In this document: in pieces, positions 1 to 64,000 of the stretch | Layout of the letters: every line of letters begins with the position of its first letter | Numbering within the stretch: the first letter of the stretch is position 1 | Source of the DNA: Halichondria panicea | Lineage: Eukaryota; Porifera; Demospongiae; Suberitida; Halichondriidae | Length of the DNA stretch: 64,000 nt | NCBI RefSeq assembly: GCF_963675165.1 | Contig: NC_087382.1 | Location: forward strand, 5,185,963 to 5,249,962 | Direction of reading: 5' to 3' | Notes under the pieces: generated by a model | What the model was told of the DNA's origin: nothing | Seen by the model: only the letters and a program-made list of their open reading frames with translations | Databases searched by the model: none | Translations under genes and position numbers: made by a program

Positions 1-275
1 TGGAAATCTTCTATTCAAAGTTGTCAAGGTACCTGAATACAAAGTTGTAAGTTTTCAAACTCAATAATGTTACATTATTATTATAGACATGCATGCAGGA
101 TTGTGTACAATTAATCCAGCTATAGTGTTGCTACAGTTTTTATGGAGCTATAGTCATCTCCTTGGCAAACTGATTCATGACTGTGATAATAATTTATACT
201 CTTTTACAGAGCAGAGCGACTCATCTCATCTTTCAAGAGTGGATATACATACGTCCTCAGTGGCAGTCTGTTTGC

Positions 276-3200
276 ATGATGCACCTCATTCCTCAACTAC
301 TGATTGTTACTCTGATTCTCTCTGGCTTGAGATTGGTGATTTCGTTGGTGATTTCGGAAACTTACTACATAGCGCCAGAAATTTCTACCCATGCATTCAA
401 TGGCTCTAGTAACAAAACACATTTTCGCTTGAGCTACTTAATCAGCGAAACCAATCTTCTAGCGGAGACAGTTTGACTTTGATTTTTCTACCAGGGATTC
501 ATCCTCTTAGTCGTTTCCTTACAGTACAAAATTTCACATTTGTGCAGTTTATTGGAGAGAATAATTCAGTGATACTATAAGGAAAGAGTAGTATCTAATT
601 TACCAGTATCGAATATTCAAAATTTAAATTTTACATCTGAAATTGGAAATAGTTCCCAAGAAAAGCTAACTATTAATGATGTGGCAAACTTTTCCATTTT
701 GGAGTGCTTTTTCTCGAGTTTTTCTGATAGCAGTCCCGCTTTACTCTATATCAGAAACACACAAAACACTTCAATTGATCATGTTTCGTTCAAAAACAAT
801 CTTGCTAGAGCTCTGTATGTACAGTCTGGAAATGCAGTAAGAATCACAAATAGTGTGTTCAAAAGAAACAGACATGATGTTGCTGTACAAAGATGCGGAG
901 GAGCAATCAAAGTGGATTCAACAAACAATCATTGTCATATCGAAATGTACAATAATGCAAGTTATGGTGGAGCAATTTGTGCCCTTCCTCAATCTACTAT
1001 ATCTATCTCAAACAGTGTGTTTGACCGCAACAGTGCTTCTAAAGATGGTGAAGCTATTTATGTTCATTCTAGTGATGCATACATAACTGATAGTGAACTA
1101 ACGAGTAACCGTGCAATGTGGGGTGGAGCGTTATCTATCTTCAATCAATCTAATGTGTCAGTTTCAAACAGTTCATTCAAAAACAACAATGCTACAAAAT
1201 CTGGTGGAGGAATTTCTGCTCATTTTAGTGATAATTATAATTATATATATCGCTGATAGTGAACTGACCAACAACAGTGCAACGTGGGGAGGAGCGATTG
1301 TTATCCATGAACAATCGAATATGTCGATTTCAAACAGTTTCTTGAAAAAAACAGTGCCCAAAGGTTTGGTGGAGGAATTAATGCTCGTTCTAGTATTATA
1401 TATATTACTGATAGTGAACTAACCGACAACAGGGCCGCGCAGGGGGGAATCGACTACCTGCAATTGACCTCACTCAGTCCTCTCAATGCATAAGAACTAA
1501 ACTGAGGGAATTACTGTGGAACCATTTCAGAAATCTGACAATCCATGCACCTATCACTTATGTCCATGTCACAAAATTGATATTTATCTTTGATCAATCG
1601 AATATTCGATATCAAACAGTTTATTCGAAAACAACAGTGCTTCCAAATATGGTGGAGGAATTTATTCTCATTCGAGTAACATATACATCGCTGATAGTGA
1701 ACTAACAAGTAACAGTGCGAAATATATAGGAGGAGCAATCTACGCTGATGAGAGTAACGGCAAAATATTCTCGCTTTTCAAATGCAACATAACAAACAAC
1801 AGTGCACATGATTGGGGTGGTGGCATTTATTATTATGCCTGCAATGCCTACATCGTGAAAACAGTCATAAATGGCAATAAAGCCGATTGGGGTGGCGGTA
1901 TACACATGGAGTTGGGTACCCTTAACATATCTGAAAGTGAACTAACAGGAAATCGTGGTGATTATGTGGCAGCTATGTACTCCTATTCGAGTGTGTCTAT
2001 CAGTGATACTGTCATCACAAATAACGTAGCGAAAGCTGGTGCTTTATTCATTCAGCAATCTGTTTTGACATTCCGAGATGCCAATGTTATCAGCGACAAC
2101 AGCAAAAGCTCTATATATGCTCTTAACTGTGTAATTAGATTTGATGGACCAACAAAACTCAATAATAATCACGGCAATCTTGGTGGAGCCATCTTTGCTG
2201 TACAGAGCCAAATCTATTTTAACGCTTGTCTATTTAAACGCTTGGAAAAGTTTTAATTGTCAACAACATAGCTAATTTTGGAGGAGGAATATTTCTGAGA
2301 GAAGCCACGCTATTTGTTTATTATCCAGTTCAAATATCTTTCAATACTGCGAGTAATGGTGGAGGTATGTTCGCTTACCTAAGCAGTATCAAATTTGAAT
2401 CAAACGTATATTATGATACTCGAACAAATATGATCACAAGTAACACAGCTTATCGTGATGGTAGGGGTATCTTTGCTATTGCATCAACCATCACAATTCT
2501 TTATTTCTTTCTGTATGTAGACATATGAACAATGCGATGTCTAATGGCGGGGGAATTTACCTTCAAGAAAGTTCCAAAGTACAAATATTCAAAGAGTGGC
2601 ATGAATACACCTTTGAAGAATGTAGGGTTATGCTACATATCGGAAATAATACAGCTCATTCCGGACATGGTGGAGGTATATACGTTGATGATAGTACAGA
2701 AATCGGTGGTACTTGTAGAGGTGGGATCACCAACGAGTTAGCTGAGAGCGTTTTCTCTGAATGCTTCATTAAAACTCTCAATTTGTATGACTTGACTCAT
2801 TATAATGACACAATTTTTGTAAACACATTCCTCACAAATAATATAGCCTTCAAGTTTGGATCAAATGTGTATGGAGGTCTTCTGGATAGGTGCACACTCA
2901 ACCCTTTCGCAGAATTCTATACAGCTTCAGGAATACTTCAGAAACACTGTCGAACTTTCGAGTGATTTATCAGTGGAAGTAAGTTTGTGTAATGGATCCG
3001 AGAACAGTAGTGTGATTATCAGAGGAGGTGTGCTAAAAATGAATGTTATGGCTGTTGATCAAGTTGGAAATCCAGTTAATGCTACAATTCGAAGCTCTGT
3101 TATCTCTAAAAGTGGTGTTGGTCGTCTCAAAGAAGGACAGACAGAACAAAGAGTTGGCAATCAGTGCACAGAAATAGAGTACAATGTATTCGCACAAGAC

Positions 3201-5003
3201 ATCGCTGCTCAAGTGGAACTCTATGCTGATGGTGGTCCCTGTGCTAACCTTGGAAAGTCAACACAGAGTATAAGTATTATATTTCTTTCTTGTACTTGTC
3301 CTGTTTGTTTCCAACAAACCAATGATACAATCGAATGCATTTGTGGCTGTGATCCAGATTTACAACAACATCAAATTTCCGAATGTTCTCATGATCAAGA
3401 AACAGTTTCAACTTGAAACTAATATATGGATAGGGGTTGATAATAGCACTACGCTCAATATGACAAGCTACATAGTTAGCGACTGTCCATTTGATTATTG
3501 TGTAGAGAAACCATTCGACGTTGTTCTTGGCAATCAAAACGAGATAGACAGACAGTGTGACTACAATCGAAGTGGTGTCTTGTGTGGGGAATGTAAAGAG
3601 GGACTCAGTCTTGTTTTAGGTACGTCAAAATGTTTGGAATGCTCAAATCTCTTCCTCTCCTTGTTAATTCCTTTGCTGTATTAGGTGTAGCACTGGTTGC
3701 ATTCATTCTCCTGCTTAATATCACCATAGCTACTGGGACCATACATGGACTCATTTTTTACGCGAATATAGTTGCAGCAAATAGAGCATTGTTTATACCA
3801 CGCGACACCTCAAAGTTTTTAAAAGTTTTCATACATTGGATCAATCTTGACTTGGGAATTGAGACATGCTTTTACGATGGAATGAACTCTCAAGCAAAAG
3901 TTATTTTTCAACTTGTCTTCCCAGCATACTTGTTTCTTTTGATGTTCTTAATAATAATTTTGAGCAAGTACTCTGACTCATTTGCAAAGCTCCTCTCCAA
4001 CAGAAACCCAGTTGCTGCCCTCGGCACACTCATCCTACTCTCTTATTCCAAACTTTTACGGTTTATCATTGCTGCATTGCAGTCCACAGTTTTAGACTCT
4101 TCCCATGGAATGGTTTGGTCCTATAATGGTAACGTGCGTTACTTCAGTCGAGAACACATTCCTCAGTTTGTTGCTGCTATCATAATCCTTGCTGCTGGTG
4201 GATTGTTCACTGTACTGCTGTTCTTTGGACAATGGTTTCCTCTCTGTTCCGAATGGAAGCTCATGAAATGGACCAAAAACACAAAGTACATTGGCTTCAT
4301 GGACGCATACCACGCTCCATTTACTCCCAAGCATCGCTACTGGGTGGGATTGCTCCTCTTAGCTCTGATTATCCACAATCTAGTGACTTCATTCTCACCA
4401 AACCCATACCTACCTGTTATATCAGCTGGCTGCTTGCCAGTGGGAATTATTGTATTCAAAGCAATGCGGATAAGAGTGTACAAAAAATGGTGGAATGAGT
4501 TTACTGAAACATTGTTTCTACTCAATCTCATTTTTCTAGCATTTGGCACTTTGTACACTAACATCAAAACTGTAAATAGCACTGGTTATGCCTTATCTAA
4601 TATTTCTGTGGGCATCACATTCGTTCTCTTTCTAGTGCTTGTTATTGGCTACCATGTTTACGAATTTATTCTCAAGAAAACCGGTATCTTCCAGAAGCTA
4701 TCACATTCCATGAGAAATGTAGCTCGTGACAAAAGGCAAGCTCAAAATGTTGATGGACAAGAAACGAACAAATCCCACGAAACGGTCAATGCCAATGATC
4801 TCGACCTACCAGCAAGTTCTGAGTACCACTCTTATGTCGATGGAGACGGAAAAACCACGACATCTGCTCAGCTGAGACTGTCGTACATTGATGACCTTTC
4901 CCCAGTGGTTGAAGGTGACTACATAATAAACCCTTCTTCTGAATTTCGATCGAAGGTCAGAGTAACACATACAGTGGTTGAATTCAAAAATATAATACTA
5001 TAA
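276..5003 (+). pseudogene. Beta-helix / multi-TM membrane protein, copy A (frameshifted)
   Basis: The predicted product starts at ATG 276 or 279 with a hydrophobic signal peptide. A long run of Pmp-type parallel beta-helix repeats follows (recurring GGAI/GGGIY, NNSA and SxSNSxF patterns), then a Cys-rich block, then about eight membrane segments (3650-4670) and a polar tail ending at TAA 5001. The overall plan suggests a surface receptor or adhesin; no function is assigned. Compared with copy B it has a 1-nt insertion near 413, a stop at 578-580, a 128-bp insertion at about 1451-1578, an 8-nt loss near 2927, an extra T near 3407 and a lost T near 3675. It keeps about 245 bp (2325-2570) that copy B lacks. 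The TM half (3630-5003) is open over 457 codons. An AG acceptor about 30 nt before the signal region suggests an upstream 5'UTR exon. Assembly indels could explain some breaks. Confidence 0.7.
1451..1578. other. 128-bp insertion private to beta-helix copy A
   Basis: Aligning copy A (1441 onward) with copy B (17391 onward) shows continuous homology except for these 128 bases. They interrupt a beta-helix repeat and, not being a multiple of three, shift the frame. No clear terminal repeats are seen. Confidence 0.7.
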
Positions 5004-5370
5004 ATTGAAGAATTATTTTGATTGATGTTTTGTACATCTTATTATAATTATGTTGAGAGCTATATAGTATAATAATTATGTATCGGGTATGTTTCGATGG
5101 TATACCGATAAAACGTTTGTGGAATGACCGTTAGAAAAGTTTTCGCTGAATAGCAGCCTTTCTGCATGCATGTAATATTAATTCGTGGATATAAATGTTC
5201 GTTTATCAAAATAATTTATAACATAATAATTTATTATTTTCTTTGCAACAAGGTCTACATACATGTATTATTATACATAACAGCCATTAAAATAGGAGGG
5301 TATATAAGAGATATGGAATTGAGGGCTAACTGACAGTACCCCAAAACAGTCACAAGTCTACATATCATAA
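5004..5370. other. AT-rich 3' flank of copy A, no gene seen
   Basis: The stretch holds the likely 3'UTR and a half-copy of the palindromic element family near 5080-5200 (bases such as TACCGATAAAACGTTTGTGG). No coding potential is visible on either strand. Confidence 0.5.
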
Positions 5371-5601
5371 TCATCCTCGGACATCATAATTATTAGATTC
5401 TTCATCAGAGTCAGCGATGTAATTCACTGCTTGCTTCTTCTTGTTCCTCGTGGGTTGACCTATCGATTCTTCGTCAGAGTCGATGACGTAATTCACGACT
5501 TGCTTCTTCCTGTTCCTCGTGGGTCGGGCTGCCGGCGTCGGCGATACCACCGCCTTCTCCTCCTCACTGCCATCACTGAAATTTATATGCTCCTCATGCC
5601 T
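5371..5601 (-). CDS. Orphan acidic/basic C-terminal exon with two tandem repeats
   Basis: A minus-strand open frame ends at 5371 and can start at an AG acceptor near 5602. It contains an acidic stretch (SDGSEEE) and two copies of a roughly 24-residue unit: PTRN-(R/K)KKQ-(V/A)VNY followed by DSDEES. Basic-then-acidic units of this sort occur in C-terminal tails of nuclear proteins. The pattern of KK, hydrophobic-Y, then SDEE resembles the extreme C terminus of DNA topoisomerase II, but this is a weak resemblance. No upstream exons of a matching protein are visible between 5.7 and 11 kb, so this may be a stranded or duplicated terminal exon. Confidence 0.3.
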   Translation of the reverse strand, partial: RHEEHINFSDGSEEEKAVVSPTPAARPTRNRKKQVVNYVIDSDEESIGQPTRNKKKQAVNYIADSDEESNNYDVRG

Positions 5602-5649
5602 CTGTATTATTGCTATGAGCGCCATGGCATGCATGCAGTCTTTGTCTGA

Positions 5650-6755
5650 TTGTACTGATGAACTTGTGTTTGTTTTCGGTACCGAGTTCTAATTGGTCAA
5701 CATTGCAAACTGCCACCCTATGTGTTTATATCAACATATAACCCTTGTTGATAGACAGATAGCAGACTAACTAACATACATTGCACTACGGGGATCATGT
5801 TTTGTAAGTGGCTATGACCGAGTCACTATAAGTGGTTGAATTCCTCACGTGTTATACATGCAGGGCTGCGGTTTGCAAGTACTTAGACGCTTACATAAAA
5901 GGACGAAACGTGATCCTTGAGTGTAAGTTGAAGTTAGCCTCTCCTTTTCTTATTTATGGGCTCCTCACGATAGTGAATCTGCAATACTATATGCATAGTA
6001 AGACACTCCATCCCCCTCTTGTGCTCCTGATAAAATTACAAACGTGTATATACAAACAAATGAAGAGCCTAATGGTTGCATAGATTTAGTTAGCCAATGA
6101 AAAGTGGGGTCAAAATAGTGCATTTGGTCAATGCTTTTACTAGCTCTATAGTTCGTAAATTAAAAGCGGGATCTAAATCAATTCGATCTTATGACTGCAT
6201 GTGCATGCATGCATTCTATATACATGCATGTGTCCTTCCTCAGGCCAACATAATTATGTCATGCCCATGGTATAACCATTATACAAAGTATCATTACGAA
6301 GTACCATGCATGTAATTAACTTTTAAGTGATTGAGTGATTTATGGCCAAACATCAATTATTAATAAAGCCATATAATTTCCCGGTATAATTATGTCACTA
6401 CACTCGTTACCTGTAGTTGTGTTCTGCTCATTCATGCATGTGTGAAGGGTATGCACTCCAACGATAAGTTAGTTTCCCGTTCTATACTTAACCCTTTATC
6501 GTTCTTACTTCCTTTAAAGAGGCTGTGGGCAGAAGGTGTAACTCGGTATCTATATAATTTTAGTTACAGTGTCCCAAAGCTGAGGGACATAAATACCTCA
6601 TACCCATAATTATGACCTATTACTTTGTTTCAGAAAAATTAATCCATTTCAATAATGGTCTGACAGCATCTAAGCACAAAACTGTATAATGTACATATAT
6701 ATATACTAAGCTACATCTCAATCTATAAGTTTAGTATCCTTGACATTGCGACTGC
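5650..6755. other. Intergenic, no gene seen
   Basis: AT-rich DNA with many TGCATGCA runs. A short block near 5998-6045 is shared with 28618-28665, and the block near 5815-5880 is related, in inverted orientation, to 28880-28960, so this is diverged repeat sequence. Confidence 0.5.
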
Positions 6756-6850
6756 TTAAAACAGTGAGGCCAAAGCGGCAATTAGTCCAGTGAGCACCAT
6801 CATTGGCATGGCAACGGTAAATGCAGCACCATTACCAGCATTGGGGCAAA
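6756..6850 (-). CDS. Orphan terminal exon of the small GPI-anchored protein family
   Basis: Minus-strand exon with acceptor TTTCAG at 6851 and stop at 6756. With phase 1 entry it reads VCPNAGNGAAF, then a hydrophobic tail (TVAMPMMVLTGLIAALASLF) ending in a stop. A terminal hydrophobic stretch with no cytoplasmic tail, after small residues, is the usual form of a GPI-anchor signal. It is nearly identical to terminal exons at 25884 and 26638. No matching first or second exon lies nearby on the same strand. Confidence 0.55.
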
Positions 6851-7429
6851 CTGAAATATAGAGAAGAAGGTAGTGATTATAATTATCTGTTCACTAACAA
6901 CCATTGTCAAGTCAATATAGTAGCATGAGCCCTATATATATCAGGGGCGTTATTAGAAATTGGAAGGAGGCAATGCCTCCGCAAAATGTTGACTGGAAAC
7001 CACGCCCCTAATTATTGCGTAGAATGCAGGTAAATGGCAGAGTATATAACTGCTCTCAGCGTGGAAGTCGGCTACTCTGGGGCTATAGCCATGGCAGCAG
7101 CTGCCTCCTTTGGGTGCGGCTTGGTGAAATTTACAAAGGCACTCGAAAATTACTCACTATAATTATAGTAAAACTCAGAATGAATATGGATCACCGTCAT
7201 TCTGTGGCAGCAGTATATATCAGAGGAGTAGGAAGATGTTTTTGTAAGGGGGTGCTGAAGGTGGCCAGAGGCCACTGACAAATCTGGGGGTCGGGGAAAA
7301 TTTTGGCATTCTACATTCCCGGAGATAAATTCTAAGCAAATTTGGTATAAAATTATCAGTATCAAAATTTGCCAATTCTACGTGAGTTTACCTATAAAAT
7401 GTTCTGCTATACAATTAATGTATATGTTA
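6851..7429. other. Intergenic, no gene seen
   Basis: Contains a half-copy of the palindromic element family near 7125-7175 and otherwise unremarkable AT-rich DNA. Confidence 0.4.
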
Positions 7430-7438
7430 AGTGGGTAT

Positions 7439-7906
7439 TAGTCTCATGAATCAGCCGCCGTTCTTTGGAACCACCGTCTGAGCACTCTTGTCATGAAGTC
7501 ATTTCAAAATGGAATGTTGATTGCTCACAAAACCAATGGAATGTAATTAAATCGTGATCTTACGCCCACACATATTTCCTAATTGTTATACAAATCGCCA
7601 AGCGAAGGCATCTCTCTCTACTTGTGTTTTGCTGTGGTGTTAAATCTGTGCCCAAGGACCCCTGCTTGCCTTGCTTATGCTTCGTAGCAGCTTCTATGTA
7701 TGAAGTATTTACCATGCGTAATGCATGCGTAATGATTATCCAAATGCGTTGAGCAAAGTGCAGTTCTTTGCTGCCTCCAAGTTCATCACCTGACTGGACT
7801 TCTGCAATTTGATTGGTCAAGACGGAATTCCGTCTTGGCACATAAAACGATGACAAGAGTGCTCAGACGGTGGTTCCAAAAGAACGGCGGCTGATTCATG
7901 AGACTA
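7439..7906. mobile_element. MULE-like non-autonomous TIR element, 468 bp
   Basis: About 55-bp terminal inverted repeats begin TAGTCTCATGAATCAGCC and are almost perfect (one base indel). The element is flanked by a 9-bp direct repeat AGTGGGTAT at 7430-7438 and 7907-7915. A second, nearly identical copy lies at 33115-33581 with its own 9-bp duplication. Long TIRs and 9-bp target duplications fit Mutator-like (MULE) transposons. It encodes no transposase. The 98-codon open frame shared by the two copies is explained by their near identity. Confidence 0.85.
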
Positions 7907-7991
7907 AGTGGGTATAATCATCTACGATGTGGTTCATCTAGCTGACCTTTGTACTGTGTACGTAACTATGCTAGTATAGCTAGCTCAGTAA

Positions 7992-8039
7992 TAGCCTCGA
8001 TTCCAGGCCGCTTATTCAAGCGGCCTGGAATCGAGGCTA
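7992..8039. mobile_element. 48-bp micro-TIR element
   Basis: A near-perfect hairpin: TAGCCTCGATTCCAGGCCG, a 10-base centre, then the reverse complement. It is flanked by GCTCAGTAA (7983-7991) and GCTCAGTAG (8040-8048), an 8/9-match target duplication. It consists of nothing but two short inverted repeats. The same termini bound the 1089-bp element at 31090 and other tiny copies at 9792 and 29621. Confidence 0.75.
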
Positions 8040-8049
8040 GCTCAGTAGC

Positions 8050-9780
8050 TACTAGCTCGACTACTATACTAGGTGCTATATCAAGCTAGCTACGTAGCTG
8101 TTCTGAACTTCATGGAGCAAGTAGGTAAGGTAGCTTGAGATAAGGGGGTGCTCCAGCACCCTGAGCACCCGTGCTTCCTACGCCACTGCACATTGGCTGT
8201 TTCCTTGACTTGAGCTTTAACAGAATAGCCCCTTTTTTTGATATGTAAGCTTTTTGTTGTTCTCCAGTGTTGTGAAATAGGTCGAATGGGGTGCCTTCTT
8301 TGTATGGGGTGTCCTGATCTGACCGTTCACAATTGAAAGTTTTAGTGTGAATTTTCTGATTCTTTTAGCTTTACTCTATGAGAATAGCTATTACATAGTA
8401 GCTGTACTAACTCGAAATAAGAATTTTGCCTCAATGAAAAAGTGTGAAAATGTCATGTTGCTCTTTTCCCACACAGGTGTGATTGTAAAACAATGGGCAT
8501 GGGAAGTCAGAAATTGCGTTTTTTTTCAGCGAATGAAAAGCAAGAAGCAGCAGACATCCCCCGTCTGTTCTCATCAGCCTTTACCTGAGTTGACCAGCAA
8601 CTCTTGAATCTCTCCACTTCTTGGTTGCCAAGTCAGTGTTGAACTAATTGCCGTCAAGAACGTGCTCACCATTGTCAAGCTGCCAAGAGTTGATGTCATT
8701 GTCACCTTGTGTGTTCAGTGTCAGCTCATTTGGAACTTGTCAGTACGTTCTGAATATACCCTTACACCCCCTCTCTCAACTCATCACTCCAGTTCTTTCA
8801 ACCTAAGTTACCTTCACCAGCGTGCTGTGCTATTTTGATTGAGATCCATCGATTCCCTGAACTTTTGTGATGAAAATCCTGGCCTTAAATGTTTAATTAG
8901 ATTTGTGAAAGCATCACTCTTCTACACTATATTATTATAGTTGATCAGGTAAGTTCTGTCAAAAAATTGTTCACGAACCGTTACCCAAACGCAGAAGACC
9001 GGACTCTGACAACACATTCTGACTCATATCGTTCATAATGTACGTGTATCTTTACAATGTCATGGCTTGTCTGCAGTTCATAATAATGTTATATAATAAT
9101 GGTGTATAATTATGATGAGTTGTCATGGATGTATAATTGTAGAGCATGGACACATTTCCAGAGTAGAAAGAACCTACAAAAAAAAGAATTTCAAAACTAA
9201 AAGCTTGCACACACATATAGGCCTTCACATGCATTGTATAAAATGACATGATGCATGACTGTCTGCATGGAGAATATAATAGTGAACATTGTAAAGTATA
9301 TATATATAGAGAAACTCATGCATGGAAATGGCATCATGGATTAAATTCACCACATGCACATGCACACATAGCTCAGAGCCCTACTTCCTTGATATGTCTT
9401 CACTAGCAGGAGGGCCCATAGAGGAGGCTGCAACCATACCCAGCAACACAGATCTATCTACTTCCGGCCATGCTTCCGTCTAACACAGACAGTCCATGAA
9501 TTGTGTTCACGTGATCTCGTTTCCAATCCCCTTCCTCTACTATCTATGAGTAATAAACTACCTCCCCAAAGAGTGACACATGCACAGTGTAAAATTGTAC
9601 AGTTGCTAAAAACTTTCTTTCACATGCATGCATGCATGGCAGGTTATATAGACGAACTTAAAATGAGAGTTTGAATGTTTAACTGACATGAGAAGTGACA
9701 AAACAACAGCGTTAGAAGGACAGTTTCAAATTAATTCTTCAAGGAATAGTTCTTCTTGGTGTAACATTGGACTCACAAGC
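8050..9780. other. Long intergenic stretch, no gene seen
   Basis: No convincing exon was found on either strand. Open frames are short and have no repeat or domain support. TGCATG-rich and AT-rich runs are frequent. Confidence 0.4.
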
Positions 9781-9791
9781 ACATAGCAGAC

Positions 9792-9850
9792 TAGCCTCGA
9801 TCCCAGGCCGCACTTCCCACTAGGGAAGTGGCCGGTGAAGGAGGAGGCTA
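9792..9850. mobile_element. 59-bp micro-TIR element
   Basis: Starts TAGCCTCGATCCCAGGCCG and ends GGAGGAGGCTA, with a perfect 9-bp direct repeat ATAGCAGAC on both sides (9783-9791 and 9851-9859). The centre folds (CACTTCCC with GGGAAGTG). Its closest relative in the window is the 61-bp copy at 29621-29681 in opposite orientation. Confidence 0.8.
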
Positions 9851-9928
9851 ATAGCAGACCGATCATAGCTCTAGATCTACTGAGCATGCGCAATCCAACC
9901 ATAGCCACGCCCACAATTTCAGTACTAG

Positions 9929-10258
9929 TAGCCTCGATTCCAGGCCGCAGGGACAACCGTATAGCGGGTATATTTTGAGTGGTATAAATTTTCGCGGATG
10001 GATCTCTACAAAGGATTTCGCGGATTTTATTTTCGTGGTCTGAGTCCAGCCTTTTGGCGCATGCGCACATCAACATAGAGCTGTAGTACCTCCACACCGT
10101 TAGCCTCGAATCCATAATACTGAACACACGCCTACTATTCATAAATTTTCATGGGTATAAATTTTCGCGGTACAGGCTCAATCCCCGAAAACCGCGAACA
10201 TTTATACCCTCGAAATATTATACCCGCTATACGGTATTGAAGGCTGGAGTCGAGGCTA
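9929..10258. mobile_element. TAGCCTCG-family TIR element carrying a palindromic insert
   Basis: Begins TAGCCTCGATTCCAGGCCG and ends with the diverged complement (GGCTGGAGTCGAGGCTA). Inside, from 9957 to 10234, lies a palindromic element with CCGTATAGCGGGTA ends. Flanks share only TACTAG, so the target duplication is unclear. Confidence 0.55.
9957..10234. mobile_element. Palindromic CCGTATAGCGGG element
   Basis: Inverted termini CCGTATAGCGGGTATA and their complement enclose diverging arms with TATAAATTTTCGCGG motifs. The family recurs at 24238, 38891, 40328, 49107, 50512, 51988 and 54379. Confidence 0.7.
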
Positions 10259-10259
10259 T

Positions 10260-11153
10260 ACTAGCAAAGACTGGTATGTAGCTACTGTAGCTGCAAACTT
10301 GTACATTTCCTGTACAAAACATGTCATTGTGGATCTTCCTTCCATACTCCATATAATTATATAGGCTGTAGATTTTGGGAGTGTATATCTAAATGCTGAA
10401 ACACAGCTATACATGACATCAGGAGTGCATGATGACATGCAGCTCCTTAATTGAGACAATTAATCTGGCTTTTACACTAACTGCATAGGTAGACACAGAC
10501 CCAGAACTACACACAAAAAAACATTTTTACAGTACGTATACACTCTGCAGTGGGATTATTTTACACCCCATGTTCACCATGTTGAGACACCCCATGACCA
10601 CTATACACCAGTACCGGATTTACTCCCTAGAAGGGGTTGTTTTTTACACCCCTCCTTGTGTTGTTTACGCCCCTGTTTTAACAGTGTATACGACACGTGC
10701 AGCACTATATACGTCTGTCATGCATGCTTGCTAAGCAGCTTTAATAGTTGACCAGAGTGCAGCTTCTATATAAAGGCCACAATAATTATATACAACTTCT
10801 ATCGAGGCAGCCAGACTGTTTCGTATAACAAAGAATTATGCCAAAAATTATACTTACTTCTGTCTGAATCTTCTGCATTTGATCTACGCTATTGTATGTT
10901 TTACCCCCCTCCCCCCAACTTTATATATAATTATAGGAGCATGTATATATACGTATGTCTCTGCCATTCGGTATAGTACTATGTATATACGAAACAGTCT
11001 GGCTGCCTCGATAGAAGTTGTACATAATTATTATCCAAGAGGTGGCAATGCTGCTGACATACCAATCTTAGGGTCAAAGTTCACTCGCATTGTAAGAAAA
11101 TATGTGTGAGAACTTAGTTGACCCATGAATATACAAAACCAACATTCCATTAC
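10260..11153. other. Intergenic, shared with duplication copy 2
   Basis: Blocks at 10685-10800 and 10880-11150 align with 22740-22850 and 23040-23262. A short inverted pair (ACTTCTATCGAGGCAGCCAG near 10795-10815, complement near 10991-11020) flanks part of it. No gene is seen. Confidence 0.5.
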
Positions 11154-11287
11154 ATATTTTTTTTTTTTTATAATAATTCTGCAAAATGCATGGATACACT
11201 AGTAGCATATTACGCTAACCTAATGTGTGCCCTGTATATATTACTTACAATAGCGAGTACAAATTAAAAATAAAGACTAATATTATA

Positions 11288-13399
11288 CTAATGCAAGTGA
11301 CAGAGTACATTTCTCTTAAATGACAAAATCGGTGTACTTTCCTGCAGCTCCAGTGGTAATTCATTCCACACAGATATTGCTTTTGGGAAAAAAGAGTTCG
11401 CATATGCATTTGTTCTGCAAATTGGTCTTTCAAACTGTATATTTTTTGTGCTTCTTAGATTGAGAGGGCATACTCTTCTTTCCAGTGGTGGATCAGGGAA
11501 TTTAAAGTTACCATTTATTACCTGGTAAAGGTATGATAGCTTCAGGTACAATCTTCTTGTAGAAAGGGACGGTAGGTCCACAGTATCTAATAGGGAGTCG
11601 TAGTCCATATTCCAAAGTTTTGTGCAGATTTTAAGGGCAAACTTTTGTACTTTTTCTATTTTGTGAGAATTTGTTTTTTGGTGTGGATCCCAAACAGGGG
11701 CAGCATATTCCAGTTTTGATCTCACAAGGGAGATGTAGAGTTGTCTTAAACATTCTAGTGACGAGTGGCCATAGAACTGTCGGTAAATTATACCAACCTG
11801 CTTGCAGGCATTTCTGCACATTTCTTCTATGTGTTTTGACCATGAGAGGTCGTGAGAGATCCACACGCCAAGGTACTTGTAGTGGTCAACTTTAAGTAGG
11901 GGACATCCACTGATATTGAGACACATGTTGGGAAGTTGTGGGCTGAATTTTCTTGATATAGTCATGTATTTACACTTGCTTTGGTTAAACAAGAGTACAT
12001 TTCTTTCAGACCATGCTTGGAGTTGATCAATATCTCCTTGCAATCTTATATAATCTTCAGGAGATTGAATAGGATGGTAAAGAAGAAGATCATCAGCATA
12101 GAGCAAGAGACTTCCTTCATTTTGATGTAGATCGATGTCATTTATATAGATTAGGAAAAGAAGAGGTCCCAGCACCGAACCCTGGGGAACTCCTGACACA
12201 ACCTCCGAGATACTTGATGACTTTCCATTTATTATGACATATTGTGATCTATTCCTGAGGTAGCTTGCTACCCAAGATACCAGGTGGGGATCTAGGTTCA
12301 GATTGGTTAGCTTACTCATCAATATCGAGTGAGGAACCTTGTCAAATGCTTTTTTGAAATCAAAAAAGACTGCACATACACTCTGACCATCTTCAAGCAG
12401 TTTGTGCCAATTGTGCACTGCCGTAAGCAGCGCACCTGTGGTGGATTTTCCTTTAGTGAAACCCCATCGTTTATTCGAGAGGAAAGATATATCTTTTAGC
12501 TGTTCTAAGATTTTACTATACATATGTTTTTCCAGGAGCTTTACAAGGATGGAGAGTAGCGATATAGGGCGATAGTTTAAGGGATCAGACTTGTCGTTTG
12601 ATTTGGGTATTGGAGTGACATGAGCCAATTTCCAGTCGTATGGCAGTTCACAGTTTTTTATCGATATATTGAAAAGCATTGTTATACTTGGGGTGATCGT
12701 TTCAGCAGTAGCCTTTAGCATTTTGGCGGAGATTCCATCAGGACCATTTGCTTTTGTGGTGTCTAGATTTGATAACAGGTTGAATACTTCATCTTCTGTG
12801 CAGCGTAAGTTCTCAGGTAAGTCTCTTGTTGGTTGTTTAAAGGAATTTGGGTCAAGAGGAGGAAGTGAATGGTTGAAATTTGCATAAAACTGTTTGTTAA
12901 GGACCTGGGCCTTTTCTTCATCCTGTTCGATTTTGCAGCCATTTACTACAAGACATGGGATAGAGCTATCTGATTTTCTCAGGTATTTCAGAGCTGTCCA
13001 AAATTTTTTTGACTGAGGCTTGAGGGTGCTAAAGAAATCTTGTTTACTCCGTCTGAGAGTGGTCACAACCTTATTTCTGATCTGTTTGTAGGTTGCAAAA
13101 TCAGAGGGTTTGTTGTATTTTCTGGCAAGTCTGTAGTAATAGTTTCTCTTTTTGATATCTCTTATTATATTTTTCGTTAGCCAAGGAAGATTCTTTCGGG
13201 TTGCGATTTCTGCTGTGGGAATACAATTTCTCATAGTAGTCATGAATACATTCTTCCACTCTTTCCAGGATGACTCAACAGAACTTGGGTGTATGAAGCT
13301 GGTAAGATCAAATGTAGCCAACATATATCTTGCTTTGTCAAAGTCAGCATAATCATATCTCCATACTTTGTTTGTGTGTACGAGTGTGAGAGTTTGCAC
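11288..13399 (-). CDS. LINE ORF2: reverse transcriptase, 703-codon open frame
   Basis: Intact reverse-transcriptase frame of a Jockey/CR1-type non-LTR element. In order it shows the NGPDG motif, a TPIPK...NYRPISLLS block, the first catalytic Asp in FFDFKKAFDKVPH, SGVPQGSVLGPLLF, and YADD with the catalytic Asp pair. The thumb-region LGVWIS motif and a C-terminal Trp-rich tail (SVWNELP) typical of these ORFs follow. The frame is uninterrupted, which suggests a young insertion. It is out of frame with the endonuclease segment upstream, which it overlaps between 13353 and 13399, so at least one indel separates the two halves. No separate RNase H is seen. Confidence 0.9.
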   Translation of the reverse strand: MQTLTLVHTNKVWRYDYADFDKARYMLATFDLTSFIHPSSVESSWKEWKNVFMTTMRNCIPTAEIATRKNLPWLTKNIIRDIKKRNYYYRLARKYNKPSDFATYKQIRNKVVTTLRRSKQDFFSTLKPQSKKFWTALKYLRKSDSSIPCLVVNGCKIEQDEEKAQVLNKQFYANFNHSLPPLDPNSFKQPTRDLPENLRCTEDEVFNLLSNLDTTKANGPDGISAKMLKATAETITPSITMLFNISIKNCELPYDWKLAHVTPIPKSNDKSDPLNYRPISLLSILVKLLEKHMYSKILEQLKDISFLSNKRWGFTKGKSTTGALLTAVHNWHKLLEDGQSVCAVFFDFKKAFDKVPHSILMSKLTNLNLDPHLVSWVASYLRNRSQYVIINGKSSSISEVVSGVPQGSVLGPLLFLIYINDIDLHQNEGSLLLYADDLLLYHPIQSPEDYIRLQGDIDQLQAWSERNVLLFNQSKCKYMTISRKFSPQLPNMCLNISGCPLLKVDHYKYLGVWISHDLSWSKHIEEMCRNACKQVGIIYRQFYGHSSLECLRQLYISLVRSKLEYAAPVWDPHQKTNSHKIEKVQKFALKICTKLWNMDYDSLLDTVDLPSLSTRRLYLKLSYLYQVINGNFKFPDPPLERRVCPLNLRSTKNIQFERPICRTNAYANSFFPKAISVWNELPLELQESTPILSFKRNVLCHLH

Positions 13400-13870
13400 G
13401 AACTTTCACTTGTAGACTGATGCCAAGATGATCAGAGTTGGCTAGTGGAGGCACCGTTTCACAGTACTTTAGAGTTCTTGGAGATGACATAAGAACGAGG
13501 TCAATAAGAGTTGATGTGCCATCAGCTGCAATGCGTGTGGGTTGTTTCACCACCTGAGTTAGAGAGAAGCAGTCAGTAATATTTGCAAGGTGATTGCACA
13601 AAGAAGTAGTATTTGCTGACAGAACATTCACATTAAAGCCACCTAGTAAAATAAGATTTGAAATTGAACAACTATTTAGACTACTTAAAACATGAAACAA
13701 CTCATCAAAGGTTGACAAAAGTGAGGAAGGGGGCCTATAAAAAACACCAATACAAATACTTTTGTTTTGACTTAAAGTTATGGAAACAAATATAATTTCT
13801 AAGCTACTATAATCAGTAGTGATGATATCAAAAATATAGTTGTCTTTAATGAATAACATAACCCCCCCAT
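13353..13870 (-). pseudogene. LINE apurinic-type endonuclease, C-terminal fragment
   Basis: Encodes the second half of a LINE endonuclease/exonuclease/phosphatase domain: GGVMLFIKD, IGVFYRPPSS, LLGGFNVNV, a TLIDLVL segment and the terminal NSDHLGI (SDH) motif. The N-terminal half is missing through 5' truncation. The usual GDFN catalytic motif reads GGFN here, so the catalytic Asp is replaced by Gly. The open frame runs on to 13916 into host DNA. A frameshift separates it from the reverse transcriptase. Confidence 0.85.
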
Positions 13871-13916
13871 GCATGTGGACTCCGAATTGCATGAAAGAGC
13901 CTGACTGTATAATCAT

Positions 13917-14296
13917 AGAATGCAGAGTGGGCTCACCTTCTGAAATAAGTTATCACTAATCTATAGAACCTGACTGCATAATGTATTCATTGTGTATGCA
14001 GAGTGCATGGCCACGCTCTCCCACTTGTCGCCCACTTATTGGGAATAACATAACGTCTAGAAAGGTCACCCCCCCCCTACAGTAATATTCGTAGTGTGGT
14101 GCATATATGCATGCACATGCACTATATATATTTGCTTGAAAACCGCTATGCCAACATACCTATATATATATATATATACGTGCACATGCATATACACACA
14201 AAATGTTGTCTTCATGTCAAAGTGTTTTAAATATCTATGTGCTTTAGAAGAGAATACCAGCTATAAAGTTCCCATGCATGTTACAGTTTCACAATA
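13917..14296. other. Intergenic, no gene seen
   Basis: The first 40 bases match 23340 in duplication copy 2. Then AT-rich DNA with a short TA microsatellite near 14161-14177. Confidence 0.4.
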
Positions 14297-14569
14297 CAGT
14301 AGAACCTTGATTATCCGGCCCTCCATTATCCGGAACCTCGATTATCCGGCTTGGCAGTTTTCTGATTAAATAATTCAGAAAATGGGCGTGTCCCTCAAAT
14401 GCGCATGCGCGTTGCAGCTGTTACCATGGAGACATACCTGCTTATCTTCTGCGCATGCGCAGACAACCATGCGGCACTGGATCAAGGCGTGGTTTATCTA
14501 TTCAATTATCCGGCATATTCACTTATCCGGCCTGCCATGCAAGGTGTCCGGATAATCGAGGTTCTACTG
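14297..14569. mobile_element. Pogo/Tigger-like MITE, 273 bp
   Basis: Termini CAGTAGAACCTTGATTATCC and its complement (CGAGGTTCTACTG) are flanked by TA on both sides (14295-14296, 14570-14571). TA duplication and CAGT-AGAACCTCG type ends are typical of pogo/Tigger-like Tc1-mariner elements. It has no coding capacity. Confidence 0.8.
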
Positions 14570-14646
14570 TAGTTAGAAACGCAATCAGGCTTGTATAGTG
14601 TCATTCACAATTGATTAACCTCGCATTCGTAACCCAATAATGATAT

Positions 14647-14967
14647 CCAGGATGTTTCGTATAACAAGTAAAGGGATTATGCCAAAGCAGCGTAACAACT
14701 TGTTTATGGCTACATAATGATAGTTACAATACTTGATTGTCAAGTCATTCAGTTGTTCACCTAACCGTTATAAAGCGAAAACTTCAATGCCATATATATA
14801 TAGTTATATATGGCTGATAATAGTATTCTTTTCCAGGATGTTTCGTATAACAAGTAAAGGGATTGAAAAGTAACGAATTGTTTATGGCTACATAATGATA
14901 GTTACACTTTATTGTCAAGTCATTCAGTTGTTCGCCTAACCGTTATAAAGCGAAAACTTCAATGCCG
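14647..14967. repeat. Two-copy direct repeat of about 140 bp
   Basis: The block starting CCAGGATGTTTCGTATAACA at 14647-14791 recurs at 14834-14967 with small indels. Both end in a segment (GTTCGCCTAACCGTTATAAA) that also forms the inner part of the terminal repeats of the element at 31090-32178. Confidence 0.75.
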
Positions 14968-15280
14968 CGTATAATATAGCTTTATAATTATAAATGTGGG
15001 TGGAATGCATGCAAACTGCAATACATTATTCAATTGTTGTGTTTAAGAGTGTCACACTGTCACTGCACTCATTACTATCTCGTTGTTGAGGATCATAGTA
15101 TATTTTGGGTATAACAGAAGGAGGGCGTGGCTGCTCTCTGCAACTCTAAAAGGTCACTGTCTGAGCTGATACATATATATATCAGGTTTTGAATGCGTAC
15201 TATATAATTCAATTGTGAATGACAGGGTATGTAATGCAAGGACAAGTTATACCAAAAAGCATCCCTTTTAATTATCATAA

Positions 15281-15618
15281 GCCCCGTTTACACGACACCT
15301 AATCCGAGTCGAATCCGGATTGAATCCGGGTCAGATTTTTCTGAGTAGTGGGCATAGTAAAATGACCACTAATTTCATTTGCACAAACATTGGAAGCTAC
15401 AGGTTTACTCTAGAAACACCCACGAACATGTACAACACCTCAGAATTAGCCCTTTGTGCTTACTCACAGCTAAACTGCTTCTGACACAATCTGAACCACC
15501 TCCAAAGGTGGGTTGGCTAATCCGGATTAGAACCCGGATAAGGGCCGTTTACACGAACGCGGTTAGGTTTAATCCGGATAAATTCCAACCCGGATTAAAG
15601 GCCTCGTGTAAACGGGGC
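15281..15618. mobile_element. TIR element with GCCCCGTTTACACGA ends, 338 bp
   Basis: Starts GCCCCGTTTACACGA and ends with the complement TCGTGTAAACGGGGC. Inner arms repeat the AATCCGGATT motif in both orientations. The target duplication is not clear. No transposase is encoded. Confidence 0.7.
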
Positions 15619-15760
15619 TATATACTGTAAACCGGGTTTCAAATGCGTAGTTACCTGGTTAGGTTTCTAACTATAATTCTATGTCGACCTTGCCCTCACA
15701 ATATCTACATGAAGGTCAAGGCATGATACCCTCCCAACACACACTCCTCCCTTGTTCCAC

Positions 15761-15767
15761 GCACGCA

Positions 15768-15823
<56 letters not shown>
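15761..15823. repeat. CA-rich microsatellite
   Basis: CGCA repeats pass into an uninterrupted CA tract. The corresponding tract in duplication copy 2 is at 24551-24657. Confidence 0.95.
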
Positions 15824-15824
<1 letters not shown>

Positions 15825-16195
15825 CATTATTTGCAATTGACCAACACCATATGCAGTCGGAGCATCTATAGACCACATTAGTATAAGAAAGAAAGATATA
15901 GAATCAGTCTTAGAGCTATACAGATGATATACAATCCTTTTTTGGAAATCTTCTATTCAAAGTTGTCAAGGTACCTGAATACAAAGTTGTAAGTTTTCAA
16001 ACTCAATAATGTTACATTATTATTATGGACATGCATGCAGGATTGTGTACAATTAATCCAGCTATATATATATAGTGTTGCTACAGTTTAACAGTTATAT
16101 GGAGCTATAGTTATCTCCTTGGCAAACTGATTCATGACTGTGATAATAATTTATACTCTTTTACAGAGCAGAGCGACTCATCTCATCTTTCAAGA

Positions 16196-19100
16196 GTGGA
16201 TATACATACGTCCTCAGTGGCAGCCTGTTTGCATGATGCACCACATTCCTCAACTATACTGATTGTTACTCTGATTCTCTCTGGCTTGAGATTGGTGATT
16301 TCGGAAACTTACTACATAGCGCCAGAAATTTATACCCGTGCATTTAATGGCTCTAGTAACAACACATTTTCGCTCGAGCTACTTATTCAACGAAACCAAT
16401 TTTCTAGCGGAGACAGTATGACTTTGATTTTTCTACCAGGGATTCATCCTCTTAGTCGTTTCCTTACAGTACAAAATTTCACATTTGTGCAGTTGATTGG
16501 AGAGGATAATTCAGTGATACTATTTAAGGGAAACAGTAGTATCCAATTTACTAGCATTGGTCGATTGAACATTCAAAATTTAAATTTTTCATCTGAAATT
16601 GGAACTACTTCGCAAGAAAAACTGACTATTAATGATGTGGCAAACTTTTCAATTTCGGAGTGCTATTTCTCGAGTTTTTCTGATAGCAGTCCTGCTTTAC
16701 TCTATATCAGAAACACACAAAACACTTCAATTGATCATGTTTCGTTCAAAAACAATCTTGCTAGAGCTCTGTATGTACAGTCTGGAAATGCAGTAAGAAT
16801 CACAAATAGTGTGTTCAAAAGAAACAGACATGATGTTGCTGTACAAAGATGCGGAGGATCAATCAAAGTGGATTCAACAAACATTGTCATATCGAAATGT
16901 ACATTTTTGAGAAACAATGCAAGTTATGGTGGAGCAATTTGTGCCCTTCCTCAATCTACTATGTCTATCTCAAACAGTGTATTTGACCGCAATAGTGCTT
17001 CTAAAGATGGTGGAGCTATTTATGTTCATTCTAGTGACGCATACATAACTGATAGTGAACTAACGAGTAACCGTGCAATGTGGGGCGGAGCGTTGTCTAT
17101 CTTTGATCAATCTAATGTGTCAGTTTCAAACAGTTCATTCAAAAACAACAATGCTACAAAATCTGGTGGAGGAATTTATGCTCGTTTTAGATATATATAT
17201 CGCTGATAGTGAACTGACCAACAACAATGCAACATGGGGAGGAGCGATTGTTATCTACAAACAATCGAATATGACGATCTCAAACAGTTTTTTGAAAAAA
17301 ACAGTGCCCAAAAGTTTGGTGGAGGAATTAATGCTCGTTCTAGTATTATATATATCACTGATAGTGAACTAACCAACAACAGGGCCACGCAGGGAGGAAT
17401 GATATTCATCTTTGATCAATCGAATATGTCAATATCAAACAGTTTATTCGAAAACAACAGTGCTTCCGAATATGGTGGAGGAATTTATTCTCATTCTAGT
17501 AACATATACATCGCTGATAGCAAACTAACAAGTAACAGTGCGAAATATACAGGAGGAGCAATCTACGCTGATGAGAGTAACAGCAAAATATTCTCGCTTT
17601 TCAAATGCAACATAACAAACAACAGTGCACATGATTGGGGTGGTGGCGTTTATTATTATGCCTGCAATGCCTACATCGTGAAAACAGTTATAAATGGCAA
17701 TAAAGCCGATTGGGGTGGCGGTATACACATGGAGTTGGGTACCCTTAACATATCTGAAAGTGAACTAACAGGAAATCGTGGTGATTATGTGGCAGCTATG
17801 TACTCCTATTCGAGTGTGTCTATCAGTGATACTGTCATCACAAATAACGTAGCGAAAGCTGGTGCTTTATTCATTCAGCAATCTGTTTTGACATTCCGAG
17901 ATACCAATGTTATCAGCGACAACAGCAAAAGCTCTATATACGCTCTTAACTGTGTAGTTAGATTTGATGGACCAACAAAACTCAATAATAATCACGGCAA
18001 TCTTGGTGGAGCCATCTTTGCTGTACAGAGCCAAATCTATTTTAACGCTGAAATTGGAAAAATTTTAATTGTGCAACAAAAGCTAATTTTGGAGGAGGAA
18101 TATTTCTGAGAGAAACCACGCTATTTGCAAAGTTCCAAAGTACAAATATTCAAGCAATGGAATGAAGACACGACTAGTGGAATATATGTAATGCTACACA
18201 TGGGAAATATTACAGCTCATTCCGGACATGGTGGAAGTATATACGTTGATGATAGTACAGAAATCGGTGGTACTTGTAGAGGTAGGATCACCAACGAATT
18301 GGCTCAGAGCGTTTTCTCTGAATGCTTCATTCAAACTCTCAATTTGTATGACTTGACTCCTTATAATGGCACAGTTTTTGTAAACACATTCCTCACAAAT
18401 AATACAGCCAAGTTCGGATCAAATGTGTATGGAGGTCTTCTGGATAGGTTCACACTCAACCCTTTCGCAGAATTCTATATAGCTTCAAATGGATTGGAAT
18501 ACTTCAGAAACACTTTCGAGTGATTTATCAGTTGCTTCAGACCCGGTGGAAGTAAGTTTGTGTAATGGATCCGAGAACAGTAGTGTGATTATCAGAGGAG
18601 GTATGCTAAAAGTGAATGTTATGGCTGTTGATCAAGTTGGAAATCCAGTTAATGCTACAATTCGAACCTCTGTTATCTCTAAAAGTGGTGTTGGTCGTCT
18701 CAAAGAAGGACAGACAGAACAAAGAGTTGGCAATCAGTGCACAGAAATAGAGTACAATGTATTCGCACAAGACATTGCTGCTCAAGTGGAACTCTATGCT
18801 GATGGTCCCTGTGCTAACCTTGGAAAGTCAACACAGAGTATAAGTATTATATTTCTTTCTTGTACTTGTCCTGTTGGTTTCCAACAAACCAATGATACAA
18901 TCAAATGCATTTGTGGCTGTGATCCAGATTTACAACAACATCAAATCTCCGAATGTTCTCATGATCAAGAAACAGTTCGACTCGAAACTAACATATGGAT
19001 AGGGGTTGATATTAGCACAACACTCAATATGACAAGCTACATAGTTAGCGACTGTCCATTTGATTATTGTGTAGAGAAACCATTTGATGTTGTTCTTGGC

Positions 19101-20573
19101 AATCAAAACGAGATAGACAGACAGTGTGACTACAATCGATGTGGTATCTTGTGTGGAGAATGTAAGGAGGGACTCAGTCTTGTTTTAGGCACGTCAAAAT
19201 GTTTTGAATGCTCAAATCTCTTCCTCTCCTTGTTAATTCCTTTTGCTGTATTAGGTGTAGCACTGGTTGCATTCATTCTCCTGCTTAATATCACCATAGC
19301 TACTGGGACCATACATGGACTCGTTTTTTACGCGAATGTAGTTGCAGCAAACAGAGCATTGTTTCTACCACGTGACACCTCAACTTTTTTGAAAGTTTTC
19401 ATAAATTGGATCAATCTTGACTTGGGAATTGAGACATGCTTTTACGATGGAATGAACTCTCAAGCGAAAGTTCTTCTTCAACTTGTCTTTCCAGCATATC
19501 TGTTTCTTTTGATGTTCTTAATAATAATTTTGAGCAAGTACTTTGACTCATTTGCAAAGCTCCTCTCCAACAGAAACCCAGTTGCTGCCCTCGGCACACT
19601 CATCCTACTCTCTTATTCCAAACTTTTACGGTTTATCATTGCTGCATTGCAGTCCACAGCTTTAGCATGGAATCGTTTGGTCCTATACTGGTAACGTGCG
19701 CTACTTCAGTCGAGAACACATCCCTCAGTTTGTTGCTGCTATCATAATCCTCGCTGCTTGTGGATTGTTCACTGTACTGCTGTTCTTTGGACAATGGTTT
19801 CCTCTCTGTTCCAAATGGAAGCTTATGAAATGGACCAAGAACACAAAGTACATAGGCTTCATGGACGCATACCATGCTCCATTCACTCCCAAGGATCGCT
19901 ACTGGGTGGGACTGCTTTTCTTTGCTTTGATTATCCACAATCTAGTGACTGCATTCTCACCAAACCCATACCTACCTGTTATATCAGCTGGCTGCTTACC
20001 AGTGGGAATTATCGTGCTCAAATCATTACGTATTAGAGTGTTCAAAAAGTGGTTGAACGATTTCGTGGAAACACTGTTTCTACTCAATATCATTTTCCTA
20101 GCCTTTGGTACATTGTATTTCACCATCAAAAATGTGTGAGCAACATTGGTCGTGACGAGATTAGCAATGGCCATGCATTAGCAAACACTTCTATTGGCAT
20201 CGCATTCATCCTCTTTCTAGTGATTGGTGTCGGCTACAACTTTTACCAATTTATTATGAAAAAAACCGATGTCTTCCAGAAGCTATCACATTCATTGAGA
20301 AATGTAGCTCTCGGAATAAAGTCTCAGTGGAAAGCTCGAATTGTTGATGGACAAGAAAAGAACAAATCGTATGCAATGGTCGGCCTACCACGAAGCTCCG
20401 AGTACCACTCTTACACCGATGGAGCCGGTAAAATCACAAGTTCTGATGAGCTGAGACTGTCGTACATCGATGAACTTGCCCCAGTGGTTGAAGGTGACTA
20501 CATAACAAACCCTTCTACAAAAATTCGATCTGAAATCTCGGTAACACATACAGTGAAAAATGAACAATCATAA
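16196..20573 (+). pseudogene. Beta-helix / multi-TM membrane protein, copy B (frameshifted)
   Basis: Paralogue of copy A with longer open segments (16196-17206, 17234-18109, 18489-19694, 19696-20139, 20049-20573). Domain order is signal region, Pmp-like beta-helix repeats, Cys-rich segment (CxCPVGF, CGILCGECKEG, CFECS), then about eight TM segments from 19215 to 20255 and a polar tail. Relative to A, a 2-nt insertion near 16257 removes the A-type start, so the frame opens at 16196. It also has a roughly 245-bp deletion at 18128, a 7-8-nt loss near 18515 and an 8-nt loss near 19665. Two frame changes near 17190 and 17300 are shared with A and cancel each other. A 29-nt segment at 20136-20164 could be an intron. 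Probably a surface protein; it may be a pseudogene or be affected by assembly indels. Confidence 0.65.
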
Positions 20574-22033
20574 TAATACTATAATAATAGTAGAGTTTAA
20601 TTATTTTCATGCACTTGTATGTATCATCGTTTATAATGAGCTACATGCATAATTTGTGTAGATTGAAGTATTATAAGTTAAAAAAAGTTTCTTATAAAAA
20701 TTAATTAGGCTAGACTATAGTTTCCAAGCGTGCATACTAAATATTTTGCTGCGTACATGGTTGCAATGGTAGGCCTTGGAGGATTTTGCTATCATAATTT
20801 TAAGGAGAATAGGTACACTCTACTCCTGCATGAGCATTGAGAATAATGCTGTGAAAATATGCAATACAATTATCGAAAATAAAATGATACTGTGCGATAA
20901 GATAATAGTATTACATAACACAGCCAGCTGTAAGTATGAAGAAGATTCATGCTTTTGAGAAAAAAGTAAAACTTAACTCGTTTGTACCTGGTTAGAGTCG
21001 AAATTATCAGTCAATTAAAGCTTAGTGGTGTATTTTACTGAGTATATCTACCCTTAGTTACTAGTAGCCCAGAATCCAGCAATCTGATTGGTCAGTACAG
21101 GGTTTATGTTATAGTTATAACACGGGCACAAGGGATGTATGGAATCATATGGAATATATTGCACTGAAGCACGAGGGCATAAGCCCCGAGGGCTGAGTGC
21201 AATATATTCCATGCATCCCGAGTGCACGTGTAATAACTAGTTTATATCCCGAGGGCATAGCAACATAACACTGTCTTAGTAACACAATATAAAGTGCACA
21301 AAAAGATGACAAAGACAACTCTAGACACAGCTCCATCTCTTCTCTCTCCTAGACGCCAGTATATGCAGCGTATAAGATTGGCATGACAGACAAATGGCTT
21401 GACACAAAATTGTTGGAGTTCCAACGCTGAAACCACTGCAAAACAGCCCCACCCCACTTCTGGTGCTGCAAAACAGCCCCACCCCTCTACTGCTGCAAAG
21501 AAACAGCCCCACCCAATTTACTACTGCAAAGAAACAGCCACACCCCACTATACTACTCAGTGTAACTGCTGCCTGAACAACCCCCTCCACTAGCACTATC
21601 CTCGGTATCACAACCAAGCCAAAGAAGCTCGCCTCTACACTGCTGCAAAACAGCTCAAGCCTACCTGCAAAAAGAGCCGCTTCTAGTGCTATGATGAAGC
21701 CAGAATTGACCGTGCATCAAGAAGTGGAGGACTAGGTCTAGGATCACAGAATCTTCACAAAATGAGCCTGGGACGATTTTAAAACCTGCATGGTTGCAAA
21801 GAAGAAACTCCAGCAGTGCTGAACATTCATGCATGGCTGGACTTACTTTGATACTTGTTATTTCTCATGATACAATATTTAATTTAATTATGCCAGAGGG
21901 GCGTTTTGTGGTCAGTGCAATATGACTTTCAGCAGTGCCATTACGCTGTAATAGTGTAAATTGTTCATGTACGGAAGAATTTATACTACTTCAAGCTTGG
22001 TAAATTTGTTGCTTGAATATAAATTAAACTTAC
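20574..22033. other. Repeat-rich intergenic stretch
   Basis: Contains a foldback around 21140-21215 (GGAATATATTGCACT and its complement) with CACGAGGGC-type motifs, and a minisatellite at 21430-21560. No gene is seen. Confidence 0.5.
21430..21560. repeat. Minisatellite, about 33-bp unit
   Basis: At least four imperfect units with the core AAACAGCCCCACCC separated by CT-rich spacers ending in CTGCTGCAA. Open frames across it on both strands are a by-product of the repeat. Confidence 0.8.
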
Positions 22034-22162
22034 ATTATTGGCACTGATGCATGTTGCAAGGCTTGGATTGTTTAGCACTCCATTAACCAAGCAAGTAGCA
22101 TCTTGACAATTAACTGCTGCAAAGCAAGCCACCAGTGCGACTACAACAACCACAATCTTCAT
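22034..22162 (-). CDS. Orphan first coding exon of the small GPI-anchored family
   Basis: ATG at 22162, donor GTAAGT beginning at 22033. The 43 codons give a signal peptide (MKIVVVVVALVACFAAVNC) and a short mature start with two further Cys. A 3' splice site (TTTTTGCAG) just before the ATG and a GTAAAA donor near 22310 indicate a separate 5'UTR exon, as in the complete paralogue at 27.7 kb. No second exon is visible below it in 20.6-22.0 kb. Confidence 0.65.
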
Positions 22163-22169
22163 TGTCTGC

Positions 22170-24237
22170 AAAAAGAATAGAATTACCTCATGCACACATT
22201 GCACGATAGCATGTATAGCATTGCCATACATGCATGACATTGTGCATATAGACAGCATGAACTTGTAAATACATGTATCACAATAGACAGCATGTATGCA
22301 TTTTTTTTTACCTTGTTGGATTGGTCACAATTTCTTTCTGAGTTGATAGAAGAGCTGGTTAGCTATAATTATAGTTTTAGGTGTCATAGCTTCTCTTGCT
22401 GGCTCATTTTATACTTGAATCTCCTGTTTGGAAACTGAAATCTGGAATGGATACATATACAAACCAATATTCAGATACATGCATGCATGGATCAGGAATT
22501 TAAAGAGCCTATAACTATATTCATCATGGAAGGAATAAAATAATGTCTAGAAAGGTCATCTTCTATAATAATAGTCACTATGGTCTAGAGCATGGGCACT
22601 AAATACTTGAAAACCGCTTTATCCCTGGTAAAATTGTTGTAAATTTAATTTGTAACAACAAAGGAAATTGATATTGGATTCTGTGGTACTAGCCATAGGC
22701 GAACTATAGTAAAATATTTACATACACGCACAAGCACTATACGACACGTGCACTATACGTCTGTCATGCATGCTTGCTAAGCAGCTTTAATAGTTGACCA
22801 GAGTGCAGCTTCTATTATATAGGCCACACATATATAACTTCCATCAAGGTAGCATGCAGTAAGGCATAAATCGATCCGCCGGTTCTTGCATGGGGGTGGT
22901 AATAAAATCAAGGTGGTGTTATTTGTTGGTAAATGACTATTTGAACCGCACTTTTCTAGACTGTTTTGTATGACAAAAAATTATATGCTTACTTCTGTCT
23001 GAATCACTTTCGTTATACATTCCTCACTGCATTTGATCTACGCTATTAATTGTATGTTTTACTCCCCTCCTCCCAACTTTATATATAATTATAGGAGCCA
23101 GTATACGTATATCTCTGCCATTCAGTAGTACTATGTACTTATCCAAGAGGTGGCAATGCTGCTCACTCTTGTCGAGAACTACTCAATGACATACCAAGCT
23201 TAGGGTCAAAGTTCACTTGCATTGTATGTGTGAGACCCATGAATATACAAAACCAACCTTCCATTACGTGCATGTGGACTCAGAAAATTGCATGAAAGAG
23301 CCTGACTGCAATCATAGAATGCAGAGTGGGCTCGCCCTCTGAAATACGATTTTCTATACCGTATACAAGGTTATTTTTGTGGAGCAAAATATTTGTGGTT
23401 TTCGTGGTTGAAGGTCTGACCACGAATATTTTACCCGATGGACCTATAACGTCACATGATATCATGCTCATAACATCGCATATATGACATGGTTGAGAAC
23501 TTTCCGTTTAGGTAACCCATAATCAGATTATTCGTCTGTTATTCTTGAGCTGAACTGTTATTTCATAATTGGTATGTATAAATAATACAAGCTTGTTGCT
23601 TTTTGAGTTGAAAGATAGCCCTGATGCTTATACAGGAATTGTTTTTTGTTTGTATAGAGTTAGATTGCATATTTTAACATGTCCTTCGTTTGCTTTGATT
23701 GTTTCAATCGTAATTGGATGCAAGTTTGTTGCTTTTTGAGTTGAAAGATAGCCCTAATGCTTATACAGGAATTGTATTTTGTTTGTATACAGTTAGTTTG
23801 CATATTTTAGCATGTCCTCCATTTGCTTTGATTGTTTTGACACCTTTGCTTCGTGTATATTATAATCTCTGCCCACGCCAATTCCCTGTAGCTTATAATT
23901 ATGTGGGTGGGGAAAGCTTGGGTGGGGTACAAGCTGAGCCATCATACATTATTCGTTAGTGTTCCAATGCACACGCCTTACTTGTGAGTTGGTACATGGC
24001 AAGCACTAACTGATTAGAGATCCTCATTAGAAGTGAATATGTCCATTACTCAATCAACAGACAATGACTCTGGTGCATGTCTCTCGCAGATCAGACCCTG
24101 AAACTGTAACGGCTGACTTGCGAGACTACGCCTTACTCTGTCACTGCACTTATTTATTAGTCACATTACCATCTTGTTGTTGCTTCTATTAGTAGGATGT
24201 AATGCAAGGACAAGTTATACGTTATACCATTTTAATT
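22170..24237. other. Intergenic, no gene seen
   Basis: Holds blocks shared with copy 1 (22740, 23040, 23267), a two-copy direct repeat (23585-23700 and 23715-23830, sharing GTTGCTTTTTGAGTTGAAAG), and a partial palindromic element near 23360-23450. Confidence 0.5.
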
Positions 24238-24433
24238 ACCGTATAGCGGGTAATTTTCGTGGGGTAAAATATTTGTTATTTTCGTGGGCAGGCTGACCTC
24301 CAGTAGGCGTGGCTTATCGGAACGTAGGAATGCCGTGCAGCCACGAGACTAAACGAAATTTTTACTCACGAAAACTACCTTTTCTTGAGTTGAACGAATT
24401 TTTTACCCCACGAAACTTACCCGCTATACGGTA
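24238..24433. mobile_element. Palindromic CCGTATAGCGGG element
   Basis: Starts ACCGTATAGCGGGTAATTTT and ends with the complement (TACCCGCTATACGGT). The arms carry CGTGGGGTAAAAT in inverted orientation. Confidence 0.8.
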
Positions 24434-24550
24434 TCATATATACTGTAAACTGGGTTTCAAATGGCTAGTTACCAGGTTAGGTTTCTTCTATGTCGACCCT
24501 GCCGTCAACATATCTACATGAAGGTCAAGGTAGATGATACTCTCCCCACA

Positions 24551-24563
24551 CACGTACACACGC

Positions 24564-24657
<94 letters not shown>
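24551..24657. repeat. CA microsatellite
   Basis: An almost pure CA tract about 95 bp long that ends duplication copy 2. Confidence 0.95.
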
Positions 24658-24660
<3 letters not shown>

Positions 24661-25883
24661 TATCTATTTATCTTGACTGGTGCCTGTTGCTAATTCTAAG
24701 AACCAAAATTTGAGGTTAATGTTTGTTTTGTGCTTGCTTCGGCTTGACCACGTGGAGGAGCCCACATTGCCCCAACTCCACTATCAACTACATGTACCAC
24801 AAAACCTGGCCCAGACAATACAGTGTTGTACTTCATACCTATATAAGTCCCCCTCAGAAGTTTTCTTTTAAAAGCCAACTTGAAATATCACAGCAACCAA
24901 TATCAAGTCCAAGTTAGAAGATAAGTCTTATAATTCATGTCAGCTTAATTTACAATAATTATTCAGCATGGCCCCAATGTGAATAGATGTACAATAACTA
25001 TTGAGTGTTATATAGCACTGTAGTTGTGTATAATATGTGACTGAATGCAACAGATGAATGGGGAGAGTTGCTGCACCGTTAAAGACTCTTTAACCCATCA
25101 TTCTCGGCTCTCCAGGCCGAGCATCTGTATGCTTTTCTGTTTCTGTCTGTTTTTGTGCTGTGTGTACCTTTAGTCAATTAAAGAAATCAGATCAGCATGG
25201 CCACCCCCAGTAACATACATGCATGTGCATGTACATAGATAACTAATTATGAGTACAGTACTGTAATCTATAACTACCTCTAAACAGTAGGATGTGTAAT
25301 AATGTAAAGTAATACTAAGGATAAAGAAAAGACGACAGCGCTGACAGCATTTTTCTTAAAAAAGCACACAGAAAGACACATAACAGGTACCCCAAAAAAA
25401 CACAATTCATGCAAGTAAAGACTAGACCACAACAGTTGTAGGTATAATAAAGTACATATAGTAAATAAATAAAACTACATATTATTGTACATAATAGTTA
25501 GAAGCATGAATATGAATAATAGCTAGCTAGCCTACCAGCTTGAAATTAGTTATTCCTGCAGCCATTCATGTCTCGTAAGTTTAATTTGTAAGTGCATTAA
25601 TATGGAAATAGGAGAGGTGGTTACCCAATTCTACGGTCAGGTAAGGCAGTTCCTCACAATTTATTTTTTCGTTTCAACCCCTCCAACACACACACACACA
25701 CACACATGCACTTGCGCATGCGCACTAAGGCATAATTATATCCAAATCATACTCTCTAGCATGCAAGTCAAAGTTTACTTTCCTTCTTTCTTCTAAAATT
25801 GTACTTAAATACAACTCTGTGCGAGGCTAATCATGCGTGTGCGTATACCTAGTTATATATATACTTGACGTTATTGTGACAGC
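24661..25883. other. Intergenic, no gene seen
   Basis: AT-rich DNA with a short CA tract near 25687. No supported exon. Confidence 0.4.
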
Positions 25884-25978
25884 TTAAAACAGTGAGGCCA
25901 AAGCGGCAATTAGTCCAGTGAGCACCATGATTGGCATAGCAACGGTAAATGCAGTACCATTACCAGCATTGGGGCAGC
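25884..25978 (-). CDS. Second terminal exon of the small GPI-anchored family
   Basis: Minus-strand exon with an acceptor AG at 25979-25980 and a stop at 25884. In phase 1 it reads CPNAGNGTAF and then a hydrophobic C-terminal tail ending in LASLF-stop. It lies about 750 bp downstream of the complete gene at 26638-27677, so it could be an alternative last exon of that gene or a leftover of a duplicated gene. It is closer in sequence to the exon at 6756 than to its neighbour. Confidence 0.5.
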
Positions 25979-26080
25979 CTTATAAGTATAAAAAAGAAGG
26001 GGGCATTAGAACTATCTGTTCACTAACAACCATGCATGGTCAAGTTAAAGTATAGCGTGAGAAAGTACGCCCTATAATTA

Positions 26081-26225
26081 TACTGTATATATATATAGCA
26101 GGTAATTTTCGAGGGTCCAAATTTCACTACTTGGTTTTTTTAGCTGACTTGTATAATTATTAAGCATGCATTTTCGTGGCTAGATGAAATTCACGAAGGC
26201 CCTCGGAAATTACCCACTTACTATA
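26081..26225. mobile_element. Palindromic element, GGTAATTTTCGAGGG type
   Basis: Arms GGTAATTTTCGAGGG and GGCCCTCGGAAATTACC are inverted. A diverged relative of the CCGTATAGCGGG family. Confidence 0.5.
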
Positions 26226-26637
26226 ATACATCAATCAGTCGTGAATCCATGCATATGCAAGCAGTCATTCTGTGGTATCTGCAGTAATCTGCATGCAGTA
26301 TATATATATATACATGCAGTGCAGCAGAATTTCGTTAGAATTTCTGCATGCATGCTTTCCATGCACAACTTACAAATTCTACAAAGTTTCCGTCTATATA
26401 CACTTCCATATTATAATTATGCATGCACGGTTATAATTATTGTTACGAAACCGTTAGTATCATGTTAACGGAGAGTGTCTAAATAAAAATAGTAAGTTTC
26501 TAACATCAACATCAACATGTATATAATTATACTCGCTATAGAAGTAGAGCACTACAGGTTACTGAATCTAGGTGTCTGAATCTATATATATATAATTATA
26601 GTATCAAGTATATATATAGTCTTGACCTTGTGATTGC

Positions 26638-27677
26638 TTAAAACAGCGAGGCCAAAGCCACGACTATTCCAGTGAGCACCATCATTGGCAGGGCAACAGT
26701 AGATGCAGCATCACTTGCGTTAGGGCAAACTGAAATATAAAGAAGGGGTATTATGAGACACCAAATCTGTTCACTAACAACTATGCATGCATGCATGCAT
26801 GGTCAAAAGTAGCCGCGGTCAAGTTCATGCACGCATGGCTATACTATATATAGCAAGCAGTTTATTGGCTCGTAGTGTATATAATGGTCAAGGGCCAGAT
26901 CACTATCACTATATATACAGGGGGCCCCCCAATAACCAGTTTGTGGTACACGTCACATTGCCATGTAATGACTATCTACCTTGCAGACAACCAAAATACA
27001 CTTTTCAATACACTATTCATATATATATGGCCATGCACTCCTAAAACTACAAAATGATTGTACCTATTTAAAAGTAAATTTTGGATAGAGGGTGGTCTCA
27101 GGTCACAAAAAAGGTCACTTTACCCCAGTACAATAATTATGACATAATTATACTGTATATATAGTGGGTTATTTTCGTATCAGATCATCTATAAAACTAC
27201 GAACATTTTCTGGTACAATAAGGTTCAACGTCACTATCCTGAGCTGTACGAAATTAATCAATGCCTGCATAACGCATGCAGGGGACATTATTATAATGCA
27301 TTGTGTAGTGATATTACAAAAAGTCATAGTATAGCTTTCACAATGTACGTATACCAGTACGGTGACTACATGCACATTTTGATAGCAATGAAACTTACCC
27401 GCAATCACTGGGTTTGGTGAAAACCCACATCTGCCATAAAGTGCTGCAAGATCATTGATGCAGGACAGTGAACAAAGGTCACCGCTGTTTTGCTGTATTT
27501 ATAATTGCACAGGAAAGAAGTTAATTAATGTGGATTCAAAGTTGGTAAACTTACAGTAAACATGGTGGCGCATGATACAAGGTTGCCAGTAGTTCCAGTA
27601 GCCAGGCAAACAGGATCTTGACAATTAACTGCAGCAAAGTAAGCCACCAGTGCGACTACGGTAAGCACAATCTTCAT
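26638..27677 (-). CDS. Small secreted Cys-containing, probably GPI-anchored protein
   Basis: Complete three-exon gene of about 102 residues. Exon 1 is 27555-27677 (ATG at 27677, donor GTAAGT), exon 2 is 27399-27492 (acceptor TACAG, donor GTAAGT) and exon 3 is 26638-26729 (acceptor TTTCAG, stop). Phases 0 and 1 match at both junctions. It begins with a signal peptide (MKIVLTVVALVAYFAAVNC), continues through a Cys-containing middle (CSLSCINDLAALYGRCGF) and ends in a hydrophobic tail (VALPMMVLTGIVVALASLF) with nothing after it, as GPI-anchor signals do. A 5'UTR exon likely lies near 27829-27880 with donor GTAAAA; it contains an ATG that would splice in frame and add two residues. The function is unknown; the family is not one I recognise. 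Confidence 0.75.
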
Positions 27678-27859
27678 TGTCTGCAAAAAGAACAGAATTA
27701 CCTCATGCATGCACACGATGGTGTACAAGCATGTAGCATTGCCATACATGCATGACATGCATGGTGTATATAGACAGCATGCAGTTGTATATGCATTACA
27801 ATAGACAGCATGCATTAATTTTTTTTACCATGTTGGATTGGTGGGCAGTTTCTTTCAGA

Positions 27860-29600
27860 GTTGATGGAAGAGCTGGTTAGCTATAATTATAGTCCTATAT
27901 AGATGCATGTCATAGCTTCTCTTGCTGGCTCATTTTATACTTTACTCTCCTGTTTGGGAACTGGAATCTGGAATGGATATACAAACCAATATTCAGATGC
28001 ATGCATGCATGCATGGACCAGGAATTTAAAGAGCCTATAACTATATTCATTATATAGAGTAAGGCACAATAATGAATTTGAGTACATTCAAGATGTTCAA
28101 TTGTTGTGTTTGAGAGTGTCACTCTGTCACTGCACTCATTACCATCTAGTTGCTGAGGATCATAGCAAATGTTGGGTATCCTTTTCACTTATCATGCACG
28201 CACGTTATTGGTTTCATTTCCGGTTGTTCTTATTTAGTGTGCGTTCCTGGTTTAGTGGCCCTACACGCGCGTGTTAATTGTATTCGTCTTCTTTTGCAAG
28301 TCCTTTGCATGTTTATGACCTATTCATATAAGCTATGCAAAACTCACAATTCACAACTGAAAGAGTATAATATCGTATTCAAAATCCGATAACACAGTGG
28401 TGAGGGACCTGGAGGGGGTCTGTGTGTGTGTGTGGTGTGTGTGTGTGTGTGTGGTGTGTGTGATATGGGGAGGGGGTGTGTGTGGTATAGGGTGTGCATG
28501 AGGTGTAATAACTATCAAAGCACAAAGTACCTAGAGATCTCACTTTTTCCATTGGCTGACTAGCTAGCAATAAACATTGTATGGTTTGTATTCTCTATAG
28601 ACGATACAGAATCCGCGTAGTAAGACGCTCCACCCCCTCATGTGCTCCTGATACACACAAACTACATAATGTTTCTATATAAATGGGAAATGTCCAAGTG
28701 GCGTACAATTTAAAGGGCTAGTGCCTCATTTTAAAGAAGTATATACGGTATACTATAGTATGTATATATATAGGCATATAGTACCCTAGCTCCCCTCCTG
28801 AGACAATAATCGTATAAACATTACAAATTAACACTACTATACATTTATAACAACCAGATTGACTGTACAAGACTCACCGCATATACGTTTGATTTGAGTG
28901 GTCAATTCGCAGCCCTATAGCTGTTGCGTAGACCATGTGTATAGGGATTCAACCACTTAATTATAGTTTGGCTGTGTATAATTATAGTATTCTCAAACAA
29001 CATATATTGCTCATTTATATAGACTTGATGGACAAGCTGGTTTGAGAATACAAACAATACCATACACAGTCAATAAAAAGTGAGATCTAATAATTAGATC
29101 AGCGCATTTGATCATAATGTCCCTCTCAGCCCTGCCTACTATACCACAGGCATGCAGAGAGAGAAAACATTAAATTATGAGCAGAAGTAGCAATTAAGGA
29201 CGTCACAGCGAAGGGCCAACACCTTTTCAGTCTCCTTGTCTGGGTTGCTAATTAATGCATGCATGCACAGACACACTATAATAGCAGGCCGTGGGTGAAA
29301 TGCCCCGTGGAATTTTAGCATGTAAGCATTAATTACCTATACCTACATTTGTGGTCAGTTTAAATACCACGCACATGTATGTATGGGTCAACACGTTCTC
29401 ACATGCACTATGATTATAATATTATTATAGGAAACAAAATTAGCTACTATTGTGCCCACATGCAGAATAAATACATGCAGCATGAGTACTTCTTGTTACA
29501 AGCCAAAGAAGCAGATGCCTAGCTGTTCGAGAATTGGGAACGGTGGATTAATAATATTTGATGGTATATATACACCAACTCTTCCGCATTTCATCATTGC
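27860..29600. other. Intergenic, no gene seen
   Basis: Contains a block (28095-28165) related to 15025-15105, GT microsatellites at 28419-28490, and a short block (28618) shared with 5998. No exon is supported. Confidence 0.45.
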
Positions 29601-29620
29601 ATAAATGCATGTATATGTAT

Positions 29621-29681
29621 TAGCCTCCTTCACCGGCCTTTCCCTAAGTGAAGTGGGAAGTGCGGCCTGGGATCGAGGCTA
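29621..29681. mobile_element. 61-bp micro-TIR element
   Basis: Starts TAGCCTCCTTCACCGGCC and ends GCGGCCTGGGATCGAGGCTA. It is flanked by a perfect 10-bp direct repeat GTATATGTAT on each side. Same family as 9792-9850, in the opposite orientation. Confidence 0.8.
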
Positions 29682-29729
29682 GTATATGTATATGCATGAC
29701 CACTAAACATGACAAGTGCATTGATAACT

Positions 29730-30594
29730 AATTATGCCTCGAGGCGTAGCCGCACGAGGGATACGGTAAAGCTGACTGTGTGTGTGTGTGTGTGTGTCTG
29801 TGTGTGTGTGTGTGTCTGTGTGTCTGTTCCAGCTGCAACTGCTCAACGGTTGCAATGCGACGAAAACTAACAGCTTCTATAGGCTTCTAGCCACGTTCTC
29901 TTGGATTTTGATTCGTGGATTTGCAAACTAAAGCTTCTTTCTCGAGTTATGGCTAGTTTGACTCACATTGAAGGCTGTTGCAGTCTCTTCAGAATCTTTC
30001 ATAGCATCATCTGTCCGCACAAACTTTCTATTCAACATATGAGTTAGCCTTGCACTAAAGCGCTAGCTTTTTGTTAGCTACAATACTCAGAAAATATCTG
30101 TTAAAACAGCTAGCTAGCAGTAGCCATTTGTGAAATTGATCTCTTTGGACACACCCTTTAATTATTCCTGTGTATGTAATGCGCATGCGCGCTCATTCCC
30201 CACGTGTGAGAAAATAATAATATCCAAGATCCAGATCCAAATCCTCCTGGCAGAATCATCTTTGTCTTGAAGGCCTGGTAAGCCACAAAACACTACCATA
30301 TAACAATATAGATAACAATATGCATGTACACAGGTCTTTTCTTCTTAGATATTATATACACTGAACTACAGATCTTGGAAGAATCAATTTTCTTCTTTCT
30401 TGAGGTCCTAGTAAGCCACATAATACAACAATAGATGCATGTAAATAAGTCTTTTCTTCTCAGTGACTTTATATAGATAAGCTAACTTTAATATAAAATT
30501 CATTATAGAAACTAATATAACACTCTAATACTTTTCAGCGAAAGCAAAAACATGGCGAGAGGCATTAGCACAGCGCCAGCTTGAACACTAGTTA
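29730..30594. repeat. Dispersed repeat, CCTCGAGGCGTAGCC family, copy 1
   Basis: Begins CCTCGAGGCGTAGCCGCACG, carries a TG microsatellite and ends near GCCAGCTTGAACACTAGTT. It aligns over most of its length with 32616-33786. A related segment, in inverted orientation, occurs in each unit of the tandem array at 49.0-52.7 kb. Confidence 0.75.
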
Positions 30595-31089
30595 TTTTAT
30601 TAGTCAGTATATCCTTATAGGAAAGATTGCGTGCTGTATATACAAAATGCTTTTTGAAGATGGACAGTACACTATACTGAAGCTACGGGGCCCTCAAAGT
30701 TATAGCTGCTAAAACACATCACTAACGATATCAACTTACATGTTTCGATTCAATACACCTATAGAGTAGAAAGTATTGTGAGACCGTACCAACTATGAGA
30801 CAGCTGTTTATAAAATTAAGTGTGTATGCATGCATATCTAGTAAATTGAGCTGCATGCTTGTGTTGATAGAGACACCTCAGTTTGTTCAAATACATGGAC
30901 AAAGCATCAACATGTAAGTGGGTGCAAAAAGTTTGTAGTACTTAACATAATTATTAATTATGTGTACAAGATACCAGACGTAAAGCCATTAGTGCATGTA
31001 ATGGTGTAATGTATCCCCCCTAGCTGTCTCATAATACCCGACTCACTCAAAACACTATAAACCTATAGCAAAGAAAGCATCACTAGAAG

Positions 31090-32178
31090 TAGCCTCGATC
31101 CCAGGCCGAGTTTTCGCTTTTATAACGGTTAGGCGAACAACTGGGCCTGGTACTAGTTGTCTGCGCATGTGTCAGTCGTTCGTCAGATTCTGACTGAATG
31201 GATATTCTCGTTCACTTTCGTGACATTTATATTCGTGTACTATCGTGTACTAGAAGTCAGTTCCCGTTTTATCATTATTGGAATCGATTGGAATGGCTCT
31301 TAGCTGAAGCTTCTCTCTTCTCTGAAGCTTATTCTGAAGACTGAACAACAAGGGAAGAGGTATAAAGCTTTGTCAAGCTTGTTAAGGTCAGATATTTTTG
31401 TGTGGGCCCTATGGCCGGCTATGCTATCAAGTCTTGTTCATGTTTGGCAAGAATGTAGGTAGACTATAGTTTCATCATTAATATGGTGGATCAAGTGAAG
31501 AGTGTGAGCTAGAGAACTTGGTGCTGCCATCATCAGCTCGTCGACAATGACACTATAACCGAGAAATTTAATATGTATAGATCTACACGTATTTAAAATG
31601 TCTACTTCTCTGTACAGGAGCAATGGCTAATATCCAGCTATCCCAACAGTGCTCCTCTTGGCTATACTAACGGACGAGACTGGACAGTTTGAGGTAAGGG
31701 TTTAACCGTCTTTGGTTTCTTTTAATATTGTCCTATACTCACAGACACAGGACTGGAGTATGACCTGCTCATTCGAGCGTTGCTGGGTAGCTCAGAGACA
31801 TCAAGAGAATCTACGTTTTCTCAAGCAATGAGTTACGAGTTGGGGCCTAGAATCAGAGAAGTCCAGCAGCCTGCTAAATCTTTTTGAAACGTAATTTGAA
31901 GGCATTCAATCATCCTGAAGTTGCCCTGGGTCACTGTAATTGTGCTGCAGCACAACTGGCAACTCCCCAGGCCTTTGTGAAGCAGCTCCCTATGTGCATC
32001 TTTTGTGTACTCACTCTGTGCATTTTCTGTGTACAAATTTCTATTATTGATTTATTAAATATTTTTGCCGACCACAAATATACAATGAAAATTTGACGCA
32101 TGCGCAGACAACTAGTACCAGGCCCAGTTGTTCGCCTAACCGTTATAAAAGCGAAAACTCGGCCTGGGATCGAGGCTA
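31090..32178. mobile_element. MULE-like TIR element, 1089 bp
   Basis: Terminal inverted repeats of about 80 bp start TAGCCTCGATCCCAGGCCG and continue through TTATAACGGTTAGGCGAAC. A perfect 9-bp direct repeat CACTAGAAG flanks it at 31081-31089 and 32179-32187. No transposase-like frame is present. Its outer 19 bp are the same as those of the 48-61-bp micro-elements. Confidence 0.85.
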
Positions 32179-32615
32179 CACTAGAAGATGCATGTACATG
32201 ATTATACACAGCATATTGACCGTGGTTGTTACTGAACTGACTAGTTTGACTAGCTCGAAAACATCTGTATATATATACGGGTCATAATACCACTTTAACA
32301 ATAATGGCCAATGGGCATGCAATTTTCCATGATTTGTATTTAATAATAATCAGGCTTGTATATAGTGTTATTCGCATTCAATCAACATGCATGGCATTTG
32401 AAACCCGATACGGTATAATAATTATGCTAGCATCTATTGCAGCACAGAATGCTTTTGCATGTGCCAGGAGGTATATACACAATGCAAACATCACATGACA
32501 CACAACACACATGCAAGGCTCGAAACAACCTGTACTGCATGGGTAAAAGCGTAGAGTTCTTTATAATTATGGACTGTCACGGGACTGTCACGGGAACGTC
32601 TGTTTCACTACTTAA

Positions 32616-33786
32616 TTATGCCTCGAGGCGTAGCCGCACGAGGGATACGGTAAAGCTGACTGTGTGTGTGTCTTCTGTCTGTCTGTCTGTGTGTGTATTC
32701 CAGCTATAACTGCTCAACGGTTACAATGCGACGAAAACTAACAGCTTCTATAGGCTTCTAGCCACGTTCTCTTGGATTTTGATTCGTGGATTAGCAAACT
32801 AAAGCTTCTTTCTCGAGTTATGGCTAGTTTGACTCACATTGAAGGCTGTTGCAGTCTCTTCAGAATCTTTCATAGCATCATCTGTTCCCACAAACTTTCT
32901 ATTCAACTTATGAGTTAGCCTTGCACTTAAGCGCTAGCTTTTTGTTGGCTACAAGAGTTAGAAAGAGCTGCTAAAGAAGCTAGCTATTTTAGTAGCCATT
33001 ATTGATTGAACTTGCAGACACACCCCTATTCCTGGATGTAGATCTAATGCGCATGCGCGCTCAATACCGCGTGTATCATTTTGCAGAATCAGAATCATCT
33101 TCTTTGTTGAGGTCTAGTCTCATGAATCAGCCGCCGTTCTTTTGAACCACCGTCTGAGCACTCTTGTCATGAAGTCATTTCAAAATGGAATGTTGATTGC
33201 TCACAAAACCAATGGAATGTAATTAAATCGTGATCTTACGCCCACACATATTTCCTAATTGTTATACAAATCGCCAAGCGAAGGCATCTCTCTCTACTTG
33301 TGTTTTGCTGTGGTGCTAAATCTGTGCCCAAGGACCCCTGCTTGCCTTGCTTATGCTTCGTAGCAGCTTCTATGTATGAAGTGTTTACCATGCGTAATGC
33401 ATGCGTAATGATTATCCAAATGCGTTGAGCAAAGTGCAGTTCTTTGCTGCCTCCAAGTTCATCACCTGACTGGACTTCTGCAATTTGATTGGTCAAGACG
33501 GAATTCCGTCTTGGCACATAAAACGATGACAAGAGTGCTCAGACGGTGGTTCAAAAGAACGGCGGCTGATTCATGAGACTAGTTGAGGTCCAGGTAAGCC
33601 ACAAACCAACCTTTTCTGATAATTACATTATTTTAAATTCGTTACTGTGTTTAATACAATTGCTAGCACCAATTTGAAATCATAATTATTGCAAATTATT
33701 AACCTTTCTATAACACTCTAATACTTTTGAGCGAAAGCAAAAACATGGCGAGAGGCATTAGCACAGCGCCAGCTTGAACACTAGTT
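32616..33786. repeat. Dispersed repeat, CCTCGAGGCGTAGCC family, copy 2
   Basis: Aligns with 29730-30594. The alignment is interrupted by the 467-bp MULE-like element at 33115-33581 plus its 9-bp target duplication, which gives a second independent empty-site comparison. Confidence 0.75.
33115..33581. mobile_element. MULE-like non-autonomous TIR element, 467 bp
   Basis: Near-identical to 7439-7906. It is flanked by the 9-bp duplication GTTGAGGTC (33106-33114 and 33582-33590). The near identity of two copies implies recent mobilisation. Confidence 0.88.
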
Positions 33787-33899
33787 GTATGAGCATTTGT
33801 CTTGATAGAGACACCTCATGTCAGTTTGTGCATATCACTGGCCAGAACGAAAGTACAGCAGTCAGATTCCATAGCAACGGTGCTAACTTTTGTTAACAC

Positions 33900-35520
33900 C
33901 AAATTGAGTATTAAACACTTGGGTTTGGTTGGAGCGAATGTTGGACCACAAAACTTACATCAAGATTTTATCAACGGTTCCTACATTAATGAACTTTATG
34001 GACTTTAAATTACTCAATTGGGCAGAACCACATAGTTACAATTGGCTACTACAACGTATTTGAGAGCACTCTCTTTATGAACACATGCACTGGTCAGGCA
34101 CTGCACGTTGAAGGGATGGTGATGTGTACATGTAGTTAGTTACATAACAAATTTAACAGTGAGTTCGCTAGAAATGATGGAGGTACGTCACAAATAATAG
34201 TGCTGCCTATGGTGGAGTGTTTAATGTTGGCTCAGGCAATGTGTCCATTTCCGACAGTACGCTGACAAACAACAGAGCTATGCATGCTCTCAGTCTGGTG
34301 GTGGAGCAATTAATATTGACCCAGTCAGTAGTCAGGCCACACCAAATTGATCTTATGTTTCACGGACTTTTAATCTCCAAAAACAGACCAGGGTGGCAGG
34401 CAAAAAATAAATAAAATTGATGAATATCATTATAAAACCACAAACAGAGCCACAACACACCACAAAAAGTCACGATAGTAAAACATTTCAACATTTTGCT
34501 AGATCACATGGCTATTCTGACCTCTGACCTGACCAATAGTTGATTTATTTTTTTGGGCATTCTGCAAAAATATGACCCGGAAAATCCGTGAAACATAAGA
34601 TTAATTTGGTGTGGCAAACTAGTGCGTCCATCTCCAAAACAACAGTGCTGACTGGTGGGGTGGAGTGATAAGTGTTAACTCAGAGAGTATGTTTATTTTT
34701 ATATGTAACAACATGCTGACAAACAACAGAGGTTACTATGGTTACGTTGAGTGATTTAATGCGTGTGTCCATGCATCTCCGACTGTAAGCTGACAAATAA
34801 CAGTACTGTATGCATGACAGTTTACAATGTTATATAGTGTGACCATCTCTGACAACATGCTGAAAAACAAAGCGGAGCTAGCATTAATTCATTGGACAAA
34901 GGGCCAGAGGCTAAGGCAGTATAGTGTGTAGCTACATCTTTGATATCATAATGAAAAACAGAGGTGGCGGTGCATGGCGATGATGGTGGAGCGATTCAGT
35001 AAGTATAAGTTATAGTTAAACAATGGCCTCGAGTGGTATATTTGATTTACACGCGAGAGTAATCAGATAAACCACGAGGCGCATGGGTGTTTAAATCAAA
35101 TAGTATTTATGACAGTACACTGATAAACACAATCTATATAGCTGGAAGGAGTAACGGAGCAATTTACATTGTATCTTCCACCTTCACATCCACAATACCC
35201 AAAAATTTGGACATTCAGAAGAGTAAATGTGACATCACTGGAAGGAACACTCAGCAATAGCATTAAATGCTTTATAATTATCTTAATGGACCTAAAAACC
35301 TCAGTACAATTTTGATGGCGTGTTTGGTGGAGCTATATCAGCGCTTACCAGAGTCAATATACATTAACTCAGAAGGAGTGAACATCACTGAATATAGCTA
35401 CCTGGTCTGGAGGAGGGGTATTTCCCTAAACCTTGAAATAGAAATCTGTATAGACTACTACATATAGCATAGGATGGTGGAGGGTTTATGCTTATTCTAG
35501 CAGAGTTGAGTTCCACTCTA
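33900..35520 (+). pseudogene. Decayed beta-helix gene relic
   Basis: Short stretches still read as Pmp-like beta-helix repeats, for example NNSAAYGGVFNVGSGNVSIS near 34195-34260 with TLTNNRA after it, and NNSADWWGGV near 34640. They are broken by stops and frame changes, and a 278-bp MITE sits inside. No TM portion was found. It is more decayed than copies A and B. Confidence 0.6.
34337..34614. mobile_element. MITE with CCACACCAAATT ends, 278 bp
   Basis: Inverted ends of about 30 bp: CCACACCAAATTGATCTTAT and its complement. It splits the beta-helix relic. The target duplication is not obvious. Confidence 0.75.
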
Positions 35521-36425
35521 CGTTATAGTTGTTGACGGTACATGTAGACTCTACATCTAATCATCTAAATAAACAAAAAGTGAGAACCGCGAGTATATAT
35601 ACTATTTTTTGCGTCAATTTATAAAAGCACAATGAGTACTTTTTATAGCTAGCTATAAAGCTAGATCTAGCTTGATTAACTCTATGAATATCATTAACTT
35701 TTAATTACAGTGTTCTGCAACACTATACATACCAAGCAAACTCTTCTTCCTTGGAAGTCCATCCACATGCAGTATCTAACCTTCAAAAGAAATTGATTGT
35801 TAAGCAACAGAAAATTTATAATTTATGACCTCATCAATAATGGGATATTGGGAAATGAGAACCTCCTATAATATCCTGGGGGTGAAACACAATACTGCAT
35901 AAGGCCTCAAACAAGTAAAAGTGTTTCCTGGGGTTTGGCGGGGGGCAACACAGATGGTTTAAGAATAGGCCCCGCCTCCCAATGTAAAGCCAAGGAAAAA
36001 TCACGTGCCTGGACTCTTGTTTCTAATCCCTCTCTTCCTTAAAACCTTAATCTCTGGATTAACTAGCCCCCCTCACAACAGACGACTACAGACCAGCCCA
36101 CCCCCTCCGAGAGTCAACCGTCATCCAGTAGAGTTACTCACACAGAAGCTGCAATGAAGTGTGAACTGTAAATAATTATAGCTTTTTAAAATAACTCATT
36201 TTTGGGGTGTTGTCTAAATAAATAAGTTACACCCAGCTTTGCAAAAGGCACTAATCTTGTTGAAATCAAATTTTGCACTCTCAGCATAACCATACTGAAC
36301 TGACCATCACCTTATGGTCTCATCAATTTACAAAAACCATGTGATATGAGAAATCTAAATTGCCTGGCCTTGCCATAAATAATGCTGGTTCATGAAAAAA
36401 TAAAGATATACAATGCGTGCATGAT
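35521..36425. other. Intergenic or 3' intronic stretch, no exon identified
   Basis: The minus-strand gene above ends in a donor-like GTAAGT at 36433, so a small last exon may lie here, but none could be fixed. Confidence 0.35.
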
Positions 36426-36433
36426 CTACTTAC

Positions 36434-38663
36434 GAGTACATCTAAAAATGGATGGCCAAAATCTTTCGAAGTAATGTCCTTCCTCAGGATTTTGGTGATG
36501 ATCAACAAGTTTAATGGCATTCTCGTAGAAACGTTTAGGCCTTGAGAGAATTCTTGAGCGACTAACAGAAAATACAGCTCCGTACAAGCCCCTGGCATTT
36601 TGAGGATGAGAAACACCAAACAACGATTTCCAAAATTCTCCAACTGTCATATTATTACATTTGTTCAGATTAACCAACCATTTACCATAGTGATTTATTC
36701 TTCCCCAGGTATCAATACTACTCTTCATTTGAGCAAAAAATCCGTCATGTTGTGCCATATTCACAAACTCTTCCTGCATTCAGATGAACTCCAACGTACA
36801 TGAGTCTTGATTTCTCCTTGAAAGAATAAAGTGGTATCAGCTAGATGATCATAGTTGGTAATGATGTGGTAGAGAAATGTATGGCTTTCTCTTCCAACGT
36901 TTTGCAAGTTATCCCACGTACTAAATTTAATTATCGTGTTTTGACTGACAGTTTGACTACCTTTGTGGATAAACGTGGCAATGATCAGCATAGGGGTAGA
37001 GCCATGACAAATCCTCATTGTAATGAGAAACTACTATCTCGTAGTCCTTCCAGTTGATTACGCGTCTATCGGGTGCTTTCATCGAATTCACAAGGCTTGC
37101 ATTTGAATAAGTTTCTTCAGGAGTTCCAAATAGTATATAGTCGGCAATTTCCACGCCTTGCATGAGAGAATGGTCTTGATTGCTAACTTCGTATTTCCAT
37201 CCTCCAAATCGACCTCGAGAAAAAATGGACTTTGATTCTAGCCATGGTTGAATAGTGTTCAAATATTGGTCACGCTTCAGAAACGGTACAGGGTAGCCAT
37301 GTTCTAGACGCTTGTGGTAAGCGGACAACATTTCATAACCACCAATAAATCCATACTTTTTTAATGCTTCTATGGTCTGTTGAAGTAAAGAACCTGCTTC
37401 CCAGATTGATGGATATTTGACGTGTTTTGGTTCAGCTACTTCACACATTAGTGACCATACTTTACCGGGAGATGGCACGTTGTCGTCAGCGTAGTTTGAG
37501 AACACGGTCACTCGATAAAATGTACTGTCTACATCAGGAAAATAGATCCATGACTTATTGGCCAGGAGAGGGGGAGGTTGTCCTTTCAGTCCAATTCCGA
37601 TCACATGGGTGTGACTGTAGACAAACTTTTGTGAAAGTTCTTTCATTTTATGCACTTGTGAATCACTGTCTGTGACCATACTGAGCATGTCGTCAAGAGG
37701 TGCTGTGGATATTAGATGATCGTATTTCAGAGAATAGGTCAGGATCAGTTTTAACTATATAAATAGTTTTTTTTTCTGAATTAATGGACGACACTGTGTG
37801 ACCAAATCGGAACCACTGTTGAGGTATCAGTTTTGAAATACTCTCCCATATCTGTCCAGTTCCACCGAATGATGGAAATTCAAATATTTGATTTGGTCCC
37901 CAGCGAGTCGAGTCTTTGGCATCTTTGATATTCCCTTGATTCCAGTTCTTAATCTTCAGTTTTATGTCATCAACATGTGGAACAGCGACTCGTTCTCCTA
38001 CCCAATCAGAGTTCATTTCTTTTGGATCAACTGTCCACACTTTGCGATTGTACTTCTCATGAATACTTCACTTAATCCTTCTCCAAAATTCTTGAGCAGC
38101 CATTCATCAAAGTTTTGTGGTTTGGCCAAAATCGGATGAGCTTGGATCTTTTCCAGTCCCTTCAAACTCTCCTGTTGCTCTTCCTTATCAAAAACTTGAA
38201 TATTATGCTGCACAGGATATGGAATAAACGATCTGTTCCCACTCGATCCCATCATGTAAGCAAATGAGGCACGAGAACGATGGTTCCAACCTTTAACTGC
38301 TTTTTTCAAAAGTCTATCAAAGTAAGAGTAATGGGAGAAAACTACATGACCTCCATTATCCCATAAGAAGCCTTTGTCATCTCGATAGGAGCTAGCTAGT
38401 CCTCCTGCTTTCTGTTCTTTCTCTAAAATCAAAACTTCAATCAATCCATTTTCTCTGAACAAGTTTTCAAACAGTCTATACGCAGCTCCAAGTCCTGTTG
38501 GTCCAGCTCCAATGATTACTATACGTTGTTTACTTCTCAACTTTGGCAAAGGACCACGGAAAAATTTTTTATCATCTTGTGGTTGTTCCGTTAATTGACG
38601 TATTACAGCTGCAGAATGTAATGAAAGCTTTCTCAGTGCATATAATAATATAGTACTGTTCAT
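36434..38663 (-). pseudogene. UGM-like flavoprotein fused to DUF3431 (four frameshifts)
   Basis: ATG at 38663. The N-terminal part has the dinucleotide-binding motif VIIGAGPTGLGAAYRL (residues about 51-66), GGLASSY, a GGHVVFSHY segment and FIPYPVQ. This matches UDP-galactopyranose-mutase/amine-oxidase-like FAD enzymes. The middle (WTVDPKEMNSDWVGERV, then APLDDML in another frame) continues this fold to about 37070. The C-terminal part has the DUF3431 signature: VVSHYNEDLSWL, HKG, NVGRESHTFLYHI, then FSVSRSRILSRP and PEEGHYFERFWPSIF. Frame changes occur near 38030, 37720, 36965 and 36785, with the same protein continuing across each. The body is intronless but ends in a GTAAGT donor at 36433. 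The lack of introns could reflect transfer or retrocopying. It is a recent pseudogene or carries assembly indels. Confidence 0.75.
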
Positions 38664-38890
38664 GGCAATGGTTGGCCTTTTCGAATTCTTCTCATGTCAT
38701 CAGCGTATTATTCCATGCATGACACCATTCAAATTACACATGTACACAGCAGAAAAATAAAACCAATTTAGGTGACACATTTTCATAGATAGATTTGTTT
38801 GCGATTTCACTGTTTAGCTTAAATCCTGCTCAAGTTGTGAAATTATTCATAGCAAGTAGTTTTAATGAGATTCATTGCATTTTCCAATTA

Positions 38891-39109
38891 TCGTATAGCG
38901 CAAAATTTTCGAGGAACTTATATTTTCGTGGAATAGTCATTTCGTTGCACAATGTTCGTGGAAATGACTGCTTACCGGACCACGCCTTTAATCTTTGTTA
39001 TATCAGGTAATTCAAACAATTTTTCGTGGACTTTATTTTCGTCTGTAGGATTGCTTACCCACAAAATCAGCAAAAATTAAGCCCCTCGAAAATTTTGCGC
39101 TATACGGTA
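38891..39109. mobile_element. Palindromic CGTATAGCGCAAAATTTTCG element
   Basis: Inverted ends TCGTATAGCGCAAAATTTTC and AAAATTTTGCGCTATACGGTA. The copy at 40328-40570 is the same element in reverse orientation. Confidence 0.8.
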
Positions 39110-39257
39110 TTTGCGAGCACACATTTTTGTGCAGAAATTAAATACTTGCCATGCATACACCTTTAGATTATAATTATAGCACATGCATGCAATAAATTAG
39201 TGTTATGTCGCCGGTTCATGCGTTTAGTGAACAACAGAACTGCACAAGAAGCTAGTA

Positions 39258-39420
39258 GATGAGAGCTAGTCTCATGAATTAGTCACATGAATCAGCCGCC
39301 ATTCCATGGTAGAGTCCATCTGAGCACTTTGGTCCATGCAGAGGTCATTGCACAATGGAATTTTAATTGTCATTACGTCATTGTTAAAACCAGAAGAATT
39401 CAATTTCCAACGCATGCAAA
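39258..39420. mobile_element. Half-copy of the MULE-like 468-bp element
   Basis: Contains CATGAATCAGCCGCCATTCC, then CATCTGAGCACTTTGGTCCATG and a diverged inner part. It resembles the left end of 7439-7906. The right terminal repeat is missing. Confidence 0.55.
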
Positions 39421-40327
39421 GGTCAATCGCAAACGCTTGACTAGCTGGTATGAATTTTTGTTTAGCTTAGCCAGTATCCAGATAGTGGCACAGTTTGCCA
39501 TCTGAACTGTGCCATATGGCAGATAATGGCACAGTGTTTCCTTTGATCTCAGAGGTCAAAATGCAACAATTCCATAATTATAATACATGGTTGCTATGGT
39601 AGTGATGCAACATGCCATATACAGAGCACTGGATTGCTTTGATCTGCCCACTCACTGGGCAACAAAAATACTAGGCGCAGGGCCCCTAGGTGGAGTTTCA
39701 GAACAAAGATGAGGCCAAAACCACACTTCAAAGTATGAACAAAGGCTATATGATGCAATACAACATAATGCTATAATTAAGAGTGGGTGAGAGTGGATGA
39801 GTGTAATTGTAAACAGAGCTACAATAACATTCCATAACACAAACCATGGTAACTAAACAACCATAGTAATTAAAACACATAACTAATAAATCATCACGTG
39901 CACTGCTTCCGCTACCAATCCCTCTTCCTCTTCTACTTATATGGTTGAACTGACGTAGGGAATTGGAATTGACGTAGTAGCGTAGCCTCAGTTGCACACC
40001 CACAACCTCGAGCCTACTACATGCATGTGTGTACCTCAGGACCGCTGTGTAATCCACGCATTCCGATCGCGAGTTGTTCTTTCTATAATAATATACTATC
40101 TACTCTATAAGCATCTATCTTGTGGTTTCAAAAAATACAATAAAAGGTCAAAGGTTGTAATTAAATCTGGGATCTTGGTTTTCGAGGCGTTATAGTGCCA
40201 TTTATCTCTTCTAAATGCTACTGCAGGGGTTAATTTAGCTGCGTTCCTATGCAGGTAGGGGTTGGTAGATTATATGAGCGAGACATACCTTTAATTTACA
40301 CATTTGGGGTATAATATGTAACCTTAT
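39421..40327. other. Intergenic, no gene seen
   Basis: Has a GTGGCACAGT/ACTGTGCCA small inverted motif cluster at 39484-39535 and otherwise no supported exon. Confidence 0.4.
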
Positions 40328-40570
40328 ACCGTATAGCGCGAAATTTCGAGGGGCTTAATTTTCGCAGATTTCGTGGGTTAGCAATCCTACACGAAAATTA
40401 AGTCCACAAAAATTGTTCTTTGATTATAATTATCTGCTATAACGTGCAAAGATTAAAGGCGTGGCTTCCGGTAAGCAGTCATTCCGCGAACATTGTGCAA
40501 CGAAATGCTTAAATTTAGAGGCCAATCCACGAAATATATAAGTGCCTCGAACATTTTGCGCTATATGGTA
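40328..40570. mobile_element. Palindromic CCGTATAGCGCGAAATTTCG element
   Basis: Reverse-oriented relative of 38891-39109 with slightly longer arms. Confidence 0.8.
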
Positions 40571-41860
40571 TGGTATAACCTCCCAATAAAGGACATCTCC
40601 GAATAGCGGAAAAACCTCCTGCACCAATTTGTTCGTTATTTCAGAGGTTCCACTGTAGTTTCGAAGTGCCCCCTAGACATTTAAACTGTTTCCAACAAGG
40701 TCTCTCTCTGCATGCTTTGAGATTTTCCGCTCATGCATGAGCACAATAATTACATGTATATCAATCACCTTTTCTTCCAAGTCTGAATACGCCACTGTTC
40801 ATCAAGTTGGGGCGAATCGAACATCTCCAAATTGACATCAGCCCTACCAAACTAATAAAAAGAATTATCACTCTCCGTTTCCGTCTCACATCTGTCAACC
40901 ACATTGTCTTGTTCATACAATTAAATAGCCTATCCTGAACGAGTAAATACAATCAAGGGCGTATAAAGAGAAGAGGGCATGCAACTCGCAATGTTGGCCA
41001 CTAACTTGCAAAAACAGACCTATAAACGTAAGTAGCGCTCTCCTGGATTCGAGGCTAAGGCCGCTCTCGAGGATAATTACGTTTTTTCTCGTCTGCTGCG
41101 CATGTGTCAATTGTAACACTAATCAGTATGCGAACGAAACCAAGATAGGCATGAATCACACATGATAGAGTTTTCTGTATCGTCATCTATCCTTCGAACA
41201 CGTTAATTCTCTAGGAAGGAGGCCAAGTTTCTCACAGTCACTTCACAGTCAGTGATTTTAGGGTGGCTTCCTGAAGCTCAATTGCAGTGAGAAAGGCACC
41301 CACAACAACCTTCCACCCTTTGTAACTCGTTTCTTTTAGCGGACAAATATATGATCTTGGTATCTAGCTCTTTGTAAGAAGAACTAATTCAGTATCAGCC
41401 ATTATACCATCCACTCATTTATAACTCCAGCACACTCTGCATTCGATAATCTCACCCAAAAAAGCATGTGAACAAGTAAAAAAACATTTACAATGTGAAA
41501 AGTGGCCAGGGGAAACACCAAAAAGCGTAGAAACAAGAAATCCGGCGAGAACATAACTCCAATCCATTACAACGTCATGAACCGTCATGTACATGCAGCT
41601 ATATAGTGTTAATAGATACATCACATAATTAGCATCACAATTGACTAATTGTAATTACATGTATATAGATCTAGAAGATACAACAATGGTACGGATCGTC
41701 ACCCACCCTCTGCACGCCCAGCTAGTGGGTTGTTTTTCATGACTGACACTTGTAGCTTAGTGATTCAATGTTTATAGTTAGAAAAAAACACACTTGAAAA
41801 CAAGAATCAATGTCAGACACACAATATTCATTTATTACACGTTCACCAAACTAGCTATAG
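40571..41860. other. Intergenic, with a pogo-like MITE relic
   Basis: 40575-40656 ends in GAGGTTCCACTG next to TA, the right end of a pogo/Tigger-like MITE. No gene is seen beyond it. Confidence 0.45.
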
Positions 41861-41908
41861 TCTAGTCACTATGTGTGTTCATCAGCCATTGCTGCATGTG
41901 TGCTTCTG

Positions 41909-42420
41909 ACGAGTTTTATGTAGGCTACATAAATGGGGTCGACTTTGTCAGCGAGGAAAGAGTCTCTGAGGTGAATGCGTTGCTTGTCTCCCCTGGATTT
42001 GATATAGGGATGCATGGTTCCGGGGTCCACGACTACCACGATGCCAGTGACCAGCTGTTGCTCTTCCAATAGTGCCTTGGTGATGACAGGCACAATGTCC
42101 AGTGCTTCTCTCTCCTCTCCCGACAGCTCATGATCAGCATGTATGTGAATGTGTATTCATTTGGTATATATCATGAGCTGTCGGGAGAGGAGAGAGAAGC
42201 ACTTATATACGCAGTCAATTTAACGTCTGTACAGTATCTATTTTTGTACAAATTAAAGTTGTTCACATTTCCCATAAGCTTAAGTTTATATTTTTGCACA
42301 CATGCATGCATGCACTATATATAAATGTTTACGTAACGTTTCGTTGATGTGTAAGTTAGCTCACCTTCCAACAACATTGTGAGTGCGGACAGAAGATTCA
42401 ATATCACTCGGTTTGTAGCA
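41909..42420 (-). pseudogene. DIP2 3' end relic
   Basis: A decayed copy of the last two exons of the DIP2 gene at 57.2 kb. It reads PVITKALLEEQQLVTGIV and then, with lesions, SRGDKQRIHLRDSFLADKVD. The stop codon is lost (AYIKLV). The penultimate-exon splice region (CACCTTCCAACAACATT) recurs near 42361. Between them 42101-42133 is repeated in inverted orientation at 42171-42203. The source gene is 15 kb away on the same strand. Confidence 0.8.
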
Positions 42421-42447
42421 GCTGCCATAATTAATATGCTTTATATA

Positions 42448-42640
42448 GACAATGGTTTCCTCGCTGTTCCAAGGTTATGAAGTTGACTAAGAACACAAAG
42501 TACATTGGTTACTCGAAACTTCTATGTTTCCATTCTAGACCTCCACCAGGAATAGTTAAAAATAATGGCTATAATATTATGTCATTCACCTTATTTTTGA
42601 CAACACTCTGCTACAATTTTTACCAATAATATTCGTATTC
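42448..42640 (+). pseudogene. Fragment of the beta-helix gene TM region
   Basis: Plus-strand sequence reads QWFPRCSKVMKLTKNTKYIG, matching the fourth/fifth TM loop of copies A and B, and near 42612 YNFYQ matches the last TM segment. It lies directly beside the DIP2 relic. Confidence 0.7.
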
Positions 42641-43011
42641 AAGAATTACTCAAGAAGAACAATACATGGCTAAAAATAGAGAAAGAAAATACTGTGCTAA
42701 TAAATTAATTATGGCATATTGTACTGTGGTCAATTTTAGATCTGTATATGGCATACAAAGGCAGTTGGGGTTAGCCCTGGCCCAGAGTGCATCATGATAT
42801 GGCTAGTTGTGGGTTCAGCTGACCTAATTAAATTTAATTAAGGTCATTATTATATTGTTTGGATGCACAACCAAAAGTACCGAGATTACGCCCACGTCTG
42901 AAGTTACGTCCACCATACACTATAGATCTATAGTACCGTATAAGTAAACAACAATTGAACGAGACAAAGTGCAAACAACAATTATAATTATAGTGCAGCA
43001 TAATAAAGTTA
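42641..43011. other. 3' flank of the death-domain gene
   Basis: AT-rich; no exon seen. Probably contains the 3'UTR of the gene ending at 43012. Confidence 0.4.
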
Positions 43012-44941
43012 CTAAACAGGCTGTTCTTTAACGAGTCTACAAATGTCCCTGACAACTTCTAAGTCGCTGTGGATCTTAATGCACCCTCTCAGCAGGTATC
43101 GATAAGTGTCTTTGCGATTGGGCTCCCCACGGCCACAGTTGATCTCCTGCCATTTCAGAAGCATCTGATATCCTTTTGTGTGAGCGACGGTGAATCGAAT
43201 GTCGGTTTCAATGTTCTCCAAGTGTACTCTTGTCAGTCCAAGATAGTCGGCATACGTGGACCAGCTGTGCAGGTGCTGGGAGATGGGCAGTAGATGATCG
43301 TGGGAGCACGGCCTGTCCAGTTCTTGAATAGAGATTCCAACTTTTCTTGCCATGTTGTCGATTTGGACATCTGTACCTACATGTATAGAACAAAAACTTA
43401 TAACACGTCCACTGACTACATAAATGAAGGTAGTATATCGAAAGACATGCCAATACAGTACAATCAATCTGCTATAGCTATCAATTAAGGCTTACAGTCA
43501 ATGGCCGATGGTTGCATTGGCGTACTCAACCAGACAGTGTGACTTGGCTTGAGATCCCCATCTAGATCAAAATCTTCAGAACAGCGCCACAGTTTTGTCG
43601 ATACATGCATATCAGCAAAATGGCGTTTGCCTTGTTGTGTTGCTCCTTCGTGTGGGCAGAAGATGCTAATGACTGGCTTGTCGTTGTTGTAGTGAAGTGC
43701 ATCAGAAGCAGCATCTACACCTTCAAGGACACTGGATCTAACTAGAGGACACACGTTCGGAAGCACACGTGGTCGGGCTTTGACATGGACTTCAATACAA
43801 GAGAACGAATCAATGAGAGTGACTGAACCAGGTTCTTTAGGCAGTCGAAATTTGACACAGTTCCTGGCAAGAAGAACTGGCTCTCCAGAAGGAAGACACA
43901 CTTGCCACCCACACTTCTTCATTAGGAACACCACCAAACAACAGAAGACCCCACATCGAATACAGCCACTGACGAATCGGATCAGAAGAGGATCAGCTGA
44001 GGAAGTGAATACACGATGGTGCTCTAACTCAGAGGGTGGAACAGATCTGAGGAGACTGGGCATGAGAAACTCCACTTGAGAGAAGGAGCAATCAATTTGA
44101 CCAAGTAGTGGGATGGTGATAGGGGCTATTATCAGAAGCTCCATCATGATTGCTATCATATCGGCAGGTGTGAAGATGCCATCTTCGTAATGCTTCTGGA
44201 ACTCTTTCGATTCGAGCATATCAATAGTGACAATGCCTCGATCACTGAACTTTAGCCATTTCGCAGCCTTGGCAGAAGTAGAATGAGGGCATGTAACATC
44301 CCTCAGGGAGACAGCATATTCAGTGAGCTCACTGACCTTGTCTAGTGGGACTTGAGGATCCACAAACACAGTGTCGGGCAGGATGTGTGGGTAGTAGTGG
44401 ACAATGCACATGTCATTGAAGTAATCGAGCGCAGCATCCAATGCAGATGGATCAAATCCAAGCTGTTGAGCCAAAGCGATGCACTCACTCTTACTAAGTA
44501 TACCTCTTTTCATGATATCGCAGAGCTTTTGTAGAGCTAATTCCAAGATGAACCACCACAGGGGAACTTTGAGGTCGAAAGTAGGTGAGTTTTCCACTGC
44601 TTTTCGAATTTCTTTGGCAACCTCTTGTGCATTTTTGTCACGACTGCAAGCATTGACGGCAAATATCACATGTTTCAATGGCAGATTGCTGTAGATGACT
44701 TCTTGTTTCAGTTCAAGAGGCAAAGCATCAAGCAAAGCTTGGTTTTTCTCGTCAATAACTTCTTGATCTTTGATTTCGTCGAAGAAAGTGCCCACAAAGA
44801 TGGGGCGTGGTGTGTGCCCATCCTTCTTGCAGGAGAGAAAGGATCGCAGTAAACTCATGTTGGTTTCCAGATACGAGAGGTGAGATTGATATGTGTCTGT
44901 GTATACATTTTTCCCAGGATATTGTACAAACAGAATAAAAT
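43012..44941 (-). CDS. ROCO/COR-like protein with C-terminal death domain (3' exons)
   Basis: Two exons: 43496-44941 (acceptor TTATAG, donor GTAAGC) and 43012-43376 (acceptor TGTAG, stop TAG). Phases agree (1 and 1). The large exon begins inside a Roc-like GTPase region (FILFVQYPGK, then PRPIFVGTFFDEI where Roc domains have the THxD-type guanine motif) and passes into a COR-like helical/winged region (PLWWFILELALQKLC, SECIALAQQLGFD, VFVDPQVPLDKVSEL). The last exon has a death-domain-like fold: LPISQHLHSWSTYADYLGL, MLLKWQEINCG, then YLLRGCIKIHSDLEVVRDIC. Such proteins are common in sponges and cnidarians as candidate innate-immune or apoptotic signalling switches. The P-loop half of Roc is not seen upstream. 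The frame entering the large exon is phase 1, which fits the exon at 48630-48768. Confidence 0.75.
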
Positions 44942-45640
44942 CTATAACACGAATGTACAGCATATTTCTGTTCCTCTTACTTCATCCAGTGATGAGCAAT
45001 AGCACTGTATTCTACAGCAACATGTGTTATTACTTCCTATAATATATGGTAGCAGTTATGAGTCCTCTAAAGTTGGTCTATAACATTATTCTAGCACAAC
45101 AACACTATTCTTCTGTTCTCCCTTCTATATACAGTAGACTCTCGCTATTCCGGCTCCCTGAAGTACGGCCACCTAGATATACTGGCCATTTGGCTTGGCA
45201 CGGAATGCTAGCTATATGTTTACTGCACAAAACTCACCCTGAAGTACGGCCACTCACTATTCCGGTTACCGGCCAGTGCTGGCTGTCCCAAACAAGGTTT
45301 TCAATGTAATTTTATACGTGTATTACGGCCGGATATGACGTTTTAGGTGTGGTTTAGCAAATAAATTGAATTATGATTCATTATCCTACATTATCCTGTA
45401 GCAGCCAAAAGAGCATAATAACTGCTGATGAGCAAGAGTTTGAAGTAGACAAAACAATAAACGCCCATTTCGAATAAGCGCCCATCTACAGATGCTGCTA
45501 GGAAATAAACGCCCGGGTGTTTAATCAAGTAAATACGGTACATGATTTTCTAAGCAAGTACATGATTTTCTAAGTTGGATAGAACACTTCCTATAGCCAA
45601 TAAGATTGCAGTATTTATGGCAAACATGATCTAAATGTAT
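44942..45640. other. Intron or intergenic, with a pogo-like MITE end
   Basis: CAGTAGACTCTCGCTATTCC at 45134, next to TA, looks like a pogo/Tigger-like left end, with CCGGCC-rich inverted motifs up to about 45290. No exon for a P-loop is seen. Confidence 0.45.
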
Positions 45641-45690
45641 ATAGTTATAAGACATCTAAGAAACTGCCGGGTAGCCTGATTTAGAAGCAA
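45641..45690. repeat. Direct repeat flanking the TTAA element, left
   Basis: About 50 bp including AAACTGCCGGGTAGCCTGAT, repeated at 47732-47784 just outside the other end of the 1.94-kb element. Confidence 0.8.
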
Positions 45691-45724
45691 AAGGACATAT
45701 ATAATGTATATATAGTGTCCTTAA

Positions 45725-47664
45725 AGGGAAGGTACCATGAAAAAATAAAGTTTTATTTTTTTGCCTTAAAATGTTCTTTGTGGGGTATAAAATAGCCCTG
45801 AGACAAAAAAATATTTTTCTGAAAATTAACTTTTCAGAGAAACAGGACTGTAGAAACACAATTTCTGGCTTAAAATTTTGCTTCCTGTTGTGGTCAAATG
45901 TGGGCGCGGTCAAACGTGACGTCAGAGTAGGCATTTGTGCTGCATGTAAAATGTATTCTGTGTGTGTTGAGTGTGTTGCAGCTGGTTGCTCCTTTACATC
46001 TAGCAGTCATACAGTTCTCTCAGTTGAAATATGAGTGGGAAAAACAAGTCCTATTTACCAGAGCTCACTGAAAAGCAACAGAATCCTGTTTCTGTGTACA
46101 GTGAAAACTCACAGATATGACCTCCCTTGCTGCTCAGTTTGGGATCCAAAAGAGGAAGAAGCTGAAATCTGAGGTCTGGAGCCATTCTAACTGTTTTCTA
46201 TAAGGCAGTTATTCAGAAATAAACTGCCATATTGTCCTGTAAAAAGAGAGGCCCTGAGATCAGAGTCATGGAATGGAGAGATAGCCCTATAGAGAAGTGC
46301 CCGGTCGGCCACTGTATACGGAAAAGCGAGAACGGAGACAGGTTAATAGCTTCTGTTTTTGTTCAATCATGTATAATTATAATACCTCGCTGCAGTTGAT
46401 ACTTGATGCTTTACAAGAGACAACCTCTCTATACCGTGACTCCTGCATGTAGACCCGGCATGCAACTGAGACTCCTGATCAGACTACATATGCATGCAGT
46501 ACCTCTCTTCCTATTTTCATGTTGGAAACAACTTCAGCAAGGGTCTCATTGTCATGCAAAGACCAGTGAAACTAAAACTTGACGTGTTAATAATGTAAAG
46601 ATTACCGATAGTAACTCAAACCCCATCTAAATTATAAATTATAACTACCAAGGATGTCGATATTTAGTGTGAAGTGCTTGGACTCATGCATGGTGACTCT
46701 CCCCCTGTTGTTAAATCCCATACAACCTAATTTTGAGCCCAGCATCTTCTTCTCCTAAACGTTTGTCGCGACATTGACAAAAACGTAACTTTTAAATTGT
46801 CTCAAGAGTAATACACGTAATACAGGTTGAGTCAATAATCCTGCATGTAAAGAAGAAGGAAATTTGTTACGAATCGCAGCTATACTGCATGCACAGCTTG
46901 GTAGAACAACTCGTATAATTATATGTCTTCCAAGCCAGCCCCAGCACAACCGACTAGTTAAGAAAGTTATACCTTTCGCACTGATAAACTTACTGGTGTA
47001 TACTTCATTCTCATCTGCCTCACCATATCTGTGTTTGTGGGCAGTGTACGCCATCTGTAGCACCCACATATCAAGGATCAAATCCATCACACTGATTCTC
47101 TATTGGTATATACATTTCTACACAACGTACTACCGCATGCATTCACACCTGACACACTCAATTGCATGACTGTATACTTATACATATAGACCTAGTCTAT
47201 ATACTAATTAGTCAATTAACATTTCCTATCCTGCCTTCATTGTCACCATCATCATCACCACTCGAACTAGCATGGGAAGGCTTTCTCGCTCATACAGATA
47301 TGGCTCCACAGCGCTTGTTTTATCTTCACTGCAGCTTTTTTCATGCTCAACAGATGAGAAGGAGTAGGAAAAACTCAACTGGCTTGAAAATCATAGCTAA
47401 AATCACATGTGTCTGTCAGTCAGACTCATGCAGCCACCAGTATGCATCAATTCAATGTTTACTAGTACCTACTCTGACGTCACGTTTGACCGCGCCCACA
47501 TTTGACCTCAACAGGAAGTAAAATTTTAAGCCTTTCTTAACAATCCTGTTCCTCAGAAACTTTAATTTAAAAAAAAATTTTTTTGCATCAAGGTTATTTT
47601 ATATCTCACAAAGAACATTTTAAGGCAAAAAAATAATACTTTATTTTTTCATGGTACCTTCCCT
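45725..47664. mobile_element. TTAA-flanked TIR element, 1.94 kb
   Basis: About 200-bp terminal inverted repeats start AGGGAAGGTACCATGAAAAA (left to 45932, right from 47468), with TTAA on both outer sides (45721-45724, 47665-47668). TTAA duplication is typical of piggyBac-type transposition. The interior lacks a recognisable DDE transposase and carries a decayed P2X7-C-terminal-like gene. Arms differ by scattered changes, so it is not very young. Confidence 0.8.
46780..47440 (-). pseudogene. Decayed P2X7 C-terminal-domain-like gene inside the TTAA element
   Basis: Minus-strand pieces read SEDKTSAVEPYLYE near 47300, then DMWVLQMAYTAHKHRYGE near 47060, then RLCWGWLGRH and RVVLPSCACS with AIRNKFPS near 46860-46945. 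The WGWLG...RVVLPSC..IR..FP pattern is characteristic of the zinc-binding cytoplasmic (ballast) domain of P2X7 receptors and of many P2X7-like proteins in invertebrates that lack the channel. EPYLYEP-type acidic starts are also usual there. Frame changes and a missing terminus mark it as decayed. Confidence 0.55.
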
Positions 47665-47731
47665 TTAATAGAGAGGCATCCTCTAGTGTCCTGCACGGGA
47701 GGGTCCGTTATGGGAGGTTGCACTGCATGTA

Positions 47732-47784
47732 ATAGTTATATAGACATCTATAAGAAACTGCCGGGTAGCCTGATTTAGAAGCAA
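47732..47784. repeat. Direct repeat flanking the TTAA element, right
   Basis: Matches 45641-45690 with 2-3 bp of indel. The intervening 47669-47730 contains a GGGAGGTTGCACTG pogo-like end. Confidence 0.8.
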
Positions 47785-47840
47785 CAACCAACGCAAAGAA
47801 AATGGTTGATGGGTGTGGGCTATGAACTTAAAGCCAAAGT

Positions 47841-48354
47841 AGCCTTGTCCCCAGGTCGAGCTGTCTCTATAATAACGCCAACTATATAGGACTGCATAAT
47901 TATGGGCATGTCTAGTAAATTAACGTCTCTATGTTTTAATGCATGATAGAGAAATGACAAAGAAATATGATCATAGATGTCCAATAGTATGCTATCTATG
48001 TCTAGGTAGATCGAGCTAAATCAAAGTTCATTGCCTGCAGCAACTGGTAGGACCCTATACTGATGTAGGGAACCCTTTTTTCACCACTGGAGTTTACAAC
48101 TTGGACTTCTGCTCATTGAGGGAGGCCTTCTTGGTTGACACAGCTTGATATAGCTACCACCTAGATCTAATACCTATATAGATAGCTTACTTAGCTTTCT
48201 TCAAGAGTAACACAGAGCTATTTTTGTGATTATGGCAGCTCATTGGAATTTGTCAAATCTGAAACTACACGCATATGCAATCTTTACCAGGCCTAGTTGG
48301 TGACCTAGCGTTATTTTAGAGACAAAAACAACCCAGCCTGGGGACGAGGCTACG
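47841..48354. mobile_element. TIR element with TAGCCTTGTCCCCAGG ends
   Basis: Starts TAGCCTTGTCCCCAGGTCGAG and ends CAGCCTGGGGACGAGGCTA. Subterminal arms (CTGTCTCTATAATAACG and CGTTATTTTAGAGACA) are inverted. A relative of the TAGCCTCG family; the target duplication is not conserved. Confidence 0.65.
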
Positions 48355-48629
48355 TCAAAAACACATGCAGCGCTTGGACCAAAGAAGTTCCTGAGCATCT
48401 GTATAGAAGATTCTCTTTCTCCTGTGTCTAGAATCAAGGCTATAGAGAGCATTATAATGAGTATGAAGTATTTGAGCAGTTATTGATGCTTAATCAGTGA
48501 CCCAAACACTGGAATTTTTCAAGTGTTGACATCACCACGGCTACGGCATACATAATCCTATACGTGATTTATAGTTCAAAATAATGAATACTGAATAGAC
48601 GAATTGTTACAAAAAAATGTTCTCATTAC

Positions 48630-48768
48630 CTTGTTTTCTACGTGACTGCTCAGATTCATCAGATTTCCCTCTCAGCTGCTTATCAATGCATGCAAGTTCT
48701 GTCTCCAGATAATGTTTTCGTTCATCAGAGGGTGAGCTCTGTAGCTCCCGTAGCAACTCACCCATTCT
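48630..48768 (-). CDS. Coiled-coil-like exon, 139 nt
   Basis: Acceptor TTGTAG at 48769-48770, donor G/GTAATG at 48629. In phase 0 it reads RMGELLRELQSSPSDERKHY then a Glu/Lys-rich helix (LETELACIDKQLRGKS) and a polar end (DESEQSRRKQ), with no stop. It is the first ordinary exon downstream of the microexon array and leaves phase 1, the phase needed by the exon starting at 44941. The protein identity is not recognised. Confidence 0.65.
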
Positions 48769-49106
48769 CTACAATGAGATATCATTGAGACGAGGATAAG
48801 AGTTATAATGTAAAAGGTGAATGAGGTCAGAGTTCAAGTGGTTGCCAGCTTCGGAGGAGTGAGGACACAAATAACCTTATAATTATAGGCATTAATCATA
48901 ATCTTTTAATGCCATTCTTGGATACGCCCACTCATGTGACCAAAGCTGATTGCCACATGAGTGGGTGTGACCAATATGCAGAGTTATAAGTGTGGAAGGT
49001 TAATTTTCCCACTCCTGGTAAAGCTTTATACATGCAGCTCTTTTCTGGCTCAGGCTATCCTAGCGCTTTAGTGCAAGGTTTGTGCAAACAGATGATGCTA
49101 CATGTA

Positions 49107-49261
49107 CCGTATAGCGGGTATATTTCGAGGGTATAAATTCTCGCGGAAATGCTTTTCATTTTTGTGGAATAGCAGCCTTTTTACAGCGGTTATAAATGCT
49201 CACCATACATGCTTATAATCCACGAAAACCACGAACATTTATACCCTCGAAATATACGGTA
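49107..49261. mobile_element. Palindromic CCGTATAGCGGG element, array unit 1
   Basis: Inverted CCGTATAGCGGGTATATTTC arms. It is present at the same place in units 2 and 3, so it was inserted before the array expanded. Confidence 0.8.
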
Positions 49262-49573
49262 TATACGCGTGACTCTGAAGATACGTATGCAACATGCAGC
49301 CTTCACTGTGATAACTCCAGAAAGAAGCATTAGGTTGCAAATCCACGAAAATAAAGAGAATGGCTAAAAGCCTATAATATTATAGAAGAGCTGTTAGTTT
49401 TCATCGTTGAGCAGTTACAGCTGGTAACATTAAATTTTATCAATCATGCAAACAGATGATATCAATTAAAGTGAGGAATGTAATTTGTTATGCAGACATG
49501 TAAATAGATGCTACAATGAATAACGTATCAAGTGAACACATGTAACGTCATTATACGGCTGTTTACAACTTAC

Positions 49574-49579
49574 CGATAG
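49574..49579 (-). CDS. Candidate microexon G, 6 nt (LS)
   Basis: Minus strand: CTGACTGATTAG, then CTATCG, then GTAAGTTGTAA. Six bases between a conserved acceptor and donor, reading Leu-Ser in phase 0. Six nucleotides is near the lower limit for a spliced exon, so this is the least certain of the series. Confidence 0.4.
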
Positions 49580-49892
49580 CTAATCAGTCAATGGAAGAAA
49601 ATACACGAAACAACCAAGTAAAACGGAACCTCTCAAAATGTACATCATTGATGAAATTTATTGTAGCAATTAAATGCTATCAACTAAATTGAGGTATTTT
49701 CTGGTATGTACAGTTACAGATGCCACAATGAAGTACACGTCAACTTCAGACGAGAACAATAAATCATAGATGCATAGTTCCAACAATAATAAATGTAGCC
49801 CTATGAGGTATCATTAGTAGACAGATGCTACAATGAATAATGTATCAAGTGAACACATGTAACGTCATTTTCTACAGCTGTTTACAACTTAC

Positions 49893-49901
49893 CGAATTTA
49901 T
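49893..49901 (-). CDS. Candidate microexon F, 9 nt (INS)
   Basis: Minus strand: GATTAG, then ATAAATTCG, then GTAAGT. It reads Ile-Asn-Ser in phase 0. The surrounding module matches microexons B to E and G. Confidence 0.45.
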
Positions 49902-50511
49902 CTAATCAGTCAGTGGCACATGTGAGGGAAGAGAATAGAACACATGAAACAACTAAAATTCATCAAAGTACAGCGGAACCAATATGTAAATGTATTAAAT
50001 CAAATTGCAGCTATACATCGAAGAATCTATTTTCTCAGATACACTGAATAAATCCCACAAGCACACGAGTTCGTTATGCTACAAGGTATGCTTTGCTTCA
50101 GTCAAAAGTGCTAGATTGTTACTTCAATCCAATCTTGATTATTCAATGTTAGATTGAAAAATAAGGCCTCCTTCATAGGCCTAGAAAATAACAAGGAGAG
50201 GAAGTTGGTGTGGAGACGAGGATAAGAGCTAAACATTTTATTGTAAAAGGTAGATGAGGTCAGAGTTCAAGTGGTTGCCAGCTTCGGAGGAGTGAGGACA
50301 CAGATAACCTTATATAGGCATTAATCATTAATGCGGATATGCCCACTCATGTGACCAAAGCTGATTGCCATATGAGTGGGTGTGACTAATATGCAGAGTT
50401 ATAAGTGTGGAAGGTTAATTTTCCCACTCCTGATACTTGCAGCTCTTTTCTGGCTCAGGCTACCCTAGCGCTTTAGTGCAAGGTTTGTGCAAACAGATGA
50501 TGCTACATGTA

Positions 50512-50667
50512 CTGTATAGCGGGTATACTTCGAGGGTATAAATTCTCGCGGAAATGCCTTTCATTTTTGTGGAATAGCAGCCTTTTTGCAGCGGTTATAA
50601 ATGTTTGCCATTCATGCTTATAATCCACGAAAACCACGAACATTTATACCCTCAAAATATACGGTAT
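50512..50667. mobile_element. Palindromic element, array unit 2
   Basis: Same insertion as in units 1 and 3, with CTGTATAGCGGGTATACTTC at the left end. Confidence 0.8.
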
Positions 50668-50981
50668 ATACGCGCGACTCTGAAGATACGTATGCAACAT
50701 GCAGCCTTCACTGTGATAACTCCAGAAAGAAGCATTAGGTTGCAAATCCACGAATATAAAGAGAATGGCTAAAAGCCTATAATATTATAGAAGAGCTGTT
50801 AGTTTTCATCGTTGAGCAGTTACAGCTGGTAACATAAAATTTTTATCAATTATGCAAACAGATGGTATCAATTAAAGTGAGGAATGTAATTTCTTATGCA
50901 GACATGTAAATAGGTGCTACAATGAATAACGTATCAAGTGAACACATGTAACGTTATTTTCTACAGCTGTTTACAACTTAC

Positions 50982-50993
50982 CATTCCACCATT
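50982..50993 (-). CDS. Candidate microexon E, 12 nt (NGGM)
   Basis: Minus strand: GATTAG, then AATGGTGGAATG, then GTAAGT. Reads Asn-Gly-Gly-Met in phase 0. Confidence 0.5.
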
Positions 50994-51322
50994 CTAATCA
51001 GTCAGTGGCACATGTGAGGGAAGAAAATATATGAAACAACCAAGTAAAGCGGAACCTCTCAAAATGTACATCATTAATGAAATTTATTGTAGCAATTAAA
51101 TGCTATCAACTAAATTGAGGTATTATCTGGTATGTACAGTTACATATGCCACAATGAAGTACACGTCAACTTCAGACGAGAACAATAAATCATAGATGCA
51201 TAGTTCCAACAATAAATAGCCCTATAATTATGTGGTATCATTAGTGTAGATAGATGCTACAATGAATAACGTATCAAGTGAACACATGTAACATCATTTT
51301 GCTACAGCTGTTTACAACTTAC

Positions 51323-51334
51323 CGATAGCTTTTT
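51323..51334 (-). CDS. Candidate microexon D, 12 nt (KKLS)
   Basis: Minus strand: GATTAG, then AAAAAGCTATCG, then GTAAGT. Reads Lys-Lys-Leu-Ser. Its last six bases equal the whole of microexon G, so the two differ by an in-frame 6-nt indel. Confidence 0.5.
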
Positions 51335-51987
51335 CTAATCAGTCAGTGGCACATGTGAGGGAAGAGAATAGAACACATGAAACAACTAAAACTCATCAAA
51401 GTACAGCGGAACCTCTCAATTAATAATCAATATGTAGATGTATTAAATCAAATTGCAGCTATACATCGAGGAATATATTTTCTCAGACACGTAGCAAGAT
51501 GTTACACTGAAAAATCCCACAAGCACACGAGTTCGTTATGCTACAAGGTATGCTTTGCTTCAGTCAAAAGTGCTAGATTTTTACTTCGATTATCTTCCAT
51601 GTTTGATCGAAAAATAAGGCCTCCTCCACAGGCCTAGAAATTAACAAGGAGAGGAATTTGGTGTGGAGACGAGGATAAGAGCTAAACATTAATTTTTATT
51701 GTAAAAGGTGGATGAGGTCAGAGTTCAAGTGGTTGCCAGCTTCGGAGGAGTGAGGACAAAAATAACCTTATATAGGCATTAATCATGACCTTTTCTTGGA
51801 TCTCATGTGACTAAAGCTGATTGCCACATGAGTGGGTGTGTCCAATATACCGAGTTATAAGTGTGAAAGGTTAATGTTGTCCACTCCTGGTAAAGCTTTC
51901 TTTATACATGCAGCTCTTTTCTGGCTCAGGATATCAAAATATAGCTAGCGCTTTAGTGCAAGGTTTGTGTGAACAGATGATACATGT

Positions 51988-52539
51988 ACCGTATATAGCG
52001 GGTACCGTATATGCTTGATCAGGAGCCGCGGCTACTAAATGTTTCATTTTGCTGGAAGAGGAGGCTACAATTCAAGAGAGGCCACTGTTCAAGAGCGGCG
52101 TTTATTAGCTCCAGATAATTTAGTTTGTCATCAAAAGTTGTTTTCACCTGCATAAACTTGAACTCTGCCATGAGAAAGTCTTTGTGAAGCACTAACAAGC
52201 TGCTACTTGTAGCTACGTACATGTAGCTAGCTGCTAGTAATAATTTTTTTGGCTGCCACGTGCAGAAATGCTAGAGTCAAAGTTCACTGAGGCTACTATT
52301 TGAGAGCGGCTACTAAATGTTTCATTTTGCTAGCAAGGGAGGCTACTATTTGAGTGCGGCCTTTATACAAGAGCGGCCTCTGATCGAGCATACACGGTAT
52401 ATTTCGAGGGTATAAATTCTCACGGAAATGCCTTTCGTAATTTTGTGGAATAGCAACAGCGGTTATAAATGTTCACGGTACATGCTTAATCCGCAAAAAC
52501 CACGAACATTTATACCCTCGAAATATACCCGCTATACGT
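51988..52539. mobile_element. Palindromic element, array unit 3, split by another MITE
   Basis: Left end at 51988 and right end at 52539 belong to the CCGTATAGCGGG element. It is interrupted at TA by the 393-bp element 52005-52397. Confidence 0.75.
52005..52397. mobile_element. Nested TA-flanked MITE, 393 bp
   Basis: Ends CCGTATATGCTTGATCAGGA and complement (CTGATCGAGCATACACGG), with TA duplicated at 52003-52004 and 52398-52399. Units 1 and 2 show the empty site. Inner GAGCGGC and GGCTACTA motifs recur in it. Confidence 0.8.
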
Positions 52540-52852
52540 ATACACACGATTCTGAAGATACGTACTGCAACATGCAGCTTTCACTGTGATAACTCCAGAA
52601 AGAAGCATTAGTTTGTAAATCCACAAATATTATAGAGAATGGCTAAAAACCTATATAGAAGAGCTGTTAGTTTTCATCGTTGAGCAGTTACAGCAGAGCT
52701 GGTAAATTAAGTTTTATCAGTTATGCAGACAATTATTAGCGATTAAACTGAGAAGTCTAATTTCTCATGCAGACATGTAATTAGACGCTACAATGTATAA
52801 CGTATCAAGTAAACACATGTAACGTCATTTTCTACAGCTGTTTACAACTTAC

Positions 52853-52864
52853 CATTCGCTTATA
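52853..52864 (-). CDS. Candidate microexon C, 12 nt (YKRM)
   Basis: Minus strand: GATTAG, then TATAAGCGAATG, then GTAAGT. Reads Tyr-Lys-Arg-Met in phase 0. Confidence 0.5.
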
Positions 52865-53174
52865 CTAATCAGTCAGTGGCACATGTGAGGGAAGAAAATA
52901 CATGAAACAACCAAGTAAAGTGGAACCTCTCAAATTAAATTGTAGCCATTACATGGTATCAACTAAAATGAAGTATTTTCTGGTATGTACAGTTACAGAT
53001 GCCACAACAAAGTATATGTCAACTTCAGACGAGAACAATATAGATCATGGATGCATAGTTCCACAACAATAAATGTAGCCCTATGTGTGGTATCATTAGT
53101 GTAGATAAATGCTACAATGAATAATGTATCTTGAACACATGTAACGTCATTTTCTACAGCTGTTTACAACTTAC

Positions 53175-53183
53175 ATAACGTCT
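53175..53183 (-). CDS. Candidate microexon B, 9 nt (RRY)
   Basis: Minus strand: GATTAG, then AGACGTTAT, then GTAAGT. Reads Arg-Arg-Tyr in phase 0. Confidence 0.45.
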
Positions 53184-53296
53184 CTAATCAGTCAGTGGCA
53201 CATGTGAGGGAAGAGAATAGAACACATGAAACAACTAAAACTCATCAAAGTACAGCGGAACCTCTCAATTAATAATGTAATCAATGTAATCAATGT

Positions 53297-53632
53297 ACCG
53301 TAATTTATCGGAAAGCAAAAATTGGAAATTGTCCGGGTATAATTGAAACAGATTTTTATAGAGCATGCAATTAGAACAAGCAAGCAGCTGCATGCGAGCT
53401 AGCTAAGTTTAATAGAACAGTGTGCGACTGAATAGTTGCACTATAGCTAGCTACTCAAAGCTATCTATAACTGCAGCACTCTAAGTCTTTCTTGCCGTCT
53501 ATGAAGAATGTAACTCAACTTTTCAAGGTATTGTCAGGATATTTAATTAAAGCACAGGATGTCCGTTGTATTAGAACAAATGAATGAAAATTGCCCAAAA
53601 GAGTGTCCGATAATTTAGAAGATATACGGTAA
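53297..53632. mobile_element. MITE with ACCGTAATTTATCGG ends
   Basis: Diverged inverted ends (ACCGTAATTTATCGGAAAGC and GTCCGATAATTTAGAAGATA then TACGGTA). It is inserted in array unit 3 only. Confidence 0.6.
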
Positions 53633-54378
53633 TTAATTAACAAATAGCAGCTATACATCGAGGAATCTATTTTAATTCTTAGACATGTAGCAGGATGCTA
53701 TATACACTGAATAATCCCACCACGAGTTCGTTATGCTATACAAGGTATGCTTTGCTTTGGTCAAAAGTACTAGATTGTTACTTCAATCCAATCTGATTAT
53801 CTTCAATGTTAGAATGAAGCATAGAGATGATTTTGCCTCATTAACAAGAAGAAGAAGTGGGCGTGGGGACGAGGCTTTAAGAAAAGGGTGGATGAGGTCA
53901 AATTTAAAGTTGCCGTTGATTCTAGGTTTAATTTTGTCCACTCCTGATATACATGCAGATCTACTCTGATTGTTGTAGCTATTAAATAGCTATAGCGCTT
54001 TAGTGGAAGGCTAACACGAATAGAAAGTTTGTGTGAACAGATGATGCTATACACACGATTCTGAAGATACGTACTGCATGTACATGACATGATTGCTGCT
54101 CTAAACCACACCCAATTCAGTAAAGTCCAGGAACAAGCTATAGTCCGTCTAGCTAGGCTACAGCAGCCCTGTCCTGTATCCGTCCCTAAAGAAAACCTCT
54201 GAAAAGAGGACAAATGCTCTGCTCCCAAACTGTCCTTCATTCGGAGGTTGCACTCTTTAATAGTTTCTGAGATTTTTACGCAGTTATAGATACTACAAAT
54301 AAGTACACCTCAACTTTGGACGAGAGAACACAATGTTAATATCTTCTATTGCTGCTTACAACTCAGTTACCCGACGAA

Positions 54379-54505
54379 CCGTGTATAGTGCGTATATTTC
54401 GAGGGTATATAATTGCGGTTTTCGCTGATTAAGCATGCATACTGCAAAGGCTGCTGTTCCGCGAAACTTCTTTATTTCCGCAAAAGTTTATATACCCTCG
54501 AAATA
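54379..54505. mobile_element. Palindromic element, array unit 4
   Basis: CCGTGTATAGTGCGTATATTTCG left arm and ATACCCTCGAAAT right arm. It abuts a degraded module (TTACCCGACG) that may be an eighth, disrupted microexon site. Confidence 0.6.
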
Positions 54506-54580
54506 ATTATATCTACAAAAAGTACAACACCTCAACTTTAGACGTAAGAACACACTGATCTTCTATTGCTGCTAATATAC

Positions 54581-54611
54581 GACTTACCCAAAGCTGCTGA
54601 CGCTTCGACTA
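54581..54611 (-). CDS. Candidate microexon A, 21 nt (SKRQQLW)
   Basis: The exon proper is 54588-54608. Minus strand: CTGACTGAATAG, then 21 bases reading Ser-Lys-Arg-Gln-Gln-Leu-Trp, then GTAAGTCG. Phase 0 on both sides. It is the longest and first of the series after the start exon, with the most diverged flanks. Confidence 0.55.
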
Positions 54612-54910
54612 TTCAGTCAGTGGCACATCACATGTGAGGAAAGAGAATAGAATACATGAACGAACTCTGATCCATGAAAGGACAGTAATTGATTCTCTAA
54701 ACACGTTACACAGGTAGGCCATGACTACGAGCATAGATTACTGACAGTTCTATCTATGGTACGAGTGACTATAGATCTATCAAACGTATCTACACTGACC
54801 AATCATGTCAAACCTATAGTACATGCAGTATCATAATGACATGAACATATCACAGTATCATAATGACCTTCTGAATAGTCTATTCTGATAATAAATATTA
54901 ATCAGCTCAC

Positions 54911-54958
54911 CTCATCCTCGGAGTTAGAGTACCCTTCTTCCATTGCTTCAGTCGCCAT
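54911..54958 (-). CDS. Start exon of the microexon gene, 48 nt
   Basis: ATG at 54958, donor GTGAGC starting at 54910, 16 codons in phase 0 (MATEAMEEGYSNSEDE). A diverged duplicate with the same start, donor and upstream sequence exists at 63688-63720, which supports it being a real exon. The Met-Ala start and acidic content fit a cytoplasmic protein. Identity is unknown. Confidence 0.65.
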
Positions 54959-54984
54959 TGTCTTGACTGAAAATAGTTTATTGT

Positions 54985-55040
54985 TCTTCTAGATTCTTAG
55001 GGGGCGGGGCTGGTGGTCAGAAGGTTCCCCCTCTAGCTCT
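54985..55040 (-). promoter_or_regulatory. Probable promoter of the microexon gene
   Basis: A GC-rich block (TTAGGGGGCGGGGCTGGTGG, then CAGAAGGTTCCCC) lies 30-80 bp upstream of the start codon. It is conserved in the duplicate at 63758-63795. GGGGCGGGG resembles an Sp/KLF-type GC box. Confidence 0.4.
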
Positions 55041-57229
55041 TTGGCTCTTGAGCTCAGCTCAGCAAAGGTGGGTGTTTGAGTGAATAAGAACATAGATAGA
55101 AAGTGTAGACAGAACAAGATCATATAAATGGTATGGCCAAGAGGGTCAGTGACTCATCCTATCAGTATGGAGAATGAAAAATTTTTTTTGTAAGAGGCTC
55201 ACAATACGTGTTGGCCAACACGCTGGGAACTTCTCACGACGTGCTCTGAACTGCAACCTCGCGATGTGTTCTCACTACACGCAGCGAGAACACTTGATGT
55301 GTACCTATATAGCCATGCATGTGACGTGGCTGCAATGTTTGAGGTGGATACTAGATACTCTTAGACCATTCCAGCTGATACTCAAGTTTCTGGTCCACCG
55401 CATTATTGCTATACTATTATACTACGCATGCGCACAATGGTGTGATAACTATATATAGATAATTATAATAAATTATTCATTTGCAAAAAATTTATAATGA
55501 ATGATTCTTATAGCAATTTCGCTACCTTGCCCGATTCACGTGCAGATTTCTGCAACACTGACCTCAACTTTGGCCTTTTTTCCCCATTGGTGACCCAATC
55601 CAATACCCCATCATGCATGGCAGTGAAATCCCTCCCCTTTTCACATAATGGTGAACCCCGGTTACATGGCATCAATTTTAGCAACTTGGCAACTCCATAA
55701 TTATTTAGTCAATAGCAGGTAAAGGGGCAATGACAATCATGACAAACGTGTCCCACCCGCATGGAACTGATTCTGCTATATATGCTGTAAAAGACAGAAT
55801 AAGAATTTATTTGTAGCCTGCCATTCTAGGTACATGCACTCCTGCTCAGCACCACCATACTCAGCATTAAAGTAAGAGATGGATTACAACATGTGAGGTG
55901 AAAAGCAAAGAATGCATGACATTGTAATAGTGAGAAGTTTAGGTTTTAGAATGCAACTCTGAATTTGCTGTTGTTAATTTTCTCCTTTTCATACTGGCAT
56001 TCAGACAGAGAGCTGCATGCCATTCTAGCATAAGTACCTGCTCAACCCCATCGTACTCAGTATATACAGAATCGAAAAATCAGATTGATCGAGAATCAGT
56101 ATCCGCCATTGTTTTGCTCATGTGATTTTGTTCTTACTACGCGGTGTGTGGATTTGATTGGGAACCCATCGCATGACTCAGTTCAGGACACGTCGTGAGC
56201 AGCTCAGAACGTGTTTTGTGAGCCTCCTCATTCAGCAATCCATACGCGCGTGGTAGGAAAGACGCAACACACGTAAGACAAAGACTGCCAGCAATTTTTC
56301 AAGTCAGTGCATGAAGCCGCTCAGTCTGCACATAGTCAAAGGTCAATGAGTGCTTGTCTGAATCCTTTTGTTGAATTACGAATGCAAACAAGAATTCATT
56401 GACTTTTTACTTTGTGCAGACTGAACACACTTGAAAAATTGCTTTGCCCTCGATTTGTTTTTCCTCTACTGCGTGCATTGAACTTGCTTGCTGCAAACAG
56501 TTAATTGTGCCAGTGTATATATATAGCTAGCTATAGTTTGTTATTGTGTGCTACATGTAATTCGCTTGAAAAAAGATCGATGCTCATGGAGCACTGATTC
56601 ACCTCGTGAATTGAGCAGCGGAAAATGGTACCGTAATGACAATTATGAGGAATATGATCGTGAATCTATAAAGCAACGACTATATATTAATTTATTTTAT
56701 CGCCTTCGAAGATCGCCTATACAAGCTTAAGTCTATATAGCTATAGCTTCAACTATACTGTCTCATTATATAGCAGTCCTTGAAACGTTCACTCAAACAG
56801 CTCATTTTTGTGTCCACACACAAACGGACAATCACTCTACCCTATATAGGCCTGCTGCGCATGCACGGGGTAATTATGATAATTATCTTGTCATACAATC
56901 AAAGTAAATAACTCCATGCAGGTCCATAAATTATGTGCATGCAAATACTTTATTTATAGCGTGTGTACATAAGTATAATTTATATACATTATAATCACAC
57001 CATTTCATTTGATACACTTATAAGAAACCCCCCCCCCTCTGTTCACATGTTTCAAAGTATACACAATAATAAAGCAGTAAAGCAGACAGTGCATACAACT
57101 ATTGTGAGCATGTACAACAGTGTAGGCGATACTCTAAATACAAACTACTGAGCTGCACACATAAAGAAAATATATTGTGGTGGATGAAACATAAAGTGCC
57201 TGTAACTACAATTAACAGACGAGTTTTGG
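55041..57229. other. Intergenic with inverted repeats, no gene seen
   Basis: GAGGCTCACAATACGTG... at 55193-55295 recurs inverted at 56120-56226 (an element of about 1.03 kb, or two facing copies). A foldback MITE with AGCAATTTTTCAAGT ends spans about 56290-56446. Two diverged direct repeats (CCATTCTAG near 55820 and 56020) lie between. Confidence 0.55.
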
Positions 57230-58670
57230 TTACAAATTGTAGGCTACATAAATGGGGTCGACTTCGTCAGCAAGGAAAGAGTCTCTGAGGTGAATGCGTT
57301 GCTTCTCTCCTCTGGAGTTGATGGGGATGGTTCCGGGGTCCACGACTACCACGATGCCAGTGACCAGCTGTTGCTCTTCCAATAGTGCCGTGGTGATGAC
57401 AGGCACAATGTCCAGTGCTTCTCTCTCCTCTCCCGACAGCTCAGCCACCACCACCAGCAGGCGATTGGACGAGAATACAGCACTGTATGCGAGTGGGTGT
57501 ATAAGTGAGGGGGTGTATGTGAGTGTATGTGAGTGTATGGGCATGCATGTCTTAGTACAGTCATGTTATGAAGTACTTCTTTTTAATTTTTGTTGACATA
57601 ATTATTTTAGCACACATTCATAACTACATATGTACTGTACGTTTTGTTTATGCGTGGCCACATACATGTACTACTTGTATAGGAGTTAGCTCACCTTCCA
57701 ACAACATTCTTGTGACTGCGGACCACAGAAGCTTCAATATCAGCAGGGTGGTATCGGAACCCTCTAATGTTCAGAGCCTCATCCAACGCCCCCACCACAT
57801 ACACACTGTCGTAGTTAGCTGAAGGGAGGAGGGTGTAGTGATACAATAGTATACTGTGCATATAGCACAGATATACAGCTAGGGACGTAGCCACACTGTA
57901 CACTCAACCGATTGCCTATTTGATTTCTATAGTACCAAAAGCTATGAAAAGTAGCAATCCAATGGCAGAGGTCTATGCTCTATTAACACATGCAATCTAT
58001 TTGTATGTGAGCTTGACAGCTGATAATTTGCGGAGAATCTCACCTCCCTGCCTGTCAGTCTTCTCTGACTTCATCATAAAGCCGAGGTAGCCAGTACGGG
58101 CGTAGTGGACACTGGTGTCCCCTCCACCCTGCACTACTGTCTTGAAGTGCTCCCGAGACAAGGCATCATTGATCTCATCCTTGAGCCCGTAATAACCACT
58201 GCCATTGTGAGGACTGCTCACCCAAATCTATAATTGATTATACATGTACTGCAACTCGTATATAGCCGTACATGTAGGGCATATACATGGTTGTACTTTC
58301 ATCACACAGAGTACATGTACAAGTAAGTACAATAATTAACACACTGTCATAATTATACATGTATGTACACTTCTAACTGCCTATAGAAATCTGCTACTCC
58401 ATTCGATCACACCCACATAAAGAACACCCACCTCTCCCAGGTCCGTGTGGGCACAAGGAATTTTTGTATCTGGGTGGACAATGGTCAACTTCACATCAGG
58501 GAGAATCTGGGGATCAGTCAGCATAATTATTTCGTGATATTTATACAACGCAAATCTAATATTGTACGTGTACATGCACATGTGTTTACGGGGATATACA
58601 TGTACATGTATTATTGACCTTTTCTATTAAAGGTACATGTACATGATGATGCATGTAAATGTGTATGTCT

Positions 58671-58713
<43 letters not shown>

Positions 58714-61700
58714 ATGACTGACCTTCCCACACTCCATTAAACAGACACTGTGAGGAGCCCCCCTCTCTAGCACAGTCACCCTATCCACTCTCAGAGCACG
58801 CTGGTCCACATACACACTGGACGGCTCGGGGTGCTGGGGACCTACAGGGTGGGGGGAGCGCATCGTATAATCTGAAAAATAGTTGTGAACGTACATGTAC
58901 CTACATGTATACCATAATAGCAAGACTCAGTCTGACTGCAATGAAATATGAGTACTAATGCTGATTGATATTGCTATCCCTGTTATATATGATAATGAAT
59001 CAAAGCTAGTTGCTTTAAATATAGCAATAGTAAGTAGAGACCTGCAAACAGCAGATAATTACACACAGAATTGCCACCGCAGCTCCACCAACATAAAAGT
59101 CACTATAATTACACATACACACATACGTGACCCCACCTTGTAGACAGATGACAGAGTTGACTCGACAGCCAAACGAAGCACTGACTGTATGTGACGCTAG
59201 TCCGAGGGGGCTAAACAAGGCAGCAAAGGACGAGAGGAGGGAGGTCCTGGGTCGCTCCTCACTCACCACCACACACGTACGAACCACCGACAGGTCAATG
59301 CCCCGAGTCTGGAGAGAGAGAGAGAGAGAGAGAAGAGTCAACGTGTTAATTCTGTACAACCACGTCATGAATATCTCTAGCATACTGCATGCATGCAGTT
59401 AACATGAACTCTTTCTACCTTTAATGACTCTGTGCTGCTGCCCAACTCTCTACAGCAGATGTCAATGGTGGCATAGGAAACGTATGTGTCTCGAACTGTG
59501 TGTACGTGTGTGCGCACAGGGTACAAATAAAAGCAATACATGTATAGAGCATACAATATGATTATCATCACACAAAGCAGTGTGCTGTGCTTAGTCAGCA
59601 GAGGTCATCATAACTCTCTCACCTTTGTTGTTGCTGACCACGGACAACCAGAGGATAGGGTTCAGCTCGAGGTCGTACGGGCTGATCAAGAAAGTGTGGT
59701 GACCAGCATACACTCTGAAGGGGAAAATGATCCGAGAGTAAAATGTAACATGATCTACCAAATTTTTAGCCATACCATTAGGCTTTAAAAATAATTCGTT
59801 GCATAAATGGTGTAATGCATGTACATGTAACACAGACTATACATGCTCAGTTCATAAATAACTCCGCGGTATCTGAGAAGTACGTGTACTGCAACAGGTG
59901 CAAGATTAGGTACTTGTAGCTCACCCAGACATAGCCCAGAGCAGTAGCCCCAGGCCAGAGTAAGGGTCCAGACACAGGGTCACCTCTCTTGAGGGGTACA
60001 GCTCACAGATGTGCTTGTGGGCCCGACACATGCCCATGATCGCAGCATGGGATACCTGTCATAGCAGCACTCAAGGTAACAGCATGTAGTGTGTATATTC
60101 AATGTTAGTAACACATACACGTGTGCATGTACGTGTACATACAGTCTGTATTGTACAACAAATTTAGCTTGAGCGCACATCAATACTTTTCCCAAGCTGT
60201 ACTTTATGTATATATACACAGAAGGTAAAACAATGTACATCAGCAATTCGACCGCAAATAGACTACTGCTAATGATGCATGTAGCTACATACATGTACAA
60301 CCAACAGATCAACAAGTAAATGTCCAGCATTTACGGATAGTCGGCACGTATACATACGTAGTAGTGATACATGCATGCACGTACACGTGTACAATAATTA
60401 GCGTACCTTGACCCCTGACAGGACTCCAGTGGTGGAGACACTGAAATCAAGGTAGGCTATCAGTTCTGCGGTGGGTGGTTTGTAGTACTTCTCTATCTTC
60501 TTCTTGGGTAGGTCATCAGTGACCATCAGGGGAGGGATGGTCTTAAAGTCAAGCATCGGAGCAGCCTCCTTCGACTTGAGGATTCTGTAGTATATACACA
60601 AAACACAAATAAGTAAATTAGTTTGTAGCTTAACATTACTTTCATACTCTATACTGCAAAAGAAAATGTAGCATAAGACTCTGTAAGTCCTGAGGAATGT
60701 CTTTCACTAAACTTAATTTATGGGACCAGTCCAGTATAACTGTTGTATTTAAGGGAAGGCTAGAGCTATACGGTTAGACAATTAACTATAGCTAAAAACT
60801 TTACTACATGTACGTGGAAGCATGATCGAGTTATATCAGTTTACAAAAGCTTACCGTTCACTATAGTGCATGAACACAAGCTTGTAAGACATGCAGACTC
60901 ACTTGAGGACAATGTTGGACGAGAGTATGGCTCGAGAGTTACTGATCTGCAGAGTCAGCTTAATGGTGGGCAGACTACCAGGGAGGTTGGTCATGAGGGG
61001 GGGTCGGATAATGACAGGGACCATCCCCACGTACAGGCAGCCATAGAACGCTGCGATGAGCTCAATACCAGGTGGGTAGAGGAGGGCAATGTGGTCACTA
61101 GAGTTGAGCCGAAGCTTGTCCAAGATGAAGGCACCGATACGTTCAGCACGCTTGTGGAGATTGATGCAGTTCATGGCTCGCAAAGAGTGGCCCTGAAAAG
61201 AAACAAGGAGGACGATTAAAACAAAGACTATACAATGCCATTAAAACAGACTGCTACGTAAGATGTATAAACAACGTAGAACAGCAGTAGAAATTGTAGT
61301 ATAAGTACTGTACTAGTATTGATCATGGGAGATTTGGGGCTGTGCAGAAGTTAATATCGAAATTATGTTGTAATACTACATGCACTTCTCACCCTATTGT
61401 CTAGTAGACTGTTGTCTGGCTGAGTCTGTGCCCTCCAGCGGAGGACCTCCCCAAGATTCTGGAACTTGCCAGCTCCGTCACCATCGTCATAAGGGAGGTT
61501 GAACGCCTGGCCGGTTATGTCAGCCACTCGACCCGTCACCAGATCTCCTATCAACTGGGCGGCTCCGGTCACAGCTACATGTACAAGGGGGTGTGGTCAT
61601 ACGAGTGCTTCATCTAGTGCGCTAATCTGAGATGCTCGCAGAACATTTGTTAAAGCAAAACGAAGCATAACATTCTACACATCTCAAATTCCAATTAAAA

Positions 61701-62163
61701 ACATGTATAGTACTGAGTACATGAATATGCATTCGTAAAGATCAGCTAAAACCTGTAGTATAGGCAGCTTCAACTGTACATGTACATGATGCATAAGGAC
61801 ACAGACCTAAAAGCCTCAATGCATGCATGTACATACACACAACCAATATTCTTTACAGCCAAGTATTGTAAAACCTACTCACATGAGTGAGGCTTGGGTA
61901 CTGGGAGGTTGGTGACACACTGGTAGGGACACATCAACAAGTTGACCAGATGCAGTGAGCCCTCTAGCTCTATAAACCTCTGTCTTGCCTCGTGGACTTG
62001 TACCAACCCTCCGGCCCACGAGGCAGTTGTCCATTACCAACCAATACAATGCCGTACAAGTTGACGCCGTGGATACTCTCAACGGCTGGGACAACACTGT
62101 TCATCCAGGTGGACGCTTCTTCATCGGTACAGTTGGGCTTCTGTTCCACCACTCTCTCAAAAA
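57230..62163 (-). CDS. DIP2: Disco-interacting protein 2 (DIP2), C-terminal half, 13 exons
   Basis: Exons from 5' to 3': 61883-62163, 61393-61574, 60903-61192, 60407-60584, 59925-60055, 59623-59714, 59419-59495, 59137-59308, 58723-58841, 58432-58506, 58044-58227, 57695-57818, 57230-57482. All junctions are GT-AG with matching phases. The protein covers the linker after the first adenylate-forming domain and the whole second FAAL-like domain: LYPPGIELIAAFYGCLYVG, AYLDFSVSTTGVLSGVK, FGCRVNSVICLQG, ARTGYLGF, YHPADIEASVVRSHK. It ends INSRGEKQRIHLRDSFLADE then VDPIYVAYNL, very close to animal DIP2. DIP2 proteins act in lipid (diacylglycerol) homeostasis and neuronal development. The first exon has a frameshift near 62015. 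The N-terminal half (DMAP1-binding and first adenylate domain) is not in the remaining 1.8 kb; it may lie beyond the window. Confidence 0.93.
58674..58710. repeat. GT microsatellite in DIP2 intron
   Basis: GT tract within the intron directly next to the exon ending at 58723. Confidence 0.9.
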
Positions 62164-62282
62164 ATAATGCTGATTCAGCAATAATTATGCACATAATCTT
62201 CAGTGCGGCCTGGAATCGAGGCTAATCCCTTTAATTATTGCTGACTGTGCATAATTGTTGCTGAATCAGCATTAATTTTTGC
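62158..62282. repeat. Foldback at the 5' edge of the DIP2 exons
   Basis: Arms AATGCTGATTCAGCAATAAT and ATTGTTGCTGAATCAGCATT are inverted. In the centre is a half TAGCCTCG-family end (TGCGGCCTGGAATCGAGGCTA at 62203-62223). It sits where the next DIP2 intron or exon should continue. Confidence 0.7.
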
Positions 62283-63420
62283 AAAATATTTGTCCAAGTG
62301 GTTTTTTGCAATTTACTATTATAGTATTTGCCCTAAACTTCCTAGTGAGCTGCAAAGGGCAGTATGTAAACAATACAAAGAGCATAGTTAAAACATTATC
62401 TATGGTTAAATGTTCAGTCATGTTTGCATATCTATCAATTCGTCTTTTACTCCAGGCCAGTCATGACTTTTGTCTCTATATTCTCCTTGTCACTGTCACT
62501 GGTCTTCGCTGTCCGAGTTCAATTCAATTTCTGGCTCTTTCGTTTCAGCAATCTCTCTGCAAATGGACCAGAAGTACACCCTGGTCCACAGCCACAGTAA
62601 TAATGGCTGTATCCCACTGCTGCTAACGTTTAGAAATGCTTAAAAACTCGCTATTACGTGGCAAATAACGGTGAGATTAATTAACCTGTTGCTCGTTAAT
62701 GTTGCTCGTTAATGTTGGATGTTCAGAAATAATTTATGAGTAATATTACAGGTTTATTCCACTTGCTAGGTATACTAAATAAGCTGGGTAGGTTAGCTGA
62801 GCTTCTCTACAGTGGGGTAAGCATATACAGTGGTCTGTTCAGGCAATTCCTGATAAAAAAAAATTATTTGACCTGTAATAATAGCGTATTTTTCGTACCA
62901 CACAGAATACAAGTACGACTGATTTGGACGATGCTTGGAATGTATTGAGGAGGACGTCTGTTAGATGTAATACACAAATGTGGCTTATTGTGTGCTCACA
63001 TCTCTCCGACTAGTACTATTTTGTGGTTTTTTATACAGCATTTTCAACGATGCATTTCTAGACTCTCAATGGATCGACACGAAAAACAATTACATACAGA
63101 TGTTCATCAATCCTATAAGATAGCACTGAACATGTTCAAATTCATCTCATACCTTTGCAACAATTTGTCAGTTCAGTTTGCTGTGGCATGTAAATTTGTC
63201 TAAATATGTTTGTGTTGAAGTTTCTAAGCAAAGCCACATGGCGGCTTTGTGGCTATATTTAGTTCCTGCCATGTGTAATAGATTGGTGCAGGAAGCAGGA
63301 AACAAACTGCAAAGGGAAGAGAGTTATAAAAAAATGCTACTTTTGCGCAAGCAATTGTGAATAGCTCATTATATATTCATAAAACTTCACGTAGGAGCAT
63401 GCGCTGGAACCATTGCGGTT
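62283..63420. other. No supported gene
   Basis: Open frames of 60-115 codons are present on both strands but show no recognisable domain. No DIP2 exons were found here. Confidence 0.4.
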
Positions 63421-63424
63421 CGAC

Positions 63425-63800
63425 TGTTCAGAAGAGAGAACACAATGTTAATATCTTCTATTGCTGCTTATCTGATCCATGAAAGGACAGTAATTGATTC
63501 TCTATACACGTACACAGGTAGGTCATGACTACGAGCATATAGTACTGACAGTTCTATCTATGGTACGAGTGACTATAGATCGGTAGATCCACATCCACAC
63601 TGACCAATCATGATCGAACCAGTGCATGCAGTATCAAAATTATGACATGAACATAGTCTATTCTGATATAATTATTAATCAGCTCACCTTATTAACAGAG
63701 AACCCTTCTTTAGTCGCCATTGTCTCAACCATAGTGTCTCAACTGAAAGTAGATTCTTAGGGGGGCGGGGCTAGTGGTCAGAAGGTTCCCCTCTTTGGCT
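63425..63800 (-). repeat. Duplicate of the promoter, start exon and first intron of the microexon gene
   Basis: Aligns with 54320-55040 but lacks the section holding microexon A and the palindromic element. The GC-rich promoter block is retained. Confidence 0.8.
63688..63720 (-). CDS. Duplicate start exon, 33 nt
   Basis: ATG at 63720, donor GTGAGC beginning at 63687. Eleven codons, MATKEGFSVNK, phase 0. Compared with the copy at 54911 it has lost 15 nt in frame and keeps the start context and donor. No downstream exon for it was identified; it may be a dead promoter copy or the start of an alternative transcript. Confidence 0.45.
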
Positions 63801-64000
63801 CCAGAGGAGGTCCGACAACAGTGCGCCTGAGCTTTCTGAAGCAACGCTCTTTAGTAAAAAAAGGATCATTATGCCGATTCAGCAAAAAGCTAAAGAAGAT
63901 AAATGTCACACAAAGTTAATTTTGGCAGGCTGCTGAATAAAATGCAATGTGCGCTACAAGTTCTATACCAGACACTTCAGTTGACATTGCCATTAATAAT

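Follow-up and report, generated by a model that had tools for sequence, protein, structure and literature searches.

In the window, a 64,000-nt stretch of the Halichondria panicea genome on the contig here called C6, the minus strand carried a gene in which seven microexons lay between two longer exons. Exon 1 (54911..54958, 48 nt) contained the start codon, read MATEAMEEGYSNSEDE, in which no hydrophobic stretch was seen by eye, and ended in phase 0. Exon 2 (48630..48768, 139 nt) encoded the charged segment RMGELLRELQSSPSDERK and was entered in phase 0 and left in phase 1, so that both exons flanking the array were in phase 0 on the array side, as the preliminary description had stated. The microexons were found at the positions claimed for them, each preceded by AG and followed by GT: W1 (54588..54608, 21 nt, SKRQQLW), W2 (53175..53183, 9 nt, RRY), W3 (52853..52864, 12 nt, YKRM), W4 (51323..51334, 12 nt, KKLS), W5 (50982..50993, 12 nt, NGGM), W6 (49893..49901, 9 nt, INS) and W7 (49574..49579, 6 nt, LS). 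All of them had the properties by which a microexon was defined here (at most ~30 nt, AG/GT borders and a length that is a multiple of three).

The introns between successive microexons measured 1404, 310, 1518, 329, 1080 and 313 bp, and the array had wrongly been described as a series of uniform modules of about 320 bp. The true repeat unit was a pair of one A-type microexon (W2, W4, W6) and one B-type microexon (W3, W5, W7), which spanned 1.4–1.9 kb. The window array thus consisted of one older copy followed by three A/B dimers. The first copy was the most divergent module of this array, with the acceptor CTGACTGAATAG and the donor GTAAGTCG, and W7 was without 12 nt of the acceptor element. 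A probable dead module lay at 54340..54395 on the same strand, where a donor-like GTAACTGAG was followed, judging by eye, by sequence resembling that downstream of W1. Its acceptor side was taken up by a MITE-like repeat, and the paralogous array described below had GTAAGTTG at the equivalent place.

Downstream of exon 2, the large exon 3 (43496..44896, minus strand), what is left of the Roc-COR-type exon, was entered in frame via an acceptor ending at 44897, and exon 4 (43012..43376, minus strand) encoded a Death-domain-like end with a stop codon at 43014-43012. Read from exon 1 through to its stop codon, the gene model stayed open with all seven microexons included (677 aa) and likewise with none of them. 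Exon 4 matched the Pfam Death model with an E-value of 0.0041 and 17.7 bits (cutoff 22.6); the scores were 21.5 bits for the neighbouring paralogue on C6 and 29.8 bits for the relative P0073. For Pfam Roc the best score, 23.5 bits, was again that of P0073, and the paralogue reached 12.8 bits (cutoff 27). Structure modelling of a relative predicted a Roc-COR (ROCO) fold for the family, and a helix was predicted in the N-terminal segment of a relative. The structure comparison barely covered the Death-like C-terminal region and the long N-terminal helices of P0068, and thus no fold is claimed there beyond the model itself.

A duplicate gene 26 kb from the window gene had its own array of seven microexons, which encoded SKLQQFL, ERV, NYQP, RGH, NELL, SNIA and LS behind an exon 1 of 42 nt (MATEEGFSVPKDDK); SKLQQFL is the partner of W1. 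No array was found by motif search and blastn in the 11 kb upstream of a third copy of exon 2 (C6:5414798). The view that in-frame length and absence of stops are properties of the array extended to both copies, because all 14 microexons were multiples of three without a stop. When the two arrays were compared, the introns showed 96 indels no longer than 30 nt, of which 20 were multiples of three, whereas the length of two paralogous microexons departed from that of the window microexon at the same position by exactly 3 nt. The 54 codons were free of stops, which shuffled letters achieved in 1.7% of cases. The claim of variable exons within steady flanks also held between genes: introns were 94–96% identical between the arrays, and microexons 2–6 matched at 23 of 51 positions, a count that leaves out microexons 1 (17/21) and 7 (6/6). 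All seven pairs together matched at 46 of 78 positions. Residual likeness remained among the microexons; the LS exons were omitted from one of the similarity tests.

The C6 arrays might be relics, duplicated copies in decay that have ceased to splice their microexons. The P-loop part was absent from exon 3 of the window copy, which may itself be decaying, and one module appeared dead. No NCBI-named protein from contig C6 stood among the best 120 of 279 matches, and exon 1 joined to the microexons was found in none of the 174 candidate proteins of a first protein search. Against such decay, all 14 microexons have kept their frame and their AG/GT borders, the window gene is open to its stop, and a frame of 736 aa that includes the P-loop is present in the neighbouring paralogue. 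We therefore regard loss of splicing in these arrays as improbable.

The splice flanks of the array could be traced through 131 Mb of the genome. The pattern ACTGATTAG-(3 to 30 nt)-GTAAGTTG matched 12 times, 11 of them in the window and paralogous arrays, and a control scan with the reversed pattern gave one match. A single splice-flank pattern recovered 8 of the 14 C6 modules together with 74 modules of related genes. These scans bore out the contention that the array exceeds chance and disfavoured chance motif pairs as its explanation. Exact-flank scans overlook altered copies, as extra V and X copies (module types of the relatives, see below) were revealed by another scan. Searches for the array elsewhere returned none on viral contigs and none on genome contigs.

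The window gene was a member of a large gene family in H. panicea, with dozens of related genes containing such exons. In relatives on two other contigs (C10 and C13), as many as five in-frame exons separated exon 1 from exon 2, with lengths of 12, 12, 3, 3 and 42 nt, the smallest being a single codon. Length was conserved in all 168 copies found on C10 and C13, and none contained a stop. Two classes of these exons had the same splice-flank signature as the C6 array. In four relatives, exon 1 measured 75, 75, 78 and 63 nt. The exon at the position of exon 2 encoded RRAALQQRLSGDITDQD, a segment for which BLASTP gave no match to the C6 exon 2, and genome searches with either exon did not retrieve the other type; the link between C6 and the relatives was thus drawn from position, phase, the large exon and the module signature. 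The initial proposal that microexons close to the N terminus are in frame and hypervariable was in this way upheld by the anatomy of the window gene, by an independent paralogous array and by short in-frame exons throughout the family.

The annotated proteins, which we take to be RefSeq predictions built partly from RNA-seq, entered these genes at different points. Among the C10/C13 models examined, P0068 started in the flank of Y, P0065 at Y and P0064 in exon 2; P0075, P0121 and P0122 began in Z, and the others in the large exon. Model P0068 used the donor of Y and both borders of Z. In a second protein search, 5 of 116 candidates matched, in Z and exon 2 only, and none of the five started at exon 1.

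One explanation for the C6 array is alternative splicing, in which a transcript of the window gene would contain a single microexon or a subset of the seven, and the gene would so produce many N termini. The splice sites were near-identical and all modules were in phase 0, which means that any subset preserves the frame, and tandem duplicates with such similar flanks could compete. However, in the 15 relatives' loci with at least two modules, each type (V, X, Y, W, Z) was found at most once and in a single order. This indicated that variation in the relatives lies between genes, not among alternative exons within a gene, and that the family varies without needing a choice. In addition, the microexons totalled 81 nt in each C6 array, which is weakly consistent with the inclusion of all seven as a fixed, fully spliced segment, as the two compensating length changes could be luck. 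Diversity between genes fits the family context better, and a splicing cassette is considered rather unlikely.

Microexon codons in C10 and C13 were far more variable than introns. When corresponding exons of different genes were compared, they differed far more than their own introns did. Some values told against the selection reading favoured below. Within 30 nt of the exon, diversity was 0.110 for X, 0.070 for Y, 0.029 for W and 0.015 for Z, and the flanks were thus unequally invariant; locus L050 was excluded from this count because of poor alignment. The pN/pS ratio of V, based on 4 genes, was 0.76 and that of Y was 1.05, the same-gene repeats L055-L057 having been removed for X and Y. 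The first 21 codons of the relatives' exon 2 were conserved (pN 0.021, pS 0.060). The variety of the short exons could also arise if copies of a mobile intron had split a normal exon, since the pieces would then never have been alike and no selection would be needed. The conserved ends GTAAGT...TTAG beside unlike exon pieces are expected from such insertions, and the joined peptide is plausible. However, the likeness between A and B modules was centred on the exon, extending by eye in the alignment over ~85 nt before it and ~80 nt after it, and did not cover the whole intron. The exon pieces also kept residual similarity, and the difference between genes at one and the same exon exceeded that of the introns. 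Introner-type insertion was therefore disfavoured, and we consider it highly implausible.

A local mutational process, such as error-prone repair, multi-donor conversion or a diversity generator, might alter the codons next to the acceptor, with selection acting only as a filter. Third positions were the least variable in 8 of the 11 variable codons, and the variable codons of Z were spaced (1, 4, 5, 8, 11 and 12). Both observations pointed to selection on amino acids and made mutational targeting a very improbable cause. When used to judge whether all modules are included, the helical periodicity of the joined residues gave an ambiguous signal: 302 of 5000 shuffles reached it, and the period was stronger without Y or W.

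Thus, we consider it probable that the array is a microexon-built N-terminal segment of a ROCO-type GTPase gene that has been diversified between paralogues by selection. The array would form the 5′ end of the coding region in a sponge Roc-COR GTPase gene with a Death-like end. Phase-0 exons of 1 to 14 codons would be spliced serially between exon 1 and exon 2, and the segment that they encode would be short and probably helical. Diversifying selection would have driven particular codons apart across dozens of paralogues whose introns and splice signals stayed similar, and the residues combined on this segment would thus differ from gene to gene. Tandem multiplication of A/B dimers would account for the seven modules of the window gene and of its neighbour. 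Most simply, the variable segment would serve an intracellular switch in immunity or cell death as its surface for recognition or pairing. More speculatively, about a dozen codons in exons of one to fourteen codons, diversified in the germline, might give each of ~40 ROCO-Death genes its own face of an N-terminal helix, and a choice of splicing among the seven interchangeable in-frame microexons of a C6 array could add a combinatorial layer within a single gene; we hold such a recognition repertoire to be possible but tentative.

The nearest known kind appeared to be the micro-exon genes (MEGs) of schistosomes. In MEGs, short exons are numerous and their lengths are mostly multiples of three, the exon pattern is repeated in some of these genes (MEG-26), amino acids change fast and the products have predicted amphipathic helices (PMC10526429, PMC4350168, PMC5825161). 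Symmetric short exons are common to both. However, MEGs consist largely of microexons, which in the sponge genes occur only at the N terminus; exon 3 accounted for 1401 nt of the 2034-nt window model. MEG products are secreted or membrane-anchored and the sponge protein is probably intracellular, and MEG variety is ascribed to alternative splicing, whereas sponge variety was seen between paralogues. Single-codon exons between conserved introns also set the sponge genes apart.

In Dscam, tandem duplicated exons within one gene have diverged in coding sequence; they are similar in length, about the size of a domain part, and mutually exclusive. The C6 exons are likewise tandem duplicates, but they measured 6–21 nt, unequal and far from one domain part each, and a choice among them is putative. 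In venom toxin families, introns are more conserved than exons. The sponge genes resemble these in that exons outpace introns, under what is probably diversifying selection, but the contrast was confined to exons of 1–14 codons beside a conserved start of the relatives' exon 2. The sponge family shared 13–14% identity with known ROCO proteins (LRRK1/2, bacterial Roco) and Death-domain AP-GTPases, and it differed from them in its large expansion in H. panicea and its microexon-built, predicted helical N-terminal segment. A limited survey of the open-licence literature found no report of microexons in this sponge and none of this gene family.

These findings suggest gene-by-gene tailoring of one small protein surface by means of tiny exons. 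If this is true, single codons that form exons of their own can be targets of selection, and the splicing of 3- to 12-nt exons in these genes would be a natural experiment. Standard gene prediction could then miss exactly these N-terminal residues, and the ROCO-Death family of this early-branching animal would hold a large, apparently misannotated N-terminal diversity.

The preliminary description had placed exon 1, seven short AG/GT-bounded stretches and exon 2 on the minus strand from 54958 to 48630 of the window, and all of them were present as claimed, the microexons measuring 21, 9, 12, 12, 12, 9 and 6 nt in order. The uniform module spacing of ~320 bp was not found: the introns of the array were 1404, 310, 1518, 329, 1080, and 313 bp, and this spacing shows one older copy followed by three dimers of two module types, A and B. 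By eye, A and B modules were alike over the exon plus ~85 nt on its upstream side and ~80 nt on its downstream side, with little likeness farther out. Because this likeness is centred on the exon, it looks as if each exon was duplicated together with its flanking sequence. The array introns contained MITE-like repeats (~49120-49270, 50520-50655, 52380-52530, and 54390-54510) whose inverted ends read TATATTTCGAGGGTATAAA...TTTATACCCTCGAAATATA or nearly so, and one of these repeats seems, by eye, to occupy the acceptor position of a former module. Elsewhere in the window, a 156-bp unit was tandemly repeated in 3.8 copies (16951-17541).

A search of the Halichondria panicea genome G000 (131 Mb, 39 contigs, including the window) revealed that contig C6, which carries the window, also has a tandem duplicate of the gene region at a distance of 26 kb. 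The duplicate had its own exon 1, MATEEGFSVPKDDK, its own exon 2, and seven microexons encoding SKLQQFL, ERV, NYQP, RGH, NELL, SNIA, and LS. The claim that the microexons are in frame and stop-free, with lengths in multiples of three, held for 14 of 14 across the two arrays. The microexons totalled 81 nt in each array, and two positional pairs differed in length by exactly 3 nt; among intron indels of ≤30 nt, 20 of 96 were multiples of three. The introns of the two arrays shared 95.9% identity in the 60 nt flanking each exon and 93.8% farther from the exons. Of the 51 positions in microexons 2-6, 23 were identical; the first pair agreed at 17 of 21 and the last at 6 of 6. At 44893-44909, ~1.2 kb of the neighbour's sequence was absent from the window copy, and with it the part of the large exon that encodes the P-loop; reading can continue in frame via another acceptor. 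A stretch containing a DIP2-like AMP-domain fragment (Pfam PF23024) was repeated at 93-94% identity around the duplicated gene (window 41919-42130 and 57238-57443; C6:5271880-5272085).

NCBI family proteins on contigs C10 and C13 begin with a charged segment, RRAALQQRLSGDITDQD, encoded on these contigs at 43 of the 44 places listed (the remaining one, on C15, was weak). It holds the exon 2 position of the C6 genes, ahead of the same phase-1 junction, and BLASTP detected no similarity between the C6 exon 2 segment and this segment. Four large exons on C13 (5584158, 5760738, 5829314, and 6023266) were 89-90% identical to the window's and lay within ~5 kb of C10-type exon 2 copies; hence, within the family, N termini seem to have been recombined with bodies, or the two to be diverging at very different rates.

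Directly upstream of this exon 2 segment, short stretches differing from gene to gene were found between conserved splice sites, in five classes: V (12 nt), X (12 nt), Y (3 nt), W (3 nt), and Z (42 nt). At the 15 loci with at least two modules, each class occurred at most once and always in the order V-X-Y-W-Z, single classes being missing at some loci (W at L042, for example). Scans in which the two flanks could stand 1-30 nt apart (21-51 nt for Z) returned 37 V, 27 X, 36 Y, 35 W, and 33 Z copies; length was constant within each class and stops were absent in all 168, and reversed-pattern control scans for the five classes gave 0 matches. V encoded 33 different peptides among its 37 copies, and the single codon of Y 11 different amino acids among 36. 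Exon 1 in four of these genes was in frame (75, 75, 78, and 63 nt) and variable at the end adjoining V.

A joint pattern (CACATGTNCC, 8-30 nt, AG, 3-30 nt, GTANGTTGT) matched 83 times in the genome and twice as a reversed control. On C10 and C13 it found 74 V or X modules, each 12 nt long judging by the printed match lengths; 8 further matches were modules of the two C6 arrays, which have 14 in all, and one match lay elsewhere. Given this common splice-flank pattern, the C6 modules would most simply be multiplied relatives of V/X. The sixth microexon of the neighbour's array, AGTAACATTGCG, was close to one X copy, AGTAATATTGAG.

The simplest account of how the array may work is that every microexon is spliced in, so that an N-terminal helical hairpin would have its first helix lengthened. 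In the predicted model of the family protein P0068, residues 2-36 formed one helix (block pLDDT 74-91) containing Z (residues 13-26) and the beginning of exon 2, and residues 41-106 formed the second; residues 1-12 are probably a misread Y flank. The variable residues of Z (1, 4, 5, 8, 11, and 12) were spaced as on one helix face. A period test, run over the residues of the five exons joined together, did not speak in favour of all being included. In the C6 arrays there may be a splicing choice among microexons. NCBI models splice at the Y donor, at the borders of Z, and at the exon 2 acceptor, and despite this they begin within the short exons or exon 2; such starts would be expected if read aligners lose exons of 3 and 12 nt.

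One study of Halichondria panicea reports receptor genes whose expression differs between individuals, and GTPases in the set of genes that respond to bacterial LPS; these may or may not be the genes described here (PMC8242945). Schistosome micro-exon genes resemble the sponge family in their short symmetric exons, in exon repetition, and in fast change; however, the schistosome genes consist of microexons throughout, encode secreted products, and owe their variety to splicing. The sponge family is assigned to the same general kind, though not as a member.
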